Below, piece by piece: positions 1 to 39,025 of a stretch of 39,025 nt of DNA (positions are counted from its first letter, which is position 1; each line of letters opens with the position of its first letter). Position numbers and translations under genes: made by a program. The stretch comes from Porticoccaceae bacterium (GTDB lineage Bacteria; Pseudomonadota; Gammaproteobacteria; Pseudomonadales; Porticoccaceae): contig JAQWUP010000082.1 of assembly GCA_029242085.1 (NCBI GenBank), forward strand, positions 1 through 39,025, given 5' to 3'. The notes beneath the pieces were generated by a model that worked only from the letters and a program-made list of their open reading frames with translations, was not told the DNA's origin and did not search any database.

Positions 1-1
1 G

Positions 2-575
2 AATGATGACTTCTTTAAGCTGTACGGTGTTGAAGCCGGCGGCGAAGCGAAATTCCGCGAAGATGTAGAAGCCAATATGGAGCGTGAACTGCGCAATGCT
101 ATTCGCACCAAGGAAGAACCGCGTAATGGATCAGTTATTTACCTTGAATAAGGTTGATGTGCCGGAAGCACTTATCAGCAACGAAATCATTCAACTCAAG
201 CAGCAGATGGTGCAGCAGTTTGGCGGTGGCCAGCAGATCGATCTCAGTATGCTTCCAGACGATATGTTCAAAGAGAAAGCTGAGCGTCGTGCCGCGTTGG
301 GTGTAATTGTGTCTGAGCTGGTTAAGGCTGAAGAGATGACGCCAGACGAAGAGCAGGTGCGAGCTCGTGTTGATGAAATAGCATCAACCTATGAGCAACC
401 TCGCGAGGTTGTCGACTACTATTACAGTAAGCCCGAATTGCTGAGTTCTGTAGAAGCCGTGGTTCTGGAAGATCAGGTCACTGAGCTGGTACTTTCCAAG
501 GCCAAAGTTAAAGAAGAAGCCGTATCTTACGAAGAAGCAGTCAAGCCTGATCCAGAGCCAGGCAGCGAAGCTTAA
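2..575 (+). CDS. tig: Trigger factor, C-terminal part, with apparent frameshift
   Basis: This is the 3' part of the ribosome-associated chaperone trigger factor; the 5' part lies outside the window. Reading from base 2 gives the end of the PPIase/C-terminal domain (NDDFFKLYGVEAGGEAKFRE, then NMERELRNAIRTK), but this frame hits a stop soon after base 150. The family sequence continues in the next frame from base 114 (KNRVMDQLFTLNKVDVPEAL) to the stop at 575. The expected join is IRTKVKNRVMD; a lone g at 113 stands where a Val codon should be, so two bases seem to be missing. The acidic, low-complexity tail before the stop is usual for the family. It precedes clpP, as in most gammaproteobacteria. 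Either a base-calling or assembly error or a true mutation would explain it; tig is dispensable in E. coli, so a broken gene is possible. Family identity is secure, integrity is not. Confidence 0.85.
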
Positions 576-712
576 GCTAATTTTTGGCCGGCTGGTGAAA
601 TCCAGCTTGCCAATCATTTGCGTACAAAGGTACAAATAAACAGTAAGCGTGCAAAAGGGATTGTGCGAGGCTACAGTACCCTGTATTCATACAATAAATT
701 AGCGAGGAAGCA

Positions 713-1348
713 ATGAATTTTCAGTCCCCATCTAGCATCAATGGTTTCCCCGACGTGGAGGCTAGCGGCTTGGTTCCAATGGTTGTGGAGCAGAGCTCAA
801 GAGGCGAAAGAGCCTATGATATTTACTCAAGGCTGCTAAAAGAAAGAATCATCTTTCTGGTGGGTCAGGTTGAAGATCATATGGCCAACCTTATTGTCGC
901 GCAGATGCTGTTCCTCGAATCTGAAAATCCCGATAAAGACATTCACCTCTATATCAACTCTCCCGGCGGCTCAGTGACTGCGGGAATGTCGATCTATGAC
1001 ACCATGCAATTTATCAAGCCAGATGTCAGCACCATGTGCATTGGTCAGGCTGCATCTATGGGTGCGTTCCTGCTGACAGCGGGTGCCGAGGGCAAGCGCT
1101 TCTGTCTGCCTAATTCGCGCACCATGATTCACCAGCCCAGCGGTGGTGCTCAGGGTCAGGCAACTGATATCCATATCCAGTCGCAGGAAATACTCAAGAT
1201 TAAAGAGCGTCTCAATAAGCTGATGGCCCAGCACACAGGGCAGAGCATCGAGAAGGTAACAGAAGACACCGAGCGCGATAATTTCATGAGTGCCGAAGAG
1301 TCTAAGGACTATGGCCTGGTCGATCAGGTGCTAGACAAAAGAGGTTAG
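713..1348 (+). CDS. clpP: ATP-dependent Clp protease proteolytic subunit
   Basis: Serine peptidase (S14) that forms the tetradecameric barrel of ClpXP and degrades unfolded or tagged proteins in the cytoplasm. The 211-residue product has the full catalytic triad: S115 in [12 protein letters not shown]140 in MIHQPSGG, and D189 in the [11 protein letters not shown] stretch. The N-terminal [20 protein letters not shown] segment includes a propeptide of the usual kind. The ATG is preceded by an AGCGAGGAAG ribosome site. It lies between tig and clpX, the standard arrangement, with 86 bases before the clpX start, so co-transcription with clpX is likely. Nothing unusual. Confidence 0.97.
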
Positions 1349-1423
1349 AGCCGGTAGCCTCCTGACTAGATTTATAGGAAGCTTCCCTTACTTACTGTTT
1401 TATATGGTTTTTGTTGGCCTGGC

Positions 1424-1428
1424 AGGAG
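1424..1428 (+). promoter_or_regulatory. Ribosome binding site deciding the clpX start
   Basis: AGGAG lies six bases before the ATG at 1435. It supports [10 protein letters not shown] as the N-terminus, rather than the in-frame TTG at 1411, which has no comparable site. Confidence 0.7.
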
Positions 1429-1434
1429 AGAGAA

Positions 1435-2724
1435 ATGAGTGATAGTGATACCTTGGGCGATGGCGGAAAATTACTTTTCTGTTCGTTCTGCGGTAAAAAT
1501 CAAAATGAAGTTCGTCGGTTGATAGCTGGTCCATCAGTCTATATCTGCGATGAGTGCGTCGACCTTTGTAACGACATTATTTCTGAAGAATCTCAAGTTG
1601 TTGAATCTGAGAACAACTCAGACAAGTTGCCAGTTCCCACTGAGATCAAAAATATCCTCGACGAATATGTGATTGGCCAAGAGCGTGCCAAGCGCATCCT
1701 CAGTGTCGCGGTCTACAACCATTACAAGCGACTTCAAGTCAGCGCCCAAACTGGTGGCGACAAGCTGGATGTTGAACTCGGCAAGAGCAATATCTTGCTT
1801 ATTGGCCCCACTGGCAGCGGTAAGACATTGTTGGCAGAGACTCTGGCGCGGTTACTCGATGTTCCCTTCACCATCGCCGATGCGACCACATTGACCGAGG
1901 CTGGCTATGTGGGTGAAGACGTCGAAAATATTATTCAGAAGCTACTGCAGAAGTGTGATTACGATGTCGACAAAGCCCAGCGCGGCATTGTCTACATCGA
2001 TGAGATCGACAAGATCTCTCGCAAATCTGACAATCCCTCTATTACTAGGGATGTCTCAGGCGAAGGTGTGCAGCAGGCGCTGCTCAAGCTAATCGAGGGT
2101 ACGGTTGCCTCGGTGCCGCCTCAGGGTGGACGCAAACATCCTCAGCAAGAATTTCTACAGGTCGATACCGCCAATATTCTGTTTGTCTGCGGTGGCGCCT
2201 TCTCAGGCTTAGAAAAGGTGATTCGAGATCGCTCAGAGAAAGGCGGCATTGGCTTCGCCGCTGAGGTGAACAGCAAAGACAGCACCAAATCTATTGGCGA
2301 AACACTTCTGGATGTGCAGCCAAGCGACTTGATTGGCTATGGTCTGATTCCCGAGTTTATTGGTCGACTGCCGGTTGTGGCGACTTTGCAAGAGCTCGAT
2401 CGCGATGCACTGGTCAATATACTTGTAGAGCCAAAGAACGCGTTATTCAAGCAGTATCAGGCACTGTTTGGAATGGAGGATGTGGAGCTGGATCTGCGCC
2501 GTGATGCGCTGGATGCCATCGCCGACAAAGCTATTGAACGCAAGACAGGCGCGCGGGGCCTTCGCTCAATTCTTGAGACGATACTTCTCGACACCATGTA
2601 TAAGATTCCCTCGGAACCCGATGTGGTCAAGGTGGTTGTTGATGGCTCGGTTATCAACGGTGAGAATGAGCCGCTGCTGGTCTACGAGCAGCAAGAGAAA
2701 AAACTGGCCTCAGATGAGGGCTAA
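1435..2724 (+). CDS. clpX: ATP-dependent Clp protease ATP-binding subunit ClpX
   Basis: AAA+ unfoldase that recognises substrates (for example ssrA-tagged ones) and threads them into ClpP. In order, the 429-residue protein shows the N-terminal C4 zinc-binding dimerisation domain (FCSFCGKN and ICDECVDLC), Walker A GPTGSGKT, the GYVG pore loop, Walker [10 protein letters not shown], the GGIGF loop that docks into ClpP, and the C-terminal sensor-2 region around TGARGLRS. The length matches E. coli ClpX (about 424). I chose the ATG at 1435 for its AGGAG and because ClpX normally starts a few residues before the zinc domain. A strong intrinsic terminator follows directly, so lon is probably transcribed separately. 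Confidence 0.97.
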
Positions 2725-2726
2725 TC

Positions 2727-2753
2727 AAAAAAGCGGCGCAAGCCGCTTTTTTT
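2727..2753 (+). terminator. Rho-independent terminator after clpX
   Basis: GCGGC, GNRA-type loop GCAA, then GCCGC, flanked by six A on the left and a run of seven T on the right. It starts three bases after the clpX stop, and the A/T flanks could extend the stem. Confidence 0.88.
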
Positions 2754-2777
2754 ATGCCCTTATTTATGTGCAGGCGG

Positions 2778-2806
2778 TTGTTTTTTAGTCAAATAGGCCC
2801 ATTATA
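2778..2806 (+). promoter_or_regulatory. Possible lon promoter
   Basis: Upstream of lon, TTGTTT (2778-2783) and ATTATA (2801-2806) are 17 bases apart, a weak sigma-70 pair. CCCATTAT (2798-2805) overlaps the -10 and resembles the -10 of heat-shock sigma-32 promoters, which drive lon in E. coli; however, the matching CTTGAAA -35 is poor (only TTG is kept). Either reading is tentative. Confidence 0.3.
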
Positions 2807-2870
2807 AAAGGCTAAAGAGAATGTCACTGCGTACAAATCTAAACCAGAACATATACAAATTGAGGTAATA

Positions 2871-5285
2871 ATGGGCTCCACTGAGACTGATCCTAGTAAG
2901 GTTATTTATCCGCTTCTGCCACTGCGTGACGTCGTGGTATACCCGCATATGGTGGTTCCGCTGTTTGTCGGAAGAGAGAAATCTATCACTGCCCTAGAGC
3001 ACGCCATGGAATCAGATAAACAGATCGTCCTGGTTGCGCAGAAAACGCCCTCTGAAGATAGCCCCAGCATTGCCGATATCTATGAGGTGGGCACTTTGGC
3101 CACCATTTTGCAGCTACTCAAGCTGCCAGATGGCACGCTCAAGGTATTAGTCGAAGGCATAAAGCGAGTAAGCCTCAACGCGCCGGTCGAAGGCGAGGCC
3201 TTTATGCAAAGCGGTGCCACCGAGCTTGCCGACGGCGAGCTGAATGGACAGGAAGCCGATGCGTTGACGCGTTCGACTCTGTCGCTGTTTGAGCAATATG
3301 TCAATCTGAGTAAAAAGATTCCGGCCGAAGTCATCACCACTGTCAGCGGCATTGAGGATGCCAACCGCCTGGCCGATACAATTGCCTCGCACATGACCTT
3401 AAATTTGGAGCAAAAGCAGGATGTTCTCGAGATAGCGGATCTCAACGATCGCTTTGAGCATCTGATGAGTCTGATGGAGTCGGAAATTGATATCTTTCAG
3501 ATAGAGCAGCGTATTCGTGGTCGCGTCAAAAAACAGATGGAAAAGAGCCAGCGAGAGTACTATTTAAACGAACAGATGAAAGCTATCCAAAAAGAGCTGG
3601 GCGACATTGATGAAGGTGTCTCTGAGTTGGATCTGCTGGATAAGAAAATTGAACAGGCTGGCATGCCCAAGGCGGCGCTTGAGAAAGCCCAGTCGGAAAT
3701 GGCCAAGCTAAAAATGATGTCGCCAATGTCAGCAGAGGCCTCAGTGTTGCGCAACTACATCGATTGTATGATCGGTGTTCCCTGGAAAAATCGGTCTCGC
3801 GTAAAGCACAACCTAGTGGAGGCGGAAACTACCCTGAACACGGATCATCATGGTCTGGAGGAAGTGAAGGAGCGCATCCTTGAGTTTTTGGCCGTTCAGA
3901 AACGTGTCAAAAAACTGAAGGGCCCCGTACTCTGTCTAGTGGGCCCTCCCGGAGTGGGCAAGACCTCATTAGGTGAATCGATCGCACGCGCGACAGGCCG
4001 CAAATTTGTTCGTATGAGTCTGGGCGGGGTGCGCGACGAGTCAGAAATTCGTGGTCACCGCCGAACCTATATTGGCTCATTGCCGGGCAAGCTGATTCAG
4101 AAGCTGTCGAAGGTTGGCACCAAGAACCCATTATTCCTGCTCGACGAGATCGACAAGATGGGAATGGATAGCCGGGGTGATCCTGCGTCTGCACTGCTGG
4201 AAGTCTTGGACCCAGAACAGAACCACACCTTCAATGATCACTATCTGGAAGTCGACTATGATCTGTCAGAGGTGATGTTTATCTGTACCGCCAACTCGAT
4301 GAATATCCCCGGTCCACTGTTGGATCGTATGGAAGTAATCCGTATTCCGGGCTACACAGAAGACGAAAAGGTGCAGATTGCCGAAAAGTATCTTGTGCCC
4401 AAGCAGCGCAAAGCCAATGGTCTTAAAGACCCAGAGCTAGATATTACCGAGGATGCATTAAAAGACGCGATCCGCTATTACACCAGAGAGGCCGGTGTAA
4501 GGGGTTTAGAGCGAGATATTGCCAAGATATGCCGTAAGACTGTTACCAAGCATGTGCGGGAAGACCAGCGCCCTAATGACATTGTGGGACCAGAGCAGCT
4601 GGAAGACATGCTGGGAGTGCGCAGATTTGACTACGGTCGTGCCGAAGCAGAAAACCAGATAGGGCAGGTGACTGGCCTGGCTTGGACCCAGGTCGGCGGT
4701 GAACTATTAACCATTGAATCTTCAGCGATTCCGGGCAAAGGCAAGGTGATTAAGACCGGTTCTCTGGGCGATGTTATGCAGGAATCAATTCAGGCTGCGT
4801 TGACCGTGGTGCGCAGTCGCGCCAAGGCACTGGGTATCCGCAGAGACTTCTACTATGAAAATGATCTGCATATCCATGTTCCGGAGGGGGCAACCCCCAA
4901 AGATGGACCATCGGCTGGTGTTGGTATGTGCACAACATTGGTATCGGTTTTAACTGGTATTCCAGTGCGCTCAGATGTTGCTATGACGGGTGAAATAACA
5001 CTTCGCGGTCAGGTATTAAAGATCGGAGGACTCAAAGAAAAGCTACTGGCAGCACACCGCGGCGGTATTCGAACAGTGGTCATTCCACATGATAATGCCA
5101 GCGATTTGAAAGAGATACCGGATAACATTAAAGCAGACCTTGAAATTTGCCCGGTGAAGTGGATCGATGAGGTATTGGATATCGCCCTGCAAGATAAGCC
5201 CAAGGCTTTTAGTGACGAAGAGTTTGATCGCCCCAGCGGACCTGAAAAAAATGCGGCACCCAGCGCCAGCGCTAGCACTCACTGA
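2871..5285 (+). CDS. lon: ATP-dependent endopeptidase Lon
   Basis: Homohexameric AAA+ serine protease of the cytoplasm that degrades misfolded and regulatory proteins. The 804 residues contain the LON substrate-binding N domain (from [20 protein letters not shown]), a long helical linker (about residues 190-300), an AAA+ module with Walker A GPPGVGKT (K364) and LLDEIDKMG, and a C-terminal S16 protease domain with the catalytic dyad S681 (DGPSAGVG) and K724 ([14 protein letters not shown]). The 43-residue spacing of the dyad equals that of E. coli Lon. The variable tail after about residue 780 is Ser/Ala-rich. A GAGGT ribosome site precedes the ATG. It lies between clpX and hupB as in E. coli. 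Confidence 0.97.
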
Positions 5286-5290
5286 TAGGA

Positions 5291-5348
5291 TATTTATTTT
5301 AAAATAATAAAAAGTCTGCTTGACCCAACATAAGGCTATTGGTATAAA
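5291..5348 (+). promoter_or_regulatory. hupB promoter with UP-like A/T tract and extended -10
   Basis: TTGACC (5320-5325), a 17-base spacer, then TATAAA (5343-5348) preceded by TGG, giving an extended -10. Directly upstream, 5291-5313 is almost pure A/T and includes the palindrome TTATTTTAAAATAA (5294-5307), which looks like an UP element. This is one of the best sigma-70 promoters in the window, in keeping with the abundance of HU, and leaves a leader of roughly 100 bases. Confidence 0.75.
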
Positions 5349-5352
5349 TGTC

Positions 5353-5367
5353 GTCTAGAAGGCGCAT
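5353..5367 (+). repeat. 15-base direct repeat, copy 1 (hupB leader)
   Basis: GTCTAGAAGGCGCAT, just downstream of the hupB -10, is identical to 5767-5781, the left arm of the hupB terminator. See the matching finding. Confidence 0.8.
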
Positions 5368-5453
5368 TGGCTCAGGGTTTAGAGCTTCGTGAAGCGTAGG
5401 CAGCGCACTTCTATTTTGCTAGGATCAACCAATTCCAAAAAAAGGGGAATACC

Positions 5454-5726
5454 GTGAATAAATCTGAATTAATCGATGCTATCGCTGCTGGTGCAGACAT
5501 CTCTAAAGCTTCTGCTGGACGCGCACTGGACTCAGCTCTAGACGCAATTACAGGCGCATTAAAAAATGGCGACCAAGTTTCATTGGTTGGCTTTGGTACC
5601 TACGCTGTGAAGCACCGCGCAGCTCGCGCTGGTCGCAACCCACAGACTGGTGCTGAGATCCAAATTAAAGCGGCTAACGTGCCTAGCTTTAAAGCCGGTA
5701 AAGCTCTGAAAGACGCAGTAAACTAA
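5454..5726 (+). CDS. hupB: DNA-binding protein HU-beta
   Basis: Small histone-like nucleoid protein that bends DNA as a dimer. The 90 residues have the family pattern: an N-terminal helical dimerisation part ([20 protein letters not shown]), the [12 protein letters not shown] strand region, and the DNA-gripping arm with [16 protein letters not shown], where the intercalating Pro follows the Asn. The start is GTG, placed by AAGGGGA five bases upstream; an HU gene beginning with GTG is slightly unusual. It sits between lon and ppiD exactly as in E. coli, with its own promoter and terminator. Confidence 0.97.
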
Positions 5727-5766
5727 AAAAAACCCTGGATATTCCGCTGTTGTAGGTAATATCTCA

Positions 5767-5781
5767 GTCTAGAAGGCGCAT
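5767..5781 (+). repeat. 15-base direct repeat, copy 2 (hupB terminator arm)
   Basis: Identical to 5353-5367. Here the segment overlaps the ascending arm of the terminator hairpin. Confidence 0.8.
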
Positions 5782-5801
5782 CCTTGATGCGCCTTTTTTT
5801 T
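5773..5801 (+). terminator. Rho-independent terminator after hupB
   Basis: AAGGCGCATC (5773-5782), three-base loop CTT, GATGCGCCTT (5786-5795), then T continuing to 5801. A ten-base-pair perfect stem with a T tract: a textbook terminator, about 45 bases after the hupB stop. Confidence 0.92.
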
Positions 5802-5821
5802 CAACTATCAGGTACAGGTAC

Positions 5822-7675
5822 ATGTTGGACAATTTTAGAAATAACATGCGTGGCATAGCCACGGTTATAGTGGTTCTTATTGGTGGTATTTTTGCCTTTT
5901 CAGGCACAGGGTCACTGTTTCTATCCGGTGCAGCTGTTGAAACTGAACTGGTGGTGAATGACGAACAGGTCAGTGCACTGCGTATTCAGCAGGCTATAGG
6001 TGTTGAAAAAAGACGTATTCTCAGTGAAAACGATGGCTTGGATCCCGCCTTAGTTGATGATGAGCTGATCCGTCCCAGCGTCGTGCAGCAAATGATTGGA
6101 CGCAAGGTGATTGCCCAGTCAGCGCGAGAGCAGGGCATGGGCATTTCGACCAAGACGGTGAGCGAGCTGCTGATTGAAACTCCGAGCTTCCAGACCGACG
6201 GGCGCTTCGATCAGGATGTCTATCAGTATGCAATTCGTCAGCAGGGCTATACCAGCGCCACGTTTATTGAAATGGTCAAAGAAGATCTGCTGATTCAGCA
6301 GGTTGTTCAGGGCATGATTGCAACAAATTTTGTCACTCAAGCAGAGCTTGGGGCACTGGCCGGTCTCACCGAGCAAACGCGAGACTATTATTATCTGACA
6401 TTACCCATTGCGCCAATTATGAGCGCAGTGCAGCTAGGCGAAGATCAGATAGAGGGCTATTATCAGCAGAATAAATCCCAGTATCAGACCGACGATCAGG
6501 TTGTTATTGACTATATCGAGCTCAATGCCGGATTGCTGACCGCCGGTAAATCAGCCACCCCAGAACAGATTAAAGCGCGGTTTGAGCAAGAGGCAGAATC
6601 AGTCGATACCTCGGTATCGCGTCAGGCGGCGCATATACTGTTGACCGATCCCTCTGTTGAGGTCGTGGCAGATATTCAGACCAAGCTGGATGCAGGTGAA
6701 GATTTCTCAGCACTGGCCAAAAAGTACTCGGAAGATGTCGGTTCCGCCGATACCGGTGGTGATCTGGGTTACAGCTCCGGTGACACATTCCCCGAGTCCT
6801 TTGAAACTGCGCTGGCAGCGCTTGAAGTAGGGCAGGTATCCTCGGCGGTGCAAACTGATTCGGGAACCCATTTTATTAAGTTGCTAAACACCCAGGTGCA
6901 GAGTTTCGACTTGGCGGAAGAGTCCGCGCGCATTGAGCAGGAACTGCTGGCAGAGCAGGTAGACAATGCAATGGTTGAAAAGCTGGAAATGCTTAAAGAG
7001 CTAAGTTTCAACGCTGAAACCCTCGCCGTTGTGGCCGCAGACCTCGATCTTACTGCCCAGGTCTCCAGTCCTTTCTCGCGTGCTGGCGGTGATGGTGTCG
7101 CGGCCTATCCTGCAGTTATCAAGGCGGCGTTTAGCTCAGAAGTATTGGATGACAACTACGCCAGCGAAGTGCTGGATCTGGGCGATGATCGCTATATCGT
7201 GATCAAGCTCAACGAAAGCATCTCAGCGCGCCAGAAAGAGTTGCCCGAGGTGCGCACTGAGGTTGAGAATGCTCTTAGAGCAGTTACTGCCCAGCAGATT
7301 ATTGCGCAGCAGGGAGGCGATTTACTGGCCTCAGTTGAGGGCGGAGAGACCGTTGAGGCTGTGGCTAAAGCCAACGACCTTGACTGGCAGGTTGCCCTTG
7401 GCGTCAAGCGTAATGATCGCACTGTTAACCCAGAGGTTTTAAATCTTGCTTTCCAGCTGCAAATGCCGGCAGAAAAAGCTGTTGTAGAGGGCTTTTATGC
7501 TCGCAATGGCGACTATGTGGTCGCCGCTCTACAGCAGGTGATTGAGGGTGATGTCGCCAGGTTAAGCAAGGCGGAGAAAGCCAGCCTGATGTACGCCACA
7601 GACTCAATTAACGGCAGTCGTTTGGTTCAGGCATATCAAGCCAGTCTGGTCGCCGGAGCTGAAATAAAGCAATAA
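5822..7675 (+). CDS. ppiD: Periplasmic folding chaperone / peptidyl-prolyl isomerase PpiD (SurA_N plus parvulin)
   Basis: Inner-membrane-anchored, periplasm-facing chaperone that assists outer-membrane and exported proteins emerging from the Sec translocon. The 617 residues start with a short cytoplasmic MLDNFRNNMRG and one membrane segment (ATVIVVLIGGIFAFSG). A SurA_N-type chaperone region follows, then a parvulin (PpiC/rotamase) domain at about 265-365, marked by RQAAHILL, FSALAKKYSED and GGDLGYSS, and a long C-terminal helical and second PPIase-like part. Length and topology match E. coli PpiD (623), as does its place directly after hupB. No unusual features. Confidence 0.93.
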   Translation: MLDNFRNNMRGIATVIVVLIGGIFAFSGTGSLFLSGAAVETELVVNDEQVSALRIQQAIGVEKRRILSENDGLDPALVDDELIRPSVVQQMIGRKVIAQSAREQGMGISTKTVSELLIETPSFQTDGRFDQDVYQYAIRQQGYTSATFIEMVKEDLLIQQVVQGMIATNFVTQAELGALAGLTEQTRDYYYLTLPIAPIMSAVQLGEDQIEGYYQQNKSQYQTDDQVVIDYIELNAGLLTAGKSATPEQIKARFEQEAESVDTSVSRQAAHILLTDPSVEVVADIQTKLDAGEDFSALAKKYSEDVGSADTGGDLGYSSGDTFPESFETALAALEVGQVSSAVQTDSGTHFIKLLNTQVQSFDLAEESARIEQELLAEQVDNAMVEKLEMLKELSFNAETLAVVAADLDLTAQVSSPFSRAGGDGVAAYPAVIKAAFSSEVLDDNYASEVLDLGDDRYIVIKLNESISARQKELPEVRTEVENALRAVTAQQIIAQQGGDLLASVEGGETVEAVAKANDLDWQVALGVKRNDRTVNPEVLNLAFQLQMPAEKAVVEGFYARNGDYVVAALQQVIEGDVARLSKAEKASLMYATDSINGSRLVQAYQASLVAGAEIKQ

Positions 7676-7694
7676 CATTGTTATTGAATAGGAG

Positions 7695-7717
7695 AGACGG
7701 GCATGCCCGTCTTTTTT
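7695..7717 (+). terminator. Terminator after ppiD
   Basis: The palindrome AGACGGGCATGCCCGTCT (7695-7712) is followed by a T run, 19 bases after the ppiD stop. It lies between convergent ppiD and mltD. The T run is only on the ppiD side, although a short A-rich flank could give weak function for mltD. Confidence 0.85.
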
Positions 7718-7756
7718 ATTGCCTGTTGTTTTTATCTGATCTCAGTTATGCGCAGA

Positions 7757-9340
7757 TCAGATGCGCAACGCATTAATAAACAGGGTCAAGCGCTGCCCCG
7801 GCTGCAAAAACTCATTGCGGCTAATCTTATTCCAGCGCGTGATATCACGAATGGTTAAATCAAACTTCTCGGCGATAAGGTATAGAGAATCACCGCGCCG
7901 GACGCGATAGGAAAGTCTGCGCAGATTCTCTGGCGTGGGCCCAACAGAACTATGCTTGATCGTTAATTTCTGACCAATCTGCAGTCTGTCGGTACTGAGC
8001 TTGTTAGCGCGCTTTAAATCCCCGACAGAGGTTTTGTACTGAGCGGCAATGCTGGACAGGGAGTCGCCTCGTTTAACCGAATACAGCGCCGTCTGAGCCA
8101 GTTTAGAGCGACCTGCTGTTGCGCTCTCCCCAGAATGCGGAATTAACAGTACCTGACCAATCCTGAGACGATCCGAGCGCAAATTATTTCGGCTTTTAAG
8201 CCACTGGGTAGGCACGCGAAAGCGCTGGGCAATCTGTGACAGCGTGTCGCCATTCACGACCAGATATTCAGTGTGGGGAACCCAGGTTTTTGGGTCTGTG
8301 GTCGCCAATAACTGGCGCAGTGGCTCGGCGCTTCCGACTGGCAACAAAAGATTATGTTTCCCCTGGGGCGGAGTAATCGAGCGACGATAGGCGGGGTTGA
8401 GCTTAGTGAATGCGGTGCCTTCAACGCCAGTGATCTCGATAACCTTATTGAGGTCAATCTGCGATTCAATCTCCACCACTTCAAAATAGGCCTTATCAGC
8501 AATAAAGGGTAGTTTAATACCATATTTTTCTGGGTCTTCAACCAGCGTCGCCAGTGCCAGCAGCTGAGGAACATAGTTTCTGGTCTCCCGGGGTAACTTG
8601 ATCGACCAAAAGTCGGCTTTCTTACCCAGCTTGCGGTTCCTTTTGATCGACTTGCGAACATTGCCCTCACCAGAATTATAGGCGGCGAGCGCCAGCAGCC
8701 AGTCACTGTCAAAGCGTCGATGCAAATAGGTCAGGTACTTGACTGCGGCCTGAGTCGAGTAGATCACATCGCGACGTCCGTCATACCAGCGATCGCGCCT
8801 GAGACCAAAGGACTTCGCCGTCGAGGGAATAAATTGCCATAGGCCAACGGCATGGCTATGGCTGTAAGCCAGTGGGTCATAGGTGCTTTCAACGATTGGC
8901 AGCAGCGCCAGCTCCAATGGCAATCCGGCCCGATCAAGCTCCTCTGTGACATAGAAGATAAAGGGTTCAGCACGGGCAAATACAGTGGCCAGATAGCTGG
9001 GGTTGCGCAGATACCAGTCGCGTTGTTTTAAAACACTGGCGGGCAGTACCTCTGGAGTTAAATTATGGCCGCTGCGAATACGCTGCCATAGATCAGGTTC
9101 AGGGAGATTTGATGTGCTTACGAGGGAACCATCCGCCTCTAGAGAGCCGTCAGCCTCTGGCAGGCCATCAGCATCTAGTAAGGCTCCCTCGGCGCCTAAC
9201 CCGGCCTCAGTCTCAACAGCAAGCTGGCTATCGAGGCCCTGATCGCCGGGCTCCATCGGAGCCAGTGCACAGCCACCCAGTAAAAGACTGAAAAGCATTA
9301 GATTTAAAAATGGTGAACTGCTTTTGTGTTCAGACTGCAC
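7757..9340 (-). CDS. mltD: Membrane-bound lytic murein transglycosylase D with three LysM repeats
   Basis: Lipoprotein enzyme that cleaves peptidoglycan glycan strands to 1,6-anhydro ends. The 527 residues open with a lipoprotein signal (LLLGGC, Cys24) and a low-complexity Glu/Ala/Asp/Gly/Leu linker (about 40-75, with EADGSL twice in tandem). The SLT goose-lysozyme-like domain has catalytic E151 in LPIVESTYDP, followed by AVGLWQFIPSTAKSFGL and LALAAYNSGEGNV. Three LysM peptidoglycan-binding repeats follow at about 358-401, 419-462 and 477-521, each with the GDSL/GDTL core. E. coli MltD has two LysM repeats, so one is extra here. It diverges from yafS; in E. coli gloB lies between them. Confidence 0.93.
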   Translation of the reverse strand: MQSEHKSSSPFLNLMLFSLLLGGCALAPMEPGDQGLDSQLAVETEAGLGAEGALLDADGLPEADGSLEADGSLVSTSNLPEPDLWQRIRSGHNLTPEVLPASVLKQRDWYLRNPSYLATVFARAEPFIFYVTEELDRAGLPLELALLPIVESTYDPLAYSHSHAVGLWQFIPSTAKSFGLRRDRWYDGRRDVIYSTQAAVKYLTYLHRRFDSDWLLALAAYNSGEGNVRKSIKRNRKLGKKADFWSIKLPRETRNYVPQLLALATLVEDPEKYGIKLPFIADKAYFEVVEIESQIDLNKVIEITGVEGTAFTKLNPAYRRSITPPQGKHNLLLPVGSAEPLRQLLATTDPKTWVPHTEYLVVNGDTLSQIAQRFRVPTQWLKSRNNLRSDRLRIGQVLLIPHSGESATAGRSKLAQTALYSVKRGDSLSSIAAQYKTSVGDLKRANKLSTDRLQIGQKLTIKHSSVGPTPENLRRLSYRVRRGDSLYLIAEKFDLTIRDITRWNKISRNEFLQPGQRLTLFINALRI

Positions 9341-9375
9341 GCTTTGAACTCGTTATGGTTATTGACTGCGCGCGG

Positions 9376-9404
9376 ATTGTAGCGATCGCAGCGCGAATAG
9401 ACAA
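9376..9404 (-). promoter_or_regulatory. Likely mltD promoter
   Basis: Read on the - strand, TTGTCT (9404-9399), a 17-base spacer, then TACAAT (9381-9376). The inferred start of transcription is about 30 bases before the mltD ATG. The spacer contains the octamer palindrome GCGATCGC. Confidence 0.55.
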
Positions 9405-9496
9405 TCTGACAGCGATTATTAGTGAGCAGATTTAAAATAATCCTCAACTACTCCATAATAGACATCAACAGACACCTAAAAGACCACAGTAACCCT

Positions 9497-10327
9497 ATGT
9501 CCTTACAGTTTCTTCGACAGCGCAGTAAAAACGCCTTAGATCGCTTTAAAGTGCGCGATCTCGGTTTGACTGCAGAGGGGCTAGAGGCTTGGGGTAAGAC
9601 CGATTTTGGTCGCTATCTGCGCCATCATGAGCAGCGAGTGTTACAGGAAAAATATGCCCGGCTGCCAGGCTACCGCTTAATGCATCTGGGTCTGGCTCCA
9701 GATCAGCAGCTTCTGGATTGTTTTGAGCATATGCATCGCTTCTCGCTCAGCGCGGCACCTTCGGCAGAGGCGGCGGCAATAAGCAGCTGCGCCGAGCTAC
9801 CACTGCCCGCAGATGTTGTCGATGTCGCGGTGCTGCACCACGCCGTTGAGTTCTCGGTATCGCCCAAAGCAGTGTTGGCCGAAGTTAGTCGAGTGGTAGC
9901 CCCCGGCGGCCATCTGCTGCTGTGTATGTTCAATCCCTATGGTCCCCATGGCGCGCTCAAGTTTCCCATGCAGCTGTTTTCTGATCGCCCCCAGTACTGC
10001 TTTCACAATCTGCGCAAAGGGCGGGTGATTGACTGGCTGTCGCTATTAAACTTTCAGGTGCTGGAAATAGATCACGGCGCCTACAATCTGCCGCTCAATC
10101 GCTCGCATTGGACCGAACAGGATTCAATCTGGGAAAAATTTGGCCAAAAGGTTCGCTTTCCACTGGGTAATTTCTATATTATCCACGCGGTTAAACGGGT
10201 GGCCCGCGGTATCAGCTCGAGAAGTTTATGGCGCAAGGCGACCACTGACAGCCACTTTATGGGGTCGCGCCAGCAGGCTGACCCGATGCGTAAAAAAAAT
10301 ACTAAACCTCCACAGGGAACATCATGA
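9497..10327 (+). CDS. yafS: YafS-like class I SAM methyltransferase-fold protein
   Basis: Predicted SAM-dependent methyltransferase-like protein of unknown substrate. I start it at the ATG giving [17 protein letters not shown] (276 residues); an in-frame GTG 25 codons upstream would add a sequence rich in Ile/Asn/His with no family look. The later half of the Rossmann fold is recognisable ([14 protein letters not shown], then [18 protein letters not shown]). At the usual Gly-rich SAM loop (GxGxG) it reads [10 protein letters not shown], so cofactor binding is uncertain. Its place, divergent from mltD and directly before rnhA with an ATGA overlap, matches E. coli yafS. The basic C-terminal tail (RKKNTKPPQ) is probably disordered. 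The fold is likely, the activity unproven. Confidence 0.75.
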
Positions 10328-10755
10328 ATATGGTTGAAATTTTCACAGACGGAGCCTGTCGCGGTAATCCCGGTCCCGGTGGCTGGGGCGTATTGATGCG
10401 TTACGCGGGCGAAGAAAAATCACTCTGGGGTGGCGAGGCTGAGACAACCAATAATCGCATGGAGCTAAATGCTGTTATCGAGGGTCTTGCGGCGCTGAAA
10501 AGACCCTGTGCAGTGACATTGACCTCAGATTCTACCTATGTGCTTAAAGGTATCCAAGAATGGATGCCCAACTGGAAAAAGCGTGGCTGGAAAACGGCCT
10601 CTAAACAGCCGGTTAAAAATGTTGATCTGTGGCAAAAACTCGATGCAGTTATCGGCGAACATAAGATAGACTGGAAGTGGGTAAAAGGCCACAGTGGCCA
10701 CCGCGAAAATGAAATTGCCGATCAGTTGGCCAATCGCGGCATCGACGAGCTGTAA
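10324..10755 (+). CDS. rnhA: Ribonuclease HI
   Basis: Cleaves the RNA strand of RNA-DNA hybrids (R-loops, Okazaki primers). The 143-residue protein has all active-site residues: D9 in [13 protein letters not shown]47 in NNRMELNA, D69 in TSDSTYV, H123 in KGHSGH and D133 in [10 protein letters not shown]. The basic protrusion ([20 protein letters not shown]) used for substrate binding is present. Its start overlaps the yafS stop by four bases (ATGA); an alternative ATG two codons later would also fit. Followed by dnaQ after 33 bases in the same orientation, whereas E. coli has rnhA and dnaQ divergent. Confidence 0.97.
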
Positions 10756-10788
10756 TTGCACTTCCACCTGGATAGATAAGCAGAGACC

Positions 10789-11508
10789 ATGAGACAGATT
10801 GTTCTTGATACAGAAACCACCGGCCTGGAAACCTCTCAGGATCATCGAATTATCGAGATCGGCTGCGTGGAAATGGTCAATCGCAAGCTCACTGGCCGTC
10901 ATTATCATCAATATATCAATCCGCAACGCAAGGTCGACGAGGGTGCTATGGAAGTCCATGGTATTACCGACCAATTTCTTGAAGACAAACCATTATTTGA
11001 AGTTATATCGCCGGAGTTCTTTGAGTTTGTTAATGGCGCCGACCTGATCATTCACAATGCCCCCTTTGATATTGGGTTTATCAATCACGAGACCTCCAAG
11101 CTGCGGCCCAAACCCAAGTCTATTGAAACTGGCTGTCGCATTATTGATACTCTGGCACTGGCGCGACAAAAGCATCCGGGGCAGAAAAATAATCTCGATG
11201 CGCTGTGTAAACGCTATGGCGTTGATAATTCTCAGCGCGACCTACACGGCGCATTACTAGATGCAGAAATTTTGGCCGATGTCTATCTGCTGATGACCGG
11301 CGGGCAGGTCAGTCTTAATATGAGTGATTCGTCCGACGGGGATAATGGTGAAATGAACAGCGCCTCGACTATTCGGCGTCTGCCCGCAACCCGCCCGCCA
11401 CTGCGAGTTATTGCCGCCAGCGCTCAAGAGCTGGAGGATCACCATAAGAAGCTAGATGCCATCAAGGCTAAAAGCGGTGAATGTATCTGGCTAAATACTG
11501 GCGAATAA
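10789..11508 (+). CDS. dnaQ: DNA polymerase III epsilon subunit (3'-5' proofreading exonuclease)
   Basis: Proofreading subunit of the replicative polymerase core. The 239 residues hold a DEDDh exonuclease domain: D7 and E9 in VLDTETTG, ExoII Asp in IIHNAPFDIGF, and the ExoIII His/Asp in DLHGALLDAEILADVYL. The C-terminal part after about residue 185, which contacts the polymerase alpha subunit, is Ala/Arg-rich and then GECIWLNTGE at the end. It is co-directional with rnhA and lies only four bases before the hrpA start, so the three genes probably form a single transcript. Confidence 0.97.
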   Translation: MRQIVLDTETTGLETSQDHRIIEIGCVEMVNRKLTGRHYHQYINPQRKVDEGAMEVHGITDQFLEDKPLFEVISPEFFEFVNGADLIIHNAPFDIGFINHETSKLRPKPKSIETGCRIIDTLALARQKHPGQKNNLDALCKRYGVDNSQRDLHGALLDAEILADVYLLMTGGQVSLNMSDSSDGDNGEMNSASTIRRLPATRPPLRVIAASAQELEDHHKKLDAIKAKSGECIWLNTGE

Positions 11509-11512
11509 TAGT

Positions 11513-14500
11513 TTGTCCTCGCAACAGCCAACCAGTCCAGAAGCCAAATCTCTCAGTCAAGCGCCGACTAAAAATGCAGATTTTGAACAGCTCGCCCAAT
11601 GGTTGCCTCAATCGGTAGGCAGCCGTGATTTATTTCGTCTCGGCCGTCAGCTAAAAGAGTTACAGCGACAGTGGTCGGCTAAAAAAGATATAGCAACGGC
11701 CTGGCAGAAGTGGTCTTCCAATGCGCTGCGTTCCAGCACTCAGGTGGCTGCGCGGCAGCAGACCGTGCCACAGATTAACTATCCGGATCTGCCGGTCAGT
11801 GCCCGCTGTGAAGAAATTCGCGAGTTGATTGTCGAGCAGCAGGTTGTCGTTATTGCCGGTGAAACTGGCTCAGGCAAGACTACCCAGATCCCAAAAATCT
11901 GCCTGCAGGCCGGTCGTGGAGTACGCGGCATTATTGGTCATACCCAGCCACGCAGAATTGCTGCACGCACCGTTGCGGATCGTATCGCCAGCGAATTAAA
12001 AACCCCGCTGGGTGAGGCGGTGGGTTATCAGGTGCGGTTCTCAGATCAGAGTTCCAGCAAAAGTCTGATCAAGCTGATGACCGATGGCATACTGCTGGCA
12101 GAAATTCAGAATGATAAGTTTCTCAGTAAGTACGACACGCTTATTATCGATGAGGCCCATGAGCGTAGCCTCAATATTGATTTCCTGCTAGGTTATTTAA
12201 AAAACCTACTGGTGCAACGCCAAGATCTTAAATTAATTATTACCTCTGCCACCATTGATGTAGAGAAATTTTCCAAGCACTTTAATAATGCGCCAGTGGT
12301 TGAGGTGTCCGGGCGAACTTTTCCCGTCGAAATTGTATACAGCAATGACGATGTCCTCGACAGTGACCGCGACCAAAAAATTATTGAATGCTTACAAGAT
12401 ATACAGGCCAATCGAAGGGCCGGTGATGTGCTGGTATTCCTCAGTGGTGAGCGTGAAATTCGCGAAGCCAATCTCGCCATTAAGCGCGCTCAGTTGCCCC
12501 ATACAGAGGTGGTGCCACTCTATGCCAGATTGAGCCTTGCCGAGCAGAGTAAAATCTTTGCTCCGCACAGAGGAAGGCGGGTTATTTTAAGTACTAATGT
12601 TGCCGAGACCTCGCTCACCGTTCCCGGTATTGGCTATGTGATTGACACTGGGCGCGCGCGATTGTCGCGCTACAGTTTCCGCACTAAGGTGCAGCGTCTT
12701 CCCATAGAAGCTATTTCTCAGGCCAGCGCCAATCAGCGTGCCGGGCGCTGTGGCCGGGTGAGCAATGGCATCTGCTATCGTCTCTACGCAGAGGACGATT
12801 TTAATAACCGCCCAGAGTTCACCGACCCAGAGATTGTGCGGACCAATTTAGCCGCGGTGATATTGCAAATGCTGCAGCTAAATATTGGTGATATACGCAG
12901 TTTTCCCTTTGTTGACCCACCCGATAATCGCATGATCAATGATGGCTTTAAACTGCTTGAGGAGCTACAGGCGGTCACCGCTAAAGGCAAGCTAACCTCT
13001 CTGGGTAAGAAGCTGGTATCTGTGCCCTTAGATCCGAGATTTGCAAGGATGATTCTGGAGTCAGCAAAACTTGGTTCACTGACTGAAGTGATGATTATCA
13101 CCACTGGGCTCAGTATCCAAGACCCGAGAGAGCGGCCGGCTGACAAGCAGCAGGCTGCCGACCAGTGCCATCAACAGTGGCAGGACGAAGACTCCGACTT
13201 TATGTCGCTGCTAAATCTGTGGCGTCATTTTGAAACTAAGCGCCAAGATTTATCCACTAACCAGTTCAGCAAGTACTGCCGCGCCAACTATGTGTCTTTT
13301 TTGCGCATGAAAGAATGGCGCGACTTGCACTATCAGGTACATACCGCCGTTCGAGCACTCAAGCTTGGCAGCAATCAAAAGCCGGCAGAATATGCGGCCA
13401 TTCATCAGGCGATTCTCTCGGGCCTCCTCGGGCAGGTGGGTATACGCGAGGAAAAGTGGGAATTTCTCGGCACCAGAAATCGCAAGTTCTTTATCTTTCC
13501 CGGTTCGGGACTGAGTAAAAAGCCACCCAAGTGGATTATGGCGGGCTCACTGATGGAAACCGCTAAGCAGTATGCACTGAATGTGGCCAAAATTGATTCC
13601 GACTGGCTGGAGTCATTGGCGGGTCATCTGGTTAAAAAAACCTATAGCGAACCCTTCTACCATCAAAGGGCCGGTCAGGTCATGGCCAAAGAGCGCCAAA
13701 CTCTATTTGGTTTGACTATTGTTGAAGGCAAGAACACCGTCTATGGCAATGTTGCACCGGTAGAGGCGCGGGCTGTATTTATTCAGCAGGCGCTGGTTGA
13801 GCAGGGCTATCGTGGCAAAGGTCACTTTTATCGGCACAATCAAAAACTAGTCGAAGAGTTACAGGCACTGGAAGATCGCTTTCGTCGCCGCGACCTGTTG
13901 GCTGAACAAAAAGTGATCTACAGCTTTTACGACGAGCGTGTTCCTGCGGGCATTTATAATCTGCCGGCGTTTGAGAAGTGGCGAAAAGGTGCAGAGCAAG
14001 AAAATGCCAGCTTGCTTAAGATCAATAAAGACTCTCTATTACTCCGTGGTCTGGCCGAAGATGAAGAGGCCCAGTTTCCTGAAATAATTAGCTGCGATGG
14101 TATTGAGTTTGAACTCAGCTACCATTTTCAGCCCGGTCATGATCAGGATGGCGTCAGCGCCATTGTTCCATTGGCTCTGCTGCATCAGCTGCCACGCTAC
14201 TTTTTCGAATGGCTGGTGCCGGGCATGTTGCGGGATAAATGCATCGCCCTGATTAAAACCCTGCCCAAGCAGACAAGGCGCCATCTTGTGCCAGTGCCAG
14301 ACTATGTCGACAAGATACTGTTACAGGCCAGAGCCCAGGATCGACCGATTACCGAGGTTTTAGCTGAGCAGCTTAAGCGGCACACAGGCGTCTCAGTGAA
14401 TGATCAGGATTGGAAGGCAGATAATCTTGATCCCTGGTATCGCATGAATTTTATTCTGTGTGATGAAGCGGGTAAAACCGTAGCTATGGCGCGCAGCTTG

Positions 14501-15463
14501 GAACAGCTGCAGCGCGATTTTAAACAGCAGATTAGTGCCGGGCTGGAACAGCAGGCGTCCGATGACTCAATATCCCGACAGGATATTGTCGAATGGGACT
14601 TTGCCGAGTTGCCCGAGGAAGTAACATTAAAGCGCGGCAAAATAAGCATTAAAGCCTGGCCTGCACTTAAAGACTGTGGCGAATCTGTCGCCATTGAAGT
14701 GCTGGATAATCCATTGACCGCCGATAAAATTAGCCGTCAGGGGCAGCTGCGGTTGGCGCTGCTAAAAGGTCGTGAACAGGTTAAGTATCTGACTAAAAAT
14801 CTACTCCGTGGTACCGAGCTGGCGCTAAAGGCGGCGTCTATTGGCAATCGTCAGGAACTTGTCGCCGCGCTGATTAATGCCAGTTTTCAGGAGGCCATTT
14901 TTAGTGGCAAACAGGTGCTTCGCCAGCAGCGCGACTTTGATCAGGCCTATCAAATGGGCATAGGCCTGGTGGTCGATATAGCGCAGCAGCATGCCGCCCA
15001 TATTGAATCAGTACTGCCGCAGCTGCACAGCAATCAAAAGCAATTGCGGTCGCTGGGGCTAAGTGCAATTTATGCGAAAGACGATATCAATCAACAGCTA
15101 AGCTGGTTATTTCAGCCTGCGACTTTATCCGGCGCAGGCCTCGATAAAACCAGCCAATACCCCCGCCTAGTTCGCGCCATGCAAATTAGAATCGAAAAAC
15201 TCAGCTCGCAAATTAATAAAGACCGCAGCTACATCCAACAGCTAGAGAGCTTTGCCGAGCCCATCAGTGGCTTACACGGGCAGATGCTGTCTCATGAACT
15301 TGAAGAGGCCATTTGGGAATTTCAGTGGTTACTCGAGGAGTATCGAGTGTCACTGTTCGCCCAGCAATTAAAAACCCGGGTGCCTGTGTCTGAGAAGCGC
15401 CTGAAAAAACACTGGTCAGATATTCACGACAGGTTGCGCAGATACCTGGTTGAGGGAAGCTAG
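11513..15463 (+). CDS. hrpA: ATP-dependent RNA helicase HrpA (DEAH-box)
   Basis: DEAH-box RNA helicase; in E. coli HrpA takes part in fimbrial mRNA processing and in clearing stalled ribosomes. The 1316 residues, close to E. coli's 1300, contain a short N-terminal region (DLFRLGRQLKELQRQW), Walker A GETGSGKTT (116-124), the DEAH box (213-216), SATID (motif III), QRAGRCGR (motif VI), the helicase-associated winged-helix/ratchet region, and a long HrpA-specific C-terminal domain. The start appears to be a TTG at 11513 with no good ribosome site: homology to HrpA begins upstream of any in-frame ATG, and the TTG lies four bases after the dnaQ stop, so translational coupling is the likely route. 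Start position is less sure than identity. Confidence 0.93.
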   Translation: MSSQQPTSPEAKSLSQAPTKNADFEQLAQWLPQSVGSRDLFRLGRQLKELQRQWSAKKDIATAWQKWSSNALRSSTQVAARQQTVPQINYPDLPVSARCEEIRELIVEQQVVVIAGETGSGKTTQIPKICLQAGRGVRGIIGHTQPRRIAARTVADRIASELKTPLGEAVGYQVRFSDQSSSKSLIKLMTDGILLAEIQNDKFLSKYDTLIIDEAHERSLNIDFLLGYLKNLLVQRQDLKLIITSATIDVEKFSKHFNNAPVVEVSGRTFPVEIVYSNDDVLDSDRDQKIIECLQDIQANRRAGDVLVFLSGEREIREANLAIKRAQLPHTEVVPLYARLSLAEQSKIFAPHRGRRVILSTNVAETSLTVPGIGYVIDTGRARLSRYSFRTKVQRLPIEAISQASANQRAGRCGRVSNGICYRLYAEDDFNNRPEFTDPEIVRTNLAAVILQMLQLNIGDIRSFPFVDPPDNRMINDGFKLLEELQAVTAKGKLTSLGKKLVSVPLDPRFARMILESAKLGSLTEVMIITTGLSIQDPRERPADKQQAADQCHQQWQDEDSDFMSLLNLWRHFETKRQDLSTNQFSKYCRANYVSFLRMKEWRDLHYQVHTAVRALKLGSNQKPAEYAAIHQAILSGLLGQVGIREEKWEFLGTRNRKFFIFPGSGLSKKPPKWIMAGSLMETAKQYALNVAKIDSDWLESLAGHLVKKTYSEPFYHQRAGQVMAKERQTLFGLTIVEGKNTVYGNVAPVEARAVFIQQALVEQGYRGKGHFYRHNQKLVEELQALEDRFRRRDLLAEQKVIYSFYDERVPAGIYNLPAFEKWRKGAEQENASLLKINKDSLLLRGLAEDEEAQFPEIISCDGIEFELSYHFQPGHDQDGVSAIVPLALLHQLPRYFFEWLVPGMLRDKCIALIKTLPKQTRRHLVPVPDYVDKILLQARAQDRPITEVLAEQLKRHTGVSVNDQDWKADNLDPWYRMNFILCDEAGKTVAMARSLEQLQRDFKQQISAGLEQQASDDSISRQDIVEWDFAELPEEVTLKRGKISIKAWPALKDCGESVAIEVLDNPLTADKISRQGQLRLALLKGREQVKYLTKNLLRGTELALKAASIGNRQELVAALINASFQEAIFSGKQVLRQQRDFDQAYQMGIGLVVDIAQQHAAHIESVLPQLHSNQKQLRSLGLSAIYAKDDINQQLSWLFQPATLSGAGLDKTSQYPRLVRAMQIRIEKLSSQINKDRSYIQQLESFAEPISGLHGQMLSHELEEAIWEFQWLLEEYRVSLFAQQLKTRVPVSEKRLKKHWSDIHDRLRRYLVEGS

Positions 15464-15493
15464 GTCCGTAAAATAAAAAATCCCAGCGGTGAT

Positions 15494-15521
15494 GAAACTT
15501 ACCTAACGCCATTCAGTCTGA
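15494..15521 (+). promoter_or_regulatory. Possible sigma-E/ECF-type promoter for hvfABC
   Basis: GAAACTT (15494-15500), a 15-base spacer, then GTCTGA (15516-15521), close to the GGAACTT / TCTGA pattern of RpoE-type sigma factors. It would give a leader of about 60 bases before hvfA. A weaker sigma-70 alternative starts at TTGAAA (15530). Pattern match only. Confidence 0.35.
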
Positions 15522-15575
15522 ATAGCATCTTGAAACCATACTGGTTCTTGATTTATGGATAACAATTAGTCTCTC

Positions 15576-15581
15576 AAGGAG
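15576..15581 (+). promoter_or_regulatory. Strong ribosome binding site of hvfA
   Basis: AAGGAG, eight bases before the hvfA ATG. It is much better than the sites seen for the downstream hvfB and hvfC, which fits a precursor peptide made in excess over its modifying enzymes. Confidence 0.7.
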
Positions 15582-15589
15582 AAATTTCA

Positions 15590-15829
15590 ATGTCTAAACA
15601 AACAATCAAACCTTTGGCAGCAGCATGTGGCGTAGCATTTATAGCGTCTGTGGCACTATCCCCAGCAGCATTAGCCGCGGGCAACCCTTTTCAGGCAGAC
15701 CAACTCTCATCCGGTTACAACATCGCTGGTGATGCTGCAGAGGGCAAATGTGGTGAAGGTAAGTGCGGTGGCGAAAAGGCTGCATATGAAGGTAAGTGCG
15801 GTGAAGGAAAATGTGGCGGCGACCAATAG
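15590..15829 (+). CDS. hvfA: HvfA-type RiPP metallophore precursor with four EGKCG motifs
   Basis: Small secreted peptide precursor, 79 residues. An N-terminal signal peptide (MSKQTIKPLAAACGVAFIAS, cleavage probably after ALA near residues 29-30) is followed by GNPFQADQLSSGYNIAGDAA and a core with EGKCG at 51-55, 56-60, 67-71 and 72-76. The two EGKCGEGKCG pairs are split by GEKAAY, with Cys54, 59, 70 and 75. In the described HvfA/bufferin families such Cys residues are modified by a DUF692 (MNIO) enzyme and the product binds copper or other metals. The next two genes are the matching maturase and partner, with a nine-base gap. Membership in this RiPP class is well supported by motif plus context; the exact modification and metal here are inference. 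Confidence 0.9.
   Translation: MSKQTIKPLAAACGVAFIASVALSPAALAAGNPFQADQLSSGYNIAGDAAEGKCGEGKCGGEKAAYEGKCGEGKCGGDQ
15754..15803 (+). repeat. 17-base direct repeat within the hvfA core
   Basis: TGAAGGTAAGTGCGGTG occurs at 15754-15770 and again at 15787-15803, 33 bases (11 codons) apart. It shows recent duplication of an EGKCG-bearing unit at the DNA level; the other two EGKCG motifs use different codons. Confidence 0.8.
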
Positions 15830-15838
15830 GCGCCATCG

Positions 15839-16726
15839 ATGACCTCTGGTCTACACAGTCATAGCTTGTTAGATAACCAGAGTACAACCAGCCGCTATGC
15901 CGTTGCAGGCGCGGGGCTGGGACTAAGGCGGGCTCTACTGGGCCCGCTTTCTTCTGTCACCACAGATGATATTCAGTTTATCGAGGTGGCGCCGGAAAAC
16001 TGGATCAATGTAGGCGGCCGCTACGGCAAAGCCTTTCGTGAATACACTGAAAAATTCCCCACGGTTATTCACGGCCTGTCTCTCTCCATAGGTTCGCCGG
16101 CACCCCTAGATTGGAATTTGCTTGGCCAAATCAAAGCCTTTATGGCGCAACATAATATTCTTAGTTATACCGAACATCTCAGCTACTGCAGTGATACTGG
16201 CCATCTCTATGATCTTATGCCAATTCCTTTTACCAGCGCCGCGGTGGACTATGTCGCCGACCGTATCAGTCGGGTTCAAGACTTTTTGGGCCAGCGTATC
16301 GCCATGGAAAACGTGTCCTATTACGCCGCACCGCAGCAGGAGATGTCGGAGATAGAATTTACCAATGCAGTGATAGAAAAGGCCGACTGTAACCTCTTAC
16401 TCGATATCAATAATATTTATGTCAACAGTATTAACCATGGTTACGATGCGCGGAAATTTCTAGCCGCGCTACCCGGCCATCGCGTGGTCTATGGCCATAT
16501 AGCAGGACATTATGAGGAGGCAGAGGACTTGCGCATCGATACCCATGGTGCCGATGTTATAGATCCAGTTTGGGATCTTCTCGATCTGTCCTATCAGCAG
16601 TTTGGTGTATTCCCAACCCTGCTCGAGCGCGACTTTAATATTCCCCCAGTGGATGAATTAGTACTAGAAGTGGGACGTATTAGGTCAATTCAGCGCGCCA
16701 ATCAAAAGGTGTTTGTCGATGCCTAA
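15839..16726 (+). CDS. hvfB: HvfB-type DUF692 (MNIO) RiPP maturase
   Basis: Multinuclear non-haem iron-dependent oxidative enzyme (DUF692, TIM-barrel) predicted to modify the Cys residues of HvfA in the cytoplasm before export. The 295-residue protein keeps the family's ligand motifs: H78 (IHGLSLSIG), E112-H113 (YTEHLSYCSD), E157 (AMENVSYY), D189/N192 and H200 (LLLDINNIYVNSINHG), H220 and H224 (YGHIAGHYEE), H236 (DTHGADVID) and E263 (LLERDFNIP). Together these are typical of an active MNIO. The ATG follows the precursor stop by nine bases and its 3' end overlaps hvfC by eight bases, so the three genes are translated as a unit. The first ~20 residues are Ser/Thr-rich and may be a lineage-specific extension. 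Confidence 0.92.
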   Translation: MTSGLHSHSLLDNQSTTSRYAVAGAGLGLRRALLGPLSSVTTDDIQFIEVAPENWINVGGRYGKAFREYTEKFPTVIHGLSLSIGSPAPLDWNLLGQIKAFMAQHNILSYTEHLSYCSDTGHLYDLMPIPFTSAAVDYVADRISRVQDFLGQRIAMENVSYYAAPQQEMSEIEFTNAVIEKADCNLLLDINNIYVNSINHGYDARKFLAALPGHRVVYGHIAGHYEEAEDLRIDTHGADVIDPVWDLLDLSYQQFGVFPTLLERDFNIPPVDELVLEVGRIRSIQRANQKVFVDA

Positions 16727-17489
16727 GGCGAAAGTAAACTTCCAGCAGACTCAGCGCCAGTTTGCAGATCATATCCGCCACCCAGACTTTAATGCGGCGC
16801 CAGCAGATATCGAGGATCGCCGTCTAAAAATTTACCGCGATCTGTTCTTTAATAATATTGAATCGTTTTTAGCCTCAGGATTTCCGATTCTCAAATCTAT
16901 CGTCGACCCCCAAAACTGGCTGGAGATGGTGCGGGACTTTGTTTATCGCCATCAGAGTCTAAGCCCTTATTTCCTGCAAATTAGTGAAGAGTTTTTACGC
17001 TATCTACAGCAGGAGCGAGAGACCCAGCCCGCCGATCCAGCATTTATGTTGGAGCTCGCCCATTATGAATGGGTTGAGTTGGCGCTGGACGTCTCCACCT
17101 TAGCAATCCCCGAGGACATAGCATTAACCGGCGATGTGCTGGAGCAGCACCCAGTTGTATCGCCCACAGCCTGGCGTTTGTCCTACCGTTATCCGGTGCA
17201 TAAAATAGGTCCGAATTATCAACCCATAGAGCAGGAGCTTGAAGCGGGCGGCACCACAATTATTGTCTATCGCAATCGTGATTTAGAGGTTGGCTTTATG
17301 GAGTCAAACCCAATTACAGTGCGGCTACTGGATCTTCTAGAAACTGAGCAGCTATCGGGAAGAGCGTCTATATTAAGGCTAGCCGAGGAGATAAATCACC
17401 CACAACCTGAGAGTCTTCTGGCGTTTGGTGCAGAGCTTTTGCACAATCTTATGGATAGGGATGTTATCTGTGGATTTCATCAATTCTGA
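16719..17489 (+). CDS. hvfC: HvfC-type DUF2063 RiPP maturation partner
   Basis: Partner protein of the MNIO maturase. In characterised systems this family helps recognise the precursor and deliver it to the HvfB-like enzyme. The N-terminal DUF2063 region is clear (QTQRQFADHIRHPD, RRLKIYRDLFFNNIESFLAS, FPILKSIV), and the C-terminal half from about residue 130 (VVSPTAWRLSYRYPVHKIG) resembles the family's second domain, ending in a winged-helix-like stretch. Length 256. I start it at the ATG at 16719, which overlaps the hvfB stop by eight bases; a TTG two codons earlier is less likely. No DoxX-like membrane gene (hvfD), common in such operons, follows here. Confidence 0.88.
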   Translation: MPKAKVNFQQTQRQFADHIRHPDFNAAPADIEDRRLKIYRDLFFNNIESFLASGFPILKSIVDPQNWLEMVRDFVYRHQSLSPYFLQISEEFLRYLQQERETQPADPAFMLELAHYEWVELALDVSTLAIPEDIALTGDVLEQHPVVSPTAWRLSYRYPVHKIGPNYQPIEQELEAGGTTIIVYRNRDLEVGFMESNPITVRLLDLLETEQLSGRASILRLAEEINHPQPESLLAFGAELLHNLMDRDVICGFHQF

Positions 17490-17577
17490 TTTGCATAGGC
17501 GGTGTACGCAGCGATAAACTGCGAGTAGAATAAAAACCTATCTGACAGCCAATAAGCCTGATTTTCGAGTGAATACC

Positions 17578-18285
17578 ATGAAAGATACCAAGCTATTACT
17601 GACTTCTGTCCTCACCTTTATGCTGGCAACTTCGGCATTTGCTGAAGAAGAGCAAACAAATGATAGTTTCGAAGGCCTCAATCGCAAGGCTTTTGTGTTT
17701 AATGAGACGTTGGACAATGCGCTGCTTAAGCCAGTGGCTAAAACCTATGCCGCGGTTATTCCCGATCCCTTGGAGCGAGGGATTCTCAATGTGTTTAGTA
17801 ATCTCAACGAAGTCACCAACATACTCAATGATCTACTGCAGGCTAAATTTGCGCATGCTGGCCATGATTCGGGTCGATTTTTGATCAATACCACCATAGG
17901 TGTTGGCGGCCTGTTTGATGTGGCCCAACGCGCTGGCCTGGAAAAAAGTGAAGGTGAAGACTTTGGTCAAACCCTTGCCAATTGGGGGGTATCAGAGGGC
18001 CCCTACCTAATGCTGCCATTTGTCGGGCCATCAACATTGCGCGATGCGCCCTCTAAGATTATTGATAGCTTTGCCAATCCGGTGGCTTATATGGACCATG
18101 TGTCCACGCGCAACTCGGTAAGAGCATTGGATCTACTGGCCATGCGAGCCGATTTATTGGCACTGGATGACGTTATATCTGGCGACAGATACCTGTTTGT
18201 AAGAGATGTTTACCTGCAGCGTCGAGAGTATCTGGTCAGTGACGGTGCCATTGAAGATGACTTTGGCGATCTAGACGACTATTAA
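17578..18285 (+). CDS. mlaA: MlaA (VacJ) family outer-membrane phospholipid retrograde-trafficking protein
   Basis: Outer-membrane component that removes phospholipids from the outer leaflet and passes them to MlaC for return to the inner membrane. The 235 residues have the family's hallmarks: DSFEGLNRKAFVFNETLD, RFLINTTIGVGGLFDVA, EDFGQTLANWGVSEGPYLML and PFVGPSTLRDA. The N-terminus (MKDTKLLLTSVLTFMLATSA, then FAEEE) reads as an ordinary signal peptide with cleavage after AFA. There is no Cys, so unlike E. coli MlaA it cannot be a lipoprotein. An in-frame GTG three codons upstream is possible; I prefer the ATG, which has a GAG-rich site just ahead. No mlaBCDEF genes are in the window. Confidence 0.92.
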   Translation: MKDTKLLLTSVLTFMLATSAFAEEEQTNDSFEGLNRKAFVFNETLDNALLKPVAKTYAAVIPDPLERGILNVFSNLNEVTNILNDLLQAKFAHAGHDSGRFLINTTIGVGGLFDVAQRAGLEKSEGEDFGQTLANWGVSEGPYLMLPFVGPSTLRDAPSKIIDSFANPVAYMDHVSTRNSVRALDLLAMRADLLALDDVISGDRYLFVRDVYLQRREYLVSDGAIEDDFGDLDDY

Positions 18286-18399
18286 TTCGGTTACTGCTAT
18301 TTTATTTGGGCGGGATTGCAGATTGTTAAAGACAGTTTGGGGTAAGATGCAGAGATTAGATATACAAGCTAAATCAGTAATTGCTAAAGCCGGAACCAA

Positions 18400-19590
18400 A
18401 TGAGTGAAACCAAAGGCCTAGTACTCCTTATAGGAGATAACGATGTTAGGCTTCAAACAGTAAAGGCAGACTTCCACGGTGCTGGGAGAGATTGTCTAGC
18501 GGCGCAAGATATCCAAGCTATCCCCAACGTTTGCACTGACCCACTCAATCAACCGATTGTTCTCCTCTCCGAAAATACCGCCGTTGCCACCCCAGAGCAG
18601 ACCGAGTTACTGCGCAAAATCTGCGAAGACTATTTGATTATTATTGCCCTCCGCGAAGAGGATAAAGCTGATTTAGCAGATTATTTCCGGCTGGGCGCTG
18701 CCGATGTAATTTTGGAGGGGGCAGGGCAGGTCGATATAGAGAGTATATTATTACGGGTTAAAAATTTAGCTGATGCCCGTCAGCATGCGCAAACCTACAG
18801 TGCAGAATTAGAGCGAACCAATGACGAATTGCAGGAAAGTCTACGCCTCTTAAAGCAGGATCAACTGGCAGGGCTCGAGGTGCAAAAAAGCCTTATGCCA
18901 GAGAGTCCGCTAAAGTTCGGCGACTATGAAATATCTCATTCTATTACCCCCTCATTGTATTTAAGCGGCGACTTTGTCGGCTACAACCTGGTGCTGGATC
19001 GCTACCTGTTGTTTTATTTTGCCGATGTGTCCGGGCATGGCGCCTCCTCAGCATTTGTGACTGTGCTGCTGCGTTTTATGATTGGTAGAGTTATCCGCAG
19101 ACATCAGCTAGAGAGAGACTATGTGGCTCTGGCTCATGCCCCCGATGGGCTGATTGAACATATCAACAGCCAATTATTGGCCACAGGCCTTGGCAAACAT
19201 CTGACCATTGTAGCGGGCTCGCTGGATACAGAGACCAATAGTCTGCGCTATGTGGTTGGTGCTCAGCAGCCTCAACCGATTTTGATAGCCAATGGCAAGG
19301 CTGAATATTTACCCGGCAAAGGCAAGCCCGCAGGTATATTTGAAGAGGCCAGCTGGGTAGTCGAAGAGATTAAGCTGCCGGATGATTTTGCATTTGTACT
19401 GCTATCTGATGGTGTCTTTGATTTAATTCCAGATAAAGATTTGGCTGCTAAAGAGCAGACATTACTGAGTTATCTGGCTAGAGATTCCAGCGATATCGAC
19501 AGTTTAAAAGAGAAACTCTTTGTCGACTATATCGAAGATCCTCAAGATGATATTTCCGTGTTGCTGCTGTCTCGAGGCATGGCTAAATGA
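18400..19590 (+). CDS. HsbR-like regulator: pseudo-receiver plus PP2C (SpoIIE-type) phosphatase
   Basis: Predicted serine phosphatase that dephosphorylates the STAS protein encoded next. Residues ~1-125 have a response-regulator-like fold, but at the expected phosphoacceptor position the strand reads IVLLSEN (S57), with no Asp, so it is probably not switched by classical phosphorylation. A coiled coil follows (~128-160, SAELERTNDELQESLRLLKQ). The PP2C/SpoIIE domain (~180-392) keeps its metal-binding acids D191 (LSGDFVGY), D209 (ADVSGHGAS), D337 (LSDGVFD) and D383/D384 (DDISVLLLS). The layout and the ATGA overlap with a STAS gene match the Pseudomonas HsbR-HsbA pair, which works with FlgM in motility and biofilm control. 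No histidine kinase or FlgM gene is nearby, so the target is unknown. Confidence 0.82.
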   Translation: MSETKGLVLLIGDNDVRLQTVKADFHGAGRDCLAAQDIQAIPNVCTDPLNQPIVLLSENTAVATPEQTELLRKICEDYLIIIALREEDKADLADYFRLGAADVILEGAGQVDIESILLRVKNLADARQHAQTYSAELERTNDELQESLRLLKQDQLAGLEVQKSLMPESPLKFGDYEISHSITPSLYLSGDFVGYNLVLDRYLLFYFADVSGHGASSAFVTVLLRFMIGRVIRRHQLERDYVALAHAPDGLIEHINSQLLATGLGKHLTIVAGSLDTETNSLRYVVGAQQPQPILIANGKAEYLPGKGKPAGIFEEASWVVEEIKLPDDFAFVLLSDGVFDLIPDKDLAAKEQTLLSYLARDSSDIDSLKEKLFVDYIEDPQDDISVLLLSRGMAK

Positions 19591-20072
19591 GTTCTGGGAA
19601 AATACTGGTATCCGATGAGCAGGGCAATTATCTGCTGAAGTTTAGCGGTGATGTCCGAGTAACCCTCTGCGGCTCATTAAACCGCCATATGGAAACCATA
19701 TTTGGCAGTGAGCATGTTAAACAGGTAGTGGTTGATATGCTTGAAGCCGAATGTGTCGACAGTACCACCTTGGGCCTAATGGCTAAGCTAGGGCTTTACT
19801 GCCGCAAGGAGTACGATATCAATGTGCAGGTATTCTGTCAGAATCCGAGTATTTTGCGCACCCTCGACTGTATGGGCTTTGATGAAATATTTGATATTTT
19901 TCAAGAGGTGCCAGATATCGATGCCGAGCTGCATGATATAGGTACCGTGGATACAGAAATTGATGAGATTCGCCGCCAGGTACTCGACGCTCACAAGCTG
20001 TTAATGCGGCTTAATCCAGATAATAGTAAAGAGTTTACTGACCTGATTAGAGCGCTGGAGTCAGGCCAGTAA
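19587..20072 (+). CDS. HsbA-like STAS-domain anti-sigma factor antagonist
   Basis: STAS protein expected to switch a partner (anti-sigma factor or diguanylate cyclase) according to its phosphorylation state. The STAS core (~1-105) carries the phosphorylatable Ser/Thr in CVDSTTLGLMAKLGL (S59, T60), after the strand QVVVDMLEAE. The N-terminus MSSGKILVSDEQGNYLLKFS is close to what I recall of Pseudomonas HsbA. A 55-residue acidic/helical extension after the STAS domain ends in FTDLIRALESGQ. Its start overlaps the phosphatase stop by four bases (ATGA), so the two are made together. The identity as an STAS antagonist is firm; the HsbA assignment rests on resemblance and context. Confidence 0.82.
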   Translation: MSSGKILVSDEQGNYLLKFSGDVRVTLCGSLNRHMETIFGSEHVKQVVVDMLEAECVDSTTLGLMAKLGLYCRKEYDINVQVFCQNPSILRTLDCMGFDEIFDIFQEVPDIDAELHDIGTVDTEIDEIRRQVLDAHKLLMRLNPDNSKEFTDLIRALESGQ

Positions 20073-20079
20073 TCAGCAG

Positions 20080-20526
20080 TTAGTCTTGGTTTTTGGCGGC
20101 GAGTTTGCAGCGAATATACTCATTGTGACGAATATACAGCAGATCGGCCACACGGCGGATTATCCCTTCCTCATGCTTATCTAAGTGCCCATCGGCAAAA
20201 GCCACGCGCCACATCGCCGTCATTAGAGCCATTTTTTTATCATGGTCGTAATGTTCGTTGATCTCGCGAGTAAACTGATACAGCGAGGTGGCATCGGCTA
20301 CCTCCTCCCGTGACAATAGAATTAACTCATCAATCTGCTCAGTGCTGAGCTCAAGAATCTGACTTAAGGTATTGCTAATGGCGCGCAATTCCTGCTCATC
20401 GAGATTGCCGTCGATCACCATGACTTCAATAAGCAGGGCAGCTGTGGCCAGCTGCTCACTGCTCAGGGCACTGTCATCAGCCTCAATAATATTCTTGCTA
20501 AAAAACGCCTTTATTTTATCAATCAT
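20080..20526 (-). CDS. TerB-family (tellurite-resistance-like) protein
   Basis: Small all-helical protein of the TerB-like family, 148 residues. It has the two family half-repeats with acidic metal-binding loops: VIDGNLDEQELRAI (~38-51) and FADGHLDKHEEGII. TerB-like proteins often act in stress or membrane-linked metal responses, but most chromosomal single copies have no proven function, and no other ter genes are present. It is the third gene of a - strand operon after dusA and tal; its ATG shares one base with the tal stop (TAATG), so translation is coupled. It converges with the STAS gene, leaving seven bases between stops. Confidence 0.82.
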   Translation of the reverse strand: MIDKIKAFFSKNIIEADDSALSSEQLATAALLIEVMVIDGNLDEQELRAISNTLSQILELSTEQIDELILLSREEVADATSLYQFTREINEHYDHDKKMALMTAMWRVAFADGHLDKHEEGIIRRVADLLYIRHNEYIRCKLAAKNQD

Positions 20527-21488
20527 TAGTCTAAATCTTTTAACCAGGTTTCTAGTTTAATTTGGTCGGCAACAAAGCTGCGAATACCCTGAGACAGTTT
20601 CTCGGTGGCCATAGGATCATCATTTAACTCATAGCGGAAGGCACTCTCGCCAGCCAGCTTATAATGAATGCTGTCGCCGGTATTGGTTGGGTCCAGCTTG
20701 CGCTCCAGGGTGCCAAAATCATCGTCCAGTGCCTGCAGTAAATGCGGGCTAATGGTAAGACGATCACAGCCTGCCAGCTCGGTGATTTCATCGGTATTTC
20801 TAAAGCTCGCACCCATCACAACAGTGTTGTAGCCACTCTGTTTATAGTAATTGTAGATGCGGGTAACCGACTGCACGCCGGGGTCATCTGCCGGGGCATA
20901 TTCGGTGAGTCCACTAGAGGCCTTATACCAATCGAGAATGCGACCCACAAATGGCGAAATCAGAAAGGCACCTGCATCTGCAGCAGCAACTGCCTGAGTA
21001 AAGTTAAACAGCAGTGTCAGGTTACAGTTAATCCCTTCCTTCTCAAGCTGCTCTGCGGCCTTAATTCCCTCCCAGGTCGAGGCCATTTTAATCAGCACGC
21101 GCTCTCTGCCGATGTCTGCCTGTTCGTAAAGACTAATCAGCTGACGTGCCTTGGCGATTGAGGCGGCGGTATCAAAAGACAGACGCGCATCGATTTCAGT
21201 AGACACACGGCCGGGAATCTGCTCAAGAATCTTTTCACCAAAGCCCACTGCAAGCCCATCCATACAGGCGGCAACCTGCTCGTCACTCGAAAGTCGTCCT
21301 TTCATGGTTGTGGATACGACGCTGTTAACCAGATCGCGATAGGCGGGCATCTGCGCTGCTTTTAGCAGCAGGGAAGGGTTGGTTGTCGCATCTTCTGGCG
21401 AGTACTGAGCAATGGCATCAAAGTCGCCGGTATCCGCCACTACGGTAGTCATTTCTTTTAGCTGGGCAAGCTTGCTTTTATCGGTCAT
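20526..21488 (-). CDS. tal: Transaldolase (class I, TalB-type)
   Basis: Non-oxidative pentose phosphate pathway enzyme that moves a dihydroxyacetone unit from sedoheptulose-7-phosphate to glyceraldehyde-3-phosphate. The 320-residue protein has the Schiff-base Lys K134 in [12 protein letters not shown]21 in VADTGDF, E100 in [11 protein letters not shown] and the [12 protein letters not shown] phosphate-site segment. Length matches E. coli TalB (317). It lies four bases after dusA and overlaps the terB-like gene by one base, a compact three-gene - strand operon. Confidence 0.96.
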
Positions 21489-21492
21489 GGAA

Positions 21493-22500
21493 TCAAAGTC
21501 CTGTTGTTTTGGCTAAAGCATTGGTTAATACATCAATGGTTGCATCGGGTTTATAGGCATTTTCGCTAATATGCCGGCGATACTGTCTGGCGCCCGGCAT
21601 ACCGTGAAATAACCCTAAAATATGGCGTGTCATGCCCTGAAGCTTAGTGCCTTTTGAGAGCTCATTATCCACATAATCAATGAAGGCTTCAGCGATTTTT
21701 TCGCGGCTGATTATGGGTTGATCAGAACCGTAGATTTGCTGATCCACACTGGCCAGTAAGTAGGGATTGGTATAGGCCTCGCGGCCGACCATTACGCCAT
21801 CAATATGCTCGAGATGGTCCAGAGACTGCTGCAATGTGGTCACGCCGCCATTGATAATAATTTCTAACTGAGGGAAGTCTTTTTTCAGTTGATAGACCCG
21901 CTCGTAGTTTAATTCCGGCACCTCACGGTTCTGCTTGGGACTAAGCCCCTTAAGCCAAGCTTTGCGAGCATGCACTAAAAAAGTAACACAGCCAGTTTTA
22001 GCGACCATATCTACAAACTCACAGAGAAACTCATAGCTGTCAAAGTCATCCACGCCAATGCGATGCTTTACTGTAATGGGCAGATCCACCGCATCTTGCA
22101 TAGCCGCGATACAGTCCGCAGTCACTTGAGCGTTCTTCATCATCACCGCACCAAACATCCCGTTCTGCACCCGATCGCTGGGGCAGCCGCAATTAAGATT
22201 AATCTCGGCATAGTCATATTGACTGGCAAGAATGCAGGCTTTGGCTAAATCAGTGGGGTCGCTGCCACCCAGTTGCAATGCTACAGGGTGTTCAAAGGGA
22301 TCCATTTGCAGATGGTGATGGGTATCGCCATAAATAATGGCACCAGTGGTGATCATCTCTGTATAGAGCACCGAGTACTGGCTGATTAGGCGCAGAAAAT
22401 AGCGACAGTGGCGGTCAGTCCAATCCATCATTGGCGCCACACTGAATTTACGGTCCAATTGGATAGAGGGGATTGAGCTGTTAGCTAGTGAGTTAGGCAT
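21493..22500 (-). CDS. dusA: tRNA dihydrouridine synthase A
   Basis: FMN enzyme that reduces U20/U20a in the D loop of tRNAs with NADPH. The 335 residues begin with [20 protein letters not shown], the DusA-type signature, and carry the active-site Cys (C106) in [23 protein letters not shown], the phosphate-binding [10 protein letters not shown] and [13 protein letters not shown]. The DusA subgroup is favoured over DusB/C by the N-terminal [12 protein letters not shown] and the C-terminal [20 protein letters not shown]. First gene of the dusA-tal-terB operon. Confidence 0.95.
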
Positions 22501-22636
22501 GAGAATCTTTCAGGGCTTTTCCAGCTGAGTAGTTTACAGGATTTTACCTGCCTTCGTTATCCCTTCCTTCAGTCAGCTGTGGACATTAATCAGACCAAGT
22601 ATGCGAGTTATTTAACACAATTAGGGCAGGGCCTCT

Positions 22637-22679
22637 TTGTTTAGGGAGCTATAGTGAGGCTATAGAAATTCGCTATACT
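22637..22679 (+). promoter_or_regulatory. Promoter region of the MBL-fold gene with three GCTATA repeats
   Basis: GCTATA occurs at 22648-22653, 22659-22664 and 22672-22677, spaced 11 and 13 bases. A TTGTTT (22637) with an 18-base spacer to TATAGA (22661) and a separate good -10, TATACT (22674-22679), overlap these copies. A promoter is likely here; which hexamers are used, and whether the repeats bind a regulator, is open. Confidence 0.4.
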
Positions 22680-22723
22680 GGTGTCCAAAATAATTAACGC
22701 CCCACAAAAGGCGGGAGTACTGT

Positions 22724-23662
22724 ATGAAAAATATATTTCTTATTTTTGGCATGTTAGCGCCACTATTGAGTTTTGCACATTCCATCGAAGATGCTCCAGA
22801 TCCTTTAAAACTGGATGGCTTGATGAAAGCTTTTGGCTGGGACATGGATAATGCAGAAATACGTCATGAGAAAATTGATGATGGAATTTCAGTACTATTC
22901 GGATTAGGTGGCAATATTGGTGTCAGCATTGGTGATGATGGTGTTTTTATCATCGACGATCAGTTTCCACAGTTGATGCCCAAAATTGAAAAGGTCATTG
23001 CTGGTTTGGGTGGTGGTGATATTGATTTTGCGGTGACTACACATTGGCACTTTGATCATGCTGAGGGCAATTTAGCGCTGGGCCCAGAGGGTACCTGGTT
23101 GGTTGCTCATGAGAATTCCCGTGAAATGATGAAGGGCGACCACCTGATAAATTTGGTGATGGTGAGCTATGAGCAGAGGGCCTATCCAAAAAGCGCCTGG
23201 CCCGACATTACATTTTCTGACTCAATGCAATTCCATCTAAACGGTCAGACCATTGATTTATGGCATTTTGGTCCAGCACATACCACAGGTGATACTGCCG
23301 TTTATTTCCGTGAAAGTAACGTGGTTCATCTCGGTGATATCTATAATAACGCGGGGTATCCGTTTATTGATTCGGGCAATGGTGGTAGCCTCGATGGCAT
23401 GATCAATTTTTGCTCAGAAGTGCTACAGCGTATAAACAAAAATACGATCGTTATTCCGGGCCACGGAAACGTTGCCGATTACCAGGCTCTGGTAGATTAC
23501 AACGCTATGCTAAAGCTAGTCCGCAAGCGTATTGTGGCTTTAATGGCTGAGGGCGCGACCCTCGATCAAGTATATGCCGCCAATCCCACAGCAGATTTTG
23601 ATGAAAAGTTTGGTAGTAATATCGGCTTTATCAATCGTTCCTATCATAGTTTGAAGAAGTAG
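22724..23662 (+). CDS. Secreted metallo-beta-lactamase-fold hydrolase
   Basis: Zn hydrolase of the MBL superfamily, exported to the periplasm by a signal peptide (MKNIFLIFGMLAPLLSFA, cleaved near residue 18). It has the metal motif H107-W-H109-F-D111-H112 (THWHFDHAEG), H186 in GPAHTTGDTAVYF, D205 in VHLGDIYNN and H247 in IPGHGNV, so both zinc sites look complete. Length 312. The sequence resembles the periplasmic SoxH/quinoprotein-relay-like MBL group rather than true class B beta-lactamases; substrate unknown. The ATG has GGCGGGAG about ten bases upstream. It stands alone between divergent dusA and the convergent thiolase, with a long hairpin after it. Confidence 0.85.
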   Translation: MKNIFLIFGMLAPLLSFAHSIEDAPDPLKLDGLMKAFGWDMDNAEIRHEKIDDGISVLFGLGGNIGVSIGDDGVFIIDDQFPQLMPKIEKVIAGLGGGDIDFAVTTHWHFDHAEGNLALGPEGTWLVAHENSREMMKGDHLINLVMVSYEQRAYPKSAWPDITFSDSMQFHLNGQTIDLWHFGPAHTTGDTAVYFRESNVVHLGDIYNNAGYPFIDSGNGGSLDGMINFCSEVLQRINKNTIVIPGHGNVADYQALVDYNAMLKLVRKRIVALMAEGATLDQVYAANPTADFDEKFGSNIGFINRSYHSLKK

Positions 23663-23711
23663 TTTGAACACGCAGTTTGCAGCGTAAAACTAACTGATCA
23701 GCCTGAGATTC

Positions 23712-23744
23712 CCAATGGTTATAGATGTCTTCTATAACCATTGG
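23712..23744. terminator. 14-bp perfect inverted repeat between convergent genes
   Basis: CCAATGGTTATAGA (23712-23725), five-base loop, TCTATAACCATTGG (23731-23744). It lies between the ends of the MBL and thiolase genes, so a two-way transcription stop or an mRNA-stabilising 3' hairpin is likely. Neither side has a T tract, so it is not a classic intrinsic terminator. Confidence 0.5.
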
Positions 23745-23759
23745 AGGCTCCACAGTATT

Positions 23760-25004
23760 TTACACGCGCTCAATAATGATCGCCGGTGCCATACCACCAC
23801 CTGCGCACATGGTGATAAGGGCATAGCGCCCACCGGAGCGTTCCAGTTCATCCAGTGCCGTACCAATCAGTATAGCGCCGGTTGCAGCAATTGGATGGCC
23901 TAAGGCCATAGCACCACCATTGATATTGACCTTTTCTCGGTCCAAATCCAGATCACGAATAAACTTTTCCGCAACCACCGCAAATGCTTCATTGATTTCC
24001 CAGACATCAATATCTTCCTTACTAAGTTTGGCTTTTGCGAGAACTTTTTTGGCAGCCGGCACCGGTGCATTGAGCATAAGAGTTGGGCAGTCACCTATGT
24101 TGGCTGTGGCTACGATGCGGGCCCTTGGAGTTAAGCCATTTTTCTCGGCATAGTCTTTAGAGGTCAGTAATACTCCCGCTGCTCCATCAACGACCCCTGA
24201 GCTATTGCCGGCGTGATGCACATGGTCCCATTGGTTTAATTGTGGGTAGACCTTTTCTATAAGGCCGCCAAAGGTTTCGCCGCTATCATCGACAGGGGCG
24301 CTATGCCATTGATCAAATACGGCATTGAGGCCCGCAAGAGATTCTCTACTTGTACCAGGGCGGGGAAACTCCTCCCTATCTAGAGCGACTGAGCCATCAT
24401 CGTTAAGGACAGGCACCAGAGACCCATCAAAGCGATGTTCCTTAATGGCCCTTTCCGCACGTTGCTGAGAAATAACGGCCAGCTTGTCCAGACTGTCGCG
24501 ATCAATACCCTCGATAGTTGCAATGGCATCAGCACAGATACCCTGATTGGACTGTGGGTGCTTGTCGCGTAGAGACAGATTGCCGCGATCGAATAATGGA
24601 TAGTTATCGCCAGTATTTTTAAGCGAGCCTGTATAGCTCATCATTTCAGTACCACCGCCAATAACAACATCTTCCATACCAGACATAACCTGGGCTGCAG
24701 CCAGACTTACAGAGGTAATCCCAGAGCCGCAAAAACGATCCAGAGTGACACCGGAAGCAAGGACGGAATAACCGGCTTCGAGAGCAGCCATACGGCCCAA
24801 ATCGGCACTCTGTTTACCGGTCTGATTATTACAGCCCCAGATAATATCGTTCACATCTTCAGTGTTTAGATTATTGCGCTCAGCCAGTGCTTTTAACACG
24901 GTCGCCGCAAGTTTTTGAGGATGAATATGTGCTAGAGAGCCTTTACCAATTTTTCCTATACCGCGGGGTGTACGACAAGTGTCGATAATATAAGCTTCAG
25001 TCAT
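23760..25004 (-). CDS. Thiolase (acetyl-CoA C-acyltransferase family)
   Basis: Thiolase-superfamily enzyme that thiolytically cleaves 3-ketoacyl-CoA (degradative FadA-like) or condenses acetyl-CoA. The 414-residue protein has nucleophile C92 in LDRFCGSGITS, the GHPIAATGA loop with catalytic His, and the C-terminal MCAGGGMAPA with the second Cys. It keeps EINEAFAVV (the NEAF motif). The start is supported by an AGGACC site on the - strand. It is the last gene of a - strand set (NTF2-fold, VOC, thiolase), 104 bases after the VOC gene. Context suggests a role in breaking down the local pathway's substrate; the chain length is not readable from sequence. Confidence 0.93.
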   Translation of the reverse strand: MTEAYIIDTCRTPRGIGKIGKGSLAHIHPQKLAATVLKALAERNNLNTEDVNDIIWGCNNQTGKQSADLGRMAALEAGYSVLASGVTLDRFCGSGITSVSLAAAQVMSGMEDVVIGGGTEMMSYTGSLKNTGDNYPLFDRGNLSLRDKHPQSNQGICADAIATIEGIDRDSLDKLAVISQQRAERAIKEHRFDGSLVPVLNDDGSVALDREEFPRPGTSRESLAGLNAVFDQWHSAPVDDSGETFGGLIEKVYPQLNQWDHVHHAGNSSGVVDGAAGVLLTSKDYAEKNGLTPRARIVATANIGDCPTLMLNAPVPAAKKVLAKAKLSKEDIDVWEINEAFAVVAEKFIRDLDLDREKVNINGGAMALGHPIAATGAILIGTALDELERSGGRYALITMCAGGGMAPAIIIERV

Positions 25005-25108
25005 TTTTAGGTCCTATTGAGTTTCCGAGATTTAAACAGTGTGTGATTCGGCATGTCATTTAGCATTATTGATAGTGCGCAATGCTTCAGAGCCCCAGAG
25101 AGACGTGA

Positions 25109-25645
25109 TTAAAGTTTGACGATGGCTGGATCGCCAGGCCGCCAGTTTTTTGCACTTTCTTTCCAGGTGTTAAAAATGGCTTCAGTGCCCTCAGCGCGCT
25201 CTAGCAATTCAATCATACAGCCAAGTGATTCGCTGGCATCTAGGTAGGCAAAGCGGGGTCCATCGCCAGCCATCTGGCCGAGATTAGCTACGGTGCATCC
25301 CTGTTTCTGGTAATGGCTGAGGTCTGCATCAATATCCTCAGTCCAGTAACACAGATGATGGAAACCGGTTGACCCCGCCTCAATAGTGTCAAAGTATGCG
25401 CAGGGATAAACACCAACAGGCTCCACCAACTCGATTTGAATGTCACCGGCATAGGCAATTGCGGTCTTCATATGCAATTTTCCAGGTTTTCCGCGGTATT
25501 CGATCTTGCCAAATACAGCGGGGCTGTACTCAGCAATATAAAAAGGACCAATGCTCAACATCTGCGACCAATTTTCTGCAGTCTCTTCCAAATTGTTGAC
25601 GATCCAAGCTTTCTGTATAGCAATATTGTGAGTTGGCAATATCAT
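25109..25645 (-). CDS. VOC (glyoxalase/bleomycin-resistance fold) family protein
   Basis: 178-residue protein of the vicinal oxygen chelate fold, the group that contains methylmalonyl-CoA epimerase, glyoxalase I and extradiol dioxygenases. Metal ligands are plausible: H6 in LPTHNIAIQKAW, a His in STGFHHLCYW, and a Glu in GCMIELLE. The pairing of GIEHL-type and GFHHL-type half motifs is epimerase-like, and such proteins often sit in acyl-CoA and steroid pathways. It lies 20 bases after the NTF2-fold gene and shares its strand, with only a poor ribosome site ahead. Enzyme type and substrate unknown. Confidence 0.75.
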   Translation of the reverse strand: MILPTHNIAIQKAWIVNNLEETAENWSQMLSIGPFYIAEYSPAVFGKIEYRGKPGKLHMKTAIAYAGDIQIELVEPVGVYPCAYFDTIEAGSTGFHHLCYWTEDIDADLSHYQKQGCTVANLGQMAGDGPRFAYLDASESLGCMIELLERAEGTEAIFNTWKESAKNWRPGDPAIVKL

Positions 25646-25665
25646 TATTTCTGTTTTCTCAGAGT

Positions 25666-26205
25666 CTAATTGTGAATGTTGGCGAATGCTAAAAAGGAGG
25701 CGTCGTCCTTTGAATTAGTGCCAAGAGTACGGGGGTCATTTTCAACGACCGGCAGAGCGGCTGAGTCTGAAATATTGTTCCAGTCAAAGGTCGCCAGGCG
25801 AAGAGTAATCTTCCATTCCCCGTTTCTTTTTTCCATTGTATCAATATAGCGTCCCGCCACCACGAGGTCTTTAATTCCATTGGGGGTAGGCAAAATGTGG
25901 AAGGCATAAAAATAGCTTTCGCAGACTGCAGAGTCGTCATTGATCTCGGCATTCTGTGTTGTGATCAAATGCTGGGAGCTTGTAAATTTCTTCAGCTCCT
26001 CCATCACCCAGTCACAAAACTCTTCAGCACTGCCCCTAAAAAAGCCATGATCATCAATGCCGTCTTCATGGAAACAGGATTCAATAATATCTCGATCGCA
26101 GCGATCAAGCCCGCGAGCAAAGCGATGAGGGATGGCTTTAATATCTTGGATGTCGAGCATCTGGGCTAGTTTTAGATTTATTTGCTCTGAGTTTGATTCG
26201 TTCAT
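25666..26205 (-). CDS. NTF2-like / SnoaL-like protein
   Basis: 179-residue protein of the cone-shaped NTF2 fold (SnoaL_4 type), the fold shared by ketosteroid isomerase, scytalone dehydratase and the beta subunits of ring-hydroxylating dioxygenases. Evidence is IKAIPHRFARGLDRCDRDII, CFHEDGIDDHGFF, HLITTQNAEINDDSAVCESY, and GRYIDTMEKRNGEWKITLR. I start it at MNESNSEQ, where AGGAG lies seven bases upstream; a start 11 codons earlier lacks such a site. First gene of the - strand set NTF2, VOC, thiolase, divergent from the FadH-like gene. Isomerase/dehydratase or accessory role: unknown. Confidence 0.75.
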   Translation of the reverse strand: MNESNSEQINLKLAQMLDIQDIKAIPHRFARGLDRCDRDIIESCFHEDGIDDHGFFRGSAEEFCDWVMEELKKFTSSQHLITTQNAEINDDSAVCESYFYAFHILPTPNGIKDLVVAGRYIDTMEKRNGEWKITLRLATFDWNNISDSAALPVVENDPRTLGTNSKDDASFLAFANIHN

Positions 26206-26212
26206 TTTTGCT

Positions 26213-26217
26213 CTCCT
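26213..26217 (-). promoter_or_regulatory. Ribosome binding site deciding the NTF2-fold gene start
   Basis: AGGAG on the - strand, seven bases before the ATG at 26205. It argues for the shorter start. Confidence 0.65.
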
Positions 26218-26362
26218 ATGGAAGACGTCCTTTATCACATGTTTTAAGTATTAATGTTGCTATACAAATAGATAGCGCTGCTTTGGGCACCTAAACTCGG
26301 TTCTCAGCCTTGTAGGCCGTTGAGACTATCTTTTCAACTAGGGGTCCTAACTGATGAAGTGA

Positions 26363-28447
<2,085 letters not shown>

Positions 28448-28523
28448 CCCTCTACCCAAAGTGTTAGTAGTAATCCGAGAGGCTTTGGCGATAATGTTTT
28501 TTTAAATTACAGATGATATTTAT

Positions 28524-29678
28524 ATGGCACTCGACAAAGATACATTTAACCAACTATTAGAAACCATGGAAAAGTTTGTTGCCAATGAGCTTATCCCAAT
28601 AGAGAAAAAGGTATCTGATGATGATGCAGTGCCGCCAGAAATTATCCAGCAAATGGCGGAGATGGGGTTGTTTGGTCTCTCGATACCCGAAGAATACGGT
28701 GGCATAGGTCTGACCGCCGAAGAAGAGGTGCAGGTAATTCAAAGGCTGGGTTATGCATCGCCCGCGTTTCGAAGTGTGATCGGCACCAACGTTGGTATCG
28801 GCTCCCAGGGGATTTTGCTCGATGGCACCGATGAGCAAAAACAGCACTATTTACCGCGGCTGGCAAGCGGAGAATTAATCGGTTCGTTTGCATTAACTGA
28901 ACCAGACGCAGGTTCGGATGCAGGTTCGGTTCGCACCACGGCACGGCTTGAAGGGGATTATTACATAGTCAATGGTACCAAGCGTTACATTACCAATGCG
29001 AATAGGGCCGGTGTGTTCACGCTAATGGCCCGTACCGGCACAGTGGAAGCGGGCTCCAAAGGTGTCACCGCATTTCTTATGGATGCCAATTTACCCGGGA
29101 TAGAAATTGGTACGCCTGACAAAAAAATGGGCCAGCGCGGCGCCCATATTTGCGATGTAATTATGACCGATGTAAAGATTCCCAAAGAGGCGATTATTGG
29201 TGCTGTGCCCAACAAAGGTTTTATCACTGCCATGAAGGTACTTGATAGAGGGCGTTTGCATATGAGCGCTGTTGCTCTGGGCTGTGCTCGACGCCTGATT
29301 GATGACAGTTTGAGTTACGGGCTGGAGCGGAAACAATTTAATCAGAGAGTAGCAGATTTTCAATTGGTACAGGCAATGCTTGCTGATAGCGACACAGAAT
29401 ATTTTGCCGGCAAGTGCATGGTTGAAGAAACTGCGCGCATGTACGATCAGGGTGGTCGCCTATCTCGATATACGGCGGCCTGTAAACTTTATTGCACAGA
29501 AATGGTAGGTCGTGTAGCAGACCGTGCCGTCCAGATACATGGTGGCTCAGGTTATATTGCAGATTATGCGGTGGAGAGGTTCTATCGAGACGTACGTATT
29601 TTTAGGCTATACGAGGGTACGTCTCAAATTCAGCAGTTACTGATTGCAAAAGAGATGATTCGCGACTTCGAGCGTTAA
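28524..29678 (+). CDS. Acyl-CoA dehydrogenase
   Basis: FAD enzyme that introduces a C2-C3 double bond in an acyl-CoA, passing electrons to ETF. The 384-residue protein is a standard-length member with LPRLASGELIGSFALTEPDAGSDAGS, KRYITNANRAGVFTLMA, DRGRLHMSAVALG, the FAD-side VQIHGGSGYIADYAVERFYRD and catalytic E364 in RLYEGTSQIQ. It follows the FadH-like gene after 76 bases on the same strand, with a long hairpin terminator behind, so the two form one transcription unit. Substrate unknown. Confidence 0.93.
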   Translation: MALDKDTFNQLLETMEKFVANELIPIEKKVSDDDAVPPEIIQQMAEMGLFGLSIPEEYGGIGLTAEEEVQVIQRLGYASPAFRSVIGTNVGIGSQGILLDGTDEQKQHYLPRLASGELIGSFALTEPDAGSDAGSVRTTARLEGDYYIVNGTKRYITNANRAGVFTLMARTGTVEAGSKGVTAFLMDANLPGIEIGTPDKKMGQRGAHICDVIMTDVKIPKEAIIGAVPNKGFITAMKVLDRGRLHMSAVALGCARRLIDDSLSYGLERKQFNQRVADFQLVQAMLADSDTEYFAGKCMVEETARMYDQGGRLSRYTAACKLYCTEMVGRVADRAVQIHGGSGYIADYAVERFYRDVRIFRLYEGTSQIQQLLIAKEMIRDFER

Positions 29679-29702
29679 TAATTCTTGGCTTTTGCAAAAA
29701 CT

Positions 29703-29762
29703 GGGTTTGGTCCGTTGTGTTCTGTGCAATATTCCAATGACACAGTGGCCAAGCCCTTTTTT
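29703..29762 (+). terminator. Long hairpin terminator after the acyl-CoA dehydrogenase
   Basis: GGGTTTGGTC (from 29703) pairs with GGCCAAGCCC (to 29756), with two G-T pairs, and pairing continues inward through GTTGTGTT / GACACAGTG after a bulged C. Six T follow at 29757-29762. A good terminator candidate separating this unit from the TonB receptor. Confidence 0.55.
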
Positions 29763-29815
29763 AACATCCTATTACAATCAATAGTTCAAGTAAGCAGTTA
29801 TCACAAATGAGAGTG

Positions 29816-29844
29816 TTGATGCAACTAGGTCATGTTAGTTTACT
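29816..29844 (+). promoter_or_regulatory. Weak candidate promoter of the TonB receptor gene
   Basis: TTGATG (29816-29821), a 17-base spacer, TTTACT (29839-29844). Each hexamer matches four of six consensus bases. A receptor gene behind a terminator needs its own promoter, and this is the best pair I see in 29763-29873. Confidence 0.25.
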
Positions 29845-29873
29845 TGGACATTTTAAGATGAGGGGAGATACTA

Positions 29874-32117
29874 ATGGAAATAATAAATTTACCAAACTTT
29901 AAGAAAAAAAGATTTGTTGCATCGGCACTGGCCTTTGCTGTCGCTGGAACAGCGGCTGTGACTAGTCCTGTGCTTTATGCAGAGAGTTTAGCGCTTGAAG
30001 AAATTATTGTTACTTCACGTAAAAGGGAAGAATCACTTCAGGATGTGCCGATTTCAGTAACCTCGGTAACAGAGGATCTTAATCGCGCGAGCGTTCGTAG
30101 TCTGCGCGACATGGCTGATTTTGCACCAAACCTTTATATTGAAAGAAACCAGGGTACTCCTGGCGGTGTAAATATTAGTATGCGTGGTGTTGAGTATTCG
30201 GAAACTGATAAAAGTTACGATCCATCAATTGGTGTTGTAGTCGATGGTATGTATTTGGGTACTGCGGCCGGTAGTATGCTGAATAACTTCGATACTAAAA
30301 GAATTGAAATTCTGCGTGGACCACAGGGTACCCTGTTTGGTAAAAACACCACTGGTGGCGTTATCCACGTTGTTCGTGGCGACGTTACTGGTGAGTTCGG
30401 CGGTAAAGTTTCTGCAACCGTTGGTTCTGACGGCCGCAAAGATTTCAATGGTTTGCTTAACTTACCTTTGGGTGAGAACGGAGGTATTAAACTTTTCGCT
30501 AACGAAATATCAAGCGACGGTTACTTTTACAATACAACGCTTAATGAAAAGGTGTTTGGCGACGATAAGACCACTTTTGGTGCTGCAATTCGTTGGGAGC
30601 CAACTGAAGACTTTGATATCCAACTCCATGTTGAAAGAAATAACGATGATACTGACTCTGGTGCCTATGCTAATGCTAATACACCCGGCATCCTGACATG
30701 CGCTCTAAGTGGAGTAAATGCGAATTTGGGAACTGGCGGTTGTGCTGCAACGGATACTGGTAGTGGCCCGGATCAGACATCGACTGACGGTCGCAACGAC
30801 ACCATAACGCAAGCCGACAACATGATTTTGACAGCGAATTGGGATTTAGGACCGGTTTTGTTGACGTCGATTACTACTCGCCGAGATTTGGAACAGGACT
30901 ATATGATCCACTTCGATGCCTCTGCAGCTGAAATGTTGAGATTCCAGTATATTAACCAGTGGGAACAGACCAGTCAGGAGCTTCGTATTACATCGCAGTT
31001 CTCCGATAAAATGGAGTTTGTTGCTGGCCTTTATTATTGGGAAGTGGACTACTCTCAGCGGTGGCGTGTATTTGATCTCTTTTCAGTAGTAGCTCCATTC
31101 CCTAAGAACTTTTATGGCTATAACGGTCAGGATCAGGTCACAGACTCGACAGCGGCTTTTTTCTCGCTTGACTACTCTCTCACTGACGCACTTACCCTTA
31201 CAGTGGGCGGACGATACACCAAGGAAGAGAAAGATTTTGATGGTGCAAGCAGCACGTATACGCCAACAGACCTTAGTGAAGCGGCTCTAGCGGAAAAGAT
31301 GACTAACTTTAAGGCTGACTTTAACGAGTTTTCCCCCAAGGTTGGTCTGACTTTTACTCCTTCAGATGACACCATGATCTACGGCTCTTATACCGAAGGC
31401 TTTAAGAGTGGTGGGTTCTTTGGTCGTCAGGCAAACTTTGCTATCAACCCAAGCTATGAGCCTGAGTACGTTAAGACCTTTGAGTTGGGCACCAAGAGAA
31501 CCTTGCTAGATGGCAGAATGACTCTGAATGCGACACTTTATAAGAGTGAATTTGAAGACAAGCAGGAATCAATCTTTATTCCTATCAGCAACGTTAATGT
31601 TGCTACGGTTGTGCGAAATGCTGCAAGTCTAGACATTCAGGGTGTTGAGCTAGAGATGCTGTTGCAGGCTACTGAAAGCCTTAAGGTTCGCGCCAGCTAT
31701 GGGCACGTAGATGCTGAATATAATTCTTACATGGCTGACCTTACTGGGTCTGGTGTTGCTACCGACAATAGTGGTCTGACTCCAAGAAACACGCCGGAAA
31801 ATACAGCTAGCCTTGGTCTTACCCACACTTCAGCCTTTGGAAAGGGCACGCTGCAGAGTAATGTTACTTACCGGTACCGTAGTGAAATGGAAGGCGATGC
31901 TCAGAACAAAGTTCAGGGCCTCCAAAGCAGCATCACCAATCTGAATGCAAACGTGTCTTACATTTTTGGTGCCGATGGCGAGTATAAAGTATCGGTCTTT
32001 GGTAACAATATCACTGATGAGCGCGAACACATATGGCGTATTATTGCACCATTAGTTGCATATGAGCAGTGGAACGAAGGTACTACTTATGGACTGCAGT
32101 TCGACTATCAGTTCTAG
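29874..32117 (+). CDS. TonB-dependent outer-membrane receptor
   Basis: Outer-membrane 22-strand barrel that imports a ligand with energy from TonB-ExbBD. The 747-residue precursor has a signal peptide (KKKRFVASALAFAVAGTAA, cleaved near LYA, residue 36), a TonB box EEIIVTSRKREE (~42-53), a plug domain (LQDVPISVTSVTEDL, IEILRGPQGTLFGKNTTGG) and a barrel ending in YGLQFDYQF, the terminal aromatic needed for assembly. Plug features (RGPQGTLFGKN, DMADFAPNL) are those of the large group found beside hydrophobic-substrate and terpenoid/steroid catabolic genes in Sphingomonas-like and marine bacteria, rather than known siderophore receptors. A GGGGAGA site precedes the ATG. Ligand unknown; placement suggests the substrate of the flanking genes. 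Confidence 0.93.
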   Translation: MEIINLPNFKKKRFVASALAFAVAGTAAVTSPVLYAESLALEEIIVTSRKREESLQDVPISVTSVTEDLNRASVRSLRDMADFAPNLYIERNQGTPGGVNISMRGVEYSETDKSYDPSIGVVVDGMYLGTAAGSMLNNFDTKRIEILRGPQGTLFGKNTTGGVIHVVRGDVTGEFGGKVSATVGSDGRKDFNGLLNLPLGENGGIKLFANEISSDGYFYNTTLNEKVFGDDKTTFGAAIRWEPTEDFDIQLHVERNNDDTDSGAYANANTPGILTCALSGVNANLGTGGCAATDTGSGPDQTSTDGRNDTITQADNMILTANWDLGPVLLTSITTRRDLEQDYMIHFDASAAEMLRFQYINQWEQTSQELRITSQFSDKMEFVAGLYYWEVDYSQRWRVFDLFSVVAPFPKNFYGYNGQDQVTDSTAAFFSLDYSLTDALTLTVGGRYTKEEKDFDGASSTYTPTDLSEAALAEKMTNFKADFNEFSPKVGLTFTPSDDTMIYGSYTEGFKSGGFFGRQANFAINPSYEPEYVKTFELGTKRTLLDGRMTLNATLYKSEFEDKQESIFIPISNVNVATVVRNAASLDIQGVELEMLLQATESLKVRASYGHVDAEYNSYMADLTGSGVATDNSGLTPRNTPENTASLGLTHTSAFGKGTLQSNVTYRYRSEMEGDAQNKVQGLQSSITNLNANVSYIFGADGEYKVSVFGNNITDEREHIWRIIAPLVAYEQWNEGTTYGLQFDYQF

Positions 32118-32148
32118 TCTCCCTTGTAAGAGAGCCAAGGATGGTTTG

Positions 32149-32174
32149 AAAGGGACGGCAGCGTCCCTTTTTTT
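32149..32174 (+). terminator. Rho-independent terminator after the TonB receptor gene
   Basis: AAAGGGACG (32149-32157), four-base loop, CGTCCCTTT (32162-32170), with T continuing to 32174. A nine-base-pair stem with a T tract, about 30 bases after the stop. Confidence 0.9.
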
Positions 32175-32209
32175 ATGGGCTGTGAAAATTGATAGCAGAC
32201 AACGCTAGG

Positions 32210-32236
32210 CTTTACTCTTAATCTATAGACTTTACT
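32210..32236 (+). repeat. CTTTACT direct repeat upstream of the Rieske gene
   Basis: CTTTACT at 32210-32216 and 32230-32236, 20 bases apart (two helical turns), 30-55 bases before the oxygenase ATG. It may be an activator site; no regulator gene is in the window to pair with it. Confidence 0.3.
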
Positions 32237-32265
32237 TTAAGAAAATAACTTCTCGGGATTACTTT

Positions 32266-33624
32266 ATGGCAACTGCACAGTCAACCAATGGTTTGGACGA
32301 CTCCAATCGAATTGACCTTATCAAACTCCCAGAGCCGGAAGTTGCCGGCGAGCCGGTTACTGGAGAGCGCTACTATTCCGAAGAGTTTATGCACAAGGAA
32401 TGGGACCATATCTGGACGAAGACCTGGTTAATCGCCGGGCTGGAGGAGCAGCTACAAAAATCTGGCGATCGTTTTACCTGTGAGGTTGGCAAGGAATCAA
32501 TTCTGTGTACCCGTGATGACGAGGGTGTGATCCGCGCGTTCTACAATGTCTGCCAACATCGTGGTAATAGGCTGGTTCATGAAGAGTCCAGCAGCGGTAA
32601 AATTATGGCCTGTAACTATCATGGCTGGCGATTTAAGCCAAATGGTGAGCTGTCGTTTGTGCCGGATGCGAAAGACTTTACTCAGGGTAATCCCTGTGGA
32701 AAGCTGCGCCTAAAGGAGTTGCCCTGCACTGTCTTTGCTGGCTTTGTGTGGTATTCGATGGATGAGGACGTCATGTCCTTAGAGGAGTTTCTGGGCCCGG
32801 TTTACGCGCAGATTAATACCTATGATATGAGCCGTATGAAGCGCACTCATTGGGTCACCATCGAAGGTGATTTTAATTGGAAGGTGGTGCAGGATAATTT
32901 TAATGAATCCTACCACCTGCCTTTTGTACACCTTGGATCAAAGCATATTTTGGAACAGTCCTATAAGCACTGTCAGATGGATATCTTTGAAAAAGAGGGT
33001 CATGCTCGAATGATTATGCCTGGTGACAAGCCCACGGTTGGATTAAAAAGCGATTTTGATACCACTAAGGAAATTTTAAAAGAACAGTTTGAATTTTGGG
33101 GCCTTGATCCTGAGAAATTCCGAGACGATCCCCAGGCTATGCGTGTGGCCATGCAAAAGATTAAGCGTGAGTTAGGTGCGGAAAAAGGTTTTGATTACTC
33201 TGGTATGCACGACGAGCAGTTAACGGATCATTTCCACTATACCATTTTTCCCAATCTGTCCCTTAGTCTCAAGCCGGATGGCTGTATATTCCTCAAAGCA
33301 ACGCCACACCCGACCGATCCAGCGAAGTGCTTTTTCGATACCTGGTTCCTGATGTGGTTCCCGGACAATGCAACGGAATACTATGCAGCGGCGATGGATG
33401 ACACGGTCAGTCTGGATGTCCAAGTGCCGCATATTACAGGCAAGGTCCGCGAGGTGTCCTGCGGGCCGGTAATTGACGATGATGTTCGGGTTTGGTCAAC
33501 ACAGCAAAAAGGGTTAATGTCGAAAGGCTTTACCGGCTCCGTTATGGCCGACCAGGAAAAACGGGTCCAGTTTTTCCATGAAGAGGTCGACCGCTATATC
33601 GCCAGAGGTGAGGCTAAAAGTTGA
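32266..33624 (+). CDS. Rieske non-haem iron oxygenase, alpha subunit (ring-hydroxylating / CntA-GbcA-like)
   Basis: Terminal oxygenase that uses a Rieske 2Fe-2S cluster and mononuclear iron to hydroxylate or demethylate a substrate. The 452-residue protein has the Rieske motif C96-x-H98-x17-C116-xx-H119 and the iron site H217 and H222 (NESYHLPFVH). The bridging acidic residue between cluster and iron, Asp in naphthalene dioxygenase, is E214, as in the CntA/choline-monooxygenase/GbcA branch, whose members work as alpha trimers. No beta subunit, ferredoxin or reductase gene is adjacent. It has its own start region after a terminator and converges with the enoyl-CoA hydratase (11 bases between stops). 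Exact reaction unknown. Confidence 0.9.
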   Translation: MATAQSTNGLDDSNRIDLIKLPEPEVAGEPVTGERYYSEEFMHKEWDHIWTKTWLIAGLEEQLQKSGDRFTCEVGKESILCTRDDEGVIRAFYNVCQHRGNRLVHEESSSGKIMACNYHGWRFKPNGELSFVPDAKDFTQGNPCGKLRLKELPCTVFAGFVWYSMDEDVMSLEEFLGPVYAQINTYDMSRMKRTHWVTIEGDFNWKVVQDNFNESYHLPFVHLGSKHILEQSYKHCQMDIFEKEGHARMIMPGDKPTVGLKSDFDTTKEILKEQFEFWGLDPEKFRDDPQAMRVAMQKIKRELGAEKGFDYSGMHDEQLTDHFHYTIFPNLSLSLKPDGCIFLKATPHPTDPAKCFFDTWFLMWFPDNATEYYAAAMDDTVSLDVQVPHITGKVREVSCGPVIDDDVRVWSTQQKGLMSKGFTGSVMADQEKRVQFFHEEVDRYIARGEAKS

Positions 33625-33635
33625 TATCCAGACAT

Positions 33636-34430
33636 TTAATTGCCGCTGAAGTTGGGTTTGCGTTTCTCTCGAAACGCAGACACACCTTCTTTGAAATCTT
33701 GCGTTAATCCAGCGATCTTTTGGTACTTTCGTTCAAGTTTTAGTTGATCATTGAAGCTTGAATCTAAAGCAGCCCAGGCAGATTTACGAATTAGTGCCAG
33801 GGTTTTACTCGGGCCTTTTGCCAACTTTTCGGCTACCTCTAATGCCGCTTCAACCACTTTGTCGTCCTCTACCAAGCGGGTAATTAAGCCATCTTTGTGT
33901 GCCTCTTCGGCAGGGTAGCGCTCCCCCAGTAGCATTAACTCCATAGCCTTAATTCGGCCTACAGATTTACTCAGTAAAAACGCGGCACCGCCATCTGGGA
34001 CCAAACCTATATTGCAGAACGCCTGCAAGAAAAACGCAGATCGACCTGCAACAATAACGTCGCCCATCAGTGCGATGGAGCAGCCGATTCCTGCCGCCGC
34101 CCCACGTACACCCACAACCAAAGGAATTGGTAGATCAACGAGCTTAGTTAAGAATGGGTTATAAACGTTTTCCAGATTTATACCCACATCCATATCAGTG
34201 CTGGTGTCATCGAAACGATTACTTTTTAGGTTGGCACCAGCACTAAATGCGCGATCGCTGCCCAGCAGCAAAATGGCATTGGCCTCTTGGCTAGCACAGT
34301 CAATCGCCTCCTCAAGTACCTGCGCAAAGTCCGGACTTATCGCGTTCATCGAATCCGGTTGATTCAATGTGATTACAGCGACATTTTTTTCGATTTTATA
34401 CAGCAAATACTCGTTATCAATCATGGTCAT
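33636..34430 (-). CDS. Enoyl-CoA hydratase/isomerase (crotonase) family protein
   Basis: Crotonase-fold enzyme acting on an acyl-CoA: hydration, isomerisation or ring opening. The 264 residues contain VAVITLNQPDSMNAIS, the CoA-binding SDRAFSAGANLK, the oxyanion-hole segment GVRGAAAGIGCSIAL, and NIGLVPDGGAAFLL. There the second catalytic acid position reads PDGG (Asp), as in PaaG/PaaB-type isomerases rather than the Glu of classic hydratases, so an isomerase or ring-opening reaction is as likely as hydration. It is divergent from the HMGCS-like gene and converges with the Rieske gene. Two ATGs two codons apart could start it. Confidence 0.88.
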   Translation of the reverse strand: MTMIDNEYLLYKIEKNVAVITLNQPDSMNAISPDFAQVLEEAIDCASQEANAILLLGSDRAFSAGANLKSNRFDDTSTDMDVGINLENVYNPFLTKLVDLPIPLVVGVRGAAAGIGCSIALMGDVIVAGRSAFFLQAFCNIGLVPDGGAAFLLSKSVGRIKAMELMLLGERYPAEEAHKDGLITRLVEDDKVVEAALEVAEKLAKGPSKTLALIRKSAWAALDSSFNDQLKLERKYQKIAGLTQDFKEGVSAFREKRKPNFSGN

Positions 34431-34583
34431 CAGCTCTAGTTGTTAGTTAATTCTCAGCGCTCATTACAACAAAAGTACTAGTTCCATTGCCATTAGCTTT
34501 AGTGCTAAATACAAGAATAAAGTTGCTGCTCAAAACATGCTAGCTGCTTTGCAATATTTCCTTATTTCTAACGGGTTTTAAGT

Positions 34584-36026
34584 ATGGATGTCGGAATTTT
34601 AAGTTATGGCCTCTATGTTCCTCGGCGCCGTCTTCAAAGAAACTCTATTTATCAGACCAACAGGTGGTACGCTCCGGGATTAGGCGGCTTGGCCAAAGGC
34701 GAAAAAGCCATTAGTAACTGGGATGAAGACCCGGTAACAATGGCGGTAGAGGCGGGCCGATACTGCATGGATGGTATTGACCGTCGCCTGGTTGAATCAA
34801 TTAGCCTCGCTTCTACAACATTGCCCTTTGCTGATCGCTCTAACGCAGGTATTGTCAAAGAGGCCTTGAATCTGTCTGATAATGTTATGAGCGCAGACTG
34901 CACTGGTAGTCTGCGTGCAGGGACCAGCTCCCTGATGCATGCCTTGCAAAATAGCGCTATGGCGCTGTGCTTGGCAGCTGACCGGCGCAAGTCTAAAGTT
35001 GGGTCTACTGAAGAGATGAACTACGGCGACGCCTCTGCGGCAGTTTTAGCGGGTTCTGGTGAGGTAATTGCCAAATTTCTCGGTGGTTATTCTAAATCCA
35101 TTGATTTTGTTGATCACTACCGTGAAACCGGCGCTGATTTTGACTACGCCTGGGAAGCTCGCTTTGTGCGCGATGAGGGCTACCAAAAGATTCTAGGGTC
35201 AGCTATTGGGGCCGCCCTTGAGAAACTGGGAATTTCTGCTGCGGCCGTTGACCACGCTGTGATCTCTGTCCCGGTAAGAGGTGTGCCGCAAAAGCTTGCG
35301 GCGGTTGCGGGAATAGCCCCTGAAGCTGTGGCAGATAGTCATATGGCAACTGTTGGCGATACAGGTGTTAGCCACCCAATGCTGATGTTGGCGATGACTT
35401 TGCAAAATGCCAAGCCGGGTGAAAAAGTGCTGTTGGCCAGCTTTGGGCAGGGCGCTGATGTGATGGTATTTGAAACCACCCAGCACCTGCCGGCCGTCAA
35501 TCAGCGGCAGGCGCACTTTATACAGCCGGGTTTAGCCGACACCAATTACTCAAGGTATTTGTTCCATCGAGGGTTGCTAGATATTGATAAAGGCATGCGC
35601 GCCGAGTTGGATGAAAAACAGCCGGGCACCAGCCTTGCCCGCGATCGTAAAACGGTGCTGGGTTTGATTGGTGGAAAATGCAGCGAAAGCGGTATTGTCC
35701 AGTTTCCCAAGACCGATTTGCCGGTAAATACGCTCTCCAGGGCGACGGGAACCTTCGAAGATTATCCTCTTGCGGATCGTGTGGCCAAGGTCCTCAGTTA
35801 TACGGCAGATCGACTGGCCTATTCGCCTGATCCGCCCAGTTATTATGGCATGATCGATTTCAATGGCGGCGGACGTATGGTTGCCGAGTTTGCTGATATT
35901 GAGGAGGGCGAGGCCGAGGTGGGCAGAGAGATGAGGATGGTTTTCAGAATAAAAGCCTTTGATACACTCCGTGGGTTTAGAAAGTATTTTTGGAAAGCCA
36001 TACCAGTGCAGCGAGGAGGGTCCTGA
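34584..36026 (+). CDS. HMG-CoA-synthase-like thiolase-fold protein fused to a DUF35/OB-fold domain
   Basis: 480-residue two-domain protein. The first part (~1-340) has the thiolase fold of the archaeal-type HMG-CoA synthase/KAS III group: C106 in SADCTGSLRAG, PFADRSNAGIVKEAL before it, and GDTGVSHPMLMLAMTL. Where HMG-CoA synthases have a His in FHQP-like sequence, this reads VISVPVRGVPQKLA, so the normal synthase His seems absent. The rest (~355-480) looks like a DUF35/OB-fold partner domain, ending MRMVFRIKAFDTLRGFRKYF. Its zinc ribbon is degenerate (GGKCSESGIVQFPK, a single Cys, C366). DUF35 proteins normally partner thiolase-like aldolases such as Ltp2 in steroid side-chain degradation. 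A one-base overlap (TGATG) links it to the SCP-x thiolase. Reaction not known. Confidence 0.75.
   Translation: MDVGILSYGLYVPRRRLQRNSIYQTNRWYAPGLGGLAKGEKAISNWDEDPVTMAVEAGRYCMDGIDRRLVESISLASTTLPFADRSNAGIVKEALNLSDNVMSADCTGSLRAGTSSLMHALQNSAMALCLAADRRKSKVGSTEEMNYGDASAAVLAGSGEVIAKFLGGYSKSIDFVDHYRETGADFDYAWEARFVRDEGYQKILGSAIGAALEKLGISAAAVDHAVISVPVRGVPQKLAAVAGIAPEAVADSHMATVGDTGVSHPMLMLAMTLQNAKPGEKVLLASFGQGADVMVFETTQHLPAVNQRQAHFIQPGLADTNYSRYLFHRGLLDIDKGMRAELDEKQPGTSLARDRKTVLGLIGGKCSESGIVQFPKTDLPVNTLSRATGTFEDYPLADRVAKVLSYTADRLAYSPDPPSYYGMIDFNGGGRMVAEFADIEEGEAEVGREMRMVFRIKAFDTLRGFRKYFWKAIPVQRGGS
36013..36020 (+). promoter_or_regulatory. Ribosome binding site deciding the SCP-x thiolase start
   Basis: GAGGAGGG, five bases before the ATG at 36026. 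It favours MTSGIKDKVAILG over an in-frame start 36 bases upstream inside the previous gene. Confidence 0.75.
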
Positions 36027-37231
36027 TGACAAGTGGTATTAAAGATAAGGTCGCGATTTTAGGGATGGGCTGTGCGCGCTTTGGCGAGCGCTGGGACACT
36101 GATGCCGACGGCTTGATGGTAGAGGCATTTGAAGAGGCAATCGCGGATGCTGGTATCGAGGTAGCGCAGCTCGAAGCGGCCTGGTTGGGTGTTGGTTTTG
36201 ATGCCCAAAGTACCGGCCCCTCGGGCATTCCCGCGGCGGTGGCACTGCGTCTGCCTGATATAGGTGTCACCAAAGTTGAAAACTACTGTGCCAGCGGCAC
36301 AGAATCACTGCGTGGGGCGGTCTATGCGGTAGCCTCAGGGGCGGCAGATATCGCTCTAGCCATAGGAGTAGAAAAGCTTAAAGACACCGGCTACGGCGGT
36401 TTGCCAACCCGTACGCGCGGTTCGCGCTGGGACATGATCGGCGTCACCGGATCAGCGCCGGGCAATTTTGCTCAGTTGGCTAGCGCCTATGGCGCCAAAC
36501 ACGGCATTGGTCCGTCAGATCTTAAGCGTGCCATGGCTCATGTCTCGGTTAAGAGCCATGCCAATGGCGCTAAAAATCCTAAGGCCCATTTACGCAACCT
36601 GATTGATATTGATAAAGCATTGAATGCCCCATTGATCGCCGAACCGTTGGGGCTGTTTGATTGTTGCGGTGTTTCCGATGGCGCTGCCTGTGCAATCGTG
36701 ACCACGCCAGAGATAGCAAGAGCTTTGGGTAAAACCGATATAGTTGCCATAAAGGCGATGCAGGTGGTCAGTTCTAATGGCTGGGAAATGCAGAGTGATC
36801 AATGGGATGGCAGTTATCTGCACACCACCCGTGTGGCTGCCACAAAAGCTTATAAAGAAGCGGGCATCACCGATCCCCGTAATCAGCTCTCTCTAACCGA
36901 GGTTCATGACTGCTTCTCTATTACAGAGCTAATCACTATGGAAGACCTGTTTATTTCTCAAGAGGGGCAGGGCTGGAAAGATGTGCTCGACGGATTATTT
37001 GATGCGGACGGCAGGGTCCCTTGCCAAATAGATGGCGGTCTGAAATGTTTTGGCCACCCGATTGGCGCCTCAGGCCTTCGTATGGTGTATGAGAATTATC
37101 TGCAGTTATTGGGTAGAGCAGGAGAGCGCCAGCGCCAAGACTCTCCCACTTTTTGCCTGTCCCACAATCTCGGCGGCATGCCCTCACAAAATGTGAGTTC
37201 AGTGTCTATTATTGGGCCCCTCGGAGTCTAA
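36026..37231 (+). CDS. SCP-x/Ltp-type thiolase
   Basis: Thiolase-superfamily protein of the sterol-carrier-protein-x / lipid-transfer-protein branch, 401 residues. C88 in ENYCASGTESL is the nucleophile, LTEVHDCFSITELI replaces the NEAF motif with the HDCF form of the SCP-x branch, and FGHPIGASG carries the catalytic His. The branch includes thiolases and retro-aldolases of sterol and bile-acid side chains. The ATG shares a base with the preceding stop (TGATG). It comes between the HMGCS/DUF35 fusion and the CoA-transferase, and the two thiolase-fold products may form a complex. Family firm, substrate inferred. Confidence 0.88.
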   Translation: MTSGIKDKVAILGMGCARFGERWDTDADGLMVEAFEEAIADAGIEVAQLEAAWLGVGFDAQSTGPSGIPAAVALRLPDIGVTKVENYCASGTESLRGAVYAVASGAADIALAIGVEKLKDTGYGGLPTRTRGSRWDMIGVTGSAPGNFAQLASAYGAKHGIGPSDLKRAMAHVSVKSHANGAKNPKAHLRNLIDIDKALNAPLIAEPLGLFDCCGVSDGAACAIVTTPEIARALGKTDIVAIKAMQVVSSNGWEMQSDQWDGSYLHTTRVAATKAYKEAGITDPRNQLSLTEVHDCFSITELITMEDLFISQEGQGWKDVLDGLFDADGRVPCQIDGGLKCFGHPIGASGLRMVYENYLQLLGRAGERQRQDSPTFCLSHNLGGMPSQNVSSVSIIGPLGV

Positions 37232-37236
37232 ATTTT

Positions 37237-38463
37237 ATGTATGGTATTTTAAATGGCTTGCGGGTTATCGAGGCATCTTCCTTTGTCGCCTCCCCCAGTG
37301 CGGGTTTGTATCTAGCACAATTGGGTGCCGAGGTTATTCGTGTGGACACCATAGGTGGTGGGCCAGACTATAATCGCTGGCCGAAAAGTAATGAGGGTGT
37401 GAGCTTTTATTGGGAAGGTCTCAATAAAGGCAAGAAATCCATAACGGTAAATATAGGTACTGATCAAGGTAAAAGCCTGCTTCAGGATCTGGCTTGCGCT
37501 CCGGGAGAAAATGGCGGTATTTTACTGACTAACTTTCCACAAACAGGATTCCTCTCCTATAAAACATTATCGGAAAAGCGTGCAGATATAATCGTTGCGC
37601 GGGTAATGGGCCAGTCCAATGGAGGACCAGCACTCGACTACACCGTTAATTGCGCCCTCGGATACCCCTTAATGACCGGGCCGCAGTCACTGTCAGATGA
37701 CGAGCCTGTCAATCATGTGTTACCGGCCTGGGACCTCCTGGCTGGCGCCTACGCGGCCTTTAGCTTACTCGCGGCCGATAAGCACAGAGCCGCAACCGGA
37801 GAGGGTGGGGAATACAAAATACCTCTGACGGATATCGGGGTAACGGCAATGGCGAATATGGGGCAGCTCGCAGAGGTTCTTTACCAAGATGGCAATCGCA
37901 GCCGGCATGGCAACGAGCTCTATGGTGCCTTTGGCAAAGACTTTAAGACCGCCGATGGTAAGCGCATGATGATTATGGCGATCACTTCACGCCAGTGGCG
38001 CGGTCTGTTAAGCGTACTAGAAATAGAGCAGCAGGTCAGTGAGATAGAGTCTACTAGAGGCGTGACCTTTGCCAAAGATGAGGGCGTTCGTTACCAACAT
38101 TGCGACGCGCTATATCCGTTGATTGAATCCCGTGTCTGTTTGCGTCAAGCGGCAGAACTGCAGTCTGCATTGGATGCTGTTGGTGGCTGCTGGGGTGAAT
38201 ACCAAACGATGCGTGAGGCTGCTGACGATGAGGATTTGGTTAAAAATAATCCTATTTTCACTGAGATTAAAAACCCAAGTGATTTTACCTATCCAACGCC
38301 GGGATCCGCGTTAACTATTACCGATCACAAACGTGGCACAGCCACAGTGGCACCACATTTGGGTCAACATTCAGAATCTGTTTTACAGTCAGTTCTGGGC
38401 ATGGATAGAGATAAGGTGTCAGACTTAGTAAGCCAGGGTGTAGTGGGAGAGAGCAATTTATGA
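37237..38463 (+). CDS. Class III (CaiB/BaiF) acyl-CoA transferase
   Basis: Transfers CoA between carboxylic acids through an Asp-bound anhydride. The 408-residue product starts GILNGLRVIEASSFVASPSA, has LAQLGAEVIRVD, the N-terminal nucleotide-like fold, and the catalytic Asp D166 in LPAWDLLAGAYAAF (equivalent to D169 of formyl-CoA transferase). I start it at the ATG at 37237, five bases after the thiolase stop; a longer in-frame start would place 28 non-homologous residues inside the thiolase gene. GGAG lies 11 bases upstream, a modest site. Its stop overlaps the next ATG (ATGA). Probable job: activating the acid substrate of this cluster with CoA. Confidence 0.88.
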   Translation: MYGILNGLRVIEASSFVASPSAGLYLAQLGAEVIRVDTIGGGPDYNRWPKSNEGVSFYWEGLNKGKKSITVNIGTDQGKSLLQDLACAPGENGGILLTNFPQTGFLSYKTLSEKRADIIVARVMGQSNGGPALDYTVNCALGYPLMTGPQSLSDDEPVNHVLPAWDLLAGAYAAFSLLAADKHRAATGEGGEYKIPLTDIGVTAMANMGQLAEVLYQDGNRSRHGNELYGAFGKDFKTADGKRMMIMAITSRQWRGLLSVLEIEQQVSEIESTRGVTFAKDEGVRYQHCDALYPLIESRVCLRQAAELQSALDAVGGCWGEYQTMREAADDEDLVKNNPIFTEIKNPSDFTYPTPGSALTITDHKRGTATVAPHLGQHSESVLQSVLGMDRDKVSDLVSQGVVGESNL

Positions 38464-39025
38464 GTACAGAATTTACAATCCACAGGGCCGCCATAGTAGC
38501 CTTGAATCAGTATGTTGAGCAGGTCCATCAGGTTGTTGCTAAGGCGACTATGAGAGAGGGTAAAGTAGTCCCAGCGTTAGCGGACCAAGAACAGAGAATA
38601 CTGCATGGTTATGCTTGGATTATTTCCACCTCAACAGCGCTCAAGGTCTTACTAAGCTGGGCAGAGTCTCTGCAAGAGGGCGGCAAATTTCGCACTGTAG
38701 AGCAGCTCAGTTTGCAAATAGCCTTTGGTGAATATCTAGCCCAAGTAGTGGGTGGGTTGGCCATGGGGCAGAACGAAGTTGTCAGGCCAGCTGATTTTGG
38801 CCTGAGTATTCAAGCCAGTGACTTAGCCAATAACAGTGCTGTTGCCGAGCTGCTAAATAACGGAAATACCGCCGAGACACGCCGTGCACTGGCTGAGCAA
38901 TGTCGTGATGGTGTGTTTGCAAGTGAAAATCTTGGCGATGACTTTATTGATGCCGCGCGAGAGCAGTATCATCGGTTTACCAATGAGCGAATTATTCCTC
39001 ATGCGCATCAATGGCATTTAGACAA
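38460..39025 (+). CDS. Acyl-CoA dehydrogenase with long N-terminal domain, 3' end cut by the window
   Basis: Starts at the ATG overlapping the CoA-transferase stop (ATGA) and stays open to the window end, giving 188 codons. It begins MSTEFTIHRAAIVALNQYVE; a helical region (~1-165, including HGYAWIISTSTALKVLLSWA) is followed by YHRFTNERIIPHAHQWHLD, a sequence I associate with an unusual acyl-CoA dehydrogenase group that has an added ~150-residue N-terminal domain before the usual fold. The catalytic base and FAD motifs would lie downstream, outside the window, so the family call is by resemblance. It is the fourth gene of the HMGCS/DUF35, thiolase, CoA-transferase operon and fits a desaturation step. 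Confidence 0.7.
   Translation, partial: MSTEFTIHRAAIVALNQYVEQVHQVVAKATMREGKVVPALADQEQRILHGYAWIISTSTALKVLLSWAESLQEGGKFRTVEQLSLQIAFGEYLAQVVGGLAMGQNEVVRPADFGLSIQASDLANNSAVAELLNNGNTAETRRALAEQCRDGVFASENLGDDFIDAAREQYHRFTNERIIPHAHQWHLD

Follow-up and report, generated by a model that had tools for sequence, protein, structure and literature searches.

An hvfABC RiPP operon of the captophorin/oxazolin type in SAR92-clade Porticoccaceae, probably part of a two-locus system with hvfX in trans under ECF/sigma-E-type promoters

Does an hvfABC operon that lacks a neighboring DoxX-like gene represent a minimal form of the system, or is the companion encoded elsewhere in the genome? This question was raised by a 39,025-nt stretch of Porticoccaceae DNA (hereafter, the window), which constitutes contig C87 of a 2.19-Mb, 82.65%-complete assembly of 91 contigs (G000). 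An earlier note on this DNA described a compact hvfABC operon for a modified, exported, and probably copper-binding peptide, reported that mlaA occupied the place of the DoxX-like companion, and regarded the arrangement as a minimal form. Our analysis indicates that HvfABC is probably a captophorin/oxazolin-type RiPP operon of the SAR92 clade that operates as a two-locus system, with hvfX supplied in trans and both loci under ECF/sigma-E-type control. The features of the two loci are as follows.

11513..15463, plus strand: hrpA-type helicase (DUF3418), conserved upstream neighbor, outside the system
15494..15521, plus strand: ECF (sigma-E-type) promoter-like box upstream of hvfA, GAAACTT (15494-15500), 16 bp, TCTGA (15517-15521)
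15576-15581: AAGGAG ribosome-binding site of hvfA
15590..15829, plus strand: hvfA, 79 aa (NF050137, ORF list, residue check)
15839..16726, plus strand: hvfB, MNIO (DUF692) maturase, 295 aa (PF05114, NF003818, PDB 3BWW)
16719..17489, plus strand: hvfC, DUF2063 + NGO1945_C (RRE) partner, 256 aa from ATG (PF09836, PF22106, NF050145)
17578..18285, plus strand: mlaA (PF04333, 238.1 bits), conserved downstream neighbor, outside the system
G000:C30:113970-114611, minus strand: hvfX, encoding the DoxX-like HvfX (NF050144)

The hvfABC operon and its precursor

The three reading frames were as previously described, and each product exceeded the cut-off of its NCBIfam model: 35.3 bits for hvfA against NF050137 (KCGExKCG_twice, HvfA domain; cut-off 19.5), 435 bits for hvfB against NF003818 (HvfB; cut-off 360), and 301.6 bits for hvfC against NF050145 (HvfC; cut-off 142). 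The operon belongs to the known oxazolin/captophorin (Buf_EGKCG) family. The very short or overlapping gaps noted before were confirmed, with 9 bp between hvfA and hvfB and an overlap of hvfB with hvfC; no further gene was found within this tight operon, and a tRNA scan of the 39-kb window found none.

The hvfB product matched PF05114 with 337.5 bits, and its closest solved structure by sequence was PDB 3BWW (E 1.3e-74), which is stated to be 72.4% identical to H. influenzae HvfB (PMC13419390). The ten residues previously listed for HvfB (H78, E112, H113, E157, D189, H200, H220, H224, H236, and E263) were all present when checked singly. Residues N175, D242, and H244 of H. influenzae HvfB (PMC13419390) corresponded in the 3BWW alignment to Asn191 or 192, Asp234, and His236, respectively. 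The best named relatives of the window's HvfB, at 86–89% identity, were MAGs labelled Pseudomonadales, Porticoccaceae, and HTCC2207 (SAR92 clade). Scores fell below the cut-off for the BufB model NF050167 (250.4 bits; cut-off 310) and far below it for the MbnB model TIGR04159 (43.5 bits; cut-off 325). The hvfC product matched PF09836 (91.4 bits) and PF22106 (94.9 bits); an alternative TTG start is possible at 16713.

By eye, the N terminus of hvfA resembles a signal peptide, with a basic start, a hydrophobic stretch, and ALAA ahead of GNPF, and is followed by the NPFQADQLSSGYNIA segment. The four EGKCG motifs place Cys at positions 54, 59, 70, and 75, as the residue-by-residue check confirmed. 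The precursor scored below the cut-off of the narrower HvfA equivalog NF050188 (41.9 bits; cut-off 95) and had no Pfam match at E 0.01, hence none to DUF2282. An NPF...L..GY segment was found behind the signal peptide in 52 of the 56 family EGKCG ORFs and in 33 of the 45 other EGKCG ORFs examined, and may help recognition; the term NPF is absent from the main text of PMC13097082. Comparison was made among the 52 family precursors in which the NPF segment is complete, the four others, three of them cut by contig ends, being dropped. The core Cys count of the 52 ranged from 4 to 14, and neighboring Cys were most often spaced 5 or 11 residues apart. The 5-11-5 pattern of the window recurred identically in G016, contrary to the suggestion that the core spacing might be lineage-specific. 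The letters GEKAAY between the pairs were unique to the window among the 52 precursors, and this linker was rejected as a lineage marker.

Four core Cys is the minimum among the 52 precursors and was found in four of them, including that of the window, and hvfABC is gone from G054 and G038, the genomes nearest to that of the window. Both observations would fit a locus decaying in this lineage. We give this reading very little credence, since in G000 no reading frame of the operon is broken and the overlap, the promoter box, and hvfX are preserved.

In H. influenzae, each of six EGKCG Cys loses 4 Da on becoming a 5-thiooxazole, and modification strongly favors the full-length precursor, signal sequence included; HvfC is needed for the active mixed-valent di-iron state of HvfB (PMC13419390). 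Products of HvfBC bind Cu(I) as 5-thiooxazoles in published relatives, and an oxazolone/thioamide assignment made formerly has been revised to 5-thiooxazole (PMC13097082, PMC13419390). The view of hvfABC as a RiPP operon whose peptide is exported and probably binds Cu(I) thus holds with the revised chemistry, and four 5-thiooxazoles are expected in the HvfA of the window from the published chemistry of its relatives. By analogy, HvfC, with its DUF2063 and RRE regions, would bind the N-terminal signal/leader of the precursor and deliver it to di-iron HvfB, which would oxidize the four EGKCG Cys with loss of 4 H each to form 5-thiooxazoles. The modified peptide would presumably be exported by Sec and bind Cu(I) in the envelope, and the membrane DoxX-like HvfX, with a presumed function in this system, would come in trans from a conserved locus far from the operon.

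The unlinked hvfX and its distribution with hvfABC

We compared the surroundings of hvfABC among genomes of the genus. That mlaA follows the operon is correct; as a substitute partner, it was ruled out by the HvfB-lacking members of the genus. These comprise 27 genomes, two of which have no MlaA match, and in all 25 loci examined mlaA follows hrpA with no hvfA or hvfB match between them; G044 retains an hvfC remnant at this position. The hrpA-mlaA-rssB arrangement is a housekeeping order inside which hvfABC sits, and the order hrpA-hvfABC-mlaA-rssB was also found in four Microbulbifer genomes.

The DoxX-like companion is absent from the operon, as claimed, yet present in the genome: HvfX was detected on another contig with 222.4 bits against NF050144 (cut-off 80), encoded by a solitary gene flanked by those for a MATE exporter and a DEAD-box helicase. 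No precursor was seen beside this gene by motif search, and the NF050137 search of the window's genome found only the hvfA of the window. The idea of a minimal operon was dropped once HvfX had been found elsewhere in the genome.

Among 112 genomes of the family Porticoccaceae, HvfB exceeded its cut-off in 58 and HvfX in 65. Both were present in 58 genomes, HvfB alone in none, HvfX alone in seven, and neither in 47, so that the arrangement is not minimal genome-wide. Of the seven genomes with HvfX alone, G007, G008, and G072 contained fragmentary HvfB matches only, and G011, G029, G044, and G067 contained none. HvfX was broken or in pieces in three of the 58 HvfB genomes (G050, G081, and G063); in G050, the hvfX frame is broken and hvfABC is retained. 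The search of related genomes proposed in the earlier note, in which the core spacing recurred (G016), thus found hvfX linked to hvfB (within 7 kb) in only two of 58 genomes (G005, adjacent; G063, 6.7 kb), the window's genome not being one of these, yet an HvfX match over the cut-off in all 58. The two genes were on different contigs in 51 of the 58, where the two could in principle still be joined across contig ends, and lay 0.4–1.2 Mb apart in five single-contig genomes (G037, G059, G070, G094, and G095). Judging DoxX to be missing from the gene neighborhood alone is therefore misleading.

The hvfX site is fixed in the genus. The order prfA-prmC-MATE-hvfX-DEAD was found at 19 of 20 genus hvfX sites, including that of G050 with its broken hvfX; the site of G016 is cut by a contig end. 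In four genomes from three other genera (L112-L115), hvfX also lies between the MATE and DEAD genes, with one extra gene, which Pfam identifies as glutamate-synthase-like in L112 and which looks similar by eye in the other three. In seven g10 genomes (L096-L102), hvfX instead comes after a second EGKCG precursor, and an ECF-sigma-like ORF was found upstream in L096 (Pfam) and L101 (by eye).

Outside Porticoccaceae, 28 loci had no HvfX near hvfABC, and 26 of the genomes were searched for it (L139 and L156 were left out). HvfX over the cut-off was found elsewhere in 17 of the 26, including all four Microbulbifer genomes, and its position outside the hvfABC stretch was confirmed in 16 of the 17. 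None over the cut-off was found in the other nine; Gilvimarinus, Cellvibrio mixtus, and three of four Nitrosomonas genomes have hvfABC with no HvfX over the cut-off. Unlinking is thus widespread, and HvfX is not universal. In some other genomes, HvfX has hvfC or an EGKCG precursor as its neighbor.

Next to joint presence, we considered joint loss. The hvfX site was informative in 25 of the 27 HvfB-lacking genus genomes (G039 is cut by a contig end and G055 has no prmC site): it was empty in 21, held a remnant in two, and was intact in two (G044 and G029). The two genomes with remnants, G054 and G038, lack hvfABC and are those most closely related to the window's genome. The MATE gene was also gone in six of the 21 genomes with an empty site, where a larger deletion may have taken out both genes. 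A DoxX-family match of some kind persists in 23 of the 27 HvfB-lacking genomes, indicating that the loss does not concern DoxX proteins as a whole.

An IQ-TREE tree of HrpA from 46 genomes, from which G020 (long branch) and four of six outgroup genomes were left out and for which G014, G025, G029, G032, and G052 had no usable HrpA, placed six changes of HvfB and five of HvfX. Six independent pairs on this tree comprised five that changed the same way, none opposite, and one without difference (p = 0.0625, not significant); an earlier 51-row quick tree with starred branches gave four, none, and one, respectively (p = 0.125). The largely coordinated loss of hvfX with hvfABC supports, without proving, a functional link.

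The same data bear on the reading that HvfABC is a self-sufficient minimal system, that unlinked HvfX serves elsewhere, and that their joint presence reflects shared ancestry and genome reduction in SAR92. In H. influenzae, HvfBC suffice to modify HvfA in vitro without HvfX (PMC13419390), nine of the 26 outside-family genomes lack HvfX over the cut-off, and the pairing of HvfB with HvfX is broken in G044 and G050. In addition, a second MNIO, scoring under the HvfB cut-off, is found approximately 1 kb from the sole HvfX over the cut-off in G009 and from one of the two in G010, and HvfX may therefore also serve another MNIO in these genomes; the sign test, at p = 0.0625, also leaves room for this reading. 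Against it stand the co-occurrence in 58 of 58 genomes, the five independent pairs changing the same way with none opposite, the remnants in the two closest HvfB-lacking relatives, the persistence of DoxX-family matches in 23 of 27 HvfB-lacking genomes, the other genomes in which HvfX adjoins hvfC or an EGKCG precursor, and the similar promoter boxes at both genus loci. On balance, we consider self-sufficiency unlikely and favor the two-locus system. Because hvfX is physically separate, either locus could be deleted without polar effects on the other, which makes the role of HvfX genetically testable.

Promoter boxes at the two loci

Apart from the box upstream of hvfA, no site on either strand of the 39-kb window reached a score of 9.5 out of 11; the distant hvfX of the same genome is preceded by GGAATTT-N16-TCTAA. 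Scoring used the -10 and -35 consensus of E. coli sigma-E, the -35 being taken from PMC8103513. Scores of at least 9 were obtained for 18 of 20 hvfA upstreams in the genus (2.0 in shuffles), 32 of 52 in the family (4.2), and 17 of 22 hvfX upstreams (2.1), compared with 4 of 157 control upstreams of six neighboring genes (7.5); relatedness among the genomes is accounted for in the tree test but not in the shuffle and Fisher tests. The 22 hvfX upstreams comprised 18 from the genus and four from L112-L115; that of L108, under 100 bases, was dropped from the count and reached 10 when scored later. In g10, none of seven hvfX upstreams and none of six scorable paired precursors reached 9. Outside the family, support for the box was weak, with 7 of 43 hvfA upstreams carrying it. 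A sigma-70 promoter and terminator scan gave no result above shuffles.

One RpoE over the cut-off was detected in the window's genome, among six weaker or stronger matches, and the ORFs after rpoE were rseA- and rseB-like by position and by eye. No autoregulatory box was found in the 1.5 kb upstream of rpoE. ECF control of the family is already in print: in H. influenzae, the ECF factor RpoE2 controls a DoxX-COG3767-COG3220-DUF2063 cluster under hypochlorite (PMC7907618), and we take this cluster to be the hvf operon. The present analysis adds two unlinked units with the same kind of box. Similar boxes at hvfA and at the unlinked hvfX suggest one regulon in the genus, in which both units would be driven by an ECF/sigma-E-type promoter through a presumed sigma factor of this class, and the system would probably be switched on by envelope or oxidative stress.

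The stress-type box also bears on whether the peptide could be a chalkophore that is secreted, as methanobactin is, to acquire copper, instead of a protective buffer in the envelope. Cu(I) binding by bulbicupramide (PMC12538549) and the option of a secreted peptide raised in the earlier note are compatible with acquisition. The box, the low MbnB score (43.5 against 325 bits), the tight operon with no further gene, and the copper protection conferred by bufferins (PMC12452194) argue against it, and we regard a chalkophore as quite improbable.

Extending the two-locus system further, oxazolin in SAR92, other Porticoccaceae, and Microbulbifer might be a two-locus regulon, with sigma-E-type promoters in SAR92, in which HvfX is an obligate membrane partner in vivo that, for example, loads, anchors, or redox-handles the exported thiooxazole peptide, and the trigger is stress, not copper. 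We put this forward tentatively, as possible but somewhat less probable than its negation. Addition of copper to Microbulbifer did not make the mmr proteins detectable, and the cluster gave E. coli only slight protection (PMC12538549); if true, a stress-triggered two-locus regulon would explain both this silence under copper and the poor protection without HvfX. Envelope stress combined with HvfX in trans is thus a concrete hypothesis for the unexplained silence of the mmr cluster.

Comparison with known systems

The chemistry and the family are already known, and the two-locus organization is what is new here; no report of such an hvfABC/hvfX organization was found among the titles and abstract openings of the matches listed. 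HvfX is termed uncharacterized in PMC13419390, and DoxX proteins were not included in the heterologous study of PMC13097082. Section 20 of PMC12452194, whose authors describe the core genes as occurring "in various combinations," tabulates the co-occurrence of MNIO and partner genes, with DoxX not among them.

The H. influenzae oxazolin system (hvfABC, hvfX) shares with the present one a precursor with paired EGKCG motifs behind a signal-peptide-like N terminus, HvfB, HvfC, HvfX, and probably ECF sigma control, there of the DoxX/COG3220/DUF2063 cluster (PMC7907618). The present system differs in that hvfX is unlinked, the precursor has two pairs rather than three, and its score is below the NF050188 cut-off. 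Microbulbifer mmrABC, the bulbicupramide system, shares the gene order, the lack of a linked DoxX, and an HvfX elsewhere in four of four genomes; the word DoxX is absent from the main text of PMC12538549. All six Cys of the tested MmrA are modified by this system, and the product binds Cu(I) (PMC12538549). Unlike the window, Microbulbifer has precursors with 5–8 Cys and the box in only one of four hvfA upstreams. Fontiphorin and the captophorins resemble the present system in their EGKCG repeats and in MNIO with PME1, with 5-thiooxazole in captophorins, although FonA has seven sites as opposed to four here (PMC13097082). Bufferins (DUF2282, Caulobacter) and methanobactin are likewise MNIO-modified copper RiPPs, from which the present system is distinguished by the lack of a DUF2282 match and by scores below the cut-offs of the BufB and MbnB models.

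Conserved segment of the precursors

Just past the signal peptide, 52 of the 56 family precursors carry a nearly invariant NPF...L..GY segment, in contrast to the variable core. In the window, this segment is located as follows:
15683-15727: NPF...L..GY segment, directly after the hvfA signal peptide
It is a candidate recognition element for the partner protein HvfC.

Loci of unusual composition

The gene order hvfA-hvfB-hvfX was found in one locus (L062; G005:C9), and hvfC was not detectable across its 16.7-kb stretch, where a gap is possible in place of true absence because this MAG contains undetermined bases. In L103 (G068:C133), two ORFs came after the EGKCG precursor: a divergent DoxX and one that, judged by eye, is radical-SAM-like. 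A divergent ECF sigma factor lay upstream.

HvfX outside hvfABC

In the genome holding L239 (G044:C28), hvfAB was lost and hvfX was intact; the sigma-E-type box upstream of hvfX scored only 7/11, as if hvfX control were decaying. Other arrangements placed HvfX beside an additional precursor or MNIO:
L096-L102 (G070, G072, G076, G077, G083, G085, G086): stand-alone EGKCG precursor directly 5' of hvfX
G009:C322:5543-7841: HvfX and second MNIO, ~1 kb between
G010:C8:74352-76620: HvfX and second MNIO, ~1 kb between

The precursor-hvfX pair occupied a site separate from hvfABC, and its extra precursor is probably a second substrate for the same HvfBC. An ECF-sigma-like ORF was present 5' of the pair in L096 and L101. 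The second MNIOs scored 269-270 bits, below the HvfB cut-off of 360 bits (NF003818), and the arrangement in G009 and G010 suggests that HvfX may work with two or more MNIO systems.
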